From positions 62,001-126,000 of the forward strand of contig WGLW01000023.1 of assembly GCA_016125405.1 (NCBI GenBank): a stretch of DNA of 64,000 nt, given 5' to 3'. The first letter of the stretch is position 1. Each line of letters begins with the position of its first letter. Of the stretch, positions 1-64,000 are shown piece by piece. The position numbers and the translations under genes are program-made. Below the pieces are notes generated by a model. It worked only from the letters and a program-made list of their open reading frames with translations, searched no databases and was not told where the DNA came from. Source of the stretch: Alphaproteobacteria bacterium. GTDB taxonomy: Bacteria; Pseudomonadota; Alphaproteobacteria; Caulobacterales; Hyphomonadaceae.

Positions 1-1
1 G

Positions 2-910
2 GCCTTCATCGACGCCTGGCCCAAGGGCCCGCACGTCGCCGAGGCCAACGCCCGGCTCGATGTGCTGTGGAAGACGGACCAGGGCGCCTTCGTGCGTGCG
101 CAGCGTTCGGGCTCGCCCTTCGAGCTGCAGGACTTCATCCGCACCTATCCGCGCTCGGTGTACATCGCCGATGCGCGCGCCGCTCTGCGCGATCTTCAGG
201 CCCGCGACGATGACAGCTGGCGCGAGGCGATCCGCATCAACACGATCGACAGCTACGACGCCTACCTGCAGGACATGCCCTGGGGCGATCATCGCCAGCA
301 GGCCGAAGACGCGATCGCCGACCTGCACCGCCGCGACCAGGCGGCGTGGGCCTTCGCTCTCAGCGTCAATACCTGGGACGCGTTCGACTATTACCGGCTG
401 AACTATCCGTGGGGGGTCTATTACAACGACGCCTGGACGCGGATGAACCGTTTTCCGGGTCATGGCGGATATGATCGCGACCATGACGACCGCGACCACC
501 ATGATGATCGCGCCCACGACAGGGATCATGACAGGGACCACGACAGGGACCACGATCGCGATCATGGCGGCGGCTCGCAGCCAAGCCCGGTTGTGGACAC
601 CCAGCCCCGCCCTGGCGACCATAATGGGCGGCCCGACCGCTTCAACCAGCGGCCCCCGACCGGCGCCCCGCCGGCAACGCGTCCAGACCGGCCGCCACGG
701 CCGCCAAACACCCATGCAGGCGCCGCCCCGGGAGAATCGGGAGGCGTTCCGCTGACGTCGGTCTCGCAACCGAACCCGCCGAGCCCGCCTCCGCCTCTCC
801 CGCCGCCACCTCCACCGCCTGTGGCCAGCCCGCCGCCTCCTCCTCCTCCGGCGCCGCCGCCCAGGTCAGGACCGCCGCGGGCGCCCGTGTACCGGTCCAT
901 CCCCAACTAG
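2..910 (+). CDS. Repeat-containing, Asp/His- and Pro-rich protein (C-terminal part, 5' end outside window)
   Basis: The open frame enters from the left edge, so only the last 302 codons are seen. The first part holds about four degenerate repeats of roughly 40 residues (Trp-x2-Ala near the start, then a Tyr/Phe-rich YL..P.G stretch, then a helix ending in Ala-x2-x-Leu), e.g. around the DAYLQDMPWG and DYYRLNYPWG segments. The same kind of repeat occurs in the TIR-MORN protein at 23874-26075. The repeats are followed by an Asp/His/Arg tract built on RDHD units (about 470-570) and a proline-rich tail with runs of up to nine prolines. The low-complexity C-terminus suggests an envelope or metal-binding role, but no function can be assigned. 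The missing N-terminus could carry an enzymatic domain. Confidence 0.7.
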   Translation, partial: AFIDAWPKGPHVAEANARLDVLWKTDQGAFVRAQRSGSPFELQDFIRTYPRSVYIADARAALRDLQARDDDSWREAIRINTIDSYDAYLQDMPWGDHRQQAEDAIADLHRRDQAAWAFALSVNTWDAFDYYRLNYPWGVYYNDAWTRMNRFPGHGGYDRDHDDRDHHDDRAHDRDHDRDHDRDHDRDHGGGSQPSPVVDTQPRPGDHNGRPDRFNQRPPTGAPPATRPDRPPRPPNTHAGAAPGESGGVPLTSVSQPNPPSPPPPLPPPPPPPVASPPPPPPPAPPPRSGPPRAPVYRSIPN

Positions 911-1060
911 CGGGTCTCCGCTCTGGACAGATTGCCACGGCGCCATATCTGACGCATGGACGCTGTTCGGGGTATGGGCTTCTTGCTGCAAATTCATGCG
1001 GCTGCGCCCGCACGGCAGACTAGTGTTCCCTGAAGACCGCCTGCGCGATGGAATGACTGG

Positions 1061-3046
1061 ATGAGCAAACGACCGTCGCCGCGCCCGGCCGCCGGCAGGG
1101 AACCGGATCCGGACGTGAGCCCGATCGCCACATGGGACTACTGGTGGCCGATCTTCCTGCGTACAGGCGTCACGGGCGTGCTGGTCGGCGTCGTTACGCT
1201 CGGCTTGCTGTGGAACACGCTGTTCGCCCAGATGCCGGTGCTGCCCTCCAAGGACGCGCTCTGGGAGATGAACCGCGAGCCTGCCGTCCAGTTCGTCGAT
1301 GCGAAGGGCGACACCATCGCGGTTCGCGGCCCGCATTACGGTCACGCGGTGAAGCTCGCCGACCTGCCGCCTCATGTGGTCAATGCGTTCATCGCCGCCG
1401 AGGACAAGCGCTTTCTGACCCATGAGGGCGTCGACGCCGTCGCCGTGGTGCGCGCGACCCTTTCCAACGTCCGCGCCGGCCACACCGTGCAGGGCGCCTC
1501 GACGATCACGCAGCAGCTGGTGAAGAACCTCTTCCTGACGCCGGACCAGACGCTGAAGCGCAAGGCGCAGGAAGCCCGTCTCGCCTACGAGCTGGAGCAC
1601 ATGCTGACGAAGGACGAGATCCTCGACCTCTATCTCAACCGCATCTATCTCGGCGCCGGCGCCTATGGGCTCGACGCGGCGGCGCACACCTATTTTGACA
1701 CCTCGCCGCAAGACCTGACCATCGCTGAGTCCGCGATGCTGGCGGCCTTCCCGAAAGCGCCCACGCGCTTTGCCTCCACCGCCGACACCCCGGCGGCGAA
1801 ACAGCGCCAGATCTACGTGCTGGACCAGATGGTCGACGCCCATTTCATCACGCCGGAACAGGGCGCCTCCGCCAAGCGCCAGACGCTGCATTTCGCGAGC
1901 GACAAGCCGGACGTCTTTGCCGGGCACGCGCTGGACTACGCCTTTGACCAGGTTCACTCGCTGATGTCCTCGCCGCCGGCGGACCTTGTGGTGCAGCTCT
2001 CGCTGGACCTGGACCTCCAGGCCAAGACGCAGAAGGCGGTCGATGACGGCCTCAAGACCATGGGCGCCGAAAAACACGCTTCCGAGGCGGCGGCGCTGCT
2101 GGTCGACACGTCCGGCGCCATCCGGGCGATGGTTGGCGGCAAGGACTATAACAAGTCGCAGTTCAACCGCGCCGTGCAGGCCCGCCGCCAGCCGGGATCG
2201 TCATTCAAGATGTTCGTTTACGCCGCCGCCCTGGAGGCCGGCCTGCGGCCGGGTTCAGTGCGGTATGACGAGCCGATCTCGATCGGCAACTGGCGCCCGC
2301 GCAACTATGGCGGCTCCTATCGCGGCGCCGTCACGCTTTCCGAGGCGCTGGCGGAATCGCTCAACACCGTCGCCGCCGAAGTCGGCGACGAGGTAGGCAT
2401 GGACAAGGTCACCGATCTGGCGCGGCGCTTTGGCGTGCGGTCCGAACTGCACAACTACCCCTCGGTGGCGCTCGGGTCGGACGAGGTCACGCTGCTCGAC
2501 ATGGTGACGGGTTATGGCGTGCTGGCGAAGGACGGGCTGCAGATGGCGCCCTACATCATCCAGAGCATCAGCGATTCCCGCGGCGACGTGCTGTTCCAGC
2601 AGCCGGCGACCGAGAGCCCCAGAATCTACGACCAGAAGCTCGCCGAGGACATGACCGGCATGCTCTCACGTGTCGTCGTGCAGGGAACCGGCCGGGCCGC
2701 GCAGGTGCCGGGCTGGGAGGTCGCGGGCAAGACCGGCACGTCTCAGGATTGGCGGGACGCCTGGTTCATCGGCTACAACACCAAGTATGTCGGCGGCGTC
2801 TGGGTCGGCAACGACAACGACACGCCGATGACGAAGGTGACCGGAGGCGAAATGCCGGCGCGCATCTGGTCGGCGATGATGGCCGGCGCGCTGGACGGCG
2901 TCACGCCCGAGCCGCTGCCGGGCGCCAAGCAGGCCGAAGAGTTCCTCACCAACGAGGACCAGGACCGCCTGAACTTCTATCGCAGGCTGGAAAGCGCCTT
3001 CGCCTCGGTGGCGGCGCGGCAGGTGGCGAGCCGGGACGGCCTCTAG
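1061..3046 (+). CDS. Class A penicillin-binding protein (PBP1A-type transglycosylase/transpeptidase)
   Basis: A 661-residue bifunctional peptidoglycan synthase, anchored in the inner membrane and acting in the periplasm. It has a short cytoplasmic N-terminus and one membrane segment at about residues 31-55. The GT51 transglycosylase domain carries the EDKRF motif (residues 114-118, catalytic Glu) and QGASTITQQ (144-152). The transpeptidase domain has the SxxK motif SSFK at 380-383, SLN at 433-435 and KTGT at 557-560. The protein is shorter than E. coli PBP1A (about 850 residues) because the inserted OB-like domain is missing, as in several alphaproteobacterial PBP1 paralogues. It stands alone between the upstream repeat protein and a convergent patatin gene. 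Which paralogue it is cannot be settled here. Confidence 0.95.
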   Translation: MSKRPSPRPAAGREPDPDVSPIATWDYWWPIFLRTGVTGVLVGVVTLGLLWNTLFAQMPVLPSKDALWEMNREPAVQFVDAKGDTIAVRGPHYGHAVKLADLPPHVVNAFIAAEDKRFLTHEGVDAVAVVRATLSNVRAGHTVQGASTITQQLVKNLFLTPDQTLKRKAQEARLAYELEHMLTKDEILDLYLNRIYLGAGAYGLDAAAHTYFDTSPQDLTIAESAMLAAFPKAPTRFASTADTPAAKQRQIYVLDQMVDAHFITPEQGASAKRQTLHFASDKPDVFAGHALDYAFDQVHSLMSSPPADLVVQLSLDLDLQAKTQKAVDDGLKTMGAEKHASEAAALLVDTSGAIRAMVGGKDYNKSQFNRAVQARRQPGSSFKMFVYAAALEAGLRPGSVRYDEPISIGNWRPRNYGGSYRGAVTLSEALAESLNTVAAEVGDEVGMDKVTDLARRFGVRSELHNYPSVALGSDEVTLLDMVTGYGVLAKDGLQMAPYIIQSISDSRGDVLFQQPATESPRIYDQKLAEDMTGMLSRVVVQGTGRAAQVPGWEVAGKTGTSQDWRDAWFIGYNTKYVGGVWVGNDNDTPMTKVTGGEMPARIWSAMMAGALDGVTPEPLPGAKQAEEFLTNEDQDRLNFYRRLESAFASVAARQVASRDGL

Positions 3047-3057
3047 CTGAAGCCGCC

Positions 3058-3084
3058 AGTTCATTGGCGCTAGTTCATTGGCGC
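3058..3084. repeat. 14-bp tandem duplication between convergent genes
   Basis: AGTTCATTGGCGC occurs at 3058-3070 and again at 3072-3084. The second copy encodes the last residues and stop of the patatin gene on the minus strand. The duplication fills almost the whole gap to the stop of the penicillin-binding protein gene. Confidence 0.8.
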
Positions 3085-4431
3085 GCCTGACATCAGCTGT
3101 TTGATCGCCCCGTTGGCCACAACGCCGTTGCGGCCCGCCTTGATCAGGTCGTCCACCAGCGCAGGCGGCAGCGATACGCGCGTCGGCGCCGAGCCCAGCT
3201 CGCGATAGAGATCCGGCGACAGGTCCGCGAAACTCAGCATGTCGAGCCGCATCCCGACATCATCGCACCTCCATCCCTCGGCCGGCGCGCCGAGCGCCTG
3301 CACCTCCGATGCGCTGAGCGAGCACCGCCAGGCGACGAGATCGCGGCGCCAGTCGGCCAGCGTCAGGCCGAATGCGTCGTAGGCGTTGCGCTTGGCGGCG
3401 TTGATGGCGTCGTCCAGGGCCGCGCCGAGGACCTCCCCGCCGCCGGGACCGGACGCGCTCAGCGGCCAGTCGCCCTCTGGCGACATCTCGGCGTTGACCA
3501 CCAGAACGGTCAGGCTGTGGAGCTTCACCGCATCCTCGCGCGACAGCGGCCCCCAGGGCGTTGCGGACGTCTTCCGCAGCAGCGACAGGGCGGTGAGCCC
3601 GAAATTATCGACCACTCCGCCATCGGCGAGGTGCAGGTATTTCATGCGCGCCGGGTCCCGGTACATCTCGAAGGCGCGGGCGGTGGAGCGAAGCACGGCC
3701 GTGGAGGAGTCTTTCGAGGCTGCCTCCGTCCAGTCCGGCAGGGTCACGGGGCAGGCATCCGGATACGACGCCACGACCACGGACCGGAATCCAAGCGGCA
3801 CCGCCATGGAGGCGGCCACCGCATCCGCCACCCTCACCTCACCGGGGTTGCTGCAGATGGCGTCGAACCATGGCCGCGCAAACGCGAAGGTCGCGCCGGT
3901 ATAAAGGTCCGTCGCGTTGAGAAGAATACGGGGGCCCGCGCGCAGGTCGGCGAGACGGGCGCCGTGATAGATTTCCCTGTCCAGCCAGCCGGATAGCTTG
4001 GCCGGGCCATTGATGCCGCCATTCAGCAGGCCGACCCAGCTCGTCGGCGCCCAGTTGGAATTCAGTTGCGATGTCCAGTCCTTGTCGAGCGCCGCGGCGC
4101 GGAAACCGTCGAGGCCGTCCGGCCCGTGCTGGCCGAACCAGGCGGCCGTGATCGATCCGCCGGAAACCGCCGTCACCAGTGCGACGTGGTCGATCAGGCG
4201 CTGGCCATCGGCTGCCCTCGTCTCGCGGAGACCCAAAAGCGCGCCATAGGAGAACGAGGCAGCCCGCGCGCCGCCACCGGAAAACGCCAGGACGACCGGA
4301 TCTGAGTCCGGCAGGTCAACCGCCGGCGGGGTCGACGACCCGCCCAATTTGAGCGGCTGGTTCACAGGAACCGGGGCGCTGGCGCACGCCGAAACCACAA
4401 GGGAAAGAACCGCCAGCACCGCCGTGCGCAT
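3070..4431 (-). CDS. Patatin-like phospholipase lipoprotein
   Basis: A 453-residue protein with a lipoprotein signal peptide ending in the lipobox VSAC, so Cys16 should be lipidated. The patatin fold is marked by the oxyanion loop GGGAR (residues 52-56), a nucleophile Ser in VSGGS (Ser90), and the DGG motif (in LADGGVVDN, about residue 268) that supplies the catalytic Asp. The expected activity is hydrolysis of acyl esters of (phospho)lipids in the periplasm or at the outer membrane. The serine elbow reads AVSGG instead of the usual GxSxG, as in some patatin subfamilies. It diverges from the TonB-dependent receptor gene at 4907 and converges with the penicillin-binding protein gene. The substrate is unknown. 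Confidence 0.88.
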   Translation of the reverse strand: MRTAVLAVLSLVVSACASAPVPVNQPLKLGGSSTPPAVDLPDSDPVVLAFSGGGARAASFSYGALLGLRETRAADGQRLIDHVALVTAVSGGSITAAWFGQHGPDGLDGFRAAALDKDWTSQLNSNWAPTSWVGLLNGGINGPAKLSGWLDREIYHGARLADLRAGPRILLNATDLYTGATFAFARPWFDAICSNPGEVRVADAVAASMAVPLGFRSVVVASYPDACPVTLPDWTEAASKDSSTAVLRSTARAFEMYRDPARMKYLHLADGGVVDNFGLTALSLLRKTSATPWGPLSREDAVKLHSLTVLVVNAEMSPEGDWPLSASGPGGGEVLGAALDDAINAAKRNAYDAFGLTLADWRRDLVAWRCSLSASEVQALGAPAEGWRCDDVGMRLDMLSFADLSPDLYRELGSAPTRVSLPPALVDDLIKAGRNGVVANGAIKQLMSGAPMN

Positions 4432-4906
4432 AAATACCCCGCAAAATCATAATGTTCCTCTGCGGGCACTATCGCGCCCTCCGCCCACTGTGACCAGTCC
4501 GGGCGCAATCCCCGCCTCACCCTAACCGTAAGACAGGTATGACCATCGCCCTTACGTCAACGGTAAATATCCACTTATTTTTATGGTTAGTTTACTCACA
4601 TTGACTCACGGAACGCTCGCTTACTTCAGGGAATGGGGAGTTTTTCCTTTCTCTCCGGCCGTGCGCCCATCGTGGACGCCTGCAGCGAAAAAATGCAGCA
4701 AATGCATGACGCAAGGGCCCGCTGCGTAAAGCACATCGCCACGTCAAACAATTTTTTCATTGCTGGAGTTTGCGAGCCTAAAATACCATTGACGCTGGTT
4801 AAATGTCCCCGCAAATTTTCGCGAACTCCCCGTGACGAGTGCGTTCAGAATACAGATTCGAACGCCCGGTATGCCGAAGCATGGAACAACAGGGAGGGAG
4901 CGTCGT
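4432..4906. other. Divergent intergenic region upstream of the first TonB-dependent receptor
   Basis: 475 bp with no convincing gene. Inverted half-sites CGTAAG (4527-4532) and CTTACG (4551-4556) lie in a locally AT-rich stretch and match the half-sites of the palindrome upstream of the second receptor (7972-8001). A TTGACGC element at 4789-4795 lies 118 bp before the receptor start; an identical element lies 115 bp before the second receptor start (8075). That resembles the -35 consensus of Caulobacter-type housekeeping promoters. A strong ribosome site AGGGAGGG lies at 4891-4898. Confidence 0.5.
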
Positions 4907-7831
4907 ATGACGCAGTTCAAGCGTTTTCCACTAGTCAGCATGATGGCCTTGGGGATGGCCTTGCCGGCTCTCGCGCAGACGCCGCCGGCGAAACAGGCGG
5001 ATCAAACGGTCCGGACCAACACGTCCGGACCCCAGGCGCCTGCCGCTGATCGCAACTCAAGCGACGTCATCGTCGTTACCGCCAACAAGCGCGAGGAGTC
5101 GGTTCAGGACATCGCCGTGGCGGTCACAGCCATCAGTTCCGCCGAGCGGGACCAGATCGGCCTGACGACCGTCCAAGACTACACGAACTTCGCGCCGGGC
5201 CTCAGCTATTCGACGTCAAACGACCGACTCGGAATGCGGGGCGTGACGCGCACGTCCAACAACTTCGGTATCCGCTCCGGCATTTCGAACTATGTCGACG
5301 GCGTTTACTTCTCAAGCGCCATCCCGGCCAGCCGCGAGCCGATCTTCATCGACCGCGTCGAGGTCGTCCGCGGCCCGCAGGGCACACTCTATGGCCGCGA
5401 CTCGATTGGCGGCGCGCTCAACGTGATTTCCAAGCGCCCGAGCAGCACGTTCGAAACCCAGGTCAACATCGGAGTCGACAATTGGGACGGCCACAAGTTC
5501 GAGGCGCGCGTGTCCGGACCGATCACCGACTGGCTACGCTACAGCGTCGCCGGATCGACCACGGTGGAAAACCGCGGCTGGCTTCGAAACTATTCCGGGC
5601 TCACCACGGAAGGCGGTCGCCGCAACGACAGTTATTACGAAGCGCAGCTGGCCGGAAACATCGGCGACAAGTTCGACTGGTGGATTCGGGGCGGCACGCT
5701 GAGCTGGGATGTCCGCTACGGCGCCCCAGGCGCCCGGACCGCCGGCGACAACGGCCAGCCGTATGACACCCGACTCTTCACGCCAGGCGCCATTGTGCCG
5801 AACGGCCTCTTCGGCTTTTCGGGTCAGGCGACCAACGTCAGCATGACGGGTACGCAAACGACAAACCCGGCCATCACGGACCCCAATGCGTTTAACACCG
5901 ACTTTTCGAACTTCGCCTATCTGGCGCCGACGCAGGAATACGCGCTGGAGGGTATCTATCACTTCAAAAACTTCGACGTGAAATATCTCGGTGGCTACGT
6001 CTGGTACCACTACAACCTGCAGCAGGATAACGACGGTTCGCCCGTTGCCGGTTTTGACTTCAACGGAAAGCATTACGCCACGCAGCGCGTCTCCGACTAC
6101 AACGAAAACCGCATGTGGTATTCGAACGAGATCAACATCGTTTCGACCAACGACAGCAAGCTGCAGTGGATCCTCGGCGCCTACCAGTATCAGGAAAACT
6201 ACACGCAGCCGATCTACGTCTCGAACACGACCAACCTGCCAGGGCCGATCCTCGGCCTTAACGACATTCTTGCTTTCAACTTCGCAAATCCGTTGCCCGA
6301 TCTGCCTGACTTCACTGGCCGAAACTCGTCGTCCGGGTCGCAGATCGGTGGAGACCTCTACTTCCACACCAACAACCAGGGGCTCAACAACGCCTATGGC
6401 GCATTCGTGCAAGGTGATTATTCCTTCAATGACCACTGGAAACTGACGGCCGGCGTCCGCTGGTCGAAGGACGTTATGAACGGGCGCGAATACGCACGCC
6501 TCCAGACCCTCTATGCAACGGAAGAAACGCTCGAGGCGGCGTTTGCTCCCTATGCCGGACTGTTTGGCGGCCAGGCCGTGCTGAACGCACTCATTCCGCC
6601 GCGCATCGACGTGACTTCGACGCTGGTCGGGCCTGATCCAACAACGCGCACAACGGCGAATCCCTGTGGCTTTGCTGGCAAGGGCGTCAAAAATACCAAC
6701 GTAACGACCGCAAACAGCGACCCGGCCCAATGCGCCTCTGGTACATCCTCTGACCCGTCGCGCTATGGCGTCTACATCGACTCCCTCACCGGAAACTATT
6801 ACCGCGATCTCGGCGCAGGCTGGAGCGAGGTGACGGGCGTTCTTGGCATCGACTGGACGCCGGACACCGACACGCTTGTCTATGCCAAGTACAACCGCGG
6901 GTATAAGCCCGGCGGCCTCGGGGCTGCAGCGACGTTCGGCCTTCTGCTCGCGACGCCCTACACCGACAAGGAAATCGTCGACTCCTTCTCGGGCGGCCTC
7001 AAGCGCGAATGGCGCAACCTCAACCTGACCACAAACGTCGAAGCGTTCTATTATAACTACAAGGGCTATCAGGTTCCCAACCTGGTGATTCCGGAAACGC
7101 CTGCCGGAGCAACAGTACGGCCGCAACCCTATACGCCCTATCTGAACATTCCCAAGACAGCGATTTCAGGTATCGAGCTGGAAACAACCTGGCGCCCGCT
7201 CGACGACCTGAGGATCCTGTTCAACTACGGCTACACCAACCCGGAGATCAAGGAATCGCCCACGCTGATCAGCGCGGTCGACCCCTATGCACTCGACCCC
7301 GGCGCCCAGCCCGTTGGTTTGCCCGTGGCCTGTACGCCAAGAGCTGGCGAAACGCGCTGCCGTCAGGGTCAGACTGTGAAAGGCGACATCCTGCCGAACA
7401 GCCCGAAGAACAAGATCGCGCTCAACGGCGTCTATACGTCCCATTTCATGGACGGATCGAAACTGGACACCTCGCTCAGCTATTTCTGGCAGGACATTTC
7501 CTACACCTCGATCTTCAACCGTTGGACCTCCAAGGTCCCGTCGTGGGATCAGTGGGATGGCCGCCTGAGCTGGACCAGCGCCGACAACCACTTCACGGTC
7601 ATCGCCTACGGCAAGAACATCTTCGACACCGCGCAGTACGACAGTGCCGGCGCCAGCTTGCGTGAAGGCGACATCCGCGACGTGCCTCTGACGATCTGCG
7701 GAAGCACCGCTGCGACCAGCGTCAGCCATGCGGTTGTCGCAACCGGCGACCTTGCGAACTCCTGCCTGACCACCAACGCGACCTACCGGCCGCCGCGGAC
7801 ATACGGCATCGAGTTCCAGTTCCACTTCTAG
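4907..7831 (+). CDS. TonB-dependent outer-membrane receptor (first of tandem pair)
   Basis: A 974-residue outer-membrane receptor. The ATG at 4907 is chosen because AGGGAGGG lies 8 nt upstream and because the leader then matches the next receptor (MTQFKRFPLVSMMALGMALP, then cleavage after ALAQ); an upstream in-frame ATG at 4832 adds a non-signal extension. A TonB-box-like VIVVTANKR segment is followed by the plug domain (SVQDIAVAVTAIS, then IDRVEVVRGPQGTLYGRD, near residues 60-175), which is diagnostic of the family. The rest is a beta-barrel ending in the terminal aromatic FHF. Several barrel loops carry cysteine pairs. The receptor should import a large or scarce substrate using TonB/ExbBD energy. 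No linked sigma/anti-sigma genes or degradation enzymes show which. Confidence 0.95.
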   Translation: MTQFKRFPLVSMMALGMALPALAQTPPAKQADQTVRTNTSGPQAPAADRNSSDVIVVTANKREESVQDIAVAVTAISSAERDQIGLTTVQDYTNFAPGLSYSTSNDRLGMRGVTRTSNNFGIRSGISNYVDGVYFSSAIPASREPIFIDRVEVVRGPQGTLYGRDSIGGALNVISKRPSSTFETQVNIGVDNWDGHKFEARVSGPITDWLRYSVAGSTTVENRGWLRNYSGLTTEGGRRNDSYYEAQLAGNIGDKFDWWIRGGTLSWDVRYGAPGARTAGDNGQPYDTRLFTPGAIVPNGLFGFSGQATNVSMTGTQTTNPAITDPNAFNTDFSNFAYLAPTQEYALEGIYHFKNFDVKYLGGYVWYHYNLQQDNDGSPVAGFDFNGKHYATQRVSDYNENRMWYSNEINIVSTNDSKLQWILGAYQYQENYTQPIYVSNTTNLPGPILGLNDILAFNFANPLPDLPDFTGRNSSSGSQIGGDLYFHTNNQGLNNAYGAFVQGDYSFNDHWKLTAGVRWSKDVMNGREYARLQTLYATEETLEAAFAPYAGLFGGQAVLNALIPPRIDVTSTLVGPDPTTRTTANPCGFAGKGVKNTNVTTANSDPAQCASGTSSDPSRYGVYIDSLTGNYYRDLGAGWSEVTGVLGIDWTPDTDTLVYAKYNRGYKPGGLGAAATFGLLLATPYTDKEIVDSFSGGLKREWRNLNLTTNVEAFYYNYKGYQVPNLVIPETPAGATVRPQPYTPYLNIPKTAISGIELETTWRPLDDLRILFNYGYTNPEIKESPTLISAVDPYALDPGAQPVGLPVACTPRAGETRCRQGQTVKGDILPNSPKNKIALNGVYTSHFMDGSKLDTSLSYFWQDISYTSIFNRWTSKVPSWDQWDGRLSWTSADNHFTVIAYGKNIFDTAQYDSAGASLREGDIRDVPLTICGSTAATSVSHAVVATGDLANSCLTTNATYRPPRTYGIEFQFHF

Positions 7832-7837
7832 CCGGTT

Positions 7838-7908
7838 GACCCGCCGGATTTTCGGGTCCGGCGGGTCGCTGGAAATTCAGGTGGACGGGAACGATGCGCG
7901 CATCGTTC
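7838..7908 (+). repeat. Two hairpins just after the first receptor gene
   Basis: An 11-bp stem GACCCGCCGGA/TCCGGCGGGTC (7838-7848 and 7857-7867) follows the stop codon. It is succeeded by a perfect 20-bp palindrome centred between 7898 and 7899 (half GAACGATGCG, 7889-7908). Neither is followed by a T tract. They may protect the transcript 3' end or act with the terminator at 7916. Confidence 0.6.
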
Positions 7909-7915
7909 TTCTTAT

Positions 7916-7950
7916 GGGCGGACCGTCTTCCCGGGTCCGCCCGTCTTTTT
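7916..7950 (+). terminator. Rho-independent terminator of the first receptor
   Basis: Stem GGGCGGACC (7916-7924) pairs with GGTCCGCCC (7934-7942) and is followed by GTCTTTTT. The stem core is the same as in the terminator of the second receptor (10841), which supports a shared duplication of gene and terminator. Confidence 0.85.
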
Positions 7951-7971
7951 GTTCGAAACATTACCCTACGT

Positions 7972-8001
7972 CATTACCTTACGGCATTTCGTAAGGTAAT
8001 G
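7972..8001. promoter_or_regulatory. Perfect 12-bp inverted repeat, operator candidate for the second receptor
   Basis: CATTACCTTACG and CGTAAGGTAATG flank the 6-nt spacer GCATTT. The repeat lies 22 bp after the previous terminator's T run and about 190 bp before the receptor ATG, so it is unlikely to be a terminator itself. CGTAAG half-sites also occur upstream of the first receptor. No regulator gene is adjacent. Confidence 0.6.
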
Positions 8002-8189
8002 GCAATTTTGTGAGATTTGGAACAACACTCGGCTACTAAATTTCACCGGCTTCATGTTCAAGGCATGAACGCCGTTGACGCTGGATAAAACTCCTATCAG
8101 ACGTGTTCACAGCACCAACATGCGAGCATTCGGGCCATAATCGAACGCCAGGCGTGCGGGGAAGAACGTCAACAGGGAGGACGCGTCCT

Positions 8190-10796
8190 ATGACGCATTT
8201 CAAGCGGTTTCCACTTGTCAGTATGATGGCCTTGGGGATGGCCTTGCCAGCGTTTGCGCAAACGCCGGCCGATCAGGCGCCGCCCCAGTCTGCCGCTGCG
8301 GCAGCTGAACGCGGCAGCGATGTCATCATCGTCACGGCCAACAAGCGCGAAGAATCCGTTCAGGACATTCCCGTGGCGGTCACCGCCATCAGCTCGCAGA
8401 AAAAAGAAGAGCTTGGCATCATCTCGGTGACCGACCTCACCAACGTGACGCCGGGCCTCTCCTACACCCCCGGTAACGAGCGCGTCACACTGCGCGGCAT
8501 CGGCCGCCTGACCAACAGCTTCGGCGCCGACCCGGGCGTGGCGAACTATAACGACGGCATCTACACGGCCTTCGCGGTGTTCGCCGGAAAGGATCCGCTG
8601 CTCATCGACCGCGTCGAGGTTCTGCGCGGCCCGCAGGGCACGCTCTACGGCCGCAACGCCATCGGCGGCGCGATCAATACGATCTCAAAGCGTCCGACCG
8701 ACACGTTCCAGACCGACGTGGTGCTGGGCGCCGGCAACGACGACTACAAGAAAGCTGGCGCAGCCGTGTCCGGCCCGATTACCGATTGGCTGCGCTACCG
8801 CGCGGCGGGCTTCTACGAATACCGGGGCGGCATTGACCCGAACTACGGTCAGAACGGCGAAAAGGTCGGCTGGGAAATCAACGACAAATACCTCGAGCTC
8901 CAGCTTGAGGGGAATGTCGGCGACCGCTTCAAATGGTGGTTCAAAACGGCCGACCTGAGCTACGACAAGGCCGGCCCACCCGGCGGCCGGACTGCGACGT
9001 TCTCCACCGCCCCCTATCTCACGAACGTCCCCTCCGCCTGGTTCGTCGCGGGCGGCCTGACGCCGAACAGCGCCTACGCGTACACGGCGGATCCGTCGAT
9101 CATCTCCTACACGCAGGGCGGCACCCGGCATGACAACCCGTTCGCCACGAATGGCGAGCATGCCTACAACACCAACCTGCAGAACACGGCGCACCTGCCG
9201 GCCTATGACGAGTACATTCTCGAGGCGACCTACAGCACCGACTGGTTCGACGTTAAGTACACGGGCGGGTACACGTATTACGACTACACGCTGGACTCCG
9301 ATCCCGATGGCACGCCCATCACGTCCGTGACCTACAACTCGATCGCGCCGTCAGCCGGCGTCGTCGCGGGCTGCCGGTCGATCATCGGCTTCCCGGTTTC
9401 GATCTCAGGGGCCTGCGCCTCGCTCGGCAGCACGCCCAAGACGCTGCACCCCGACGTCCTGAACGTCTACGAGGAAAGCCGCGCGTTCTTCTCGAACGAG
9501 CTTAACCTGATCTCGACCACCAGCGGCCCGCTGCAGTGGATCGCCGGCGTCTACCAGTACCAGGAAAACTCCAAGCAGCCCGGCCAGGTCCAGTACCTGC
9601 CCGACGAACCGCTCGCGAACGTCCTGATCGATCCGGTGCTGGGGCCCATCTCCAACCCCGACCATATGTTGCAGAAGTTTTCCAACACCAGCCTGTTCAA
9701 CGCCTACGGCGTCTACGGTCAGTCGGATTACTCGTTCAACGACAAGTGGAAGGCGACGGTCGGCCTGCGCTGGACCTACGATGAGAAGAAATCGCAGGAA
9801 GAGGGTTTCCTCGCCTGCTACATCATCTGCGGACTAGACTACTATAACTACACGAGAACCGCCTATGGCCCGCTGGCCGAATATGTCGACGGACAGGGCG
9901 TTGCTCACCGCAACCTGAAGAACAACTCGTCGGCGATCACCGGCATGTTCAACCTCGAATACCGGCCCGTTCCCGACAGCCTGCTGTTCGCGAAGTATTC
10001 ACGTGGCTATAAGGCCGGCGGGTTCAACAACCTCGGCTTCGCAGCCGCGCCCTATACGGAATCCGAATACGTCGATGCCTACGAAGGCGGCTGGAAACAG
10101 ACGTGGGCGAACTGGCACCTGACCACCGACGCGGCGCTGTTCTATTACAACTACAAGGACATGCAGGCGCCGCTCTCGGTCATCACCAACCAGGGCCAGG
10201 TCGGAAGCACGGCCTACACGGCGTTCATCAACGTGCCGAAAGCGGAATCCAAAGGATTCGAGCTTGAAACAAACTGGAACCCGATCGAGCCGCTGAACAT
10301 CGGCCTGACCTACGCCTATCTCGATGCAACAGTCACCGACACTGGCGGCAACCTCTACATCGACTCTTCGCGCATGCCTGGCCTCAACCCGGTCACCAAC
10401 CTGAACAACCAGGCTGTGGATGTGACGGGCAACCAGCTGGCGCAATCGCCGAAGCACAAGGCCTCGCTCAACGCAGCCTACCGCATCGACATGGCCGACG
10501 GCTCCTACTTCCTGCCGACGGTCAGCTACTCGTGGCGCGACATCTTCTACGACTCGTTCTTCAACAGCTATCTGGAGAAGTCGCCCTCCTACACCAACCT
10601 CGACGCACGTCTGAACTGGTACTCGGCCTCCGGTCGGTACGGGCTCACCTTCTGGGTCCGCAACGCGCTCGACTCCGACCAGACCACCAGCATCTCCTCG
10701 TCCAGCTATCGCGTGCAGGACGGCGGAATGTACCAAGGTTACTCGTTCGCCCAGCCGCGGACGTTCGGCGTCGATTTCCACTTCCACTTCAAATAG
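8190..10796 (+). CDS. TonB-dependent outer-membrane receptor (second of tandem pair)
   Basis: An 868-residue paralogue of the receptor at 4907. The ATG at 8190 is chosen for CAGGGAGGA upstream and for the leader MTHFKRFPLVSMMALGMALP that matches the first receptor almost residue for residue; the in-frame ATG at 8103 is rejected. VIIVTANKREESVQDIPVAV marks the TonB box and plug start, and IDRVEVLRGPQGTLYGRN is the conserved plug motif. The beta-barrel ends in FHFHFK, with one Lys after the usual terminal Phe. The barrels diverge in length and loop sequence much more than leaders and plugs, as expected if the two paralogues take different ligands. The gene is likely monocistronic, with its own terminator. 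Confidence 0.95.
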   Translation: MTHFKRFPLVSMMALGMALPAFAQTPADQAPPQSAAAAAERGSDVIIVTANKREESVQDIPVAVTAISSQKKEELGIISVTDLTNVTPGLSYTPGNERVTLRGIGRLTNSFGADPGVANYNDGIYTAFAVFAGKDPLLIDRVEVLRGPQGTLYGRNAIGGAINTISKRPTDTFQTDVVLGAGNDDYKKAGAAVSGPITDWLRYRAAGFYEYRGGIDPNYGQNGEKVGWEINDKYLELQLEGNVGDRFKWWFKTADLSYDKAGPPGGRTATFSTAPYLTNVPSAWFVAGGLTPNSAYAYTADPSIISYTQGGTRHDNPFATNGEHAYNTNLQNTAHLPAYDEYILEATYSTDWFDVKYTGGYTYYDYTLDSDPDGTPITSVTYNSIAPSAGVVAGCRSIIGFPVSISGACASLGSTPKTLHPDVLNVYEESRAFFSNELNLISTTSGPLQWIAGVYQYQENSKQPGQVQYLPDEPLANVLIDPVLGPISNPDHMLQKFSNTSLFNAYGVYGQSDYSFNDKWKATVGLRWTYDEKKSQEEGFLACYIICGLDYYNYTRTAYGPLAEYVDGQGVAHRNLKNNSSAITGMFNLEYRPVPDSLLFAKYSRGYKAGGFNNLGFAAAPYTESEYVDAYEGGWKQTWANWHLTTDAALFYYNYKDMQAPLSVITNQGQVGSTAYTAFINVPKAESKGFELETNWNPIEPLNIGLTYAYLDATVTDTGGNLYIDSSRMPGLNPVTNLNNQAVDVTGNQLAQSPKHKASLNAAYRIDMADGSYFLPTVSYSWRDIFYDSFFNSYLEKSPSYTNLDARLNWYSASGRYGLTFWVRNALDSDQTTSISSSSYRVQDGGMYQGYSFAQPRTFGVDFHFHFK

Positions 10797-10840
10797 AGAA
10801 GCGGCTCGAACAGAGGGGAAGGCGTATAACGCCGCCCGGA

Positions 10841-10870
10841 GGGCGGACCGGGAAACCGGTCCGCCCTTTT
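10841..10870 (+). terminator. Rho-independent terminator of the second receptor
   Basis: Stem GGGCGGACCGG (10841-10851), GAAA tetraloop, CCGGTCCGCCC (10856-10866), then TTTTGTTTTG. Confidence 0.92.
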
Positions 10871-10936
10871 GTTTTGCTTGCCCCTTGGCGCGCGGCCGCT
10901 TGACCGCCTGGCGGCTTCGCGTCCATAGGCGCGGCC

Positions 10937-12784
10937 ATGGCCGCAGCTCCTCCGATCATTGCGCTTCGCGACGTTCGCCTGACGCTGGGCGGCGAGCCCC
11001 TGTTCATGGGCGTCGATCTCGCCCTGGCGCGTGGCCAGAAGATCGCCCTGGTTGGCCGCAACGGCGCGGGCAAGTCGACGCTGATGCGTATTCTGGCCGG
11101 ACGCGCCGAACCCGACGGCGGCGATGTCTTCCGGCAGCCCGGGGCGACGGCTCGGCATCTCCTGCAGGAACCCGATTTCACCGGCTTCCCGACCGCCCTC
11201 GCCTACGTCGCCGACGGCCTTGCGCCTGACCTCGCCTACCGGGCGGAGGCCGAGCTAGGCGCGTGGGGCGTGCCGTTCGACCTTGATTTGTCGAAGGCTT
11301 CCGGCGGCCAGTCGCGCCGGATCGCCCTGGCGCATGCCTTCGCGCATGACCCGGATATCCTGCTGCTGGACGAGCCCACCAACCATCTCGACGTGCCGGC
11401 CATCGAATTGCTCGAGCAGGAGCTGGCCGCCTTCCGCGGCGCCTGCCTGATCGTCTCGCACGACCGACGCTTTCTCGAGAACGTCTCAAGCCACGTGGCG
11501 TGGCTGCGCCAGAGCGTCGTGCGGACGCTGGACAAGGGCTACCGCGATTTCGAGCCCTGGGCCGAAAGCATCGAGGCGGGCGAGGAAAAGGCGTTCGACA
11601 AGCTCACCGTCCAGCTCAAGGCGGAAGAGCGCTGGATGGCGCGCGGCGTCACCGCCCGCCGGCGCCGCAACATGGGCCGCGTGCGCAAGCTGCAGGACAT
11701 GCGCGCGGAAAAAAGGGACCGCCGCGCCGCCCTCGCCGACGCCGCCAACACCGCAAACCTGGCGATCGACGCCGGCGCGCAATCCAGCAAACTGGTGATG
11801 GAGGCCAAGGGCCTCTCCAAGACGTTCCAGACGCCCGGCGGCCCGCTGCCGATCGTGCGCGATCTCAACCTGCGCGTCATGCGCGGCGACCGGCTCGGCC
11901 TGATCGGCCCCAACGGCGCGGGCAAGACCACCTTGCTGAAGCTGATCCTCGGCCGGATCGACCCCGACGCGGGATCGCTGCGGCTCGCGAAGAATCTGGA
12001 GATCGCCTATCTCGACCAGACCCGCACGACCCTGAAGCCGGACGAAACGCTCTGGGACACGCTGGCGCCGCTGGGCGGCGACCAGATCATCGTGCGCGGC
12101 CATCCCAAACACGTCGCCGCCTACGCCAAGGACTTCATGTTCGAGTCCAGGCAGCTGCGCCAGCCGGTGAGCGCGCTGTCGGGCGGCGAGCGCAACCGGC
12201 TGACCCTCGCCCTTGCGCTTGCGAAACCCTCCAACCTGCTGGTGCTGGACGAACCGACCAACGACCTCGACATCGAGACGCTGGACCTGCTGGAAGACAT
12301 GCTGGCGGACTACGACGGCACGCTGCTGCTGGTCAGCCACGACCGCGCCTTCGTGGACAATGTGGTGACCTCGATCCTGACGCCGGAGGGCGACGGCGTG
12401 TGGCTGGAAACGCCGGGCGGCTATTCCGACTACCTCTCGCAGCGCAAGCCCGGCAGCAAGGCGGCGACGGCATTCCGCTCTTCGGCGCCCGACGAACCGG
12501 CGAAGGGCGGCCCGAAATCCCCGGCGCCGGCAAAGCCGGCATCCGCCAAGCTGAGCTACAAGGACGCCCGCCGCCTCGAGGAACTGACCCGCCTGATGCC
12601 CGAGCGCCGCGCCGAGATCGAACAGCTGGAGGACGCGATGGCCGACGCCTCGACCTTCAGCCGGGACCCGAAGGGCTTCGAGGTTCGCGCCAACCGGCTG
12701 ACGGCCGCGCGGACCGAACTTGACGCCTATGAAACAGAGTGGCTGGAACTCGAGGACAAGCGCGAAACCCTCGCCCGGGGCTGA
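10937..12784 (+). CDS. uup: ABC-F family ATPase, Uup type
   Basis: A soluble 615-residue protein with two ABC cassettes and no membrane segments, acting on ribosomes or DNA-replication intermediates as known for ABC-F proteins. The first cassette has Walker A GRNGAGKST, signature SGGQSRR and Walker B LLLDEPTNHLD. The second has GPNGAGKTT, SGGERNR and LLVLDEPTNDLD. The linker between them is basic and helical. The C-terminal 80 residues form a charged helical hairpin (DARRLEELTRL, then ELDAYETEWLELEDKRE), the Uup C-terminal domain, and this decides Uup over EttA or YbiT. No Shine-Dalgarno site is obvious before the ATG at 10937, and an upstream start is excluded by the terminator. Confidence 0.92.
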   Translation: MAAAPPIIALRDVRLTLGGEPLFMGVDLALARGQKIALVGRNGAGKSTLMRILAGRAEPDGGDVFRQPGATARHLLQEPDFTGFPTALAYVADGLAPDLAYRAEAELGAWGVPFDLDLSKASGGQSRRIALAHAFAHDPDILLLDEPTNHLDVPAIELLEQELAAFRGACLIVSHDRRFLENVSSHVAWLRQSVVRTLDKGYRDFEPWAESIEAGEEKAFDKLTVQLKAEERWMARGVTARRRRNMGRVRKLQDMRAEKRDRRAALADAANTANLAIDAGAQSSKLVMEAKGLSKTFQTPGGPLPIVRDLNLRVMRGDRLGLIGPNGAGKTTLLKLILGRIDPDAGSLRLAKNLEIAYLDQTRTTLKPDETLWDTLAPLGGDQIIVRGHPKHVAAYAKDFMFESRQLRQPVSALSGGERNRLTLALALAKPSNLLVLDEPTNDLDIETLDLLEDMLADYDGTLLLVSHDRAFVDNVVTSILTPEGDGVWLETPGGYSDYLSQRKPGSKAATAFRSSAPDEPAKGGPKSPAPAKPASAKLSYKDARRLEELTRLMPERRAEIEQLEDAMADASTFSRDPKGFEVRANRLTAARTELDAYETEWLELEDKRETLARG

Positions 12785-12949
12785 CCGGGACCGGGGCCCC
12801 GTTGCGTATCAGCGACGCCTCGCCGCAGGCCCCAGACCCGAAAAAATCAGGCGCGACGGGCGTTTTCCATGGAAAACCCTGCCCCGGATCAAGTCTTTCA
12901 TTAACTCACTTCCGCTAACGTCACGTGCTGCTCAGGGGAGATGAGCTCG

Positions 12950-14044
12950 ATGGCGGGCGAGAATTCCAGTTTTGCGTTGCTGCTCGATCTCGCGAAGGAA
13001 ACTTCAAGCGAGAAGCGCCGCGAGTTGCTGCGCCAGGTCACCGACGTGTTCCTGGCGGACGGGCAGACCCGGACTGAAAAAGAAGCCATCGTCTTCGACG
13101 AAATCGTCGGCGCCGTCGCCTCGGACCTTGAAGACCAGGTCCGCGTTGAGCTGGCGCGCAAGGTCGCTGCCTCCGCGGCGCCGATCGGCCGCACGGCCCG
13201 CCGCCTGGCGATGCAGGAAATCGAAGTCGCCCGCCCCGTGATCGAGCGCTCGCGCGCACTGTCCGAAGGCGACATTCTCGACGTCATCCGCCAGAAGGGT
13301 CAGGACCACATGATGGCCGTGACCAAGCGGACGGACATCGGCGAATCCGTTTCAAGCGCACTGGTCGAGCGCGGCGAAGATAACGTTGTCGCCTCGCTGC
13401 TGCAGAACAACTCGGCGCGGATCGACCGCGCCACCTACGAGCGCGTGGCCGACCGGGCGATGACGAGCCCCGTGCTGCATGCCCCCTTCGTGAAGAACCA
13501 GCAGGTTCCGCTGGACCTGCTCAATAACGTCTACCTGCAGGTCGAATCCGGCCTGCGTCGCGAGATCATGCGCAAGTTCCACGGCGTTTCCCCCGCCGAA
13601 CTGGAAGCGGCGCTGGAAGCCAGCCGCAACCGCCTCTCGGCCGCCTACGGCGCCGTGCCGGGCGATTATCAGGCGGCCGTGCAACAGGTCTCGGACCTCG
13701 AACGCAAGGGCGCCTTGAAGCCACCGGTTCTGGTGCAGTTGCTGCGCGAGGGCCACCGCACGGCTTTCACCGTCGCCTTCTCGCGGCTGGTTGGCGTCGA
13801 TTTCGACCTGACCCAGCGCCTCGTCGACGGCCAGGATGTCGACGCGCTGGCCATGCTGTGCCGCGGCGCGGGCTTTGACCGCGCCCTCTTCGTCACCCTC
13901 TGCCTGCTGATCGGCGGCCACGAGTACGGCATGGCCAAGGCCGAAGCGTTCGGCAAGCTCTACGAACAGGTGCCTGTCGCGGCCGCCCAGCGCGCGCTGC
14001 GCTTCTGGAAAGTGCGCGCAAAAAGCCAGTCCGCCGCCGCCTGA
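12950..14044 (+). CDS. DUF2336 domain protein
   Basis: A 364-residue soluble, Ala/Arg-rich all-helical protein of the alphaproteobacterial DUF2336 family, whose function is not established. The ATG at 12950 is preferred because AGGGGAG at 12934-12940 lies 9 nt upstream; the ATG at 12941 abuts that site. Features are the helical N-terminal segment with many conserved Arg/Glu pairs (DVFLADGQTRTEKEAIVFDEIVG), a central stretch around residues 110-180 and a C-terminal helix bundle. It is followed by a degenerate receiver gene. A second DUF2336 protein is encoded at 46905-48125. In this group of bacteria such proteins often occur near signalling genes, but no partner can be proven here. Confidence 0.85.
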   Translation: MAGENSSFALLLDLAKETSSEKRRELLRQVTDVFLADGQTRTEKEAIVFDEIVGAVASDLEDQVRVELARKVAASAAPIGRTARRLAMQEIEVARPVIERSRALSEGDILDVIRQKGQDHMMAVTKRTDIGESVSSALVERGEDNVVASLLQNNSARIDRATYERVADRAMTSPVLHAPFVKNQQVPLDLLNNVYLQVESGLRREIMRKFHGVSPAELEAALEASRNRLSAAYGAVPGDYQAAVQQVSDLERKGALKPPVLVQLLREGHRTAFTVAFSRLVGVDFDLTQRLVDGQDVDALAMLCRGAGFDRALFVTLCLLIGGHEYGMAKAEAFGKLYEQVPVAAAQRALRFWKVRAKSQSAAA

Positions 14045-14048
14045 CCCC

Positions 14049-14069
14049 GGCGCCCGCTGGCCGGGCGCC
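14049..14069 (+). terminator. GC hairpin after the DUF2336 gene
   Basis: Stem GGCGCCCG/CGGGCGCC with a 5-nt loop lies 5 bp after the stop. There is no T tract, so it is at best a weak terminator. Confidence 0.4.
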
Positions 14070-14202
14070 TGATCAGACGCGAACGGGTCCGGAAAATCTG
14101 GTCGACCGTTTCAGCGGGATATTAATCAAACCGGCGTACGCAGACATTTGCAAAATTCAGCCGCCCCATGCCCGAGGCGGCTGACGGCAGAAAGAGGCAG
14201 AC

Positions 14203-15084
14203 GTGGCCAACGCGCTGAAGGAGCTCACAATCGTTGTTGCGGACGCGGTTCCGCAAACACGAAACCTGGTTTCCGAAGTGCTCCGGTCCGTCGGCTTCGA
14301 CTCCATCATTCACGCGCGCGACGGCCAGGAACTGCTCGACATGACGATCGAGCACGAGCCGCGCATCGTCATCACCACATCGCGCCTGCCCGGCCTCTCA
14401 GGCCTCGAGTTCACGCGCATGGTGCGCGCGGGGTACGAGAATATTCCGCGGCAACTGTCGATCATCGTGATGACGAACACGCCCACCAAGGTGTTTCTCG
14501 ACAAGGCGCAGGATAGCGGCGTTGATGAAATGCTGGCGCGGCCGTTCACGGCGCAGGCCGTGCTCGTGCGCGTTCAGGCCGTGCTCGAACGCCCGCGCGA
14601 GTTCATCGACAGCGCAAACTATATCGGCCCCTGCCGGCGGCGCCGCATGGTGCACGATTATATCGGGCCGATGCGCCGGTTCGTCGATCCGACCGACGAC
14701 ATGCCGGGCGCGTCACCGTGGGAATCCGAAAACAACCGCCAGGCGGTGCGGACCTGCGTCAAGAAGATCAGCGAGATGGCCGAGGGCCTCACCGCCGGCG
14801 ACCGCCGCAAGCTGCGCGAGATCTACAGCGCGGTGAAGGAAACCGAAGCCATTGCCGATGAATCCCGCGACGCCATGCTGGGCGCCGCCGCCCGGTCGCT
14901 CGGCCGGTACATCATGGCGATCGGCGCCACCGGCACGCCGGACGCGGAAGTCATGAGCACGCACATCGATGCGATGCACTCGCTCGGCCTGCTCACCAGC
15001 GCGCAGCACAAGGAACGCCAGAACCTGGTGGATGGCCTCGTGCGCATCGTCGACAAGAAGCTCGGCCGCATCCGGGCGGCCTGA
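14203..15084 (+). CDS. Degenerate (pseudo-)receiver domain protein
   Basis: A 293-residue protein starting at GTG 14203 with GAGG 5 nt upstream. Residues 8-130 have the CheY fold pattern (VVADAVPQTR, RLPGLSGLEF, IIVMTNT, LARPF). The phospho-acceptor Asp position, four residues before the Pro of RLPG, is Thr59, and the invariant Lys of the KPF motif is Arg113, so conventional aspartyl phosphorylation looks impossible. The conserved Thr91 is kept. The C-terminal 150 residues are mostly helical with no recognised output domain. It may act as a phosphorylation-independent adaptor. It follows the DUF2336 gene in the same direction after 158 bp and is convergent with the MscS gene. Confidence 0.8.
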   Translation: MANALKELTIVVADAVPQTRNLVSEVLRSVGFDSIIHARDGQELLDMTIEHEPRIVITTSRLPGLSGLEFTRMVRAGYENIPRQLSIIVMTNTPTKVFLDKAQDSGVDEMLARPFTAQAVLVRVQAVLERPREFIDSANYIGPCRRRRMVHDYIGPMRRFVDPTDDMPGASPWESENNRQAVRTCVKKISEMAEGLTAGDRRKLREIYSAVKETEAIADESRDAMLGAAARSLGRYIMAIGATGTPDAEVMSTHIDAMHSLGLLTSAQHKERQNLVDGLVRIVDKKLGRIRAA

Positions 15085-15097
15085 GAGGTCCCGACGG

Positions 15098-16330
15098 CTA
15101 GTCGGTGTCGTCGTCGCGCCCGCCCGCTATGTCGGGGTTCTTCATCGCCGTTGTCGTCTCCGAAATCCGCGCAGCCTCGGGGCTGGGCTTGGGCGGAGCG
15201 AAGATTTCCGGCGCATCCTGCTTCTGCACGTAGAGCGTCCGGCTCGGGAAGGCGAAGTCGGTGCCGGCCGCGTGCACGATCTCCATCACCTTGTAGGCCA
15301 GCTTCTCCTTGATCATCAGCCACTCGTCCCACTTGGTCGAGCGCGTGAAGCAATAGACCAGGTAATCGATCGAACTGTCGTTGAACGAGTCGACATGGAC
15401 CATCAGCCCGGCGTCGGGCGGGTTCACGAAGTCGTCGTTGTGCACGAGATAAGCCTCGATCTCGTCGCGGATATATTTCAGCTGTTCGATCGTGGTGCGG
15501 TATTCGACGCCGATGGTCCAGCGTATCCGCCGGTAGGTCATGCGGCTGTAGTTGGTGACGGCGTTGTCCGAGAACACCGCGTTGGGAACATAAACTGGCG
15601 ACTTGTCGAACTGGCGAACGGTGATCGAGCGGAAGCCGATGCTCTCCACCACGCCTTCCACCCCGCCCTCGACCTTGATCCAGTCGCCGGGCTGGAAGCG
15701 TTTCTCGACCAGGATGAAGACGCCGGCAATCAGGTTCTTCACAAGGTCCTGCGCGCCGAAGGCCAGCGCGACGCCGAAGACGCCAAGACCGCCCAGCACC
15801 GGCAGGATCGGAATGTCGAAGATCTGCAGCGCCGCGGCGACGCCCATCAGCAGAAACAACACCTGCACCGCGCGCACCATCCATCCCAGCGTCTGCTGGA
15901 AACTGCCGAGCAGGAAGGAGAAGGCGCCCGCCGCGCGGCTGAGCGCCCAGAAGATCGCCATGGCGACCAGCGCCTGGACCAGCTTGTCCCCGATGGCCCG
16001 AACCGGCGGGGCCAGCTGGACCATGCTCATCGCGATGAAAACGCCGATGATGACCGGAACCATCTTCAGCGGTTCGGAAATCGAGACGACCAGCGCGTCG
16101 TCGAGATTCGTCTTCGTGCCCGCCGCGGCGCGCGAAATGGCGCGCACGATGGTGCGGGCGAAAATGCCGCGAATGATCAGGGAAATCAGGATGATGCCGA
16201 TGATCGAGAAGATCTGGCCGTAGGTCATGTCGAACACGCCGGTGTTCCAGATCGTGACCGCGTAGGCCCAGGCGTCCGACGCCCATTGTGGCCAGGCGAG
16301 CCAGTTCGGCAGCCAATCCGGTCGTACCAT
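15098..16330 (-). CDS. MscS family mechanosensitive channel
   Basis: A 410-residue inner-membrane channel that releases solutes on hypo-osmotic shock. The ATG at 16330 is chosen because GGGAGG lies 7 nt upstream; the more upstream GTG (16345) overlaps that ribosome site. Several N-terminal hydrophobic segments precede the pore helix region (GLGVFGVALAFGAQDLVKNL), followed by the MscS beta domain (QPGDWIKVEG, GVVESIGFRSITVRQFD, VYVPNAVFSDNAVTNYS) and a cytoplasmic alpha/beta domain. The length is above E. coli MscS (286) because of extra N-terminal membrane segments. Divergent from the DUF2061 gene across about 185 bp. Confidence 0.93.
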   Translation of the reverse strand: MVRPDWLPNWLAWPQWASDAWAYAVTIWNTGVFDMTYGQIFSIIGIILISLIIRGIFARTIVRAISRAAAGTKTNLDDALVVSISEPLKMVPVIIGVFIAMSMVQLAPPVRAIGDKLVQALVAMAIFWALSRAAGAFSFLLGSFQQTLGWMVRAVQVLFLLMGVAAALQIFDIPILPVLGGLGVFGVALAFGAQDLVKNLIAGVFILVEKRFQPGDWIKVEGGVEGVVESIGFRSITVRQFDKSPVYVPNAVFSDNAVTNYSRMTYRRIRWTIGVEYRTTIEQLKYIRDEIEAYLVHNDDFVNPPDAGLMVHVDSFNDSSIDYLVYCFTRSTKWDEWLMIKEKLAYKVMEIVHAAGTDFAFPSRTLYVQKQDAPEIFAPPKPSPEAARISETTTAMKNPDIAGGRDDDTD

Positions 16331-16515
16331 GCAGTATCCTCCCACGATCCCGGTTTGCAGGGCGGGACCGTACTAATGAGGATCGCGTAGGTAGAAAACC
16401 CGGGTTCTCAACGGATTTTTCCCTGCGATTTTCTCAAGGGTCACATCGTTTTACGCGAGAGGTCCGATCGCCTAGAACATTACGTCCGAGCAATTTCGGG
16501 CGCTGGTGACCGTTC

Positions 16516-17022
16516 ATGGCGAAATCCAAGACGACGAGAGCGCTGGCCAGCCATGGCCGCGCACTGGTCAAGGCCGTCACCTGGCGGACGGTCGGCACGC
16601 TGGACACGTTCCTCTGGAGCTATGTCGTCACTGGCCACCCCGTGGCCGCGGGCGCCATTGCGTCGATGGAGACCTTCACCAAAGTCGTGCTCTACTACCT
16701 GCACGAGCGTCTCTGGCGGCTGTTCAAATGGTCGCCCGCCTCGCAGCTGCGCTCGCTGACCAAGGCGATCAGCTGGCGCTTCGTCGGCAGCCTCGACACC
16801 TTCCTGCTCAGCCTGATCGTGACCGGCAACGCCCGCTACGCCGTCTCGATCGCCTCCATCGAGGCCGTCACCAAGATCGTGCTCTACTACATCCACGAAC
16901 GTGTCTGGCGCTCGGTCGCTTGGGGACGGCTGGAAGAGGATGCGCGGTCGCGGACCGCCGCGCCCGACCCGGTCCCGCCCGGCGCGGAGCCAGCGGCAGA
17001 AACTGCCCGGCTGAACCCCTAG
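16516..17022 (+). CDS. Membrane protein with two DUF2061 repeats
   Basis: A 168-residue protein made of two copies of the DUF2061 unit: residues about 17-75 and 80-140 share the pattern K-A-[VI]-[ST]-W-R-x-[VF]-G-[TS]-L-D-T-F, then a hydrophobic segment, then F/V-TK-[VI]-VLYY-x-HER-x-W. Each unit gives about two membrane helices, so the protein probably has four. Most family members have a single unit. The function is unknown. Its TAG stop (17020-17022) overlaps the stop of the convergent release factor gene (17019-17021). Confidence 0.88.
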   Translation: MAKSKTTRALASHGRALVKAVTWRTVGTLDTFLWSYVVTGHPVAAGAIASMETFTKVVLYYLHERLWRLFKWSPASQLRSLTKAISWRFVGSLDTFLLSLIVTGNARYAVSIASIEAVTKIVLYYIHERVWRSVAWGRLEEDARSRTAAPDPVPPGAEPAAETARLNP

Positions 17023-18617
17023 GCCCGCTCCTTCGTCTTGGTGAAGCGGATGTCCGGGTTCTTGTCCTGCACATAGCCGACATCCCAGGTGTTCTTCGCC
17101 AGATAGACCGGCGCGCCGTCGAGGTCCTTCGCCATGCTGGCGCGGTTCTTTTCCGCGAACGCCTCCAGCTTCGCGCGGTCGTCGGCCGATATCCAGCGCG
17201 CGACGTTGTACGGCGCCGGTTCGAAGAGCACGTCGAGATTGTTCTCCGTCGCCACGCGCTCGGCCATCACCTCGATCTGCAGCTGCCCGACGGCGCCAAC
17301 GATCATGTCCGCGCCGATTTCCGGCGTGAACAGCTGGGTGACGCCCTCCTCGGCCAGGCCTTCCAGCGCCTTGCGCAAGTGTTTCGACTTCATCGGGTCC
17401 TTCGGCCGCGCGCGGCGCAGGATTTCCGGCGCGAAGTTGGGGATGCCCGCGAACTGCACCGTGCCGCTCTCGCTCAGCGCATCGCCCACCCGCAGCGCGC
17501 CGTGGTTGGGAATGCCGATCACGTCGCCGCCGAAAGCCTCGTCGGCGATCTCGCGGTCCTGCGCCAGGAACATCACCGGCGAGGTGACGCCAAGCTGCTT
17601 GCCCTGCGCCGTCTTCAGCCGCATACCGCGCTGGAATCGGCCGGAGACCATGCGGAAGAAAGCGATCCGGTCGCGATGGTTCGGATCCATGTTCGCCTGG
17701 ATCTTGAAGACGAAGCCGGTGACTTCCTTGTTGTCGGTGCCGATCTCGCCGGGCTGGCCCTTCACCGTGGCCTTCTGCGCGCGCGGCGGCGGCGCCTCGG
17801 CGCGCAACGTGTCAAGCAGTTCCTTCACGCCGAAATGGCGCAGAGCCGAACCGAACACCACGGGCGTCATGTGGCCCTCGCGATAGGACTGGCGCTCATA
17901 GGCGGGGCAGACACCCGCCGCCATGTCCGCCTGCCCGGCCAGTTCTTCCTGCTCGGCTTCGTCCATCACCTCGGCCAGCGCGTTGCCGCCGATGCGGTCG
18001 GTCGCGAACGTCACGGCGCCGTCCGCGCCGACGATGCGGCGGTAGGTGACGAACTCGCCGGTGCGCAGGTCCTTCATGCCGCGGAAGCGCTCGCCGGACC
18101 CTTGCGGCCAGTAGAGCGGCGAAGCCGAGAGCGCCAGCTTCTGCTCGATCTCGTCCAGCAGCGCGAACGGATCCTGCGCCTCGCGGTCCATCTTGTTGAT
18201 GTACGTGATGATCGGAATGTCGCGCAGCCGGCACACCTCGAACAGCTTCAGCGTCTGCGGCTCGATGCCCTTGGCGGCGTCCAGTACCATGACGGCGGAA
18301 TCGGCGGCGGTCAGCGTGCGGTAGGTGTCTTCCGAAAAGTCCTCGTGGCCCGGCGTGTCCAGCAGGTTGAAGACGCAGTCGTCATATTCGAACGTCATCA
18401 CTGAGGCGGAAACCGAAATGCCCCGGTCGCGCTCGATCTTCATCCAGTCAGACGTGGTGCGCCGGCGTTCGCCGCGCGCCCGCACGGCGCCGGCCAGACG
18501 GATCGCTCCGCCCGCCAGCAGCAGGTTTTCCGTCAGCGTGGTCTTGCCCGCGTCCGGGTGCGAGATGATCGCGAAGGTGCGCCGCCGCGCCGCTTCAGCT
18601 TCGGGAGAGAGGGTCAT
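17019..18617 (-). CDS. prfC: Peptide chain release factor 3
   Basis: A 532-residue translational GTPase that removes RF1/RF2 from the ribosome after termination. The P-loop is SHPDAGKT (residues 19-26). G3 is DTPGHEDFSEDTYR, G4 is NKMD, and the RF3 pattern FEYDDCVFNLLDTPGH and the C-terminal domains (LQIEVMAERVATENN) match the family. The length is normal. It is a single gene on the minus strand, convergent with the DUF2061 gene. Confidence 0.96.
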   Translation of the reverse strand: MTLSPEAEAARRRTFAIISHPDAGKTTLTENLLLAGGAIRLAGAVRARGERRRTTSDWMKIERDRGISVSASVMTFEYDDCVFNLLDTPGHEDFSEDTYRTLTAADSAVMVLDAAKGIEPQTLKLFEVCRLRDIPIITYINKMDREAQDPFALLDEIEQKLALSASPLYWPQGSGERFRGMKDLRTGEFVTYRRIVGADGAVTFATDRIGGNALAEVMDEAEQEELAGQADMAAGVCPAYERQSYREGHMTPVVFGSALRHFGVKELLDTLRAEAPPPRAQKATVKGQPGEIGTDNKEVTGFVFKIQANMDPNHRDRIAFFRMVSGRFQRGMRLKTAQGKQLGVTSPVMFLAQDREIADEAFGGDVIGIPNHGALRVGDALSESGTVQFAGIPNFAPEILRRARPKDPMKSKHLRKALEGLAEEGVTQLFTPEIGADMIVGAVGQLQIEVMAERVATENNLDVLFEPAPYNVARWISADDRAKLEAFAEKNRASMAKDLDGAPVYLAKNTWDVGYVQDKNPDIRFTKTKERA

Positions 18618-18708
18618 GGGTCCGGGTGGTCCGCCGCTTTTGCGCGGGGCTTAACGTATTCGGCCGAAAGGGGAAAGGCCGCCCGCAGGCGGCCTCAAGA
18701 CCGCTGCG

Positions 18709-18954
18709 TCAGACCCGCCAGCGCGCCGTGCGGCGGCGGGCGACGGCCACGTTGACCGCCCAGCTGACGAAGCAGACGCCCGCCAGCGCGGAGGTGGCCA
18801 CTGGCAGCGCCAGCCCGACGCCGAACGCGCCGGTCTGCAGCCAGATCTGGAGAACGGACAGGACAACGCCCCCGCCGAATCCGATGGCGATCGCCGCCAG
18901 GAAGTAGGCGAGGATTTCGGGAAGGCGCGCGTGCGTCGAGGTGAACAATGGCAT
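18709..18954 (-). CDS. Small two-helix membrane protein
   Basis: An 81-residue ORF with two hydrophobic segments (residues about 12-38 and 44-70) and a basic C-terminus (RRRTARW), so both ends are predicted to be cytoplasmic. No family is recognised. It is preferred over the overlapping frame at 18695-19030 because of its hydrophobic pattern and ATG. It is divergent from the secreted protein gene at 19104. Confidence 0.55.
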   Translation of the reverse strand: MPLFTSTHARLPEILAYFLAAIAIGFGGGVVLSVLQIWLQTGAFGVGLALPVATSALAGVCFVSWAVNVAVARRRTARWRV

Positions 18955-19103
18955 GGCGGTCTTCTAGCCGTGTATCTATTGTCGCGATATGTGGCGCCTG
19001 CAGCAGGCGACAAGCCTCGCCGCGAAGCACGGCATGGCGAAAACCGCGGAAGTGCTGGATGAATCAGCAGAATCTCGCGGAGTCGAAGGGAGGCCGGTCG
19101 AAG

Positions 19104-19538
19104 ATGAAATTTACAGCAAGGTTGGCGCTGTTGTGCGCCGGCGCCCTTTTGCAGGCGCCTGCATTCGCCGAACCGGCGAAACCGGCCGTCTGGGAATGCA
19201 CGATCGAACGAAAGATCGAGAGCGGAAAGACGACGATGTACGACGCAAAGATGCGCGCCGACCGCAGCCTGCGCTTCACCTTCGTCGCCGACACCGCCGG
19301 CAATCGCGGCTGCCTGCTCGACGCGGCGAAGAAAGATGACTGCGCTGAAATGTTCACCGGCGCCGCGGAAACCGGCGGCATGTTGCGCCTGGATGTGATG
19401 GACGAACACAACGTGCTCGATCTCGTAAACATCTTTCCATCAAGCGGGCGCTTCATGCGCATCCACGGTGACACCCAGTGGATGGGCAAGCCGGGTGATT
19501 GCGTGCCGGCGAAGAACCACAACGTGACTCTGCCGTAA
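19104..19538 (+). CDS. Small secreted protein of unknown function
   Basis: A 144-residue protein with a clear Sec signal peptide (MKFTARLALLCAGALLQAP, cleavage after AFA). GAAGGGAGG lies about 10 nt before the ATG at 19104, which excludes longer in-frame starts. The mature part has four cysteines (WEC, GNRGC, KDDC, GDC) that could form two disulfides in the periplasm and shows alternating beta-type residues. No family was recognised. Confidence 0.75.
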   Translation: MKFTARLALLCAGALLQAPAFAEPAKPAVWECTIERKIESGKTTMYDAKMRADRSLRFTFVADTAGNRGCLLDAAKKDDCAEMFTGAAETGGMLRLDVMDEHNVLDLVNIFPSSGRFMRIHGDTQWMGKPGDCVPAKNHNVTLP

Positions 19539-19631
19539 TCTGGCGGCGCCCGGCGGCCGTTCAGCCGCGACCCTGAACCGGGCGCGGCTGGCGGATTCTA
19601 GCCCCGCCAGCCACGCCCTAATCCGTGCGGC

Positions 19632-21512
19632 CTATTTGCCGTCCTTCGAAAAGGCGAGCAGCACGTTGTCGGGTCCGGAGCTTCCCGAGGCGCCGTTATA
19701 GCCGGACATGGTGAAGGCCATGTCGCCGGCGAAGGACATGCCCGAGCCGTCGAAATTGGCGCCGTGCTGCCCCTTCACGCCGTTGACCGTGTCGTAGGTC
19801 TGGGCGCCCGCATCGTAGTCCCACAGCAGCGCGCCGGTTTTCGTGTCGAACGCGCGGATGTGTCCATCCTGGTTCGGCGCGTAGACGACGCCGTTTGCGA
19901 CCGATGGCGGCGCCGAATAGCCGTTGCCACACCGCCGCGTTTCAAAGCTGCACTTGGCGGGCGAGACGGCGAGCTGCTGCCAGGCCAGCGTGCCGTCTGC
20001 GATGCGCACCGCGTAAAGGCCGGGCGCGCCGCCCTGGTTGACCGCGACATAGAGGTTCTTGTTGTCCGCCGCCATGCCCCATTCGACGCCGCCCAGGGCG
20101 CTGCCCTTGCCGAAGCGCGTTTGCCACAGCACGGCGCCGGTATCCGGATCGAGGCCATAGACCTGACCGGATTTCTGCCCGGCCATCAGGATGTCCTTGC
20201 CATTGGGCAGCTTCTTGAGGATGGCGGATGCGCCGAAGTCGAAGTCGGGTCCGGTCGGCGTTGGACAGTTGATCGATGGGCGCGACGGCGGGCAACCGAC
20301 GAGGAAGTTGTCGTCCTCCGTCATCTGGTGCTTCCACTTGATGTCGCCGGTCTTCAGATCCATCGCCACCACGGCGTCGGAGGAATCCTCCTTCACCTCG
20401 GTGTAGCTGTCGCCAGTGGTTACATAGAGCCACCCGCGTTTGGGATCGATCGTCGGCGCCGACCAGATGGCGCCGCCAGCCGGGCCGAACATCTGCGTAC
20501 CGGCCGCGTTGGTCCGGTAGGGTTTGGGCTCGGGCATCACATAGGTGTGCCAGTCGATGTTGCCGGTCTTGGTATCGATGGCCGCGACCGAGCCGCGGAA
20601 CGTGCAGCACTGGTATTGCGCCACCGAGGAGATCGTCTCCTCCCACGAGGACACCGGCACGTAGAGCTTGTCCTTGTAGAGAACCGGCGCGCCGGTCAGC
20701 ACGGCGCGCGGATGAGGCTCGACATTGACCGACCAGACCTGTTTGCCGCTGGCGGCGTCAAGCGCGTAGACGTTGTGGGCGAAGTCTCCGAAATAGACGG
20801 CGTATCCCGAAGGCGCCGCGGAGTTCTTGCCCACCGACGGCGTCACGCGGATGCCGTTTCCGACCTTGAACTGCCAGGCGACGCAACCCGTCGCGCGGTC
20901 CAGCCCATAGGCGATGCCGGACGATGAGGTGACGAACACCCGGTTGCCGTAGATGGTCGGTTCGCCATAGCGGCCGCCCTGGTAGGCGAACGCCCATTTG
21001 ACCTTCAGCTTGGGAGCATCCTTCCTGGAGATGCTCGGTTGGGCCGCGACGCGGCTCGCCTGGGCCTGCGGGCTCCAGCCATTCCACGACGGGCCGGAGG
21101 CCTTGAACGTGTTGGAAACCGGACACGGGTTCGAGGCTTCGTTGGCCGTGTCGAACTCGGGCCGGATCTCCGAGCGGCCCGTCAGGAACACGGCGACGGC
21201 GCGAATGTCGTCCGCCGACATGCCCGCCGCCATCGGCTGCATGACCCCGCCGGCGCTCATCGCCTTGATGATGACCTCGCCATTGACCGAAGCGAGCTGG
21301 GTGCGGTTGGGCGCGCGGTCGATCGCCGGTTCGTGACACTGCTTGCACCGGGCGTCGAACAGGTCCTCGCCGTGCGTCGCCACGGCCTGGGCTTGCTGTA
21401 TGGGATTGGGTGAGGCGCCCCCGCCCGGCGGCGTCTGCGCGAAGACTGGACTTGTCAGGAACACGCCAACGGCCGCCATCGCGGCTGTGACGGCAAGAGT
21501 GGACCGCCGCAT
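19632..21512 (-). CDS. PQQ-dependent quinohaemoprotein, polyvinyl-alcohol-dehydrogenase type
   Basis: A 626-residue periplasmic dehydrogenase. A signal peptide (cleavage after VFAQ) is followed by an N-terminal cytochrome c domain with the haem motif CKQCH (residues 56-60) and possible axial Met in the MQPMAAGM segment, then an eight-bladed PQQ beta-propeller with repeated DxxTG..LW blades. The vicinal Cys302-Cys303 in QCCTFRGSV is typical of the polyvinyl alcohol dehydrogenase group. Substrates of this group are secondary alcohols and polymeric alcohols, with electrons passing to the haem. AGGGGAG lies 9 nt before the ATG. The adjacent same-strand MaoC-type gene could belong to the same catabolic unit. 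The actual substrate is unknown. Confidence 0.88.
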   Translation of the reverse strand: MRRSTLAVTAAMAAVGVFLTSPVFAQTPPGGGASPNPIQQAQAVATHGEDLFDARCKQCHEPAIDRAPNRTQLASVNGEVIIKAMSAGGVMQPMAAGMSADDIRAVAVFLTGRSEIRPEFDTANEASNPCPVSNTFKASGPSWNGWSPQAQASRVAAQPSISRKDAPKLKVKWAFAYQGGRYGEPTIYGNRVFVTSSSGIAYGLDRATGCVAWQFKVGNGIRVTPSVGKNSAAPSGYAVYFGDFAHNVYALDAASGKQVWSVNVEPHPRAVLTGAPVLYKDKLYVPVSSWEETISSVAQYQCCTFRGSVAAIDTKTGNIDWHTYVMPEPKPYRTNAAGTQMFGPAGGAIWSAPTIDPKRGWLYVTTGDSYTEVKEDSSDAVVAMDLKTGDIKWKHQMTEDDNFLVGCPPSRPSINCPTPTGPDFDFGASAILKKLPNGKDILMAGQKSGQVYGLDPDTGAVLWQTRFGKGSALGGVEWGMAADNKNLYVAVNQGGAPGLYAVRIADGTLAWQQLAVSPAKCSFETRRCGNGYSAPPSVANGVVYAPNQDGHIRAFDTKTGALLWDYDAGAQTYDTVNGVKGQHGANFDGSGMSFAGDMAFTMSGYNGASGSSGPDNVLLAFSKDGK

Positions 21513-21646
21513 TCTGTTTTCTCCCCTGGGTCTTTTTTATGGACTTACTTCCCGGCGAAGGGGTTGGCCAGCGGCACGTTGTCCGCTCGGCGCCGCCGGC
21601 GCCCGGCGCGCGCGCAATGGGTGCGCTGCAATAAACGGACGTCCGG

Positions 21647-22438
21647 CTAGCCGCCGCGCACCTGCCTTGGTTCGTAGATCGCCCAGTGGCGGCCCGACAT
21701 GGCGAGGCGGCCGGAGGCGAGAATCGCGAAATCCAGCGACACGATCCGGTGGCCCTTTGTCTCGAAATTGTCCGCGACGCGGGCGCGCGCTTCCAGCGTC
21801 TCTCCATCATGAAGAAGGTTGTGCAGCCGGATGTCGCTTTCGGTGTGAATCCAGGGGCCAAGCCTCACATTCGCGGCCAGAATGTAGTTGGCGCGCCGCA
21901 GCATGTAGGCCGGGCTGGCGATGGCGCCGTCGTCATAAAGCGTGGTGTCTTCGCTCACCCAGCCAAGGTGCTCCCGCCCGCGTTCGGCGGTGTAGGGTTC
22001 GGGGGCGTAGCCCAGCACCTGGCCCGGGACCAGCGAGGCCGGCGACGCCGGAGGGCGGCTTTCCGGCGCGGGTTGCTGCGCTGCGGGTGGGATGACCACC
22101 TCACCCGCTGCGGCCTCGCGACGGGCCTCGCCCTCGGCGCAAACAATATTTCGTGACGACAGCGAGAGGGTGAGCTTGCCCGTTTCGCCCAGGCCGGCGT
22201 TCAGGGTCGCCTCGTCGCCATCGTAGACGGGCTTCAGGAACCGCGCGCGCATGGCGCCCTGGCTCAGCCACTCGCGACCCCACAGCTTCACCGGGGCATG
22301 GGCCATGTAGGCGAAATCGTCGACGCCTGGCACCAGTCCGCCGGAAAAGCCGAACTTCGTCGCCGTTGCGTCGTCGTGGATCTTGTTCTCGCTCGTCGTC
22401 GCCGAATTGTACGCCGTTATCGTACGAACAAAGTTCAT
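21647..22438 (-). CDS. MaoC-like hotdog-fold dehydratase
   Basis: A 263-residue protein. The ATG at 22438 is chosen because GGAGG lies 10 nt upstream; the in-frame start at 22465 sits before that site. The N-terminal part has the hotdog signature FGFSGGLVPGVDDFAYMAHAP and the residues SQGAMRARFLKPVYDGDE of MaoC/FAS1-type dehydratases. The second half also looks hotdog-like (YILAANVRLGPWIHTESD, LLHDGETLEARARV), so this is probably a fused double hotdog acting on acyl-CoA or acyl-ACP. It precedes the quinohaemoprotein gene. Its first ~100 bp lie in the atypical codon patch that continues to 23880, whereas the rest of the gene has normal composition. Confidence 0.75.
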   Translation of the reverse strand: MNFVRTITAYNSATTSENKIHDDATATKFGFSGGLVPGVDDFAYMAHAPVKLWGREWLSQGAMRARFLKPVYDGDEATLNAGLGETGKLTLSLSSRNIVCAEGEARREAAAGEVVIPPAAQQPAPESRPPASPASLVPGQVLGYAPEPYTAERGREHLGWVSEDTTLYDDGAIASPAYMLRRANYILAANVRLGPWIHTESDIRLHNLLHDGETLEARARVADNFETKGHRIVSLDFAILASGRLAMSGRHWAIYEPRQVRGG

Positions 22439-22466
22439 CGCCGTCGTTCCTCCGTTCGCCCGCACG

Positions 22467-22808
22467 TCAACGGCGCACCGTCTCCGTCAGGAAATGCCGT
22501 CCACGTCGGTCTTCTATTTCGATGACCCACAGATCGCGATCGGACGTCAATCGTCGTGCGATCAACGCGTCGACGTCGCCTTCCGGTGCATCCGTTACGC
22601 CCGCCGGCAACGCCTCGAATTCGGTTGGACCGTCCGGATTGAACGCCGGTGCGTACAGTTGCGCCGTTCCGCGTTCACGGGTGACCTTGATCAACACATC
22701 GCCGCGCTGCGCATCGCCGCTATGTACGACCGTTGCGAAGGCGCCGGACTGTTCGGCGCGGTGCAGCAGCGCTCCGACCCAGATGTGCGTTGCAATTTCG
22801 CGAGGCAT
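22467..22808 (-). CDS. DUF1491 family protein
   Basis: A 113-residue soluble protein of the alphaproteobacterial DUF1491 family (start PREIATHIWVGALLHRAEQ, later LYAPAF, WVIEIEDRRGRHFL). AGGGAAG precedes the ATG at 22808. The function is unknown. It lies directly upstream of the hotdog gene with a 28-bp gap and may be cotranscribed. The whole gene lies in codon-recoded patch 1. Confidence 0.85.
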   Translation of the reverse strand: MPREIATHIWVGALLHRAEQSGAFATVVHSGDAQRGDVLIKVTRERGTAQLYAPAFNPDGPTEFEALPAGVTDAPEGDVDALIARRLTSDRDLWVIEIEDRRGRHFLTETVRR

Positions 22809-22933
22809 CGCGCTTCCCTACGGCGTCAACGGACTGACGCAATTAACGACTGATTAACCCGTCCGTACGGAACGGCAAGACGGCCGTCCGCCCTGTAAAC
22901 GCATCCTCAATTCGCGACGTCTAGCCTGGCGCA

Positions 22934-23830
22934 ATGCGACTTCGCCTTCTTGCAACAGCCATGACGACGATAACGGCGTTTGCAACGCCCGTACACGCCG
23001 ACACGGCGGGTGTTGAACGCGTCTTTCTCGAACGTTCGGCCATTTCGGCGGCGGACGACGCGTGCAACCTGTTCACCGACGGCGAACGTTTTGCGCTGAA
23101 GGCCGGGCTTTATCAAAGCGAAGACGAACTTCTGCGCGCCAATTATTCGCAAACGAAGATCGACGACACGGCCGCAGACGTCCGCGCGCACGCAAAGTCG
23201 CTCGGTTGCGACCATCCATCCATTCGGGACGCCGCAGCGACCGTACGCAGCAGCTACCGGCAGTTCGCGAAAACGAACTACCTTGAGTACAACGGTTCAC
23301 ACGGCGTGTGGCGGGCGTCGCGCGTCGACGGCGACCAGTGGGCGCTGAGCGAACCGGACAAACAGACGGGCGCCATCTTCGGACTTCGCCGCAACGGCGA
23401 CGAGGCGCACAAACTCCGGCTCGCCGTGGCGATACCGGAGAGCGACACGACGGCGTCCGCGGCGCAACTCTACATACGCGATCCGGCGAAACTCAACGAA
23501 CCGTGGCTCGGTACATTGTTCGGATCGAACGGGCAGCTTTCACCGCCGCCACGTTCGATGACGACGCCGGTCTGGGCGTCCGAAACGGACAGCGAAGACG
23601 ACATTACGGGCAACACGTACCAAGTTTACTACTTCTCGAACGACGCAATCCAACGAATTTCGGCGCTCGATCCACGCGAGGCGGTTCTTCTCGAACTGAC
23701 TCCCGATCCGCGCGCTGCAAACCAGAAACCGGTGCGAATTGCGTTCGAAGTCGGCGACTTCCGGGCGGCGATGAACTTCGTTCAGATACCGCAACAGAAG
23801 TATTCGGCGTCGATGGACAACGATCACTGA
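22934..23830 (+). CDS. Secreted protein of unknown function
   Basis: A 298-residue protein with a Sec signal peptide (MRLRLLATAMTTITAFATP, cleavage after VHA). The mature part has an N-terminal helical region with one Cys pair (ACNLF, LGCDHP), then a beta-rich region (WALSEPDKQTGAIFGLRR, TYQVYYFSND). No domain is recognised. It is divergent from DUF1491 across a 125-bp spacer. The entire gene uses the CGT/ACG-rich codon style of patch 1, unlike its neighbours. Confidence 0.75.
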   Translation: MRLRLLATAMTTITAFATPVHADTAGVERVFLERSAISAADDACNLFTDGERFALKAGLYQSEDELLRANYSQTKIDDTAADVRAHAKSLGCDHPSIRDAAATVRSSYRQFAKTNYLEYNGSHGVWRASRVDGDQWALSEPDKQTGAIFGLRRNGDEAHKLRLAVAIPESDTTASAAQLYIRDPAKLNEPWLGTLFGSNGQLSPPPRSMTTPVWASETDSEDDITGNTYQVYYFSNDAIQRISALDPREAVLLELTPDPRAANQKPVRIAFEVGDFRAAMNFVQIPQQKYSASMDNDH

Positions 23831-23873
23831 CATCGTTCGTCAACGGCGTTCGTCAACGAACTTCATCAACGAA

Positions 23874-26075
23874 TTACGGAGAGGGCTCCGCCAGCGTTCC
23901 GTTCTGGAAGCGGCCGGCCATCATGACCGCCCCGTCCGCCGACCAGACGACGCCGTAACCGTTCCGCCGCCCGTCCGACATTTCGCCCTCGTAACGTTGC
24001 CCGTTGGCGAAGGTGAGCACGCCGCGACCGACGCGACTGGCGTTCTGCTGGCCGGCGAAGCGGTCGCCATTCTTCCAGTAGGTGACACCATAACCATTGG
24101 CCTGGTCGGCCGCATGTTCGCCCTCATAGCGCAGCGCGCCCGCCTGGGCGTTGTTGGAGTTGTCCGCGAATTCGTAGACGCCGAGGCCCGCGCCGAGGCC
24201 GTTGCGAAGCTCGCCGCGATAATGATCGCCCACTGCGACGCCGGCGCCGATGACCTTCACGCCCAGACCGTTGGGCGCCCCGCCCGAGACCTGCGACTCG
24301 TACCGGTCGCCGGAGGCGGATGTCAGGATCTGCGTGCCCACGGCCCCGGTTTCGGCGGCGGCGGCCACCGCATCGGCGCGGCCCGCCGTCGCCCGGGCCG
24401 AAGCCGCGCGGGCCTGCGCAGTGGACTGCGCCTCGCGCGCGGCCTCGACCGCCTGTCGAACCTGGGGCGCCAACTGGGCGAGGCTGTAGGCGGCCGGCTT
24501 GGCCAGCTGGTCCATGGCCGTGCGGGCGTTGGCGATGAAGCCGCCGTCAGGATGATCGTGCAGATAGAGCTGATAGGCGGCGACGGTGTTGGCGGCGCGC
24601 GCGGACGTCCAGTCTGTGACATCCTGTGAAAGGCGCTTGTCCTCTTCGGTGCTGGGCGCGGCGTCCGCGGCGATCGCGGCGGCGCTCTGCTGGGCGGCGC
24701 GGCTGGCCGCCTGGGCCTGCCTGAGACGTTCCCGGTCCGCCTCTGCGGCGGCGGCTGCGCCGGGCGAAGCTGGGGGCGAGGCCGGGGCCGAGGCGGGAGG
24801 CGCGGCCTGCGGCTTCGGCGGGGTCGATGCAGCTGGCGACGGCGTGGCGGCTGCCGGAGCGCTGGACGATGCGCCGGACGGCGCGCTGACCGCGGCGGCG
24901 GACGCCTGCCCGCCCGCAGCCGAACTCACCAGGTCGCCAAAGCTTCTGAGGTCGCGCGGCGCGGCGGTCTTCATGTCGGGAAGGGATCGCTTGTAGCGCC
25001 GGGCGAAGGCGCCCGCCGCACGAATCGTTGCGGCGCCGGGCTGACCGTCGGCCTTGCCCTTGTAGAGGCCGAGCGCCGTCAGCCCCTGCTGGATATCGGT
25101 GATGGCCTGCGCGCGTTCGGAGGCAAGCGAAGACAGCCGGTCGTTCGCAGCCGCGGCCATCGCGCCGGGGATCACGGCGTCAGGCGGAAAATCGTGAAGA
25201 TAGGCGGTGTAGGCCGTTTCGGTGTCGGCCAGCACGGCGTCGGCCCAGGCCTGCGCGTCGAGCACGCGAAGCAGCGAGCGCGCCGAATCCGCCGCGCCGG
25301 TTCCCGGATAGCGGGCAAGGAAGGCGCGCAGCTCTTCCGGGCTGGACCGGTTGACCACCGCCCATGCGGTTTCCGAAGCCGCGATCGTTTCCGGCGAAGC
25401 CGGCTTGGCGGGCGCCGGACTGGCAGCGGTTGCAACGACTGTCTTTCCGGCATGGTCGCCGCCGGCGCGCGGAGGGGTATGCCAGTTGAACGGATCGATC
25501 AGCCAGACGCCGCCGAGCAGCGCCAGCACCACCACGCCGAATATGATCGGACCGGGGGCAAGCGTGCGGCTCGGTTCGAGATAGGAAACGGCTTCCTCAC
25601 GGCTCCGGCTTCCCCGACGCGGCGGCGGGCGGTCTTCCGGCGGCGCAGCTGCGGCGCGGCGCATCACCTGCGGACGCTCGCTTCCGGGCGCCCGGGCGTA
25701 GTGGCGCACGGCGCTCACCACCGCGCGCCAGTTGGGATCGTTGCGTTCGCCGGACCAGAGACCGAGATCCATGACCTCGACCTGGTCAAAGGGCCGGGGG
25801 GGAGAGGCGTGATCGATGCGGGTCTGGATCAGCTTGTTCTTGTAGAGACCTGTTGCGGCTTCGGAACGAACATATTCGGACGCACGCGAGGCGGCGGACC
25901 AGACAACGAGAATCGCCCCGGCCGAACTGAGTTCGCGGTCGGCGTCTTCGTTCTCGCCCTGCGGCGAACCCGACGGGGCCCACCACACATTCCAGCCTTC
26001 TGCCTCGAGTCCCTCCGCGATCGGGCGCACCCGATCACGGTCCTCGCGCGAATAGCAGATGAAGACGTCAGCCAT
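23874..26075 (-). CDS. TIR domain / transmembrane / MORN-repeat protein
   Basis: A 733-residue protein. Residues 1-125 form a TIR domain (VFICYSREDRDRVRPIAEGL, WNVWWAP); Glu72 in SEYVRSEAATGL is at the position of the catalytic Glu of NADase TIR domains. A basic linker leads to one membrane helix (about 175-194), placing the TIR domain in the cytoplasm. Beyond it lie repeats of the kind seen at 2-910 (about 225-330), a peptidoglycan-binding-like segment (LTALGLYKGKADGQPGAATI), an Ala/Pro-rich stretch, a coiled stretch and C-terminal MORN-like repeats (about 590-730: RYEGE, GDRFAGQ, RYEGEMSDGRRNGYGVVW). Possible roles are envelope sensing or immune signalling. The combination is not one I can assign to a described system. 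Confidence 0.85.
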   Translation of the reverse strand: MADVFICYSREDRDRVRPIAEGLEAEGWNVWWAPSGSPQGENEDADRELSSAGAILVVWSAASRASEYVRSEAATGLYKNKLIQTRIDHASPPRPFDQVEVMDLGLWSGERNDPNWRAVVSAVRHYARAPGSERPQVMRRAAAAPPEDRPPPRRGSRSREEAVSYLEPSRTLAPGPIIFGVVVLALLGGVWLIDPFNWHTPPRAGGDHAGKTVVATAASPAPAKPASPETIAASETAWAVVNRSSPEELRAFLARYPGTGAADSARSLLRVLDAQAWADAVLADTETAYTAYLHDFPPDAVIPGAMAAAANDRLSSLASERAQAITDIQQGLTALGLYKGKADGQPGAATIRAAGAFARRYKRSLPDMKTAAPRDLRSFGDLVSSAAGGQASAAAVSAPSGASSSAPAAATPSPAASTPPKPQAAPPASAPASPPASPGAAAAAEADRERLRQAQAASRAAQQSAAAIAADAAPSTEEDKRLSQDVTDWTSARAANTVAAYQLYLHDHPDGGFIANARTAMDQLAKPAAYSLAQLAPQVRQAVEAAREAQSTAQARAASARATAGRADAVAAAAETGAVGTQILTSASGDRYESQVSGGAPNGLGVKVIGAGVAVGDHYRGELRNGLGAGLGVYEFADNSNNAQAGALRYEGEHAADQANGYGVTYWKNGDRFAGQQNASRVGRGVLTFANGQRYEGEMSDGRRNGYGVVWSADGAVMMAGRFQNGTLAEPSP

Positions 26076-26216
26076 GCCGTCCTATCCCTATCGCCCCGTC
26101 GCCCACCCCTCCCTAGCACTCCTGTCCGGCCTTGTGGAACAAGGGCCCGTCAATTCGGGCAGCCGGGGCAAGCGTCACTCGCCTTGCAGGCGCCATGAGC
26201 GCCCGGCCGCTCTCTC

Positions 26217-26243
26217 CATTGTCACTGTGGGGCATTGTCACTG
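26217..26243. repeat. Short direct repeat
   Basis: CATTGTCACTG at 26217-26227 and 26233-26243, separated by 5 bp, in the gap between the TIR gene start and the kinase gene stop. Confidence 0.6.
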
Positions 26244-26281
26244 GGAGCGATGGGTGTGACGGAAGGGAAGAGCTGACGCAT

Positions 26282-26306
26282 TCATCCTTCGACAAGCTCA
26301 GGATGA
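26282..26306. repeat. REP-like intergenic element
   Basis: TCATCC at 26282-26287 pairs with GGATGA at 26301-26306 around TTCGACAAGCTCA. On the minus strand this reads as the CATCCTGAGCTTGTCGAAGG-type element widely scattered in alphaproteobacterial intergenic regions. Confidence 0.7.
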
Positions 26307-26324
26307 GCCTGTCGGACAAGCGGC

Positions 26325-27623
26325 CTAGCCTTGCGCCGGCTCGGCCGGGAAGAAGACGGCGATGGTTGAGCCGCCGCCTTCGCGGCTTTCGATGTCGAGC
26401 CGGCCGCCGTGAAGTTCGGCGAAGGCGCGCACCACGGAGAGGCCCAGGCCGGCGCCCTTGTGCTTGCGGCCTTCTTCGCCCTGTTCGAAGGCGCGGCTGA
26501 GGCGCGTCAGTTCTTCCTCGCCAATACCCACGCCAGTGTCCGAAACGGCGAGCAGCGCGCCTGCTTCGTTGGCCGTGGCGAGAACCTCCACGCGGCCGCC
26601 TTCGGGCGTGAACTTCAGCGCGTTGGAAATCAGGTTGAGCGCGATCTGGCGCACCGCCTGGGGATCGGCGAACGCTTCGACATCCTCGTCATCGCCCGAC
26701 AGTTCGAGCGTAATCGACTTGCGCGCGGCGGCGTCGGACATGAAGCGCACCGCCTCGGCCGCGAGGTCGGAGAGGCTGACGGGCTCGGGCGAAATCTCGT
26801 AACGGCCGGCCTCGATGCGCGCGAGGTCCAGCACGCCGTCGACCACAAGGTTCAGGTTCTTCCCGCCTTCGTGGATTAGGCCGGCATATTCCTCGTATTT
26901 CGGCGGGAGCGGACCGAAGACGGCGTTCTTCATCATCTCGGCGAACCCGATGATGGCGTTGAGCGGCGTGCGCAATTCGTGGCTGGTCTGGGCGAAGAAG
27001 CGCGTGCGGCCCTCCAGCGCGTTGCGCGCCTTGTCGGCCTCGAGGATCGCCGCATCGAGCTGCACCTCGGCCTTGCCGGCGCGGAGCGTGGCTTCCCTTA
27101 GTTTCTCAGCCGAAACGAGATTGGGCGTGGAAACGGCCGGCGCCGGCCGGCCCCCCCCGCGGTGCACCGCGAGCGCCGCGATCACGCCGGTCAGCACCAG
27201 CGCCGCAAACCCGTAGGACGCCGCCAGCGCCGCGGCCGCCGATGCGTCGATCCAGCCGCCGCCGAGAAACCCAAGCGACGCAAAGAGATAGCCGATCACG
27301 GAGAACAATCCCGCCTCGACCGCCAGCCTTGGCTGGCCGGACATCCAGGCGGTTGCGATTGCCGCAGAGTAAAGAATGATGGCGGGCGACGCCGCGCCGC
27401 CTGTAGACGCAACTGCGGCTGTGGCGAGCGCCAGGAAAAGGCCGGTTTCAAGCTCTGCGGCGCGGTCGGCGTCCATCGCATCGCGCACAAATATTCCAAC
27501 GGCGCTGGGCAAAATAGCACAGGTTAACGCTCCCGCGCTGAGCCAGAACGGCACGCCCGCCACATAGCTCCAGATGGCCGCAATCACCGACAAGGCGAGC
27601 CAAAGCCCCTGCGGCACGCTCAT
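26325..27623 (-). CDS. Membrane histidine kinase, DivJ/PleC-like
   Basis: A 432-residue sensor kinase. The ATG at 27623 gives a protein that begins directly with membrane helices; an in-frame extension to 27728 is soluble and unlikely. About six membrane segments (residues 5-170) are followed by a coiled linker and the HisKA domain FFAQTSHELRTPLNAIIGF with phospho-acceptor His215. The HATPase domain shows the N box LISNALKFTPEGG, G1 VSDTGVGI and G2 KGAGLGLSVV. The HisKA sequence (AEMMKNAVFGPL, YEEYAGLIHEGG) is of the DivJ/PleC type that acts on DivK/PleD single-domain regulators. No response regulator is adjacent, so this is an orphan kinase. Divergent from the gene at 27794. Confidence 0.88.
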   Translation of the reverse strand: MSVPQGLWLALSVIAAIWSYVAGVPFWLSAGALTCAILPSAVGIFVRDAMDADRAAELETGLFLALATAAVASTGGAASPAIILYSAAIATAWMSGQPRLAVEAGLFSVIGYLFASLGFLGGGWIDASAAAALAASYGFAALVLTGVIAALAVHRGGGRPAPAVSTPNLVSAEKLREATLRAGKAEVQLDAAILEADKARNALEGRTRFFAQTSHELRTPLNAIIGFAEMMKNAVFGPLPPKYEEYAGLIHEGGKNLNLVVDGVLDLARIEAGRYEISPEPVSLSDLAAEAVRFMSDAAARKSITLELSGDDEDVEAFADPQAVRQIALNLISNALKFTPEGGRVEVLATANEAGALLAVSDTGVGIGEEELTRLSRAFEQGEEGRKHKGAGLGLSVVRAFAELHGGRLDIESREGGGSTIAVFFPAEPAQG

Positions 27624-27793
27624 GCCGCGACTCCAAGCCTCGGGGGACGGGATGTGACAGGCACTTCCATCATTCGTACTAACCACGCATAAAGATTTGT
27701 CAGCGCACCCTTGAATTTGGAAGCACATTGCGGGCCGCGTCTGCTAGGATTCTCCTATCCCGCGACTTCGTGAGTGAACCGACGGAGTGACCC

Positions 27794-28786
27794 ATGCGTC
27801 TCAAGACCAGCCTGTTGATCTGCGCGATCTCGACCGCACTGCCGCTCGCCGCCTTTGCCCAGACCAGTTCCAACGGGGGCATCGTCCGCGGAGCCGCCGC
27901 CGCCTATGCCGATTACCAGGGCCAGGTGTCTGACATCCGGGCCAAGCCGCTCGGCGGCGCCGACCAGCTCGACAAGGCGCTGGACACGTTCGGCGCCCAG
28001 AACGCCGGCCAGCTTTCCAACGGCTGGATCTCCTATTCCGCCATGGTCGCCGCCCAGAACAAGGAGTTCGCCTCCTCGGTTCGCGACATCGATTCGTTCT
28101 ACGGCCGCGACCGCGTGCTGACCGGCATGCGCAACGACGTCGCCTACGCCCGCTCGCTGAAAGGCGGCGAGAGCGCCCTGCAGACGGCGCTGGCCGTGAA
28201 CTCGCAGGATAGCAGCCGCATCTCCAGCGCCGCCGCGTTCGTGAAGGAACAGGCCTACAAGCTGCAGGACATCGCCTGGGGCAAGGTTCGCCTCAAGGAT
28301 GCGGGCGGCACGGCCAACAAGCTGAAGATCGACGCCAAGGCCACCCGCCCGATCGCCGAGACGGCGCAGAAATTCTTCGCCGGCCCGGATCTCAATGTCG
28401 TGCTCGCCTCGGCCAGCAACGGCTCCGAGACGTCGGTGTGGGACAAGGTTTCGCTGATCACCGCCAGCGCGCCCGCCGCCGCCATCGCCTCGATCGCGCC
28501 GTCGACCGCCGCGCCGCAGACCTATCGCGTCGATCCGAAGCGGGAAGGCACCGCCGACCGCATCGTGACGCTTGCGGCGATGCACGTGCTCGACGCCGAG
28601 AAGGGCAACGCCGACGACGTGAAGGCGGCGATGAAAGACAAGCCGACCTATGACTGCATCGACTGGTCGCAGCTTCAGCTGCAGGCCTGCGTGTCGGCCG
28701 CTTACACGCGCGCCGACCTTTCCTTCTGCCTCGCCCAGCACGCGATCGGCGATGCTGGCCAGTGCTTCGCGGGCGTGACCCGCTAG
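27794..28786 (+). CDS. Secreted conserved protein of unknown function
   Basis: A 330-residue periplasmic protein with a Sec signal peptide (MRLKTSLLICAISTALPLAA, cleavage after AFAQ). The mature protein is Ala-rich and mostly helical, with a C-terminal segment holding three Cys (YDCIDW, LQACVSAAY, FCLAQ, plus GQCFAG) that could make disulfides. GGAG lies before the ATG. It looks like a conserved alphaproteobacterial protein, but I cannot name its family. It ends in a strong terminator. Confidence 0.75.
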   Translation: MRLKTSLLICAISTALPLAAFAQTSSNGGIVRGAAAAYADYQGQVSDIRAKPLGGADQLDKALDTFGAQNAGQLSNGWISYSAMVAAQNKEFASSVRDIDSFYGRDRVLTGMRNDVAYARSLKGGESALQTALAVNSQDSSRISSAAAFVKEQAYKLQDIAWGKVRLKDAGGTANKLKIDAKATRPIAETAQKFFAGPDLNVVLASASNGSETSVWDKVSLITASAPAAAIASIAPSTAAPQTYRVDPKREGTADRIVTLAAMHVLDAEKGNADDVKAAMKDKPTYDCIDWSQLQLQACVSAAYTRADLSFCLAQHAIGDAGQCFAGVTR

Positions 28787-28813
28787 GCGCTTCGCAGACA
28801 TCTTGCGACGACG

Positions 28814-28843
28814 ACGCCCCGGCCTCACCGCCGGGGCGTTTTC
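28814..28843 (+). terminator. Rho-independent terminator
   Basis: ACGCCCCGG (28814-28822), 8-nt loop, CCGGGGCGT (28831-28839), then TTTTC, 28 bp after the stop of the secreted protein gene. Confidence 0.85.
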
Positions 28844-28902
28844 GTTCGACGTTTTGTTCCGGGAAGTCATGGGCTATCAGCGACTCGACGGAGGACTGAC
28901 GT

Positions 28903-29304
28903 ATGACCCAGATGATCGGGCTGACGGCGCTCGTGGTGCGCGATTATGACGAGGCGATCGCCTGGTATCGCGACAAGCTGGACTTCACGCTGGTGGAGGA
29001 CCGGGTGCTGAACCCGCAGAAGCGCTGGGTGGTGGTGGCGCCGCCGGGCGATGCGGGCGGCACGCACATCCTGCTGGCGCGCGCCGAGGGCGAGGCGCAG
29101 TCGGCACGCATTGGCGACCAGACGGGCGGCCGCGTCGCCATCTTCCTCCGCACCGACGATTTCGAGCGCGACCACGCTGCGATGATGTCGCGCGGCGTGC
29201 GCTTTACCGAATCGCCGCGGCGCGAGCCCTATGGCACTGTGGTGGTGTTCGAGGACCTTTACGGCAATCGCTGGGACCTGCTCCAGCCGCCGAAGACGGA
29301 CTGA
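28903..29304 (+). CDS. VOC (glyoxalase/bleomycin-resistance) family protein
   Basis: A 133-residue single-module VOC protein: MIGLTALVVRDYDEAIAWYR is the classical start, WVVVAPPGD and GRVAIFLRTDDFERDH the middle, and PYGTVVVFEDLYGNRWDLLQ the end with a putative metal Glu. GGAGG lies 8 nt before the ATG. VOC enzymes are metal-dependent lyases, isomerases or dioxygenases working as dimers; the substrate cannot be read from the sequence. The next gene starts 17 bp later and is probably cotranscribed. Confidence 0.87.
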   Translation: MTQMIGLTALVVRDYDEAIAWYRDKLDFTLVEDRVLNPQKRWVVVAPPGDAGGTHILLARAEGEAQSARIGDQTGGRVAIFLRTDDFERDHAAMMSRGVRFTESPRREPYGTVVVFEDLYGNRWDLLQPPKTD

Positions 29305-29320
29305 AACCAGGGCGGCGGCC

Positions 29321-30079
29321 ATGCGCAAGGACATGTCCAAGGTCATCGTTGAGCGTCCACGCCTAGGCGGCGGCGTGCGCCGCAAGGGGCGCACCGAAGC
29401 GCTGACGGACGACGAGGGCGAGGCGCTGCGCCAGCGCGTGCCGAAGAAAAAGCAAACGCGCACCAAGTCGCTGAACGAGAATCTCGCGCCGCTTCGCCGC
29501 TATCTTGAATCCCAGGCCGGCCGGCCATGGAACAAGGTGAGGAGCGACATCTCCAAACACCTGCGGCCGACCTCTACCGTGCAGCAGCACGTGATCGACC
29601 ACATCGGCGACTTCGTGGCCCTGAACACCGCCATGGTCGATGGCAAAGTCATCGCTCGCGACGACATTCGCGGGAATACGCAGGTGGAAGACAGCTGGTA
29701 CCGGCTTTACGTTCACCCGAAATCGGGTCTGCTTCTGAAGAACGAGGCGCGCAAGACGTTCCGGCGGCGGCGTATGGAGGCGATCGACACGCCGGCCAGC
29801 CGACGCCGCGCGCTCGGCCCATTGCGCCAGGCCCATCGCTTCGGCGACGGCGCGTGGTGGGACGTGGTGCTGGAGCGCCAGCCCGAGCGCAAGGAAACGG
29901 TGAGGGACTGGCGCGGCGTTCCAGTCACGCGCCGGACCCCGCTTCCGTTCGAGGATGTGGTGGTCGCGCGCGGGCTCTCCGACATGGAGCTGAAACAGCT
30001 CTATGGCCGCGCCGGCGTCTACGCCGTTTCTGCGCGGCGCCTCACCCGCGCCGAACGCAAGAAGCTGGACCTGCCCTGA
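29321..30079 (+). CDS. Conserved protein of unknown function with VIVERPR N-terminus
   Basis: A 252-residue, strongly basic protein (alternative start ATG 29333, which would give the MSKVIVERPR start I associate with this family). The central part has KSLNENLAPLRRYLESQAGR, then PWNKVRSDISKHL and VQQHVIDHIGDFVAL, a recognisable conserved block of an uncharacterised family found scattered in proteobacteria and planctomycetes. There are no membrane segments or catalytic motifs. The many Arg/Lys suggest nucleic-acid or ribosome contact, but that is inference. It lies 17 bp after the VOC gene. Confidence 0.65.
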   Translation: MRKDMSKVIVERPRLGGGVRRKGRTEALTDDEGEALRQRVPKKKQTRTKSLNENLAPLRRYLESQAGRPWNKVRSDISKHLRPTSTVQQHVIDHIGDFVALNTAMVDGKVIARDDIRGNTQVEDSWYRLYVHPKSGLLLKNEARKTFRRRRMEAIDTPASRRRALGPLRQAHRFGDGAWWDVVLERQPERKETVRDWRGVPVTRRTPLPFEDVVVARGLSDMELKQLYGRAGVYAVSARRLTRAERKKLDLP

Positions 30080-30095
30080 CCGGACCTGCAGAGAC

Positions 30096-30983
30096 TCAAA
30101 CCTCCGCCGCCTCCGCAATCAGCCAGTCGATCACATCCTGCACCATCGGCCGGCGCACGGCGTTGGGCGCGCAGGATACATAGAAGGTGTACTCGTTCTC
30201 GAACCGCTCCGGCGAGATCGCGACGAGCTCGCCGCGGCGGATCGGATCCTTCACCAGGATGTCGGGCAGAAGGGCGACGCCTGCGCCGGTGACCGCCGCG
30301 CGCAGCGCCACGAGAAAATCATCGATCTGAAGGATCGCCGGACGGTCCGGCAGGGTCTGTCCGGTCTGTTCCACCCAGCGCCGCCATTCGTTGAAGGCGG
30401 AGGATTGTATGCGCCGGTTGGTCGCGAACAGCCGCTCGGTGTCGCATCCCGCTTCCTTGAACACCGTCGGCGAACAGACCGGGGCAAGCCGCCCCTCGAC
30501 AAGGCGCGTGGCGACGACGCCATCCCAGTCGCCCGGCCCGTAGCGCACGCCGATGTCGTATTCCTCGCGGCCGAAATCCACCAGCCGGTCGGAGGTTGTG
30601 AATTCCAGCTCGAGGGACGGATGCCGCTCGCGAAACGTCGCCAGCCGGGGCACCAAAAATTGCGAGGCGAACGAGGCGATGGTCGTGATCCGGCAGACGT
30701 TGGAGCGCGGCGGCCGGCGGGAGTAGCGCGAGAAGGCTTCGCCCAGCGTCGTGAAGGCGGGCAACAGCGCTTCCTTGAGGTTGTGGCCCTCGCCCGTCAG
30801 CGTGAGCCCACCGGGCCCGCGGATGAAAAGTTGCACGCCGATATGATCCTCGAGCGCGATGATCTGCTTGCTGACAGCGCCTTGAGTAACGCCGAGTTCT
30901 TCTGCCGACCGCGTGAGATTGAGATGCCGCGAGGCGACCTCGAAAGCGCGCACGGCGTTAAGCGGCGGCAATTGCCTGGCCAT
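30096..30983 (-). CDS. LysR family transcriptional regulator (GcvA-like)
   Basis: A 295-residue regulator. The ATG at 30983 starts the usual LysR N-terminus (MARQLPPLNAVRAFEVASRH); the in-frame extension to 31121 is not coding-like. The winged HTH is at residues 5-65 (LTRSAEELGVTQGAVSKQI), followed by the effector-binding domain (VCRITTIASFASQFLVPRLA). The P-L-N-A-[VL]-R-A-F-E start and RGPGGLTLTGEG wing are typical of the GcvA/AmpR subgroup. It is divergent from the UrcA gene 244 bp away, a probable target besides its own promoter. The effector is unknown. Confidence 0.9.
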   Translation of the reverse strand: MARQLPPLNAVRAFEVASRHLNLTRSAEELGVTQGAVSKQIIALEDHIGVQLFIRGPGGLTLTGEGHNLKEALLPAFTTLGEAFSRYSRRPPRSNVCRITTIASFASQFLVPRLATFRERHPSLELEFTTSDRLVDFGREEYDIGVRYGPGDWDGVVATRLVEGRLAPVCSPTVFKEAGCDTERLFATNRRIQSSAFNEWRRWVEQTGQTLPDRPAILQIDDFLVALRAAVTGAGVALLPDILVKDPIRRGELVAISPERFENEYTFYVSCAPNAVRRPMVQDVIDWLIAEAAEV

Positions 30984-31227
30984 GATCCGTCCCCGTTTTT
31001 TTTCCGAGCGCCCGTGGCGGAGATCGGAACGAATTACGGCCAATTCAAGATGGCTGTTCCAACTGGCGGAAATGCCCCCGCTTGATGTCGGCCCGGGCTC
31101 CGTCGCCCGACATTTTCTCATGGGCGCGTCGCTGCGTTCTCCATTCCGCCGGACGGGGGCTCAGGTAAATCCATCATCGGGTTCGCGAAGACGAACCGTT
31201 CGAAGAAAACAAAAAGGACGACCTCCC

Positions 31228-31596
31228 ATGAGAATGCCAAAACTGCTGATATCCGCGTGCCTGCTGCTGGCCCTCGCCGCCGCAACGCCGGCTCTGACGG
31301 CCTCGCCTGCGGGCGCCCAATCCCGCGGCCGCGAGGTGAAATTCGTTTATCACACGATGGATTCACCCGAACGCATCTACGCCCATCTGCGCCACACGGC
31401 GGCCGAAGCCTGCGCGGACCACGGCTCGCGCTCGCTGAAGCAATCCATGATCGAGCAGAGATGCACGGACGAACTGCTCGAAGCCGTTGTGAACCGGATC
31501 GGCCGCGCCGACATTGCGGAAATTCATGGCGGCTGGATCGAACGACGCGCAACCGCCGCCATCTCTTCTGACGGCTACGCAATGGCGCGGAACTGA
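31228..31596 (+). CDS. UrcA family secreted protein
   Basis: A 122-residue protein with a Sec signal peptide (MRMPKLLISACLLLALAAAT, cleavage after GAQ). The mature part has the UrcA pattern: a short strand, VxFxY..MDSPERIYAHLRHTAAEAC and a second Cys in RCTDELLEAVVNRI, giving one disulfide. The family's function is unknown. AAAGGACG lies about 10 nt before the ATG. Divergent from the LysR gene. Confidence 0.8.
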   Translation: MRMPKLLISACLLLALAAATPALTASPAGAQSRGREVKFVYHTMDSPERIYAHLRHTAAEACADHGSRSLKQSMIEQRCTDELLEAVVNRIGRADIAEIHGGWIERRATAAISSDGYAMARN

Positions 31597-31728
31597 CACC
31601 CAGTACGCCCGTTACGATTGGTCCTCGCCCGGCTCACGACACGGGCGAGGACCGAAAGGGCGCGGCGGCGACTTGGACCGCCGCCGCGCCCGCTTGCGTC
31701 GCGCGCCTGTCCGCGCCATGTCGGGGGC

Positions 31729-32151
31729 ATGAGCGTTTCCGAAGAAGCAAAAGCCCTGCGCGAGGATTTCGCCTTCCTGGATGACTGGGAAGCCCGCTTC
31801 ACGCACCTGATCGATCTTGGCAAGGCGCTGCCGCAACTCGGCCCCGAGGATCTTGTCGAGGCCAACAAGGTGCGCGGCTGCTCCAGCCAGGTGTGGCTCA
31901 CCGCCGGGCCGTCCGAGAAGACGCCGGGCGGCCTCGCCTTTCGCGGCGCCTCCGATGCAATGATCGTTTCGGGCCTCGTGGCGATGCTGCTGAAGCTTTT
32001 CTCCGACCAGACGCCGGCGGACATTCTCGCGTTCGACGCGGAGGGCTTCTTCCGCGACATCGGCGTTGCTGATGCGCTGACGCCGCAACGGTCGAACGGC
32101 CTGCGCTCCATGCTGGCGCGCATCCGCGCCGAGGCCGAAGCGCGTACCTGA
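31729..32151 (+). CDS. sufE: SufE family sulfur-transfer protein
   Basis: A 140-residue protein that accepts persulfide sulfur from the cysteine desulfurase SufS for Fe-S cluster assembly. The active-site Cys is Cys51 in VRGCSSQVWL. WEARFTHLIDLGKALPQL and MLLKLFSDQTPADI are standard family segments. The ATG at 31729 is chosen as the start of the usual family N-terminus. No suf genes adjoin it. Confidence 0.92.
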   Translation: MSVSEEAKALREDFAFLDDWEARFTHLIDLGKALPQLGPEDLVEANKVRGCSSQVWLTAGPSEKTPGGLAFRGASDAMIVSGLVAMLLKLFSDQTPADILAFDAEGFFRDIGVADALTPQRSNGLRSMLARIRAEAEART

Positions 32152-32157
32152 TCCACC

Positions 32158-32721
32158 TCAGCCATCACTGATCGCTGCGATCGACTCCAGCGCCGCCGCC
32201 AGCGCCACGGCCACGCCGCGCTTGGGCAGGTCAAAGCGCCGCTCCAGCGCCGAGAGGCTTGCGCCCTCCACACATGCAGCCCAGGCAAGCGCAAATGCGT
32301 GGGCGTCAGCGTCGCGCAATCGCGCCAGACGGCGCGCGGCGTCGAGCGCGGCGGGGACCATGCCGCCATCCCGTCCCACACGGCGCGTACGCGAGGCCGG
32401 CGTCGCGGTCCAGCTCATCGTGATGCCGCGCTGGCGCACGCTGGCTTCGGCGTCGGCGATGAAGCGCAGGCCCGCCATCGCCTGACGCAGGCTGAGCGCG
32501 GCGCCCGGCTGGCCTGCGACGCTCGCGAGCCCAGCAAAACCTGCGCCGGGTGTGCGTGCGCGCGACAGGCCCGCCGCGAGACAGACGCCCGGACCGAAGG
32601 CCGGGCGCTGCACGGGTTCGGCATGATCCGGCGCCAGCACGTAGCCGCCACCATCCGCCTCGGAAACGTCGCCGGCTCGGCGAGCGCCTCCAGGCCGCCG
32701 GCCTTGAAGCGGGTCACCCAT
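32158..32721 (-). CDS. DUF6456-like protein, N-terminus uncertain
   Basis: The C-terminal ~115 residues (LSLRQAMAGLRFIADAE, DAARRLARLRDADAHAFALA, ERRFDLPKRGVAVALAAALE) resemble the alphaproteobacterial DUF6456 domain, with an HTH-like end. The start is uncertain: the 5' 60 bp of the open frame overlap, in another frame, the helix-turn-helix of an IS481-type transposase fragment. The gene may have been truncated by that insertion; the original coding part probably begins near 32665. It is convergent with sufE with a 6-bp gap. Function unknown. Confidence 0.5.
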   Translation of the reverse strand: MGDPLQGRRPGGARRAGDVSEADGGGYVLAPDHAEPVQRPAFGPGVCLAAGLSRARTPGAGFAGLASVAGQPGAALSLRQAMAGLRFIADAEASVRQRGITMSWTATPASRTRRVGRDGGMVPAALDAARRLARLRDADAHAFALAWAACVEGASLSALERRFDLPKRGVAVALAAALESIAAISDG

Positions 32722-32851
32722 TTCCCGACGGTCTTGAGGCAGACACCGAAGGCGGCGGCAACCGCTCCGGGCGGCTGTCCCTCGAGGATCACGCGGCGGA
32801 CGATCTCGGCTCGACTATGCGGGGTGGTGCGGCATTCTTGTGGATGTTCAC
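32655..32851 (-). pseudogene. IS481 family transposase fragment, frameshifted
   Basis: From GTG 32851 (GGAGG 9 nt upstream) the frame reads VNIHKNA, the standard start of IS481 transposases. It then loses one base near 32830 and continues in the next frame as RTTPHSRAEIVRRVILEGQ, AFGVCLKTVGKWVTRFKAGG, the transposase HTH. The DDE catalytic domain is absent; the fragment runs directly into the DUF6456-like gene. It is a dead remnant of the insertion-sequence 5' end. Confidence 0.65.
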
Positions 32852-32936
32852 TCGGCGTCCCTCCGAAGAAATTGACGTGTTGCAACATCAATCTCCTCGG
32901 TCCGCGCCGAGTGGACAACCTGTTGAAAGCTCACAG

Positions 32937-33101
32937 CTAGCCGTCGATTTCCGGAAAGAATTGCGTGGCGAGCATCAGCGTCACGCCGCCGGCGAGGACG
33001 CCGACCAGCGCCATGGCGGCGATGAGCGCCGGGTGGCTCCACCAGTGAGTGCGCGGAGATCCGGTCGCGGCGCCGGGTTCGGGCGTTGAAAGCGTTGTCA
33101 T
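32937..33101 (-). CDS. Small single-pass membrane protein
   Basis: A 54-residue ORF, MTTLSTPEPG at the start, with one hydrophobic helix (about residues 26-47) and a short acidic C-terminus. GGGGAA lies 6-7 nt before the ATG at 33101. No family recognised. It borders the IS481 remnant on its 3' side. Confidence 0.5.
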   Translation of the reverse strand: MTTLSTPEPGAATGSPRTHWWSHPALIAAMALVGVLAGGVTLMLATQFFPEIDG

Positions 33102-33372
33102 GCAGGTTCCCCAACCTTCACTGACGTCTTGATGCGGACGTCGCGCGCTGCGCCCCGTTTGCGGAGCTGCGCTTTTCATTGACGGCTTCCAGGGACTGTG
33201 AGTCGAGTCCGGGAAATCCCTGCGGCGCATGCCTCCGACAGAAATCGCTGCAGATTTTTTGGGGCGGCGCCTGTTCGCGCATCGCCCGGCGCCTCCGCCA
33301 TGGCGCCCGGTGTGCGCCTGTCCTACCATCGGCGAACGTCCCGCCACGAGGACGATGCAGGGAGATGAGCCG

Positions 33373-34950
33373 ATGCCTTACCTGTCCCCGATCCGCTCAC
33401 GGCTGTCGAAGATGGCGGGGCTTGCGCTGCTGGGCGCCGTGCTTTCCGCAACGACGCCGGGTGCATTCGCCCAGGCGAAGGACGCTGCGCCCGTGGTGCG
33501 CATCGGCGACGGCGCCCTTTCAGGCGGGAGCAGCGAAGGCGTCGCGTCGTTCAAGAACATTCCCTATGCAGCGCCGCCCGTGGGCCCTCTGCGCTGGCGG
33601 CCGCCCCAGCCGGTGACGCCGTGGACAGGCGTGCGGGATGCAACCGCGCTGGGGCCGATCTGCGAGCAGATCTACAACCCGAAGGACACCGGCGTCGGTC
33701 CGCTGCCGATGAGCGAGGACTGCCTGCAGCTCAATGTCTGGTCGCCGGATGTCGCCGCCAGGAAGGGCAAGGCGCCTGTGATGGTGTGGATCCATGGCGG
33801 CGGCCATGTGAACGGCTCGGGCACGGCGGCGCTTTATGACGGAACCAATCTCGCCAAACAGGGCGTGGTGGTGGTGACGCTGAATTACCGGCTCGGACGG
33901 CTGGGCTTCTTCGCACACCCGGCGCTCGACGCCGAACATCCCGACGAGTTGAAGGGCAGTTACGGCCTGATGGACACAATCGCGGCGCTGAAGTGGGTGA
34001 AAGCGAACATCGCGAAGTTCGGCGGCGACCCGGGCAACGTCACTGTGTTCGGAGAATCCGCGGGGGGAATTTCAGTCACGTATCTGATGATCTCGCCGAT
34101 GGCGAAGAGCCTGTTCCAGAAGGCGGTGGTGGAATCCGGCGCCGGGCGCGAACATGGCGCGGCGCTGAAGGGGGCGGACCGCTATGGCATCCGCTCCGCC
34201 GAGGCGAGCGGCCTCGCCTTCGCCGAAGCCAACGGCATCACGGATGCAGCGATGGCGGCCGCCGAACTTCGCGCCCTGCCGGCTGATGTGCTGATGAAGG
34301 CCGCGCCGTCCAGCGTCGATGGCGGCGGCCCGATCATCGACGGCAAGCTGTTCAGCGAGGACCCCGAACAGGGCTTCGCCGCCGGCCGCCAGATGAAAAT
34401 TCCCTTCCTGATCGGCAGCAACAGCCTGGAGTGGCCGACAGCGCCGAGCGCCGCCGGAGCGATGGGCCGCGCGATCGCGCCCGTGGCGGCGCAACACGAC
34501 GCGGCGGTCGCGGCGTTCGGCGGCGAGGACGCCTACAACCTGCGCGTCGTCTCCGACACGGTGTTCACCGAACCGGCGCATTATCTTGCGGTGAAGGCGG
34601 CGAAAAAGGGCGCGCCGGTATGGCTCTATCGCTTCTCCTTCGTCTCGGACTCGGTGAAGGACACGCTGAAGGGCGCTCCGCACGCCTCCGAACGCAAATA
34701 CGTGTTCGACACGGTGAACGCGACCGAATGGCCGGTGAACGACAAGGACGAGGTCGTCGCCCAGCTGATGAGCCGCTACTGGACCAACTTCGCCAAGACC
34801 GGAAATCCCAACAATGTAAGCCTGCCGCACTGGCCGAAATTCTCCGCCAAGGGCGACATGCTGCTCGACTTCACCACGGAGGCGACTGCCGAAGCCGAGC
34901 CCACGCCGGGCAAGGCCGTGAACGACTTCCTCGGATCGCTCCACAAGTAG
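33373..34950 (+). CDS. Secreted type B carboxylesterase
   Basis: A 525-residue alpha/beta-hydrolase of the carboxylesterase/cholinesterase family, exported by a signal peptide ending near AFAQ. The ATG at 33373 has GGGAG upstream. Motifs: IPYAAPPVGPLRW, EDCLQLNVW, oxyanion HGGG (IHGGGHVNGSG) and nucleophile elbow GESAGG (residues 227-232, Ser229). It ends with the usual VSLPHWPKF segment. It should hydrolyse carboxylic esters in the periplasm or outside the cell. The neighbour downstream is a PLP decarboxylase on the opposite strand; no metabolic link is evident. Confidence 0.93.
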   Translation: MPYLSPIRSRLSKMAGLALLGAVLSATTPGAFAQAKDAAPVVRIGDGALSGGSSEGVASFKNIPYAAPPVGPLRWRPPQPVTPWTGVRDATALGPICEQIYNPKDTGVGPLPMSEDCLQLNVWSPDVAARKGKAPVMVWIHGGGHVNGSGTAALYDGTNLAKQGVVVVTLNYRLGRLGFFAHPALDAEHPDELKGSYGLMDTIAALKWVKANIAKFGGDPGNVTVFGESAGGISVTYLMISPMAKSLFQKAVVESGAGREHGAALKGADRYGIRSAEASGLAFAEANGITDAAMAAAELRALPADVLMKAAPSSVDGGGPIIDGKLFSEDPEQGFAAGRQMKIPFLIGSNSLEWPTAPSAAGAMGRAIAPVAAQHDAAVAAFGGEDAYNLRVVSDTVFTEPAHYLAVKAAKKGAPVWLYRFSFVSDSVKDTLKGAPHASERKYVFDTVNATEWPVNDKDEVVAQLMSRYWTNFAKTGNPNNVSLPHWPKFSAKGDMLLDFTTEATAEAEPTPGKAVNDFLGSLHK

Positions 34951-34956
34951 AGCTGG

Positions 34957-36366
34957 CTATTCGCCCGCCTGCACTGCCGCCCGCCAGCCATCGAGAATGG
35001 CGGCGGCGGACTTGTCGATGTCCGCATCGGTCGTGCCGTAGTTGATGACCGACGCGCGGATCAACTGACGGCCGCGCCAGGTCGCCCCGCCCACGAAGCA
35101 ATCGCCCTTCGCCTGGATACGCTCGATGGCGGCCCGCGTCAGCCGGTCGGCGGTGTCCTCGTCCAGGTCGGTCCCGAAGCGTGCGGCGACCATGTTCAGC
35201 ACGACGTCGTGCACGATTTCGACCCCCGGCTCGGCCGCGAGTTTGTCGGCGAGGCGCTGCGCCTGCGCGCAATGCCGGCTGACCATCTCGGCAATCCCCT
35301 TGCGGCCGAGCGCGCGGATCATGGCCCAGGTCGCAAAGCCGCGCGCACGGCGGGACAGCTCCGGCGTAAGGTCTGACGGGTTCCGGTCGTTGACTGTCGG
35401 CAGGTAGCTCGCCGTCATGCCCATGGCGCGCCGGTGGGCGGCGGCGTCGCGCACGATGGCGTAGCCGCAGTCATAGGGCGTCTGCAGCCATTTGTGGCCG
35501 TCGGTCGCCCATGAATCGGCGAGCTCGATCCCTTCGGCGAGATGGGCGCGGTCCGAGGCGGCGCGCGCCCAGAGGCCGAAGGCGCCGTCGATGTGCAGCC
35601 ACGCGCCCGCCTCCTGCGACGCTGAGGCGATTTCGGCCAGCGGATCGAACGCGCCGGAGATGATGTGGCCCGCCTGTGCGATGGCGATCTTGGGTCCGCG
35701 CGCATCGCGCAGCGCCCTGCGGAATTCCGAAGCCACGATCCGCCCCTGATCGTCGACCGCGACGCGGGACAGGCGCGTATCCCCGAAGCCGAGATACTTC
35801 AGCGCCTGGAACACGGTCGAGTGCGCATCCTCGCCGATGACGACCGTGACTTCCGGCGCACCGAAGACGCCATCGGCCTCCGGATCCCATCCAGCGCGGC
35901 GCAACACTTCGCTGCGGGCGGCCGCGAGGCAGGTGAAGGTGGCGATTGTCGCGCCCGAGACAAATCCCACGGACGCCTCTCGCGGCAGGTCGAGAATATC
36001 GAGCAGCCAGCGGGCGGAGATTTCCTCGACGGCGGACGCGGCGGGCGTGGCGATGGCGTTGGCCGCGTTCTGTCCCCATGCGCTCGTCAGCCAGTCGGCG
36101 GCGACGCCTACCGGGTGACTGCCGCCGATGACCCAGCCGAAGAAGCGCGGGCCGGTCATCGCGGCTAGGCCGGGCGTCGCCTTCTCGATCAGGTCGGCGA
36201 TGACGTCGGCGCCCGCGGCGCCCGCCTCCGGCGTTGGCGCATCGAACCGCGCCAGCATCTGCGCGTAGTCGAGCTCTGGCCGGTGCGGCCGCGATGCAGC
36301 GCTGTCGCGCGCGCCGATGGCGTGATCGACAACGCGGCTGAACAGGTCGGCAAGTTTGTCGGGCAT
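34957..36366 (-). CDS. PLP-dependent group II decarboxylase
   Basis: A 469-residue pyridoxal-phosphate enzyme of the aromatic-L-amino-acid/glutamate decarboxylase superfamily. The Schiff-base Lys is Lys292 in TDGHKWLQTPYDCG. The cofactor-binding His/Asp are visible in EDAHSTVFQAL and WLHIDGAFGLWAR, and GFVSGATIATFTCLAAAR is the phosphate-binding region. The ATG at 36366 is chosen as the start of MPDKLADLF. Substrate specificity (aromatic amino acid, Glu/Asp or other) cannot be read off. It ends 7 bp from the convergent esterase gene. Confidence 0.92.
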   Translation of the reverse strand: MPDKLADLFSRVVDHAIGARDSAASRPHRPELDYAQMLARFDAPTPEAGAAGADVIADLIEKATPGLAAMTGPRFFGWVIGGSHPVGVAADWLTSAWGQNAANAIATPAASAVEEISARWLLDILDLPREASVGFVSGATIATFTCLAAARSEVLRRAGWDPEADGVFGAPEVTVVIGEDAHSTVFQALKYLGFGDTRLSRVAVDDQGRIVASEFRRALRDARGPKIAIAQAGHIISGAFDPLAEIASASQEAGAWLHIDGAFGLWARAASDRAHLAEGIELADSWATDGHKWLQTPYDCGYAIVRDAAAHRRAMGMTASYLPTVNDRNPSDLTPELSRRARGFATWAMIRALGRKGIAEMVSRHCAQAQRLADKLAAEPGVEIVHDVVLNMVAARFGTDLDEDTADRLTRAAIERIQAKGDCFVGGATWRGRQLIRASVINYGTTDADIDKSAAAILDGWRAAVQAGE

Positions 36367-36584
36367 GGGGGGTGCGCCTCGTCTTGTTTGCGCCGGGCCT
36401 AGCATGGTTGGCTGGATACCGCAGCCGCGGGACGCATGGCGACGAGAAAAGTGAACGGCATTCGCCGCAAGAATCTTGCGTCACGACCGGCGTTTTCGGG
36501 CGATCATGGAAGACCTGCCCACTTGACCTCGCCAGCGCGCATCGCGCAGGAAGTCGCCAGTCATCTCACTCAGGAAGCGATCCC

Positions 36585-36839
36585 ATGCCGCAGAAAGACA
36601 TGCGCCTCATCGACAAGCCGGGCCCGGACAAGATCGTGCTCGAACCGGCGGCGGGAACCTCGGCGATCGAGGGCGACGGCGACATGACCTATCGCTGCGG
36701 CGCGTGCAAGACGCGGCTGCTCGATCATGTCAGCCACAACGACGTGTTCCACGGCGAGGCGTTCGACGCCATCAAGTGCCCGAAGTGCGGCAAGTACAAC
36801 GAACTCGCCCCGGAGGACCATCACCACCATCATCACTAA
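36585..36839 (+). CDS. Small zinc-ribbon protein with natural C-terminal His6
   Basis: An 84-residue protein with two CxxC knuckles, Cys38/Cys41 (RCGAC) and Cys65/Cys68 (KCPKC), which make a zinc ribbon. The last six residues are all histidine, before a TAA stop. CAGGAAG precedes the ATG. The codons of the His tail are mixed CAC/CAT, and the sequence flows into natural intergenic DNA, so it is genomic and not a cloning tag. The role is unknown; metal handling or a small RNA/protein-binding adaptor are possible. The next gene starts 19 bp later. Confidence 0.8.
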   Translation: MPQKDMRLIDKPGPDKIVLEPAAGTSAIEGDGDMTYRCGACKTRLLDHVSHNDVFHGEAFDAIKCPKCGKYNELAPEDHHHHHH

Positions 36840-36858
36840 ACAGGACTGGGTTGGGACC

Positions 36859-37566
36859 ATGTCAGGCCGTCATCGCGTATCCGCTCTTGCCGCCGTGCTG
36901 GCGGCGTTTGCCGTGTGCGCGTTTACGCCACCATCAGCTCCAGTCCTGACACCAGCCGCCCAGAAGGTTGTTGATGCATGGCGCGACAAGTATCGCTCGG
37001 CGGTGGACCGGATCGCGAAATTGCCGCCTCCAGCAGGACCTCGCGAGGATCTCGGCCGGCGGGTGGAAGTCGAGCAAGCCGGCCGCGAGGCCCTGCCACA
37101 GCCCGACGGACTTGGCCTGTCGGCTGAGGAATGGCGCGCCGCCAATGCTGTGATCTGGAGCGAACTGGGCGCAGCCGACGCCGACAACACGGCGTTCCTG
37201 AAATCCATCATGCCTACCGATGGCTGGTTCACAATCAGCCAGTATGGCGAGCCCTTTATTCGTGGCGCGTGGCTGATCGTGCAGCACTCACCGGACCTCG
37301 CCTTTCAAAGGCGCGTTCTGCAATTGATGGAGCCACTCGTTGTCAGGAAGGAAGCCTACGGCGACGATTACGCGCTGCTTTACGATCGTGTCGCAGTGGA
37401 TGAAGGCAGGGCCCAGACATATGGAAGCCAGGCTTATTGTTCGAAAGGCAAATGGGTGCTGAGGCCCATCGCCGATGAAGCGCATGTCGACGCCCGGCGC
37501 CGCGAGGTCGGCCTTGGTCCGCTGGTTGACTACGAAAAGCTGCTGGGCGTCGGAAACGCCTGCTAG
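36859..37566 (+). CDS. DUF6624-like secreted protein
   Basis: A 235-residue protein with an N-terminal hydrophobic segment (residues 8-24, signal peptide or anchor). The second half has the DUF6624 pattern: MPTDGWFTISQYGEPFIRGAW, LIVQHSPDLAFQRRVLQLM, YALLYDRVAVDEGRAQTYGSQ. The ATG at 36859 follows the zinc-ribbon gene by 19 bp, which suggests cotranscription. Function unknown. It is convergent with the PAS gene, with stops overlapping by a few bases. Confidence 0.75.
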   Translation: MSGRHRVSALAAVLAAFAVCAFTPPSAPVLTPAAQKVVDAWRDKYRSAVDRIAKLPPPAGPREDLGRRVEVEQAGREALPQPDGLGLSAEEWRAANAVIWSELGAADADNTAFLKSIMPTDGWFTISQYGEPFIRGAWLIVQHSPDLAFQRRVLQLMEPLVVRKEAYGDDYALLYDRVAVDEGRAQTYGSQAYCSKGKWVLRPIADEAHVDARRREVGLGPLVDYEKLLGVGNAC

Positions 37567-38078
37567 GCGGCGACGCGATCTTCGACGTCGAGCCGCAGGG
37601 CGCGGTCGGCGGCGCGGGCTGCGGCGTCGGGATTGTCCATCGCTTCCGCCGGCAGGATGCGGTCGTGGCAGAGCACGAGGTCCGGCGTCACCCCGTCCGA
37701 CGACATCGGCAGGCGCATCCAGAAGTGAATGTCGCCGTCTGCCGTCACCGTCCGCCCCATCACCGGCTCGCGCAGGTCGAGCGCCTGATGCAGGCCCTCG
37801 CACCACGGGCTGCGCTCTCCGCAGGTGACGACATCTTCCGACCGGCGGCCGCGCGCCTCGCATCCGAACAACAGCCGGAGGGCGGTGCCCGCAAGGCGGA
37901 AGCGGAATCCGCCGTCGCCCTCGCGGGCCAGCATGCTGACATGCGCCAGCTCGCCAATGATGCACGACAGGTCGAGATCATCGCGCGCGATAAAGGTGCG
38001 CCCATGCAGGCGCGCACGCCAGGACTCGAACACAAGTGTCTGGCCGCTAAGGCCAGGGCCCGTTTCCTCGAACAACAT
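37563..38078 (-). CDS. PAS_5-type domain protein
   Basis: A 171-residue soluble protein. The ATG at 38078 is preceded by AAGGGGCGAG; the in-frame extension to 38336 has no coding character. Residues about 20-110 look like the alphaproteobacterial PAS_5 domain (FESWRARLHGRTFIARDDLD, HVSMLAREGDGGFRFRLAGTAL, FGCEARGRRSEDVV). The protein has no kinase or GGDEF output, so it is a stand-alone sensor-like module. Its upstream region contains seven GANTC sites (38092-38418), suggesting CcrM/GcrA-type cell-cycle control. Confidence 0.72.
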   Translation of the reverse strand: MLFEETGPGLSGQTLVFESWRARLHGRTFIARDDLDLSCIIGELAHVSMLAREGDGGFRFRLAGTALRLLFGCEARGRRSEDVVTCGERSPWCEGLHQALDLREPVMGRTVTADGDIHFWMRLPMSSDGVTPDLVLCHDRILPAEAMDNPDAAARAADRALRLDVEDRVAA

Positions 38079-38424
38079 CTCTCGCCCCTTGGAGTCCTGC
38101 GAGCATCGAAGGCGTTCGCCTCCGTCATGCCGGCCTGGACCTGCCATTGATTTTCCCGAAGCCTGCGACCGGCCAGCCCGACCGGGGTATGCGCAGACCC
38201 TATCCGTTCCGTCCGCTGCGCCGTGAACAGACTCTACCGAGAGAAGAAGCACGAACCGTGGCGCGGCGCGGTGATTCGCATCACCTGCAAACAACACTGA
38301 GTCGATTGGCGGGAGCGCGCAAGAGTCGAACGCCACGAATTGTTTACCTGCGTCAACAAAGCATCAACGCGGTCGTTTCGACAGCGATTCATTTGGCGCC
38401 GATAGTGGCCGCTGAGTCAGAGAG
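38079..38424. promoter_or_regulatory. Intergenic region with a cluster of GANTC sites
   Basis: 346 bp between the PAS gene start and the MucR gene stop; no gene is seen. GANTC occurs at 38092-38096, 38230-38234, 38273-38277, 38299-38303, 38323-38327, 38386-38390 and 38414-38418. GANTC is the CcrM methylation site of alphaproteobacteria, and clusters near promoters mark GcrA/CcrM-controlled genes. Confidence 0.6.
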
Positions 38425-38835
38425 CTACTTCCTGGTCTGGCCCAGGCCCATCTTGCGGGCGAGATCGGATCGCTGCTTCGCATAGTTGGGCGCCACCATC
38501 GGATAGTCGGCCGGGAGATTCCATTTCTCGCGGTATTCCTCGGGCGACATGTTGTAGCGCGTGCGCAGGTGGCGCTTCAGCGATTTGAACTTCTTGCCGT
38601 CCTCGAGGCAGACGATGTGATCGTCGGTGACGGACTTGCGGACGGACACGGCGGGCTTGAGATCCGCCTTCTCTTCGGCGCCGCCGGCCGATCCGATTTC
38701 CACCAGCACGCCATGAACGCGCTCGATCAGCTTTGGCAGGTCTGCAACCGGCACCGGATTGTGCGCCACATAGGCTGAAACAATCTCGGACACTCTATCG
38801 ATAAGATTAGAGGCGTTACGGGATTCGCTATCCAT
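38425..38835 (-). CDS. mucR: MucR/Ros family transcriptional regulator
   Basis: A 136-residue regulator. Features are the helical start [19 protein letters not shown], then the zinc-finger-like DNA-binding core [20 protein letters not shown] and [21 protein letters not shown], then the C-terminal tail [15 protein letters not shown]. These are the defining segments of MucR, which in Caulobacter works with SciP in G1/S gene control and in rhizobia represses exopolysaccharide and motility genes. The ATG at 38835 is chosen by family length; an in-frame ATG at 38856 is possible. Confidence 0.93.
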
Positions 38836-38965
38836 TTGCCGAGAGTCTTCCAGCATTGTCTCTATGCGCAGACTGACTAACGAGTACTGATTTGATACTG
38901 TAACAGCACCTGCCAAGTGTAAATAGCAAGTGATATGAAAGCATTCGCAATTGCAGGGATGCTGG

Positions 38966-40753
38966 TCAGCCGGGTGAAGACATCGCGAGTATCAGGACAA
39001 AGCTCAGTAGAGCGACGGTCCAGATCGCCGCTCCGGCCAGCGGCAGATGGCGCGCGACCACGCCATCCGGCGCAAAGATCTGCCCCGATCCCGAGATGAG
39101 GCCGGCGCCGGCGCGTCCGAACGCCTTGTCCGCCCATACGCCCAGCCTGCCCGCCAGCCGGCCCAGGACGCCGGTTATCGCCGGCGCCGCTTTCCGCCAC
39201 AGCCACTCGATGTCGAGGATCACGCCGGGCTGTTCGGTCGGGTAGAGCTTCAGCCGCTTGAGCAGGACGAAGGCCAGCACCGCGAAAGCCAGAAGCTGCA
39301 TCTGGACCAGAAGATGGTCGGCGGTGAACAGGTCCTGCGCCAGGAACGCCATCGCAACAGAGCGATATGGCAGAAGCTCGAAGAACCAGCCGGGCGCGAT
39401 CCCGATTGCAAGGCACAGCGCGGACGCCAGCCCCATCGCCAGCAGCATCGTGAAGGGCGCTTCCTTCGGCCGCTTGCCGCTGTCGTGGCTGAAGAAGGCG
39501 AAGTACGGAATCTTGATGCCGGAATGTTCGAGCACGCCGGCCGAGGCGAACAGCAGCATCAGCCACACCGCGAACATCGCCGGCGTATGCGCCGCCGTCA
39601 TGATCATCGACTTGGTGGAGAAGCCCGCGAACAGCGGCAGCGCGGAAATCGACATGGCGCCGATCAGGCAGAACAGCGTGGTCCACGGCATCGTGCGGTG
39701 CAGGCCGCCCAGCTCGCTGGCCTTGGTGGTGCCGGTGCGCATAAAGACAGCGCCCATCGCCATGAAGAGAAGGCCCTTGAAGACGATGTGGGCGACCGCG
39801 TGCGCCGCCGCGCCATCGATCGCCAGCGGCGTGCCAATGCCGACAGCGCAGACCATGAAACCGATCTGGTTGTTGGTGGAATAGGCCAGAACCCGGCGAA
39901 GGTCGTTCTCCATCACCGCGAAGAAGACCGGATAGACGGTCATCGCCGCGCCGATCCAGACCAGCCAGTCCAGACCCGCGAAGCATCGCGCGAGCACATA
40001 GACGGCCAGCGTGGTCGTGTAGGCCGACATCACGACGGCGCCGGTTTCCGTGGTGTTGGGATAGGCGTCGGTCAGCCAGTTGTGGAAGGTTGGAAACGCC
40101 GCCTTGATGCCGACGCCCGCGAGAATGAGAAGCCCGCCGGGCGCGTGAATGTCGAGCATGCCGATCAGCACGCCGCGATGAAGCTGGCCCAGGTCCGCGA
40201 ACAGGAAGCTGCCGGCGTCGAGGCCATAGAGAACGACGCCCGCCATCAGCAGAAGGCCGGACAAGAGCTGGATCAGCAGATATCGCATGCCCGCCATCTG
40301 GCCCTGCTTTGTCTGCCGGGCGAAGACGAGCGCCACGGATGCGACTGCGGTCAGTTCCCAGAAGACAACAAGGCTGATGAGGTCTCCCGCGAACACTGCG
40401 GCCATCGCCGCGCCGGCGTATAGCAGGCCGGCGCTGTCCTGCATCCGGTCCTCGCGATGCAGCGAGTAGACGCCGGAAAGCGCCGCCGCGAGCACGAATC
40501 CGAAGCCGAATATCATCGACAGGCTGTCCGGCCGGTACAGCGACATGTTGAAGCCGAGAAAGAAGCTGCGCGTGATCTCGGTTCCCGAGGCCGGCGCATA
40601 GAGCAGCGCCAGCAGCGCGAGGGCCGGACCGCCAAGAAGCGCAACGCCGCGCGAACCCGGGCCGCGGGCGAAGACGGCCCACACAGCCGCCGCGATCAGG
40701 TAGAAGCCCGGATTGATGGTGACGGCGATGTCGAGAAGGCGGTCAACCGTCAT
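38966..40753 (-). CDS. Antiporter subunit, NuoL/M/MnhD-like (third copy in operon)
   Basis: A 595-residue membrane protein of the proton-translocating NuoL/M/N superfamily with about 14-16 hydrophobic helices. The key Glu-bearing helix is [18 protein letters not shown], and [22 protein letters not shown] is the conserved loop (here with HNWL where MnhD usually has HxWLP). It is the last gene of the minus-strand operon, and its ATG overlaps the previous gene by 11 bp. A long C-terminal helical extension (residues about 500-595) is unlike plain MnhD and recalls the lateral helix or C-terminal part of NuoL-like subunits. Confidence 0.88.
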
Positions 40754-41123
40754 GGCCGTCCTCCTTCTCTTCCTCGACTGTGTTGTCCGGGTCTTTGTCC
40801 GGCTGGTCGCGGTAGTAGTTTTCCGGGCGCCGCATCAACCGTCCGAGCGGCCAGCCGCTCAGCACGGCGAGCGCAAACGCGAGAAAGCCGAAGACGCCCT
40901 GAAAGACCGGCAGGGAATCGATCCCGCCGCCGTCATGGCGATGGATCACCAGCTCCAGCGCAGCCAGCACGGCGCAAAGAGCGCCCAGCCCGGCGAGGAA
41001 CATGCGGTCGAACAGGTCGCTGCGCATCCAGGAAAACAACAGCACGGACAGCGGATGCTCGTCCGCCTCGCCGGCTGGCTGCGGGTGAGGATCGTTTTGC
41101 TCGCCGGAGCGTGTCTCCGTCAT
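40743..41123 (-). CDS. Small membrane subunit within the antiporter operon
   Basis: A 126-residue protein with a soluble charged N-terminus, two hydrophobic helices (about 41-60 and 72-93) and an acidic tail ([13 protein letters not shown]). It overlaps the genes on both sides (4 bp upstream, 11 bp downstream), so it is translationally coupled and probably part of the complex. It matches no standard Mnh subunit that I recognise. Confidence 0.75.
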   Translation of the reverse strand: MTETRSGEQNDPHPQPAGEADEHPLSVLLFSWMRSDLFDRMFLAGLGALCAVLAALELVIHRHDGGGIDSLPVFQGVFGFLAFALAVLSGWPLGRLMRRPENYYRDQPDKDPDNTVEEEKEDGHDG

Positions 41124-42592
41124 CGGGCGCCTCCCGCCAGGGGGCCGAGGAAAGCGACGATCGGGCCCGCGAGGAAAAACAGCACCAGGCACAGTGTCGC
41201 CGTGATCGCGATCGGCGTGAGGCTCAGCCGCGGCGCGCCGCCGGGCAAGGTGAAGGCCGCCGGTTGCGTGCCGGTCGGGGGCAGAAGTCCGTAAACGGCG
41301 ATCGGCATCAGGTACATCGTGGACAGGATCGAGGAAGCGATCATCGCCCACGCCGTCCACGGCTGGCCAGCGTCGAAGGCGTTGGTGATGAGCAGGAATT
41401 TCGACCACATGCCGCCGAAGGGCGGAAGGCCGATGACCGACAGCGAGCCGACCAGGAAGGCGCCGAATGTCAGCGGCATGCGCCGCCCCAGCCCGCGCAT
41501 TTCGCTGACGCGGCTGACGCCCGTCGCCGCGAAGATGACGCCCGCGCCGAAGAACAGCGTGATCTTGCCGACCGCGTGCGTGACCATGCCGAGCCCGCCC
41601 GCCGTCAGCGCCGCGCCGCCGATCAGCGCTGCGGACGTGATGTAGGCGAGCTGACCGATGGTCGACCACGCCAGCCGGGCCTTGATCTCGTCCTTGGTCA
41701 TCGCGACCAGAGAGGCGATCACGATGGTCGCCGCCGCCAGCCACAACAGCCATTGCGTGACCGGGTTGGCGTGCATCAGGTCCGCCCCGAAAATGTATCC
41801 CGAGACCTTGAGCAGAACGAACACGCCCGCCTTCACCACGGCCACGGCGTGCAGCATGGCCGACACTGGCGCCGGGGCCACCATCGCGTTGGGCAGCCAG
41901 GCATGCACCGGAAACAGCGCCGCCTTGGCCGCGCCGAACACGATCAGCGCCAGCAGCAGGCCCGCCGTCGCCGGTCCCGCCTTGTCGACCAGCAGGCCGC
42001 CCGCGACGAAGTCGGTGGATCCCGCCAGGACATAGATGATGATGATCGCCGGCAGGAGCAGCAGCACGGACGCCCCCGCGAGGATTCCGAGATAGATGCG
42101 CCCTGCCCGCCGCGCCGCCGCATCGCCCTTGTGCGCCACCAGCGGATAGGTCGCAAACGTCAGCACCTCGTAGAAGATGAACATGGTGAAGAGGTTGCCC
42201 GCCATCGCAACGCCCATCACACCCGCCATCGCCAGCGCGAAGCACATGTAGAAACGTGTCTGGTTGGTCTCGCGCTTGGCCCGCATGTAGCCGAACGAAT
42301 AGAGCGAGTTGACCGCCCACAGCGTCGACGACATCAGCGCGAACAGTGCGCCCAGCGGCTCAAGCTTGAAGGCGATGTCGAGACCCGGAAGCGGATGGGC
42401 GAGCACGAGGCTGGGCGCATCGCCCTCACCTGTGCGCACCAGCATGGCGGCGCACAGGATGGCCAGCGCGATCCCGGCCAGCAGCGTGATGGTGTCGCGA
42501 ACGTCCTCCGCCCGGCCGATGGCGCGGATCACCCCCGCGGTGAACAGCGGCAGCAGCAGTGTCGCCAGGATCAGCGTCTCGCCCGTGCTCAT
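41120..42592 (-). CDS. mnhD: Na+/H+ antiporter subunit D (MnhD-like, second copy)
   Basis: A 490-residue NuoM/MnhD-type proton-translocating subunit. MAGNLFTMFIFYEVLTFATYPLVAHKG carries the conserved Glu, AAKAALFPVHAWLPNAMVAPAPVSAMLHAVAVVKAG is the signature with the conserved Lys residues, and SVIGLPPFGGMWSKFLL the later block. About 14 helices. It overlaps the upstream gene by 4 bp. Confidence 0.92.
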   Translation of the reverse strand: MSTGETLILATLLLPLFTAGVIRAIGRAEDVRDTITLLAGIALAILCAAMLVRTGEGDAPSLVLAHPLPGLDIAFKLEPLGALFALMSSTLWAVNSLYSFGYMRAKRETNQTRFYMCFALAMAGVMGVAMAGNLFTMFIFYEVLTFATYPLVAHKGDAAARRAGRIYLGILAGASVLLLLPAIIIIYVLAGSTDFVAGGLLVDKAGPATAGLLLALIVFGAAKAALFPVHAWLPNAMVAPAPVSAMLHAVAVVKAGVFVLLKVSGYIFGADLMHANPVTQWLLWLAAATIVIASLVAMTKDEIKARLAWSTIGQLAYITSAALIGGAALTAGGLGMVTHAVGKITLFFGAGVIFAATGVSRVSEMRGLGRRMPLTFGAFLVGSLSVIGLPPFGGMWSKFLLITNAFDAGQPWTAWAMIASSILSTMYLMPIAVYGLLPPTGTQPAAFTLPGGAPRLSLTPIAITATLCLVLFFLAGPIVAFLGPLAGGAR

Positions 42593-44115
42593 GGCGCCGC
42601 CCCCGCTGGCGCGAGGCCAAGCGCTTGCGCCGCGGCGGTCGACAGATCGACCGGCAGCGAGGCGTCAAGTCCATACCAGACGCTGGCCGCCGCAAGGATC
42701 CAGAGCGGAACCAGTACGCCGAACCGCGCCTCGCCGGCGCGCTCTTCGCTCACCGGCGCGCGGAAGAAAATCGTCTCCAGCATCCGCCCGGCGTAGATCA
42801 GGCCCAGCAGCGAGGACACAGCGATCACGCCGACCGCCCACAGCCAGTGCGCCGCGAACGCCGCCTCGATCAGCCGCCATTTCGACAGGAAGCCCGCCGT
42901 GAGCGGAACGCCCGCGAGGCTGAACGTCCCGATCGCAAACGCGGTCATGGTCCACGGCGCCGTGCGGCCGACGCCGGAAAAATCGGACAGCTTCGTCGCC
43001 TTGATGTTGAACGCCAGTCCGCCCAGCGCCATGAACAGCGCCGACTTGATCAGCGCCTGGTTGAACAGGTGGAACAGCCCGGCGGAAACGCCCTCGGCTG
43101 ACGCCATCGACACGCCGAGCATGATGTAGCCGACCTGCGCAACCGACGAAAAGGCGAGGATGCGCCGGATGTCCGTCTGGAAGATCGCCTGCGCCGAACA
43201 GATTATTGCAGCCGCCCCCGCCACAGGCGCCATCACCCAGGTGAGGAACAGGCCGACGAAATCGAGATGCGGCCCGAACACAGTGAACAGAAAGCGAGCC
43301 ATCAGGTAGAGCGCCGCCTTGGTCGCCGTCGCCGACAGGAAAACGCCCATCAGCGATGGCGCATACGCATAGGCGGCCGGCAGCCAGCCGTGCAGCGGAA
43401 ACATCGCCGCCTTGAGGCCCAGCCCGATGACGATGAAGGCGAAGCCCGCCTCCACCACGCGGCTGTCGCCCAGCGTCGCCAGCCGCCCGCTCATGTCTGC
43501 CATGTTGAGCGTGCCGGTCGCGGCGTAGAGAAAGCCCACGCCGATGACGAAGAAGGTCGCCCCGATCGTGCCCATGACGAGATAGTTGAACGCCGCCGGC
43601 AACGCCCGGCGATCAACGCCCACGCCGATCAGCGCATAGGTTCCGATGGATGAGACTTCGAGGAACACGAAGGCGTTGAACGCATCGCCCGTCGCCGACA
43701 GCCCAAGGAGACCGGCGACGCAAAGCAGAAAGCCGCTCTGATAGAGTCGCCGCTTGCCCTTCATGATCTCGGCTTCGAGCGTATGGCCGGAGAACAGCGC
43801 CGCCATCACACCGATGCCCGAGATCAGCAGCGCGAACATCACGCCGAGCGCATCGATGCGGAAGGCGATGCCCAGCGGCGGCGCGAACCCGCCCATGTAG
43901 TAGTTGACGACGCCGTTGCGCGCGACTTCGCCGGCAAGGCACAGCGCCATCCAGAAGGCGAAGATCGTTCCGCCCACCGAGATCATCCAGGCCGAGCGCG
44001 TGCTGGGGCTCAGCGCCGCCGCGCAGGCCGCGATCAGCGGGCCGATCACCAGCAGCGGCGCGGCGTGCGCCGTCAGCCCCGGCGGGGCGGCGTAGAAGTC
44101 GATAAAGGCGTTCAC
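42589..44115 (-). CDS. mnhD: Na+/H+ antiporter subunit D (MnhD-like, first copy)
   Basis: A 508-residue paralogue of the same superfamily: AFNAFVFLEVSSIGTYALIGVG carries the conserved Glu, GLKAAMFPLHGWLPAAYAYAPSLMGVFLSATATKAALYLM the signature with conserved Lys, and LAGVPLTAGFLSKWRLIEAAF the late block. It overlaps the mnhC-type gene by 4 bp. Two adjacent MnhD-type subunits plus a third NuoL-like one make the complex resemble Mbh/Mrp hybrids. Confidence 0.92.
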   Translation of the reverse strand: MNAFIDFYAAPPGLTAHAAPLLVIGPLIAACAAALSPSTRSAWMISVGGTIFAFWMALCLAGEVARNGVVNYYMGGFAPPLGIAFRIDALGVMFALLISGIGVMAALFSGHTLEAEIMKGKRRLYQSGFLLCVAGLLGLSATGDAFNAFVFLEVSSIGTYALIGVGVDRRALPAAFNYLVMGTIGATFFVIGVGFLYAATGTLNMADMSGRLATLGDSRVVEAGFAFIVIGLGLKAAMFPLHGWLPAAYAYAPSLMGVFLSATATKAALYLMARFLFTVFGPHLDFVGLFLTWVMAPVAGAAAIICSAQAIFQTDIRRILAFSSVAQVGYIMLGVSMASAEGVSAGLFHLFNQALIKSALFMALGGLAFNIKATKLSDFSGVGRTAPWTMTAFAIGTFSLAGVPLTAGFLSKWRLIEAAFAAHWLWAVGVIAVSSLLGLIYAGRMLETIFFRAPVSEERAGEARFGVLVPLWILAAASVWYGLDASLPVDLSTAAAQALGLAPAGAAP

Positions 44116-44552
44116 GCGCGCGGCCCCGCCTCGGTCCGGTCCAGTTCGGCGATCTCGCCCGCTTCGACCGTCCCGTAGGCTTCCCGCACGCGCACCGCGA
44201 TGGCGAGGCCGACCGCCAGCGTCGCGACGCCGACCACGATCGCCGTGAGGATCAGCACATGCGGCAGCGGGTTGGAGTAGACGACGCCATCCACGCCCGC
44301 GCGCGCGACGTAATCCGGAGAAAGATGCGCGTTGAGCGCCTCCCCCGCCTTGCTGGTCTTGTCGAGAACGATCGCCGCCGTGCCGCCCGCTACCTTGCCC
44401 AGCGAGATGTAGAACAGCCCCACCGAGGTCTGGAAGAGCGCAAGCCCGATCATCCGCTTGATGTAGTTGCGGCTCGAGAACGTGATCCAGAGGCCGCCCA
44501 TCATCAGGAAGACGACGATCAGATAGTTGAAATGCCCGAGCAGGAACGACAT
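44112..44552 (-). CDS. mnhC: Na+/H+ antiporter subunit C
   Basis: A 146-residue NuoK/MnhC-type protein with three helices. SRNYIKRMIGLALFQTSVGLFYISLG and the DPLPQALVLTAIVI-like segment (here NPLPHVLILTAIVVGVATLAVGLAIAVRV) are diagnostic. An insertion of about 40 residues between helices 2 and 3 is longer than in typical MnhC. Overlaps neighbours by 4 and 1 bp. Confidence 0.9.
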   Translation of the reverse strand: MSFLLGHFNYLIVVFLMMGGLWITFSSRNYIKRMIGLALFQTSVGLFYISLGKVAGGTAAIVLDKTSKAGEALNAHLSPDYVARAGVDGVVYSNPLPHVLILTAIVVGVATLAVGLAIAVRVREAYGTVEAGEIAELDRTEAGPRA

Positions 44553-45634
44553 CAGCCCTCCCCGTGCGGCGAAAGGTCGGGCGCGCGCCCGGCGAAGGCG
44601 TAGAAGATCGTCACCATGGTCGAGGCCACGGTGAGAAAGACGCCCAGCTCGATGGCGAGAATGCCAAAATGCTGGCCCCAGATGTGATGCCCGCCCACGA
44701 GATGGGAATCCGGCAGGCCTTCCTCGAAGATGCGCGGGAACAGGTGGTCGTAGTCCAGGAAATTGCCGCCATTGGTCAGGTTGACGACGCCGACGCCGGC
44801 GTAGAGCAGCACGCCGAAGGCGGAGAGCCCGCGCGCCAGCTGCGGCGGAATGGATTCCATCGTCTCCTGCAGGCCGAACACCAGCGCGTGCAGGATGATC
44901 GCAACAGCCATGATGACGCCGGCCTGAAAGCCGCCGCCGGGGCCCAAGTCGCCATGGAACTGCACATAGAAGGCGTAGATCGAGATCATCGGGATCAGCA
45001 TCTTGGCCGAAACGCGCAGCACGACGTGTTGCCCGCTCTCGGCCATCTTCGCCATCGACGGGCGCGGCGTGTCCTGCAGTGCGCGCTCGCCGAAGCCGAG
45101 CAGCAGCGCCACGCCCAGTCCGGCGGCGAAGATCACGGTCGTCTCGCCCAGCGTGTCGAACCCGCGATAGCTGGAGAGAACGGCGGTGACGATGTTCGGC
45201 GTGCCGATATCGTGTTCGGCGTGTTGCAGATAAAGCCGGCCCACATAGATGTTGGCGGGCGCCGATGGATCGCCCAGCGACGGAAGGTCGAGCGCCGCAT
45301 AGACGAGAAGCCCTCCGGTGACCGTCACCAGCAAGAGAGGCAGCAGCGTCTCGCGCCAGGGAATGCGGCTGCACTCGCTGCGCGTCAGCAGGATGGCGCC
45401 CAGCGCGATGATGGTCGAGACGCCCGCGCCGACCACCGCCTCGGTGAACGACACGTCGGCCGCGTCCATCACCACCAGCCAGACCGCCGAGATGAAGGAA
45501 TAGACGCTGGTGAGGATGATCGCGGTCAGCAGGCTGCGCGTGCGCGCCACCGCGACCACGATGACGGCCAGCATCGCCAGCAGCGCGATATCAACAATCG
45601 TGTTGGCATCCAGCGGGGTTGCGAAGGACGGCAT
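44552..45634 (-). CDS. Fused antiporter subunit: DUF4040/MbhD + MbhE-like + MnhB
   Basis: A 360-residue membrane protein that joins three units. Residues about 10-90 are the DUF4040/MbhD unit (TAIILTSVYSFISAVWLVVMDAADVSFTEAVVGAG). Residues 95-190 are MbhE-like (NIVTAVLSSYRGFDTLGETTVIF), normally the end of MnhA. Residues 205-350 are MnhB (LIPMISIYAFYVQFHGDLGPGGGFQAGVI). So the C-terminal part of MnhA is attached to MnhB, while no gene in the operon encodes a full-length MnhA. It overlaps the mnhG and mnhC genes by one base each. Confidence 0.88.
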   Translation of the reverse strand: MPSFATPLDANTIVDIALLAMLAVIVVAVARTRSLLTAIILTSVYSFISAVWLVVMDAADVSFTEAVVGAGVSTIIALGAILLTRSECSRIPWRETLLPLLLVTVTGGLLVYAALDLPSLGDPSAPANIYVGRLYLQHAEHDIGTPNIVTAVLSSYRGFDTLGETTVIFAAGLGVALLLGFGERALQDTPRPSMAKMAESGQHVVLRVSAKMLIPMISIYAFYVQFHGDLGPGGGFQAGVIMAVAIILHALVFGLQETMESIPPQLARGLSAFGVLLYAGVGVVNLTNGGNFLDYDHLFPRIFEEGLPDSHLVGGHHIWGQHFGILAIELGVFLTVASTMVTIFYAFAGRAPDLSPHGEG

Positions 45635-45978
45635 CAGCGCTCCGCCTCCTTCCGATCGCGATCAAACAGCCGCCACGGCCCCAGCTGTGGGCGCTCGCCG
45701 GCGCCATAGGCCGCGTTGGTCAGCGCGTGCGCGGCGGTGGGGCTGGTCAGCATGATGAAGGCCCAGATGATGGCGAGCTTGAGCGCCAGCACTGACCAGC
45801 CCGAAATCAGGATCAGCCCGAGGATCATCAGCGTCGCCGCGCCCGTGTCGGTGATGCTCGCGGCATGCGTGCGCGTATAGAAATCGGGGAAGCGGATCAC
45901 GCCCAGCGACCCGATGATGGCCGCCAGCGCCCCGGCGACCGCGAGGCTCGAACCGATCCAGGTCACGACCTCGCTCAT
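45634..45978 (-). CDS. mnhG: Na+/H+ antiporter subunit G
   Basis: A 114-residue protein with three helices and the MnhG/PhaG core GSLGVIRFPDFYTRTHAASITDTGAA and MLTSPTAAHALTNAAY. Overlaps mnhF by 4 bp and the fused MnhB gene by 1 bp. Confidence 0.93.
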   Translation of the reverse strand: MSEVVTWIGSSLAVAGALAAIIGSLGVIRFPDFYTRTHAASITDTGAATLMILGLILISGWSVLALKLAIIWAFIMLTSPTAAHALTNAAYGAGERPQLGPWRLFDRDRKEAER

Positions 45979-46292
45979 GGCGCGCCCCCGGCGTCCGCCC
46001 CGGTGTCCTTCGCCGGAGCGAGGCGCGAGAGCGAGGCCTGCAGCGAGCGGTAGCGGAAGAATTTCATCAGGGCGATGGTGGCGACGAAGTTGATCAGCGC
46101 GTAGGCGATGGCGATGTCGAGGAAGTCCGGCCGCCCGAAAACGAAACCGATCAGGGCGATGAACATCACCGTCTTGGTGCCGAAGGAGTTCGCGGAAAGA
46201 ATCCGGTCATAGGACGTCGGCCCGATCAGCGCGCGCACGAGACCGAGCGCCATCGCCGTCATCAATCCGGCTGCCGCAGCGGCGAGCAGCAT
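45975..46292 (-). CDS. mnhF: Na+/H+ antiporter subunit F
   Basis: A 105-residue protein with three helices; RALIGPTSYDRILSANSFGTKTV and DFLDIAIAYALINFVATIAL with conserved Asp are the MnhF signature. It starts 3 bp after the mnhE stop. Confidence 0.92.
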   Translation of the reverse strand: MLLAAAAAGLMTAMALGLVRALIGPTSYDRILSANSFGTKTVMFIALIGFVFGRPDFLDIAIAYALINFVATIALMKFFRYRSLQASLSRLAPAKDTGADAGGAP

Positions 46293-46295
46293 GGC

Positions 46296-46772
46296 CTACT
46301 CCCATCCATCGGCCGCACGCGCGGCCATGCGGTTCATCAGGGCGAAGCTCGCCGGTTGCGAATTTTCCTCGTGCAGCACGTGCACCAGCAGGTCGCCTGC
46401 GATGTCGATGGTCACCGTGCCGGGCGTCAGCGTGATCGAGTTGGCGAACAGCGCGCGCCCGAAATCGGTCTTCGCATCCGGCGGCACTTTCACGACGGCG
46501 GGGCTGATGGTCTGGCGCAGGTCCAGAACCGAACGGATCACCACCACATTGGCCTTGAAGATCTCCACCACCAGCCAGCCCGCATAAAGGACCAGCAGGT
46601 GCGCCAGGTGATAGGGCGAGGCGTCGCGGTCGATAATGCCCAGCCGCGCGCACAGCCACAGCGTCGCCAGGATCGAAACGACGGCCAGCAACAGGAACAA
46701 CGGCGTGGTCTGGCCCGAGAGCGCGAACCAGAACGCGGCAACGGCGACAGCGAGGCCAGGAAGATAGATCAT
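46296..46772 (-). CDS. mnhE: Na+/H+ antiporter subunit E (first gene of operon)
   Basis: A 158-residue membrane protein with the MnhE pattern: HLLVLYAGWLVVEIFKANVVVIRSVLDL, then a soluble beta domain with LFANSITLTPGTVTIDI and LLVHVL. An in-frame TTG at 46787 exists, but the ATG at 46772 gives the usual family start. The operon promoter should lie in 46773-46904, between this gene and the DUF2336 stop. Confidence 0.9.
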   Translation of the reverse strand: MIYLPGLAVAVAAFWFALSGQTTPLFLLLAVVSILATLWLCARLGIIDRDASPYHLAHLLVLYAGWLVVEIFKANVVVIRSVLDLRQTISPAVVKVPPDAKTDFGRALFANSITLTPGTVTIDIAGDLLVHVLHEENSQPASFALMNRMAARAADGWE

Positions 46773-46904
46773 CGGCGCGCGCCCCAACGAAAACGGCGGC
46801 GCAGGAAGGGCGTCGCCGTGCTGGACCGACCCTATCGCAACACCCGGAAATTGCCAGAAAAACCGGACTCTCCCGGCCCCGGCGTTTGGTTCGAAATGAC
46901 GCAG

Positions 46905-48125
46905 CTAGCGGCCGAACGCCCGAACGCCGGAGTGCGATTCGCCGTCCGGGGAAATTGCGTCCCCGTCCAGATACGCTTCGTAGTCTTCCAGCATTTCCGG
47001 CGAGAAGGCCGAACTCATCGACCAGTTCCAGTAACGCAGCACCGTCTGTGCTTTCGCCACAGCCAGTCCCTCGAAGGTGAGCGACACGCGCGCGAAGTCG
47101 GCGTCGGCCTCCTCCGGCGTCCGCCCGAGGGATATCCACAGCTCGCGGAAGAAGTGGCGCTTGAGGCCGGTCGCCTTGCAAAGCACCGCGACGCCCTCGC
47201 CGCCGACGTCCGCGAAGATCTTCTCGCCGGTCAGCGGCTTGATGCCGGAGAGGTGCGAGATCTCGGCCATCAGCGCGTTGTCCATGCCCATCGCCGCGGC
47301 CGCCGTGATCGCCGCCTCGAGACTGTCATGTCCGGACCGGTCGAGCGCCGTGCGGTCGCGCTGGCGCCGCTCGATCACCTGCATCGCCTTGCGCACCACC
47401 GGGTCGGCCCAGCTTTCATCCGCCGCATAGCGGAAGATGTCGGCGCAGCCATCGATCAACAGCGCGCGGTCGGCGGAAAAGCGCGTAAGGATATGCCGGC
47501 GCTCCTCGGCGCTGGCCCACCAGAACATCACCAGCGCATGCGCCGGCCGCGTCTCCTCGCGCTGGCACAACAGCGGCACCAGCTCCGGCGCCTTGCGCGA
47601 TGCGCCGATCATCACGTCGATCGCGTGTTCGGACAGCTTCGCCTGCGTGTTCTCCAGCAGCACCTTCATCGCCGCCACGTCGCCGGAATCGGCGATGGCG
47701 GACGAAACGGCATGACCCAGCTCGCGCCGTCCCGCCACCGCGAGGCGATGCGGCGTCGCGCCATGGGCGACGACGTGAGCGAGGTCCGAATCGTCGAACG
47801 CCTTGTTGTCCGCGAGAACGATCTGCGCCACCTGCGGCGCATCCAGCGCCAGGAAGCGCAACAGCCGCTTGGGCGCCTGAGACATGTCGCGCAGCCGGCG
47901 GGCGCAGAGTTCGCGGGCCGCCTCGTCGGACTCGATCAGCATTTCCAGCAAGAGATCGCCGGCGATGGCGCGGTCCTGTACGCTCCCCCGCGAGGCCGGC
48001 AGAGCCACCACGTCCATCAACCGGCGCAGAAGGGCGCGGCGCGCGAAGCCGGGCGGCGGCGGCGCTTCCGTGACATTGTCTGCAGCGCCGGGAGTTTCCT
48101 CCTCCGGCTCTGGTTCGGTCGACAT
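46905..48125 (-). CDS. DUF2336 domain protein (second in window)
   Basis: A 406-residue soluble helical protein. The N-terminus (to about residue 35) is acidic and Pro-rich; then come family segments ALLRRLMDVVALPASRGSVQDRAIAGDLLLEMLIESDEAARELCARRL and APQVAQIVLADNKAFDDSDLAHVVAHG. The ATG at 48125 starts MSTEPEPEEE; an in-frame extension to 48164 is Arg-rich and unlikely. The function is unknown. It stands upstream of the antiporter operon with a 117-bp gap after its stop. Confidence 0.82.
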   Translation of the reverse strand: MSTEPEPEEETPGAADNVTEAPPPPGFARRALLRRLMDVVALPASRGSVQDRAIAGDLLLEMLIESDEAARELCARRLRDMSQAPKRLLRFLALDAPQVAQIVLADNKAFDDSDLAHVVAHGATPHRLAVAGRRELGHAVSSAIADSGDVAAMKVLLENTQAKLSEHAIDVMIGASRKAPELVPLLCQREETRPAHALVMFWWASAEERRHILTRFSADRALLIDGCADIFRYAADESWADPVVRKAMQVIERRQRDRTALDRSGHDSLEAAITAAAAMGMDNALMAEISHLSGIKPLTGEKIFADVGGEGVAVLCKATGLKRHFFRELWISLGRTPEEADADFARVSLTFEGLAVAKAQTVLRYWNWSMSSAFSPEMLEDYEAYLDGDAISPDGESHSGVRAFGR

Positions 48126-48238
48126 GGCGGCTCTCCTGCGTGCGGCCGTCGGGGCCAGCATCACGGGACGCGGTTAAGCAATCATCAACCTGATGCAGCC
48201 CGGCGGCGCCGGGGAAAAACCCTGCTGTCAGTGGCGGT

Positions 48239-48664
48239 TCAGCCCTTGCGCCGCCCGGGGTGAATAAAGACCAGCAGCACCGAGGCCCCCAGAAGGGCCA
48301 GCGTCAGGTCGAACAGCATGCCGCCGTCCGTATCGGTCGCCCCGATCTCCACCGGCAGGCTGGTGTCGTGGAACCACAGCAGGTAGGCGACCAGCGCCCC
48401 GAGGCAGAGGGCGGCGGAGAGCATGCCCCCCAGTCGTCTGGTAAACGGAACGAAAACCAATAGGGCCGCCAATACGTCCACGAGCCCGACCACGAATCGG
48501 CCAGTGGGCTCCCAGAGGGGAATTCCGGACTTCTGGGCCAGCAGCGGAAAAACGACGTTCTTTCCGGCGGTTGCCGGAAACAGCGTCTGGTCGGCGATGA
48601 GGATCAGCATGATGGCCAGGAACAGGGCCAGAACCCAGCTGCCCATCAGACGCATGCCCCGCAT
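48239..48664 (-). CDS. DoxX-like membrane protein
   Basis: A 141-residue protein with four hydrophobic helices; GRFVVGLVDVLAALLVFVPFTRRLGGMLSAALCLGALVAYL is reminiscent of the DoxX family. No catalytic motif. Divergent from the MFS gene across a 146-bp spacer. Confidence 0.65.
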   Translation of the reverse strand: MRGMRLMGSWVLALFLAIMLILIADQTLFPATAGKNVVFPLLAQKSGIPLWEPTGRFVVGLVDVLAALLVFVPFTRRLGGMLSAALCLGALVAYLLWFHDTSLPVEIGATDTDGGMLFDLTLALLGASVLLVFIHPGRRKG

Positions 48665-48810
48665 GTCCCGGTCCCTCTCACCACTGCCGTGCGCGCACTA
48701 TGCCCCGCGATTGCGCGCCCGCCAAACCCCGCGGATCGGCGTCCAGCGGCCGGCTCTGGCCTTATTTCATCCCCGCTTCAGGTTATGGTGCAGCCTCCGG
48801 AGGCTCGCGC

Positions 48811-50178
48811 TTGAGTAAACCGCTCGACAAGCTCGACGAGGAAATCACCGGAAGCACACATTCGCCCGTGACCGGCATCGGCTCGGCCATCGGCGCGGGC
48901 GAAGCCATCGTCGACCATCCCGGCCGCGTGCTGATCGAACTGCCGGCCTACCTGTTCGTCCAGATCGCCTGGTTCTGCGCCTTCGGGATGCAGATGGTGG
49001 TCTTCCCCTACCTCCTGAAGAACGTGCTGCACGAATCCGGCACGCTGCTGGGCGTCGCGCAGATGGCGCTGGCGGCGCCGTCGGTGGTCTTCATCCTGAT
49101 CGGCGGCGTGGTGGCCGAGCGCGCCGAGGGCCGCGTGCTCCTGATGATCTTCCACCTTCTGGCGGCCCTGCCCGCCATCGGCCTCGCCATCGCCATGCAC
49201 TATGACGGCCTCACCTACTGGATGATGCTGATCTACGCCGTGGCGATGGGCACGGTCGGCGCCTTCATGATGCCGGCGCGCGATTCCATCCTCAACTCGG
49301 TGATCGACCGAAGGCGAACCACCGGCTCGGGCATCACGCTGCAACAGGGCGTCGCCTTCGCCACGCTGGCGCAGTTCGCCGCCCAGATCGGCGGGCTCTG
49401 GCTCGGCGGCGTCGCCACGGCGATGAACGCCTGGACCCTGCTTGGCCTTCAGGCGGCGATCGTCGGCTCCGGCGTCATCGCCGCCGTCTTCCTCGCGCGC
49501 GGCGGCATGACCGAGGGACGCGGACGCGGCATCAAGGCCGTGCTGCACGACATCGGCGACGGTGTGAACGCGGTGAAGGCCGATCCGATCCTGCTCGCCA
49601 TGGTGACCTCGATGTTCGGCGTCGGCGTCTTCGTCATCGGCGCCTTCCTGGTGATCCTGCCGATCGTCAACGCCGACATCTACCACTACAATTCCGGCGG
49701 CCTGCGGAACATCTTCATCACCTTCTGGGCCGGCGCCTTCTGTTCCTCGCTGGCGCTGTCGCGCTTCAAGAAACTGCGGCGGCCGGGGCGCCTCCTGCTG
49801 ACCGTGCAGTTCATCGGCGCCGTCGCGATCCTGATCCTGATCAACAGCGCGCCTTACTGGCTCTTTCTCACGCTGGTCTATGGCTGGGGGCTGGCGGCGG
49901 GCGTCACCATCATGACCAGCCGCGGCATCGTTCAGGAAGCGGCGCCGCTGGAACTGCTGGCGCGCGTGCTCTCGATCTACCAGCTCGGCTTCATGGGCGG
50001 CGCGCCGATCGGCGCGGCCCTGCTCGGCGTCATCATCGACCACGCCGGACCCAACATGGTGATCCTCGTGCCGTCCTTCGGCATGCTCGCGATACTCGGG
50101 TATCTGTTCTTCTTCACGCCGATCTGGCGCTTCGACGCCCACACGCTGGGCCCGCCGCTGGACGAGCCGGCGAAGTAG
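48811..50178 (+). CDS. MFS transporter (MFS_3 type)
   Basis: A 455-residue transporter with about 12 helices. The TTG at 48811 is chosen as start: CGGAGG lies 7 nt upstream and the residues before it have no protein character. A long polar N-terminus (about 45 residues) precedes helix 1 (FVQIAWFCAFGMQMVVFPYLL). The A-motif-like loop reads GGVVAERAEGRVLLM, and MMPARDSILNSVIDRRRTTGSGITLQQG is like the enterobactin/macrolide exporter branch. The substrate is unknown. Confidence 0.88.
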   Translation: MSKPLDKLDEEITGSTHSPVTGIGSAIGAGEAIVDHPGRVLIELPAYLFVQIAWFCAFGMQMVVFPYLLKNVLHESGTLLGVAQMALAAPSVVFILIGGVVAERAEGRVLLMIFHLLAALPAIGLAIAMHYDGLTYWMMLIYAVAMGTVGAFMMPARDSILNSVIDRRRTTGSGITLQQGVAFATLAQFAAQIGGLWLGGVATAMNAWTLLGLQAAIVGSGVIAAVFLARGGMTEGRGRGIKAVLHDIGDGVNAVKADPILLAMVTSMFGVGVFVIGAFLVILPIVNADIYHYNSGGLRNIFITFWAGAFCSSLALSRFKKLRRPGRLLLTVQFIGAVAILILINSAPYWLFLTLVYGWGLAAGVTIMTSRGIVQEAAPLELLARVLSIYQLGFMGGAPIGAALLGVIIDHAGPNMVILVPSFGMLAILGYLFFFTPIWRFDAHTLGPPLDEPAK

Positions 50179-50203
50179 CGGGCGGGCGCCGTGCGGTCTT
50201 CCG

Positions 50204-50695
50204 CTATTTCTCGACGATATCCCGGTGCTGTGGCGCAAGCGCCGCCAGCAGCCGGTTCTGCGAGGCGAAGGGAATGTGATTCTTGTTCATCGCCTTCTGC
50301 AGGTCTTCGACCAGCGCGTAGAAATCGCCCTCGGTGACGCCCATGCCCGCGTGCGCCGTCGCCATGTCCTTGCCGGAATAGACGCACCCTCCGTTGAGGA
50401 TCTGACAGAATTGCTCAACCAGCATCGCCTTGATGTGCGCCTGATCCGCCGGCGCAAAGAACGGTTTCGTCCGGCTGTCTGCGAGCAGGTTGTCCATGAA
50501 ATCGTCCATGATTTTCACGAGCCCCGGCTTGCCGCCGAAATCCTCGAAAAGGCGGGTTCCGTCCGTGATGGTTGGCGCGGTCGGCGCGCTGGTCGCGCCC
50601 GCCGTCTGGGCCAGCGCCGGCAGTCCTGCGGTGCACGCGAACGCGAGGGCGGCGAGGCTGACAGACAGGTTCGTCCGACGATAGATGCGATACAT
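50204..50695 (-). CDS. Exported group 1 truncated haemoglobin
   Basis: A 163-residue protein: signal peptide (about residues 1-30, cleavage after ALAQ), then a 2/2 globin. LFEDFGGKPGLVKIMDDF is the trHb1 N-terminal helix, and His115 in MATAHAGMGV is the proximal haem ligand. The ATG at 50695 has GGGAG upstream. Export to the periplasm is unusual for this family, which is generally cytoplasmic. It follows the DUF3034 gene by 35 bp, so the two are probably one transcription unit. A role in periplasmic O2/NO or haem handling is inference. Confidence 0.85.
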   Translation of the reverse strand: MYRIYRRTNLSVSLAALAFACTAGLPALAQTAGATSAPTAPTITDGTRLFEDFGGKPGLVKIMDDFMDNLLADSRTKPFFAPADQAHIKAMLVEQFCQILNGGCVYSGKDMATAHAGMGVTEGDFYALVEDLQKAMNKNHIPFASQNRLLAALAPQHRDIVEK

Positions 50696-50730
50696 GATCT
50701 GGTCTCCCATGAAGAGATTTTCGTGGCGCA

Positions 50731-51597
50731 TCAGAAGCCAGCCTGAAGCGATATGTAGAGGCCGCGCTGATCGCCGACGACGATGTTGCCGAGATCCGCG
50801 TAGGCCAGCGTCACCGCAAGGTTCTTGGTCGGCGCATAGGCGACGAACGCATCGTATGCAGTGTCTTCCTTGAGGCCCGCCAGGTTGTCGGGTTTGGTTC
50901 TGATTTCGGCGCCGACCGCGATCTTGCGGGTGAGCAGATAGGCCGCCGATCCCTCGAACTCCGGCTTGTAATCTCCGCTTTGTCCAAGGATGCCGAACTG
51001 GTTCGCGCGCGTCAGCCGGGCCGTCGCGTTAAGCAGGAGGCTGTGGGCCAGCAACAGCTTGGTCGCCGAAACATAGAAGTCGGCGCCGTCGCTGTGATCG
51101 GCGCCAAGAGATTTCACCAGCGTGTCGCGGTTGTTGTCCTTGTAGAGCACGCCCACCGCGACCTGAGGGATCCAGCTGTCCTGTTCGAGAATTGCATCGC
51201 CCAGCACACGCACCTTGGCTCCATAGGTGGTCACGTCGATCTTGTAGTTGCTCCCGAGACCAAGCGAGGCGCCGACATCCTGCAGATTGAATCTCTGCTG
51301 CGAGATGGAGAACTCAACCCTGTCGTTCACGGCCAGCAGCGCGCCAAAACTCTCGAGCGAGTAATCGTCGGTGTCGACGTGCGTGTAATACCCGGACGCG
51401 CCGAGTTGATCGCGCGTCCCATATCCGCCAATCAGCGCCCAGGGCGTAAGGCCGCCGCCTGCCGCGCCTTCGACTTCGCTTACGCCGCCGGTCAAAAGCA
51501 AACGGTCCGACATGCCGGCGGTCTGCGCCATGGCCGGCGCACACACGCACCCCGTCAGCGCCGCAAACGCAGCACTCGTCCAGATTTTCGATGTCAC
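50731..51597 (-). CDS. DUF3034 family outer-membrane protein
   Basis: A 288-residue protein with a signal peptide (cleavage after AMAQ) and repeated amphipathic beta strands ending in a C-terminal Phe (GLYISLQAGF), as in beta-barrel outer-membrane proteins. GLTPWALIGGYGTRDQLGASGY, FNLQDVGASLGLG and VQVAVGVLYKDN-like segments match DUF3034. It starts at GTG 51597 with GGAGG 6 nt upstream. It is the first gene of a pair with the exported haemoglobin. Confidence 0.83.
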   Translation of the reverse strand: MTSKIWTSAAFAALTGCVCAPAMAQTAGMSDRLLLTGGVSEVEGAAGGGLTPWALIGGYGTRDQLGASGYYTHVDTDDYSLESFGALLAVNDRVEFSISQQRFNLQDVGASLGLGSNYKIDVTTYGAKVRVLGDAILEQDSWIPQVAVGVLYKDNNRDTLVKSLGADHSDGADFYVSATKLLLAHSLLLNATARLTRANQFGILGQSGDYKPEFEGSAAYLLTRKIAVGAEIRTKPDNLAGLKEDTAYDAFVAYAPTKNLAVTLAYADLGNIVVGDQRGLYISLQAGF

Positions 51598-51883
51598 TTG
51601 ATGCCTCCACTACGTCCCATGCACGTGCGCGCATGTGGGCTCTCGGCATCGCTACGCTGAAGGTCGTTCAGCAGATCAATCAAAAATCGAATTTAAAAAG
51701 AATATGGAATAAATAATGGAAGACCACACAAACTGGTCGCCTAGCATGTTCTGGGGATTAAAGCCCATGAGCGCGCCTGCGGTTTGCAGCTTGCGAAACG
51801 GGTCCGCCGCCCAACGGATCCCGGATAACGCTCCGCGTTTCCAGGATTAAGCGGGGAGAGATGCGGCCTGGAAAAAACCCGCC

Positions 51884-52297
51884 TCAGCGATCCTGCCGCA
51901 GCACGTATTCCTGATAGCTGACGACGCCGTCACCATTGCGGTCGAGCCGGGCGAAGGCGGCGGCGCGGGCGGCGGCATGGTCCTGCGCCAGGTTCGGCGC
52001 GGCGGCGCTGGGCAGGGCCACAAGCGCGGCAAGACCGATGGCGCCCACGGCGCCCGCCGCAAGATAGCGTTTCCGCCGCAGCGGCTTCGGCAACAGGCTC
52101 GACAGCCGGTCGTCCTCCGCGTCCTGCGGCGCGGCCTCGTGGCCGCCGTTTTCGACAAAAGCGTCGATAGCGCTGCGGATCACTTCGCTGGCCGTGCGCT
52201 CCTGCGCCTTGCAGACCGAAAGGAACGCCTGCTTGGCTTCGAACGGCAGACGCACCTCGACGCTTTCGGATTTCTTCGGCGGTCGCTGTTCGGTCAT
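51884..52297 (-). CDS. RHH / transmembrane / EF-hand protein (short paralogue)
   Basis: A 137-residue protein. Residues 10-48 form a ribbon-helix-helix DNA-binding unit (strand ESVEVRLP, helices FEAKQAFLSVCKA and TASEVIRSAIDAFVE). A basic stop (RRKR, about 74-77) precedes one membrane helix (78-99), so the RHH unit should be cytoplasmic and the C-terminus periplasmic. The outer part carries one EF-hand loop, DRNGDGVVSYQE (119-130). The ATG at 52297 starts MTEQRPPKKS and matches the start of the paralogue at 53445. Inferred role: membrane-tethered transcription factor or clustering protein responding to external calcium. No described family known to me has this order. Confidence 0.8.
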   Translation of the reverse strand: MTEQRPPKKSESVEVRLPFEAKQAFLSVCKAQERTASEVIRSAIDAFVENGGHEAAPQDAEDDRLSSLLPKPLRRKRYLAAGAVGAIGLAALVALPSAAAPNLAQDHAAARAAAFARLDRNGDGVVSYQEYVLRQDR

Positions 52298-52398
52298 GGT
52301 CGGTCGTTCCCTGCTTTCGGCCCTGCTCTTCGGCCCCCGCTGCGCAACAGCCGCAGCCGATGTCCCACACCAAGGTATTGAACATGGGGAAGCGGGCA

Positions 52399-52430
52399 AG
52401 AGTGTGTCCTGACATTCGCGGACACACTCT
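52399..52430. promoter_or_regulatory. Perfect 11-bp inverted repeat between the two RHH/EF-hand genes
   Basis: AGAGTGTGTCC (52399-52409) and GGACACACTCT (52420-52430) with a 10-nt spacer, 102 bp upstream of the short paralogue's start and just after the stop of the long one. There is no T tract on either side, so an operator is as likely as a terminator. A related TGTCCGGACA palindrome lies at 53626-53635, upstream of the long paralogue. Confidence 0.65.
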
Positions 52431-52443
52431 CAACGCCCTGATA

Positions 52444-53445
52444 TTATGGCAGGTATTCCTCCAGCGACAGTTTGCCGTCGCCATTCTTGTCCAGCTTTTT
52501 GAACCGCGCCTTCAGCGCCTTGGCGTCCATGGCGGGCTTGCTGACGATCTGGATGTCAGGGCCGGCGTCGGGTTTGCCGGTCGCGTCCACCTTGTCCTGG
52601 ATCATCATCGGCATGCCGATCTTCGCGTACTCTTTCTGGCTCAGATAACCGTCGTGGTTCTCGTCCAGCAGGTTGAATCCGCTGGTCAACATCGCCGTCT
52701 GGGCGGACTGGTACTCGTCATAGGTCACCTTGCCGTCCCGGTTGGCGTCGAAGCGGTCGAACTCGGACTTGCGGAAATCCGCGGTGATGACCGGCCCGTC
52801 CGCATCGCCGTCCTTCCGGACGCGGACCTCGTGCTTCTCGATCACCACGGCGTGGTCCTTGTCATCACCGCCCGTTGGCTTGGCGCCGGGCGGCGCAGCG
52901 TCGTCCGGAAGCCAGAAGGCGAAGGCCTTCTCCGTGACAGCCGGCGCGCCAGCCCTGTTTGCGTCCTTGCCAGAGTCCTTGTCTGCGTCCGCGCCGGCGG
53001 GCCCGGTGCGATGCTCGATGACCACCACCTTCTTGTCGGCGCCGGATTTCGAGCCCTCGAACTCGTCGGCCGAAAGCACGCCGTCCTTGTTGGCGTCGAG
53101 GCGGTTGAACGCGGCCCGCATGTCCGGTCCGGCGGCGCTGGGCAGCGCCACGGCGAGGCCGGCGGCGAGCACGCCCGCGCCGGCGAGCATGTAGCGTTTC
53201 TTTCGGATGGGTCTGGAGATCATTTCGAGCAGCCTTCCTGTCTCGGGTGGAGGGGATGGCCGCTCGCGCGCGTCGAGATAGTCGTCGATGGTTCCGCGAA
53301 CCACTTCGCTCGCGGTTGTTCCATCTTCCCGGCAGGCGGTCAGGAACGCCTGCTTGGTTTCGTAAGGAAGGCGCACCTCAAGCGTCTCGGACTTCTTGGA
53401 AGTCCGGGGCTTCTTGCCAGGTTTCCCGGGGTTCGGATCTGCCAT
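52444..53445 (-). CDS. RHH / transmembrane / multi-EF-hand protein (long paralogue)
   Basis: A 333-residue protein. Residues 18-58 make an RHH unit (SETLEVRLPYETKQAFLTAC, TASEVVRGTIDDYLDA), nearly the same as in the short paralogue. RKKR (81-84) and one helix (about 85-104) follow. The exterior part has four EF-hand loops: D117 (DANKDGVLSADE), D233 (DANRDGKVTYDE), D261 (DENHDGYLSQKE) and D319 (DKNGDGKLSLEE), with a charged linker in between. GGGAAGG lies 8 nt before the ATG. It probably binds Ca2+ in the periplasm and signals to a DNA-binding domain across the membrane; this is inferred from architecture only. Confidence 0.82.
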   Translation of the reverse strand: MADPNPGKPGKKPRTSKKSETLEVRLPYETKQAFLTACREDGTTASEVVRGTIDDYLDARERPSPPPETGRLLEMISRPIRKKRYMLAGAGVLAAGLAVALPSAAGPDMRAAFNRLDANKDGVLSADEFEGSKSGADKKVVVIEHRTGPAGADADKDSGKDANRAGAPAVTEKAFAFWLPDDAAPPGAKPTGGDDKDHAVVIEKHEVRVRKDGDADGPVITADFRKSEFDRFDANRDGKVTYDEYQSAQTAMLTSGFNLLDENHDGYLSQKEYAKIGMPMMIQDKVDATGKPDAGPDIQIVSKPAMDAKALKARFKKLDKNGDGKLSLEEYLP

Positions 53446-53767
53446 CGGGTTCGCCTTCCCTCGCGCCAGCGGCCGTCCTCAGGAAACGTCAGCCGCCGGA
53501 TCACGCCCAGCAAAGTCCTGCGCGGGCAGAGGGCATTCTGCGCCGGGGCGCGAACGCAGGCCACAATCCGGCGGATCAATTCCGCCCGGGCGCCGGAAAA
53601 ACCGAAGGATCGGGCCGCCAAATCTTGTCCGGACAGCACTGTGGCGGGGGGCGCCGCCGGTTCGGGGCTGGCCGCGCTACCCCGGCCAGTCGAATCGGCG
53701 CAACTGCGCCTTTGCCACGCGCCCGGCAGGGTCATACTGTCGGCGGAAACAATCTCAGGGGCTGCCC
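53446..53767. other. Divergent intergenic region before the MaoC gene
   Basis: 322 bp with no convincing gene. A 10-bp palindrome TGTCCGGACA lies at 53626-53635. A minus-strand frame at 53340-53735 is open but overlaps the RHH gene start and has no recognisable domain. Confidence 0.5.
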
Positions 53768-54217
53768 ATGCGTTCGATCCACTTCAAGGACCTTGAAACA
53801 CTCGTCGGCCAGGAGGTCGGGGTCTCCAACTGGCACGAGATCAGCCAGACCCAGGTGAACAAGTTCGCCGAGGCCACCGGCGACCATCAGTGGATCCACG
53901 TCGACGTCCCCCGCGCCACCAAGGAGCTGGGCCACCCCATCGCCCACGGCTACCTCACCCTGTCCCTCCTGCCGATGCTGTCGTCCCAGATCATGAAGGT
54001 CGACGGGGTCGCGCGCGGAATCAACTACGGGGCGAACAAGGTGCGGTTCACCAACATGGTGCCGGTCGGCTCGCGGGTGCGGTTGCGCCAGAAATGCCTG
54101 AGCGTGGAGCCCAGGGCCGGCGGCAAGCAGATCACGATGGAGTCCTCCATCGAGATCGAGGGCAAGGACCGCCCCGCCCTGATCGCCGAAACCATCGGCA
54201 TTACCTACGGGGAATAG
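53768..54217 (+). CDS. MaoC family (R)-enoyl-CoA hydratase-like protein
   Basis: A 149-residue single-hotdog hydratase. SQTQVNKFAEATGDHQWIHVD carries the catalytic Asp39 and His44, and HPIAHGYLTLSLLP is the second conserved block. The ATG at 53768 gives the standard family start. Known members hydrate trans-2-enoyl-CoA to (R)-3-hydroxyacyl-CoA, feeding PHA synthesis or fatty-acid metabolism. A perfect 14-bp palindrome (CTGAGGG/CCCTCAG, 54234-54247) lies 17 bp after its stop. Confidence 0.9.
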   Translation: MRSIHFKDLETLVGQEVGVSNWHEISQTQVNKFAEATGDHQWIHVDVPRATKELGHPIAHGYLTLSLLPMLSSQIMKVDGVARGINYGANKVRFTNMVPVGSRVRLRQKCLSVEPRAGGKQITMESSIEIEGKDRPALIAETIGITYGE

Positions 54218-54269
54218 GCCGTCCCGGGGCCGGCTGAGGGCCCTCAGACCCTGATTTGCCTCATTTTCC

Positions 54270-55400
54270 TGTGCACGACGCTTCCGTAGCGGCGGTCGCC
54301 CACACATGTCTGCGGTGCAGCCGTTGGGGCGAATCGGAATTCGCACCAAAAGCACGGATGTGTAGTCTCGTTGCGTCGTCGTGAAGTTCGTCGACGCCGG
54401 AAGGAAGTCCGTTGACGAAACCCGTCGATACCGCCCCGAAACCGCCCATCGCACGTCGGGATGAACGCGCCGTCGAACAGCACGGACGCAGTCGCATCGA
54501 TCCGTATGCGTGGTTGAAAGACGACAACTGGCGGGAAGTCATGCGTGAACCGTCGCGGTTGCGGGACGACATTCGCGCGTACCTGGACGCCGAAAACGAA
54601 TGGACGCGCGAAAACCTGGAGTCCGTCACCGCCGACCTGCAGAACGCGCTGTTCGAAGAAATGAAAGGTCGCATCAAGGAAGACGATAGTTCGGTCCCGG
54701 CGATCGATGGCGAATGGGCATATTATCGTCGTTTCCGCGATGGCGGCGAATATCCGTTGTTGTGTCGACGTCCGTCCGAACGTGCGTTCGAAACGAACGC
54801 CGACGACGAACAATTGCTGCTCGATGGCGACGAACTCGCCGTTGGTTTGTCGCATTTCGACATGCGCAAGGCCGCGCATTCGCCGGATCATCGTTACGTT
54901 GCATACGCCGTCGACGACAAAGGTTCGGAGTTCTACACGTTGCGTATTCGCGACGTTGCAACCGGACGCGACATCGACGAGACGATCCCGGACACGTACG
55001 GCGAATTCGTGTGGGGCGCCGATTCCGTTTCGTTGTACTGGGTTTCGCGTGACGAGAACGCACGTCCGGTTGCGGTGCACCGTCGCAAACTCGGTTCCGG
55101 CGCCGACGAACTCGTGTACCGCGAAACGGACCCTGGTTTCTTCATCGGCGTACAACAGAGCCAATCGCGGCGTTACATATTCATTACGGCCAACGACCAC
55201 ACGACAACGGAATGGCGCTACTTCCGTTCGGATGCGCATCAACCAGATCCCGTTCTGATCGCAGAGCGCGAACGCGGCGTCGAATACGGCGTCGTGGAGT
55301 TCGACGACCGTTTCTGGATTCGCACCAATGCAAACGGCGCGGTTGATTTCTCCGTCGTCTCGGCGCCCGTCGATGCGCCCGGCCGCGCGAACTGGACCGT
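54270..55400. other. Codon-recoded patch 2
   Basis: About 1.1 kb covering the spacer and the 5' half of the oligopeptidase gene. Hand tallies: about 39 ACG+CGT and 7 GGC in 54481-54960 against about 19 and 24 in 55801-56280 of the same gene. The style matches patch 1 (22310-23880). Confidence 0.65.
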
Positions 55401-56541
55401 GGAAATCCCCCACCGTCCCGGCGTGCTGATCCTCGACATCGAACCGTTCGCCGACTTCCTGGTCCGGCTGGAGCGCGAGAACGGCCTGCCGCGCATTGTC
55501 GTCCGCGCACGCGAGACCGGCGCGGAACACGCCATCGCGTTCGAGGAAGCGGCATATTCGCTGGGCGTCTCCGCCGGATATCTGTGGGACACGCCCCTCC
55601 TGCGCTTCGAATACTCTTCGCCTTCAACGCCCGCGCAGGTTTTCGACTATCACATGGCCGACCGCACCCGCGTCCTGCGCAAGACCCAGCAGGTGCCCTC
55701 CGGCCACAACCCGGCGGATTATGTTGTCGAACGCATCGATGCGCCGGCCGGTGACGGCGAACAGGTTCCGGTTACGTTGCTGCGCCGCAAGGATACGCCG
55801 GTCGACGGATCCGCCCCGCTGCTGCTCTATGGCTATGGCGCATACGGCATCACCATCCCGGCCGACTTCCGCACCGCGCGGCTGAGCCTTGTCGATCGCG
55901 GATTTATCTACGCCGTCGCCGACGTGCGCGGATCGATGGCCAAGGGCTATCAATGGTATCTGGACGGCAAGCTCGAAAAGAAGGGCAACAGCTTTGGCGA
56001 CTTCGTCGCCGCAGGTCGGCACCTGGTGAAACTGGGCTATTGCGAGGCTGGCCGCGTTGTCGGCATGGGGGGCTCCGCCGGCGGCATGCTGATGGGAGCG
56101 TCCGTAAACCTCGATCCCGAACTCTTCGGCGGCATGATCGCCGCCGTGCCCTTCGTCGACGTGCTCAATACAATGTCGGACGAAACCCTGCCGCTGACGC
56201 CGCCGGAGTGGCCGGAGTGGGGCGACCCGCTGCGCGACGTGGCGGCCTATGACCTGATCGAAGGCTATTCGCCGTATGAGCAGACCAGCGACAAGCCCTA
56301 TCCGCCCATGCTGATCACCGGCGGCCTGACGGATCCGCGGGTGACCTATTGGGAGCCGGCCAAGTGGACGGCGAAACTTCGCCATGCGGCGCCGAACGGC
56401 GGCCCCTACTTCCTGCGCATCAATATGGAAGCCGGCCATGCCGGCGTGTCCGGACGTTTCGCCAGCCTTCGCGAGACCGCGCTGGAATACGCTTTCGCAC
56501 TGGCCGCGGTCGGAAAGGCTGACGGCGTCAAGCTGAGGTAG
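54412..56541 (+). CDS. ptrB: Oligopeptidase B (S9A prolyl oligopeptidase family)
   Basis: A 709-residue serine peptidase that cleaves short peptides after basic residues. It begins at TTG 54412 with GGAAGGAAG upstream. The N-terminal part is the seven-bladed propeller (RIDPYAWLKDDNWREVMREP, YAVDDKGSEFYTLRIRD). The catalytic alpha/beta-hydrolase domain has GGSAGG (553-558) with nucleophile Ser555, LLLYGYGAYGITI, and the Asp/His loops near TGGLTDPRVTYWEPAKW and EAGHAGVSGRF. There is no signal peptide, so it is cytoplasmic. The codon style changes about midway (near 55400): the propeller half is CGT/ACG/TTG-rich, and the catalytic half looks like the rest of the window. Confidence 0.93.
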   Translation: MTKPVDTAPKPPIARRDERAVEQHGRSRIDPYAWLKDDNWREVMREPSRLRDDIRAYLDAENEWTRENLESVTADLQNALFEEMKGRIKEDDSSVPAIDGEWAYYRRFRDGGEYPLLCRRPSERAFETNADDEQLLLDGDELAVGLSHFDMRKAAHSPDHRYVAYAVDDKGSEFYTLRIRDVATGRDIDETIPDTYGEFVWGADSVSLYWVSRDENARPVAVHRRKLGSGADELVYRETDPGFFIGVQQSQSRRYIFITANDHTTTEWRYFRSDAHQPDPVLIAERERGVEYGVVEFDDRFWIRTNANGAVDFSVVSAPVDAPGRANWTVEIPHRPGVLILDIEPFADFLVRLERENGLPRIVVRARETGAEHAIAFEEAAYSLGVSAGYLWDTPLLRFEYSSPSTPAQVFDYHMADRTRVLRKTQQVPSGHNPADYVVERIDAPAGDGEQVPVTLLRRKDTPVDGSAPLLLYGYGAYGITIPADFRTARLSLVDRGFIYAVADVRGSMAKGYQWYLDGKLEKKGNSFGDFVAAGRHLVKLGYCEAGRVVGMGGSAGGMLMGASVNLDPELFGGMIAAVPFVDVLNTMSDETLPLTPPEWPEWGDPLRDVAAYDLIEGYSPYEQTSDKPYPPMLITGGLTDPRVTYWEPAKWTAKLRHAAPNGGPYFLRINMEAGHAGVSGRFASLRETALEYAFALAAVGKADGVKLR

Positions 56542-56625
56542 CCGCCCAAAATCCACCTGCGGGCAATGGTTGCCGCCCTGTCATCGTTGATTTACGAAAA
56601 ATGACGGGGGACGAAGAGCGATCCT

Positions 56626-57333
56626 ATGGGGGAACACAGCCGGATGGCCAAGGCGCGTACGCCCAGTTTGGGCGCCACCGGACGAATGGGCGCCAGAGCT
56701 GGCTCGCCCAAGCCCCGTGTCGACAAGATTGCCCGTAAGGCAGATTACCTGCGGGCAGCCGCGCGCGTCTTTCTCTCCAGCGGAAGCTCCGCCTCGATGC
56801 AGGAAGTCGCCGACGCCGCCGGCGCGCCGAAGCCTGTGTTCTATCGTGTCTTCCCATCCCGCGCCGAGCTGATCGACGCCTTCTTTCAGCATGTCCACGA
56901 CACCATCGTGGAGACGCAAAAGGGCAAGTGGGATGGTTATGGCTGGGCGCTGCGGGTGCTTTACCTCGAGGCGAAGAAGGACCCCGAGATCTTTCTCGTC
57001 GTTCTCAAGGTTTTTCGTGGCGATCCGACATGGGAGCCGTGGCGGCAGAAACTGCTGCACCTGGTGAACAAGCAGGCCGAGACCGTTTTCCGCCCGGCGG
57101 AAGGCGCGCCGCCCGGCGGGGACAAGCGCGCCATTGCGGCCGCGCGCACGGTGAACGCCTGGGTGTTCGAGGTTCTCGTCTCTTGGCTCGAGGATGATGA
57201 TGGCCTGACCGACGAGGCGCGCTTCGCCTGGTGGGGACGGATCGTGAGGGAATGGCGCCTTGCGACGCGGGAAGCCTTCGAACTCAACGCGCCAGCATCA
57301 TCCCTGCCCGCCCGGCGCACACGCTCCACTTGA
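56626..57333 (+). CDS. TetR family transcriptional regulator
   Basis: A 235-residue regulator. The TetR HTH is at about residues 40-85 (YLRAAARVFLSSGSSASMQEVADAAGAPKPVFYRVFPSRAELIDAFF), after a longer than usual basic N-terminus. The C-terminal ligand domain has no recognised subfamily. It lies 55 bp before the esterase gene, with the palindrome 57342-57359 between them, so the esterase gene is the likely target. Confidence 0.88.
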   Translation: MGEHSRMAKARTPSLGATGRMGARAGSPKPRVDKIARKADYLRAAARVFLSSGSSASMQEVADAAGAPKPVFYRVFPSRAELIDAFFQHVHDTIVETQKGKWDGYGWALRVLYLEAKKDPEIFLVVLKVFRGDPTWEPWRQKLLHLVNKQAETVFRPAEGAPPGGDKRAIAAARTVNAWVFEVLVSWLEDDDGLTDEARFAWWGRIVREWRLATREAFELNAPASSLPARRTRST

Positions 57334-57341
57334 CTCCGTTT

Positions 57342-57359
57342 TGATACTTGAGAGTATCA
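57342..57359. promoter_or_regulatory. Palindromic TetR-type operator candidate
   Basis: TGATACT and AGTATCA flank the spacer TGAG (57342-57359), 30 bp before the GTG start of the esterase gene and 8 bp after the TetR stop. TTGACT at 57330-57335 could be a -35 box, which would put the palindrome over the promoter core. Confidence 0.65.
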
Positions 57360-57388
57360 TTCAACGAAAACCGGCTGGAGATGACGCC

Positions 57389-58330
57389 GTGGGGGATGGA
57401 CGCCGAACGCTTCTGGGCCTTGCCTGTCTCACCATCGCCCTGACGGCCGCGCCGCTATCGGCGAGCGCGCAGAAGATGTCCGAGGAAACTCTCGAACACG
57501 GCGGCCGCACGCGTCATTTCCTCGTGCATGACTTTTCCGGCGGGAAGCCGGCGCCAACCGTGATCGTGCTTCACGGCGGCGGCGGCAACTCCGCCAACGC
57601 CGCCGACATGACCCAGTTCGACGTCGTCGCGGCGCGCGAGCATCTGCTGGCGGTTTATCCCGACGGGACCGGAGCGCTGCCGGGGGGGCGCGTAGAAACA
57701 TGGAACGCGGGGCATTGCTGCGCCTACGCCATGGAGAACAAGGTCGACGATGTCGGCTTCATCTCGAAGCTGATCGATGGACTGGTCGCCTCGGGGCGCG
57801 CCGATGCCAAAAGGATCTATGTCACCGGCATGTCCAATGGCGGCATGATGGCTCATCGACTTGCCCGCGAGTTGCCGGACAAGATCGCCGCCATCGCGCC
57901 CGTCGTGGGCGCCGTGTTTGGCGACGAGCCTCCTCCATCGGGGGCCGTCTCGGCGCTCATTATTGTCGGCGCCGACGATCACACGCTGCCGGGCGCGGGT
58001 GGCAAGGTCGGCGGCGACCGAAAGGACGGCGCCATCGCCCGGCTGGCCCGGCCGCCAGCCGACCATGACATCGCCCCGGCAAAGGCCGCAGCTGACTATT
58101 GGGTCAAGACCGACGGATGCCGGGACCCGGTCGAAAGCTCCGTTGCCGGCGCGAAGCTGGTGTCCTGGTCCCGGTGCAGGGACGGAACCGAAGTGGATTT
58201 CTATACGGTGGCGAACAACGGGCACGCCTGGCCCGGCGGGCGCCCGGGCCGCGCCGAGGCCGACCCGCCCTCCACGGCGTTCAGCGCCAGCGAGACGATG
58301 TGGGCCTTTTTCAAGCGACATTCCCGCTAG
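57389..58330 (+). CDS. LpqC/PHB-depolymerase-like secreted esterase
   Basis: A 313-residue alpha/beta-hydrolase with a signal peptide (about residues 1-28, cleavage after ASAQ). GTG 57389 is chosen because GGAG lies 9 nt upstream and the next residues are the signal peptide. VIVLHGGGGNSAN is the oxyanion region, nucleophile Ser149 lies in GMSNGGMMAH, IIVGADDHTLPG may carry the Asp and NNGHAWPGG the His. The family includes extracellular PHB depolymerases and feruloyl/acetylxylan esterases. A three-Cys pattern (HCCAY, DGC, SRC) may form disulfides. Probably controlled by the upstream TetR. Confidence 0.87.
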   Translation: MGDGRRTLLGLACLTIALTAAPLSASAQKMSEETLEHGGRTRHFLVHDFSGGKPAPTVIVLHGGGGNSANAADMTQFDVVAAREHLLAVYPDGTGALPGGRVETWNAGHCCAYAMENKVDDVGFISKLIDGLVASGRADAKRIYVTGMSNGGMMAHRLARELPDKIAAIAPVVGAVFGDEPPPSGAVSALIIVGADDHTLPGAGGKVGGDRKDGAIARLARPPADHDIAPAKAAADYWVKTDGCRDPVESSVAGAKLVSWSRCRDGTEVDFYTVANNGHAWPGGRPGRAEADPPSTAFSASETMWAFFKRHSR

Positions 58331-58529
58331 GGGCAAATGTTCATCCCGGCCTGACGCACTTCCGCCACAACCGTGACGTCCGATCCCACGACTGTGGCTG
58401 CTGGGGGGCCGGTCCGTTCCGCAGGTCTGGGGGTAGCCTCGGCCTGCGCGCCGGGCTAGGAGCGCAGGGTCCAGGATGGGGCGTCACCCCGAACATGGCA
58501 CAGGTTTGGTTCAGGAGTAGACGGCGGTC

Positions 58530-61500
58530 ATGTCCTTCAAGGTGCGGCTTCTGCTCGGGGCGGCTGTCCCGTTCGTGTTTTGTATTCCGGCGGCGGCGCA
58601 GACATCGATATCGACCGCGACTACGGCGCCCGTATCGACGTCCACAACCGGCGACCTGACCATCGCCAGCGGCGGCTCCATCACCCTGGATAACCAGGCC
58701 GGCGCGTCCGCAGTCACGGTCGACAGCAACAACACGGTCAGCAACGACGGCTCGGTGGTCGTCAACAATTCCGACAACGCCGTTGGCGTGAACATCCATC
58801 CCGGCTTCACGACGGGATACACCGCTTCCGGGTCGGTTTCCGTGGTGGAGGATTATACCCGCACCGACACCAACACCGACGGCGTGCTCGACGGCCCATT
58901 TGCGCAGGGGACTGGACGGACTGCCATTCTTCTCGCCCCGGGCGGCACCATGACCGGCGACTTCCTGCTCAACGCCAGCGGGTCGGCTGCGGTCGAGGGC
59001 AACGATTCCACTGCCATCTCGCTTCAGTCCATTCTCGACGGCAACTATCGCCAGCACGGCTCGGTCAGCGCGACCGGAACGAATTCGATCGGGCTCGACT
59101 TCCAGCAAACCATAACCGGAAATGTCGGCATTGGCGGATCGGTCAGCGCAATCGGCGAAAACGCCAAGGGCGTGAACATTGGCGGCGACGTCAACGGCGA
59201 ATTCCTCATCGATGGGTCGGTCCTCTCGACCGGCTTCTCCAGCACGGCGATCACCAATTACGTTTCGGCAGCCAACACCACCACAACCCCGCCAGCCCTG
59301 ACGTCCGACGAGCTTCTAGTCGGCGGCCCTGCCGTCGATATCCGCAGCAACCTGGGGTTCGGACTACTTGTCCAGGGCCCGGCTGTGGGCACGGTCGATC
59401 CGACGCCCGACGTAAAAGACGTCGTCCAGAACTTCAACGAAAACCGGACACAGGGCTCGCTGTCGAGCGTTGGGTCGTCGCCTGCACTGCTGGTCGCCCC
59501 CGACGACGGCGCTGCTGGCCGCGACATCACACTGGGACTGGTGCGCGAAAGCGTTCCCGATACGCTGGACGACGACGGCGACGGCAACACGACCGAAATC
59601 ATCGGCGTGTTCAACTACAATTACGGCCTGATGAACCGTGGCGTGATCAACGCAAGCGGGCTGAATGACGGATTTACAGCCAACGCCGTGCGCCTTGCCG
59701 GTTCAGCCGACGGCACGCACACGCTCACCATCGACGGCGGCATCTTCAATGGCGGGACGATAACGTCGAGCGCCTTCAATGCGGCCTCGACGGCCGTCAG
59801 CATCGGATCGGGCCTCAGCACGCCACAACTGGTCAACATCGGCGGCATCAGCAGCCAAGTCTATTCGCGGGACACGGTGAATGCGACGGCGATCCAGATC
59901 GATGCGGGCGCGAACCTGCCGTCGGTGACGAACTCCGGCTCGATTGTCGCTGCTGTGACCGGATACAATGGCGACGCCGTTGCGTTCCGCGACCTGTCCG
60001 GGACGGTGACGTCGTTCACCAACACGTCGCGCATCGCAAGCGGCTTCAACGATGACGACACCACCGACGACGTCACGTCCGGAACCGGTCACGCCATCGC
60101 GCTGGACTTCTCGCACAACACGACGGGCGTGACGCTTACGCAGACGGACACGATCGACAACGCCCGGATTTTCGGCGCGGTCAATTTTGGCAGCGGGTCC
60201 GATCGTTTCAACCTGCTGTCGGGAATCACGCAGGGCGATGTCGATTTCGGGACTGGCGCCGACACGCTGACTATCGACAGCGCAACGCTTACCGGCGCGG
60301 CGACGTTTGGCGGCTCCGACGCGACCATTTCCCTTGCCCACAGCGCGACGATGACCGGCGCCCTGTCGCTCGGCAACGCGGTGTCGATGCTCTCGCTTGC
60401 CAGCGGGTCGACGTATGACGGCGCCATCACCCGCGCCGGGAGCGGCGGATCGCTGGCGATTTCGGTCAACAACTCGACGTTCAACAACCGCGCCGACGGC
60501 ACGCTCAACGTCGACTCGCTCAACGTCAGCAACGGCTCGAACATCGGGTTCGTCATCAACAACGCCCGCGCGACCACCAACACGCCGATCTTCAACGTAA
60601 CCGGGACGGCGACGATCGCGGGCGACACCAAGTTCACGCCCATCTTCGAGGACTTCACGAGCCAGGACGCGACCTTGCGCGTGCTGAACGCCGGCACACT
60701 GAACATTTCCGGCAACGCCTCCGACATGCTGAATGGCGAGCGGCCGTTCATCTACAACACCAGCCTGACGCAGAACGGCAACGCGCTCGATCTCAATATC
60801 AGCGTGAAGACGCCGAGCGAGCTTGGACTGACCACCCGTCAGGCAAGCTCCTACAACGGCGTGCTCAGCCTGCTCTCGGCCGATACGGCCGCGGGCGCGG
60901 CCTTCACCTCGATCAATGACGCCAATGTCTTCACGCGGGCCTGGAGCGACATCCTGCCGGGGCCTAACGCCTCGATCGCCCAGGTGCTCGCGACGGACGC
61001 CACCGCCGCCTTCGGCGCCACGGCGCGGCGGCTGGATCTTGTCACCGACCGGCCCGACGGTCCGGGAAGCGCCTGGATCCAGGAATTCGGCGTCTATCAC
61101 AACGCCTCGGCCAATTCCGACGGCCTCAATGTTACCGGCGGCGGCTTTGGCGTCGCCGGCGGTCTCGATCTCATCCACTCCGGGAACTATGTGCTCGGCG
61201 CATCCGTGGGGCTCGATTCCCTGAAGCTCGACGAAAACGGCCGCACCGGCGCCCCGATCAGCGTGTCGCAGACCACCATCGGCGGTTATGGCGGATGGAA
61301 GACCGGCCAGTTCGCGATCAACGGCTCGGCGTCAGGCGGCTTCCTCAACTTCAAATCGAGCCGGGATATTGTCGTCGGCTCGCTCTCCGACAGCACGCAC
61401 GCGGAGTGGAACGCGCATACCTTCTCGGGCGCGGCGCGCGCCACCTATTCGGTCCCGCTCGGGGTCGTCCAGGCCAAGCCCTACGTTTCGGTCGACTATC

Positions 61501-61907
61501 TCGGCCTTTGGCAGGACGGCTATCAGGAGACCGCCGCGGCGACGACGGCGACGGGCCTCGCGCTGACGGCCGGAAAGGCCGAGAGCCATCTGGTCACCGC
61601 AGCCTACGGCCTGTCTCTCAGCTCGAACTTCGGCTCGGATGATACGCTCCGCATCCGCCCGTCCGCGTCTGTCGGCTACCGCAACGTGCTGGACTGGAAA
61701 GACAAGGCGGCGACGCTGGGCTTTGCAGGCGGCGGCTCGACCTTCACCCTGTCTGGCGGGCATGAACCGGAAGACGCGCTGACAGCCGGCCTCGGCATCG
61801 ACATCGACAGCCAGTATCTCAACATCAAGGTGGGATACGACGCGGAAATCGCGAACGACTACACCACGCACTACGGCTCGATCACGCTGCGGCTGGCCTT
61901 CTGGTAA
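58530..61907 (+). CDS. Autotransporter (type V secretion) outer-membrane protein
   Basis: A 1125-residue protein with AGGAG before the ATG and a signal peptide (MSFKVRLLLGAAVPFVFCIP, cleavage after AAAQ). Residues about 25-800 are a Ser/Thr/Gly/Asn/Asp-rich beta-helix passenger with repeated SGS, NGG and TITG-like turns and almost no Cys. Residues about 845-1125 form the autotransporter beta-barrel (SAWIQEFGVYHNASANSDGL, GVAGGLDLI, then alternating strands) ending in the outer-membrane signal SITLRLAFW. The passenger contains no protease triad or pertactin RGD that I can see, so adhesion or surface structure is the simplest guess. Confidence 0.9.
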   Translation: MSFKVRLLLGAAVPFVFCIPAAAQTSISTATTAPVSTSTTGDLTIASGGSITLDNQAGASAVTVDSNNTVSNDGSVVVNNSDNAVGVNIHPGFTTGYTASGSVSVVEDYTRTDTNTDGVLDGPFAQGTGRTAILLAPGGTMTGDFLLNASGSAAVEGNDSTAISLQSILDGNYRQHGSVSATGTNSIGLDFQQTITGNVGIGGSVSAIGENAKGVNIGGDVNGEFLIDGSVLSTGFSSTAITNYVSAANTTTTPPALTSDELLVGGPAVDIRSNLGFGLLVQGPAVGTVDPTPDVKDVVQNFNENRTQGSLSSVGSSPALLVAPDDGAAGRDITLGLVRESVPDTLDDDGDGNTTEIIGVFNYNYGLMNRGVINASGLNDGFTANAVRLAGSADGTHTLTIDGGIFNGGTITSSAFNAASTAVSIGSGLSTPQLVNIGGISSQVYSRDTVNATAIQIDAGANLPSVTNSGSIVAAVTGYNGDAVAFRDLSGTVTSFTNTSRIASGFNDDDTTDDVTSGTGHAIALDFSHNTTGVTLTQTDTIDNARIFGAVNFGSGSDRFNLLSGITQGDVDFGTGADTLTIDSATLTGAATFGGSDATISLAHSATMTGALSLGNAVSMLSLASGSTYDGAITRAGSGGSLAISVNNSTFNNRADGTLNVDSLNVSNGSNIGFVINNARATTNTPIFNVTGTATIAGDTKFTPIFEDFTSQDATLRVLNAGTLNISGNASDMLNGERPFIYNTSLTQNGNALDLNISVKTPSELGLTTRQASSYNGVLSLLSADTAAGAAFTSINDANVFTRAWSDILPGPNASIAQVLATDATAAFGATARRLDLVTDRPDGPGSAWIQEFGVYHNASANSDGLNVTGGGFGVAGGLDLIHSGNYVLGASVGLDSLKLDENGRTGAPISVSQTTIGGYGGWKTGQFAINGSASGGFLNFKSSRDIVVGSLSDSTHAEWNAHTFSGAARATYSVPLGVVQAKPYVSVDYLGLWQDGYQETAAATTATGLALTAGKAESHLVTAAYGLSLSSNFGSDDTLRIRPSASVGYRNVLDWKDKAATLGFAGGGSTFTLSGGHEPEDALTAGLGIDIDSQYLNIKVGYDAEIANDYTTHYGSITLRLAFW

Positions 61908-62101
61908 CCATACCAGCGGACTTCACGTCGACCAGATACGGCGCGACGGCGGCAAAAGCCCGCCGATACGTGTCCGCTTGCGCTTTCGACCCACCCTCGC
62001 AGGCGAGTTCTCTCGACCTTGCCGCCCCGCGGCGCTAGGCCATTTTCTGACTGCGAAAGGCTGGCCTGCGACGGGACCCGCCCGGGTGGTTGGACGGGAC
62101 G

Positions 62102-64000
62102 ATGCCAGAATCCTTTTCCACACGCGCCTCCGATCCCTACGCCGCCCTTGTGTCGCGCGTATCGGCGGCCCTGAACGCCCTGGCCCCCGGCCAAGCCACG
62201 CGCGCGGACCAGACTGACTTCGGCGAGGCGGATTTCGCGGACCTCGCGACGATGTTCTCCGACACTGCGCCGGGACGCATCCTCGATGTCGACGGCGGCG
62301 GCGCCTCGGCGCTCTTGCTCGCGCTGGCCTTTCCAGGCGCGCGGGTCATCGCCATCGATCCGGACCGCGCAATCGACTTGCCCGCCGCCGAGGGTAACCA
62401 GGGCCGGATGTCGTGGACGGCGCTCTCCCTGGCGCAAGCCGCCGCCACACGTCTTGGGGCGGGCGAGCGTATCCGGTTTGCCCCGGGCGCCTTTGCGGCG
62501 GCGCCGCGGGCGTCGGGCGGCGTTCGCGCCGTCGGTCCGGATACCTGCGCTTCCGAACCGGATTTTGATCTCATCCTGCTCGACAGCGACGGCGATGCGG
62601 AAACGCGACTGGCCGACCTGCGCCTGGCCGCCAGCGCGCTGGCGCCGAACGGCGTCATCGCTGTGCGCCGCGTGGCGGGCGGCGACGGCGCACTGGTGCG
62701 CGCCGGCATATTCGAATTCCTGCGATACAATCCCGCCTTTCACTTCATGTACGCACCCCTCGCACAGGCAAGCGGCGCGATGGGGTTTCTGCGTCACCGC
62801 TCGGCCGGCTGGTTTCCGGGTTTCGAGTCGCCGCGCCCGGCGCGCGCCGAAGACGTCTCCAACGAGGTGCGCGAGGGGCTTGCGGGGCAAGTCAGCCTGA
62901 TGCTGGGTGACCGCCCTGTTCTTGAGGTCGCGGTCGGCGCCCCGGTTCTCGGGCCGGGCTTCCGTCAGCGCGGCGGCGCCAACCGCACGCTGCGCCTCAC
63001 CGCCACGGACTGGACCGCCCGCTTTTTCGACCCGCTGATCGACCAGATCCTTTCGGCGCTGGACCATGCGCCCGGCTCGGTGCTTTTCAGCAGCGACCTG
63101 CTGGACTTCGCCTCCGACGAATTCATCACGCGGCTGTTCGCCCGTCTGGCCGATCGCGCAACGCCCGTGCTGTTCGCCGTGACGCCGCCGGGCGAAGCTG
63201 GCGTTGCCGGGCCCGCCTCGCGGCCGGCAGCAAGGCTGATCGATCTTGCTGCCGGACAGGGCCTTTCCGCCTATGGACCCGCCGGGCTGGAATTCGAAGC
63301 CGCGCGCCATGCCGGCGCCAACGCGGCGGAGGCCGCCGACAATTCGCGGTATCTGTCGCTGCTTCTGTTCGCGGGCCAATCCAGCTGGCGTGACGCCGCT
63401 GGACGCAGCCTCACCGGCGTTGCGCCGGTCGCCGCTGCGCAGCACGAACAAATCGAGTTGCAACGCATCCAGGCGCACGCCGCCCTGCGTGCCCGCATTG
63501 CGGAACAGGAAACCGCCCGAAGCGAGGCCGAGCGCCGCGAGAGCGATCTCGCCGACCGGCTGGATGCAAGCCTGCGCGCCGCCGACGTGGCGCGGCAATC
63601 CCACGAACGCGCCCTCGCCGCCCATGCCGAAGCGCAGGCGCAACTGCGCGGCGAATTGCGCGAGCAGACGGAGTTGGGCCGGACGTTGCAGACGTCGCTG
63701 GCCGAAGCCGAAGCTGCGCTTCTTGCCGCGCAACAGCGCCAGCGGGAAACCGAAGCCGATTTCGCTGCGCGGCTTGAAGGTGCGGAGGCCGCGCTTTTTG
63801 CCCACCGGGATCGCTTTCAGCGCGACCTGTCGGAAATCACCGACCGGCTAAGCGAGGCGAACCAGCGCGAGGCGGCGGCCGACGCGGCGCTGGCCGACCT
63901 TCGCGCCGAACTGGATGCCCGGTCTGCGGCGCTTTCCGAAAGCCGGACGCGCATTGGCGCGCTGACCACCGAGCGCATCAATCTCGAAGGCGAGATCGAG
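62102..64000 (+). CDS. Methyltransferase-like / coiled-coil protein (partial, runs off right edge)
   Basis: The frame from ATG 62102 is open to the window end (633 codons, no stop). The N-terminal domain has a SAM-binding-like loop RILDVDGGGASALLLALAFP (residues 59-78) and the acidic strand end VIAIDPDR (Asp86), then IRFAPGAFA and FDLILLDSDGD, a class I methyltransferase-like order; the motif I Gly pattern is DVDGGG. Residues about 300-430 form a second alpha/beta region. From about residue 440 a long Glu/Ala/Arg-rich coiled coil begins. The layout recalls glycan-biosynthesis methyltransferases coupled to long coiled coils, but the missing C-terminus prevents a firm call. Confidence 0.75.
   Translation, partial: MPESFSTRASDPYAALVSRVSAALNALAPGQATRADQTDFGEADFADLATMFSDTAPGRILDVDGGGASALLLALAFPGARVIAIDPDRAIDLPAAEGNQGRMSWTALSLAQAAATRLGAGERIRFAPGAFAAAPRASGGVRAVGPDTCASEPDFDLILLDSDGDAETRLADLRLAASALAPNGVIAVRRVAGGDGALVRAGIFEFLRYNPAFHFMYAPLAQASGAMGFLRHRSAGWFPGFESPRPARAEDVSNEVREGLAGQVSLMLGDRPVLEVAVGAPVLGPGFRQRGGANRTLRLTATDWTARFFDPLIDQILSALDHAPGSVLFSSDLLDFASDEFITRLFARLADRATPVLFAVTPPGEAGVAGPASRPAARLIDLAAGQGLSAYGPAGLEFEAARHAGANAAEAADNSRYLSLLLFAGQSSWRDAAGRSLTGVAPVAAAQHEQIELQRIQAHAALRARIAEQETARSEAERRESDLADRLDASLRAADVARQSHERALAAHAEAQAQLRGELREQTELGRTLQTSLAEAEAALLAAQQRQRETEADFAARLEGAEAALFAHRDRFQRDLSEITDRLSEANQREAAADAALADLRAELDARSAALSESRTRIGALTTERINLEGEIE

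Follow-up and report, generated by a model that had tools for sequence, protein, structure and literature searches.

A widespread alphaproteobacterial family of ribbon-helix-helix proteins with a signal-peptide-like membrane helix and a candidate link to signal peptidase I

Gene pair, protein layout and the ribbon-helix-helix unit

The window is the whole stretch of DNA that was analysed, 64,000 nucleotides long. It contains two related genes in tandem, a long gene followed by a short one (Table 1), with a DUF3034 gene on one side and, on the other, a MaoC-like gene in divergent orientation (53768–54217, plus strand). Both proteins begin with the pattern KKSE-x-[LV]EVRLP..K.AFL..C....TASEV.R..I, which belongs to a ribbon-helix-helix (RHH) unit. 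Next come a linker and the basic motif R[RK]KRY; a hydrophobic stretch with LPSAA at its end leads on to the EF-hand loops. The basic residues (RRKRY or RKKRY) stand immediately N-terminal of the hydrophobic segment, which is the single one in each protein (Kyte-Doolittle maximum of the 19-residue mean, 1.95 in the short and 1.82 in the long protein). In the neighbourhood, the gene directly after the DUF3034 gene encodes a protein that resembles truncated globins (PF01152, 46 bits) and starts like a signal peptide (50204–50731 and 50731–51597, minus strand). Elsewhere in the window, AT skew was unusually high (0.18–0.27) across the 6 kb from 40001 to 46000.

Table 1. Positions of the genes, protein parts and candidate operators in the window
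Feature	Position	Strand	Remarks
Short gene	51884–52297	-	137 aa from ATG; RHH, signal-like membrane helix, one EF-hand
EF-hand loop DRNGDGVVSYQE, short protein (residues 119–130)	51908–51943	-	Pfam EF-hand_1 19.7 bits, below the cut-off of 25.4 bits
Basic patch, hydrophobic helix and PSAA motif, short protein (residues 74–99)	52001–52078	-	
RHH unit, short protein (residues 8–49)	52151–52276	-	Alignment; AlphaFold2 model helices 19–31 and 36–49, high confidence
Perfect 11-bp inverted repeat AGAGTGTGTCC-N10-GGACACACTCT	52399–52430		Overlaps the candidate operator of the short gene
Candidate operator of the short gene	52405–52414		TGTCCTGACA on the plus strand, TGTCAGGACA in gene direction
Long gene	52444–53445	-	333 aa; RHH, signal-like membrane helix, four EF-hands
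EF-hand loop 4, long protein (residues 319–330)	52456–52491	-	Pattern and Pfam
EF-hand loop 3, long protein (residues 261–272)	52630–52665	-	Pattern and Pfam
EF-hand loop 2, long protein (residues 233–244)	52714–52749	-	Pattern and Pfam
EF-hand loop 1, long protein (residues 117–128)	53062–53097	-	Pattern and Pfam
Basic patch, hydrophobic helix and PSAA motif, long protein (residues 81–105)	53131–53205	-	
RHH unit, long protein (residues 17–59)	53269–53397	-	Alignment, profile and model
Candidate operator of the long gene, TGTCCGGACA	53626–53635		Centre 185 bp before the start codon

Both proteins show the layout given in the original prediction: the RHH unit comes first, then basic residues and a single hydrophobic helix, and one or four EF-hand loops complete the chain. 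The side on which the basic residues lie also supports the predicted N-in membrane segment with the EF-hands outside. A DNA-binding domain and a membrane segment would be joined in one chain, with a predicted location in the membrane. To call the two RHH units nearly identical was too strong, as the N-terminal parts are 49% identical. The long protein matched EF-hand_1 and EF-hand_5 of Pfam at 75–77 bits, well above the cut-off, and had a fifth match to the EF-hand pattern at residue 212, with D and not E in the last position.

The RHH units of the window proteins were under the Pfam cut-offs (RHH_9, ParG). When a family profile built from 16 diverse members (A2) was compared with PDB chains, solved RHH proteins came first, DinJ (5.7e-5) and ORF56 (6.4e-5) ahead of ParG and RelB, and the RHH_1 cut-off was passed by three relatives, L040, L175 and L184, all having the same layout. 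In the AlphaFold2 model of the long protein, two helices were placed with high confidence at residues 28–41 and 45–59; those of the short protein are given in Table 1. For residues 87–104, the hydrophobic segment, the long model had a pLDDT below 50. The models are of monomers, and no strand was assigned in either; an RHH strand forms together with the partner chain. Foldseek returned ORF56, Arc, CdbA and AmrZ as the top matches of the short model, weakly (E ≥ 0.37), CdbA being presumably an RHH class protein. The matches of the long model were EF-hand proteins.

Other identities were considered for the pair. Pfam gave no match at E ≤ 0.1 to a winged-helix DNA-binding domain of the ToxR/CadC type in the window proteins. 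A type II antitoxin was rejected, with no toxin among the five neighbours scanned (MaoC-like, DUF3034, globin, S9 peptidase and MFS). Lanmodulin and XopAW (NCBIfam) have EF-hand loops in common with the long protein and were rejected as well, its scores being far below their cut-offs (31.4 vs 135 and 56.6 vs 120, respectively).

Family members and operator sites

The N-terminal 125 residues were matched in 42 of 81 genomes at E ≤ 0.01 (source genome counted, some matches weak), so the layout is not a chance pattern. A scan of the genome contigs gave 160 relatives, of which 80 were kept. Where a lineage was given, these belonged mostly to Hyphomonadaceae, Caulobacteraceae and Parvularcula, and they also included Aminobacter, Devosia, Kordiimonadales and sphingomonads. 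Class-wide, 20 of 289 genomes matched at E ≤ 1e-3, few of them across the whole module. The search for the predicted architecture across alphaproteobacteria was thus answered by a large and widespread family of proteins with an RHH unit and a transmembrane helix (RHH-TM).

The outer parts varied. EF-hand_5 was present in 69 of the 87 aligned members and TonB_C was matched by eight, and some members, e.g. L175, L179 and L184, had no named exterior domain. The RHH unit with its helix is therefore a module with exchangeable exteriors, and many proteins that would pass for mere EF-hand proteins are likely to function as RHH regulators. A Kordiimonadaceae contig (L122) carries a run of at least four paralogous RHH-TM genes with EF-hands, and variant sites, TGTACTTACA for example, accompany some of them. 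At two further loci (L171 and L033), an EF-hand and a TonB_C-like RHH-TM gene adjoin, and the gene upstream of them reads as uppP.

Stand-alone exteriors lacking an RHH unit were also looked for. Matches were present in 15 of 61 genomes, and those of two genomes (G013 and G051) were inspected. The match in G013, which is of the same genus as the window, was rejected, since this orthologue (L280) appears to be a remnant in which the RHH part is missing. The weak match in G051 (L282, E 1.7e-7) was rejected too: this EF-hand protein lacks an RHH unit and starts with what resembles an ordinary signal peptide, and the match probably reflects general EF-hand likeness only. The conserved gene neighbours in Hyphomonadaceae were read as general synteny only.

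In the original prediction, the pair was interpreted as a calcium-responsive one-component switch: the protein would stay whole, and the binding of calcium outside would change the dimer and its DNA binding inside. The EF-hands, canonical and common in the family, agree with such a switch, as do the N-in topology and the presence of an own operator (below), and in an RHH dimer the single EF-hands of the two chains would come to lie as a pair. The TonB_C exteriors and the members with no named exterior domain argue that calcium is not the common signal. Two further points against the switch are given with the membrane helix and the second target below.

The operator set comprised 113 non-identical members, of which 112 had at least 150 bp of upstream sequence. 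The exact site TGTCNNGACA (TGTC-NN-GACA) was found in 73 of these 112 upstream regions, compared with a mean of 0.2 in 20 base-shuffled sets, and its loose form TGTNNNNACA in 84 (reversed control, 7 of 112), being absent from the other 28. The distance from the operator centre to the ATG had a median of 101 bp (range 49–252), and a second, weaker copy was often seen 21–22 bp further on. A CTG[GT]C element 18 bp past the first operator base, with a weak T-rich element after it, points to a possible promoter next to the operator. In the window, the long gene and the divergent MaoC-like gene share the upstream region in which the site of the long gene lies. The original prediction held that the two proteins might vie for a single operator; the genes have separate sites, which differ from each other in one base (TGTCCGGACA and TGTCCTGACA), so cross-binding is possible and not required.

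A search of 81 genomes for exact GTGTCCGGACAC gave 31 sites, 14 of them directly upstream of RHH-TM genes. In three Ponticaulis-type genomes (L190, L191 and L192, near position 2001), exact GTGTCCGGACAC was observed before the gene of a small secreted protein, and in L190 and L191 the sites there read as double or near-double.

In RHH proteins, alternate strand residues touch bases. Among the RHH positions scanned, the strand residue x in KK[ST]E-x-[LIV]E shared the most information with the operator centre, with z-scores of 10.5, 5.6 and 5.0 at three redundancy levels (80, 41 and 25 sequences). Strand position 6, two residues past x, ranked third, second and fifth (z 7.2, 3.8 and 1.9), and further RHH positions also scored in the full set, as expected from relatedness. 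With Lys at x, all four genes of the first set that had a site carried TGTCATGACA, and a fifth (L177) was without a site. The resulting prediction was carried over to 44 new genes, 16 of which had no site at all. Nine of the 14 with Lys at x had a site (eight TGTCATGACA and one TGTCCTGACA), and 19 of the 30 without Lys had one, none of them of the TGTCATGACA type. The out-of-sample outcome was thus 8/9 vs 0/19, with a Fisher value of 2.9e-6 that is a guide and not a true probability, because the sequences are related. The members combining Lys with TGTCATGACA fell into two families and had both EF-hand and other exteriors. Three genes with Arg at x (L037, L318 and L338) had TGTCCGTACA or its complement as their site; L185 was the one exception.

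The operator centre tracks a residue of the RHH strand, in the new genes as in the first set, and it is therefore very probable that the RHH unit binds upstream of the gene that encodes it. The predicted DNA recognition by this unit is thereby supported by natural variation, and the operator appears to be read by strand residues, as in the RHH superfamily. Alternatively, another regulator might own the operator and control both the RHH and the peptidase genes (see below), with the RHH unit doing something else. The link between operator and RHH unit rests on sequence, which leaves some room for such a regulator, but the covariation with the strand residue speaks against it. So do the 17 GTGTCCGGACAC sites not beside RHH-TM genes, which are about as many as the sites in the reversed control (19) and lie mostly inside long open reading frames. 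We consider this alternative very improbable.

The end of the membrane helix and the signal peptidase I gene

The hydrophobic helix is built like a signal peptide. The window proteins and most members have the basic, hydrophobic, small-x-small tripartite signal of signal peptidase I substrates, and both window proteins have PSAA at the helix end. In the 16 diverse members (A2), S103 and A105 of P-S-x-A were invariant, and A105 was the only column outside the RHH unit, the start Met aside, that was conserved at 90% or more in 87 members. The motif P[STA]x[AG] followed the helix in 83 of 108 members and in none of 30 PBP rows from the same order, which were taken as uncleaved anchors (two of them, L220 and L236, look mis-framed). 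LolA, used as a positive control, had the motif in only 3 of 25 cases, several frames being wrongly chosen; the control failed and lends no support. Many of the 25 members without P[STA]x[AG] still end, by eye, in sites of the A-x-A type.

With the helix built in this way and ending in P-S-x-A, signal peptidase I probably cuts there, and most members, those of the window included, are predicted to be its substrates. A few members, L297, L305 and L380 among them, resemble plain membrane anchors, which means that not every member can be expected to be cut. For the calcium switch, the conserved motif is a difficulty, since a cut at this place would split the sensor from the DNA-binding part.

The operator was also present at a second gene. 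In 939 kb of fetched loci (overlaps multiply counted), 75 distinct TGTCNNGACA sites lay upstream of RHH-TM genes and 50 elsewhere, with 11 in the reversed control. It was ruled out that all sites away from RHH genes are background: in 28 loci, the site stood before a neighbouring gene recognised as signal peptidase I, on the strand opposite to the RHH gene except in L116. These genes were recognised by motif, and a site was counted within 420 bp before the catalytic PSxSM motif. The 80 named loci contained 30 recognised signal peptidase I genes, 28 of them with the site, which was in some cases doubled at 21–22 bp. All 30 loci had a site somewhere, at the RHH gene in 13, at the peptidase gene in 28 and at both in 11; no peptidase gene was recognised in the other 50 named loci, and in 41 of these the RHH gene had a site. 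P[STA]xA was present in all 30 peptidase-linked members, 19 of which have 27–29 residues past the motif, about one EF-hand. Two peptidase proteins of RHH loci (L161 and L116) and two encoded in the genome of the window were checked against PF10502, and all four matched at E ≤ 2.3e-38.

Copies of the peptidase gene within the same genomes were then compared. Eight RHH-bearing genomes of the Caulobacteraceae type each had two strong PF10502 matches (E ≤ 1e-44), one of which was beside the RHH gene; three of the eight also had weaker matches. The site was present at the RHH-adjacent copy in all eight. Over 14 genomes, it was found at none of the 13 recognised copies not beside an RHH gene (the copy of G065 was not recognised); this control may overlap the 80-locus set, and G061 is certainly in both. 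Six genomes of that family had no clear RHH-TM match, five with a single PF10502 match and G065 with four. G069, likewise without a clear RHH-TM match, had two and was left out of the six.

Signal peptidase I genes elsewhere had the site in 4 of 60 regions, one of them RHH-linked, and none of the 24 loci recognised among L383–L412 had it (six were not recognised). The idea that the enzyme is a general target in Hyphomonadaceae is therefore not supported. Given this rarity at distant peptidase genes, the link is shown for the Caulobacteraceae-type loci and one Sphingomonas record, and not for most Hyphomonadaceae. The genome of the window has two tandem peptidase genes (L208:985-3003; G000:C54:193215-195233), on the same contig as the RHH genes and outside the window, and one of them has TGTCCGGACA 146 bp before its likely start. 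The aligned motif before the peptidase gene in this genus may sit in the end of the preceding coding region. A separate observation concerns a secreted protein gene beside the RHH gene in L140 (4274–5371, minus strand) and L145 (5638–7047, minus strand), with sites upstream of it or in its start region. Its product has a metallopeptidase-like AHEFAH(L/M)W motif and, in L140, no Pfam match at 1e-3.

The peptidase gene as a second target has no obvious calcium link. The calcium-to-DNA switch is regarded as possible but unlikely, and it is the main rival of the circuit described below. Another rival is level control without sensing, in which various periplasmic proteins would carry an autorepressor RHH unit joined to their signal peptide, the cut parts having separate duties. 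Exchangeable exteriors, an own operator and a cleavage motif would all be accounted for in this way. It leaves unexplained, however, why the operator also stands before the neighbouring signal peptidase I gene and why some members look like plain anchors, and we find it improbable.

Candidate circuit and related systems

The reading that we favour, and hold to be probable though by no means secure, is a membrane-anchored RHH regulator that acts on its own gene and is itself a probable substrate of the class of peptidase under its control, and so an export feedback device. A cytoplasmic RHH dimer would recognise TGTC-NN-GACA before its own gene and, in the Caulobacteraceae-type loci, would control the adjacent extra signal peptidase I gene through the same site. 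Signal peptidase I would cut at P-S-x-A and release the EF-hand or other part into the periplasm, and the remaining RHH-helix stub would repress its own gene and the peptidase gene. When the peptidase is scarce or overloaded, uncut protein would build up, repression would fall and more peptidase would be made. This negative feedback is the simplest circuit that uses all the parts, with the sign of regulation inferred; the reverse assignment, in which the uncut form represses, would make a runaway loop.

EF-hands usually work in pairs. As RHH dimers would pair single EF-hands, cutting at the site could be allowed or prevented by calcium, and the paired EF-hands might tune or protect the cleavage site by calcium or folding. 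More tentatively, and with rather less confidence than in the feedback device as such, the system may be pictured as a signal peptidase I homeostat. Its anchor would itself be a peptidase substrate and would report cleavage capacity straight to the peptidase promoter and its own, the EF-hand tail would make the reading dependent on calcium or folding, and other clades would have re-used the module with other exteriors. Signal peptidase I is an essential export enzyme, and the means by which bacteria fit its supply to the export load are, to our knowledge, largely open. Confirmation of the peptidase feedback would make it a circuit of a new kind; the regulator, its operator, a partial residue-to-base code and the candidate circuit are all laid out here from sequence.

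CopG/Arc/MetJ regulators and RHH antitoxins are self-regulating. Representatives such as ORF56, Arc, AmrZ, ParG and DinJ have in common with the present family the RHH unit, palindromic sites and strand residues that follow operator base pairs. The CopG/Arc/MetJ-type RHH proteins known to us are soluble, and among the matches of the searches made there was no known RHH regulator with a membrane helix and an exterior domain. NikR is a nickel-responsive RHH regulator and resembles the window proteins in combining an RHH unit with a metal-binding part; it differs in that its metal-binding domain is cytoplasmic and that it has no membrane helix.

The Caulobacter CaBP CCNA_02838 is likewise a small periplasmic EF-hand protein from the same order, but has a signal sequence at residues 1–21, and the word "ribbon" does not occur in the text (PMC13171946). 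The other EF-hand proteins listed in the passages considered, one of them probably transmembrane, are given no regulator role (PMC13171946). In S. aureus, a transcriptional repressor is similarly tied to deficiency of the signal peptidase SpsB; it is a Cro/CI homologue whose critical target is an ABC transporter that bypasses SpsB, and "transmembrane" is absent from the text (PMC5013292). Among the matches listed from the open PMC literature, no paper described an RHH, transmembrane and EF-hand architecture or an RHH regulator of signal peptidase, in line with the earlier statement that no described system of this architecture was known. The family is apparently undescribed.

ToxR and CadC have a winged-helix DNA-binding domain. 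The present proteins differ from them in the RHH unit, in the signal-peptidase-like helix end and in the sites at their own and at peptidase genes. ToxR, CadC and TcpP are covered by a survey of transmembrane transcription regulators and, like the proteins described here, join a DNA-binding domain to a membrane segment in a single polypeptide, in many cases with an outer domain as well (PMC10269533). The words ribbon, RHH, CopG, MetJ and EF-hand are absent from the main text of the survey, and its supplement covers more than 100 DNA-binding domains, among which RHH may be included (PMC10269533). The family is a variant of the transmembrane one-component regulators, and with it the RHH class is added to the membrane-bound regulators.
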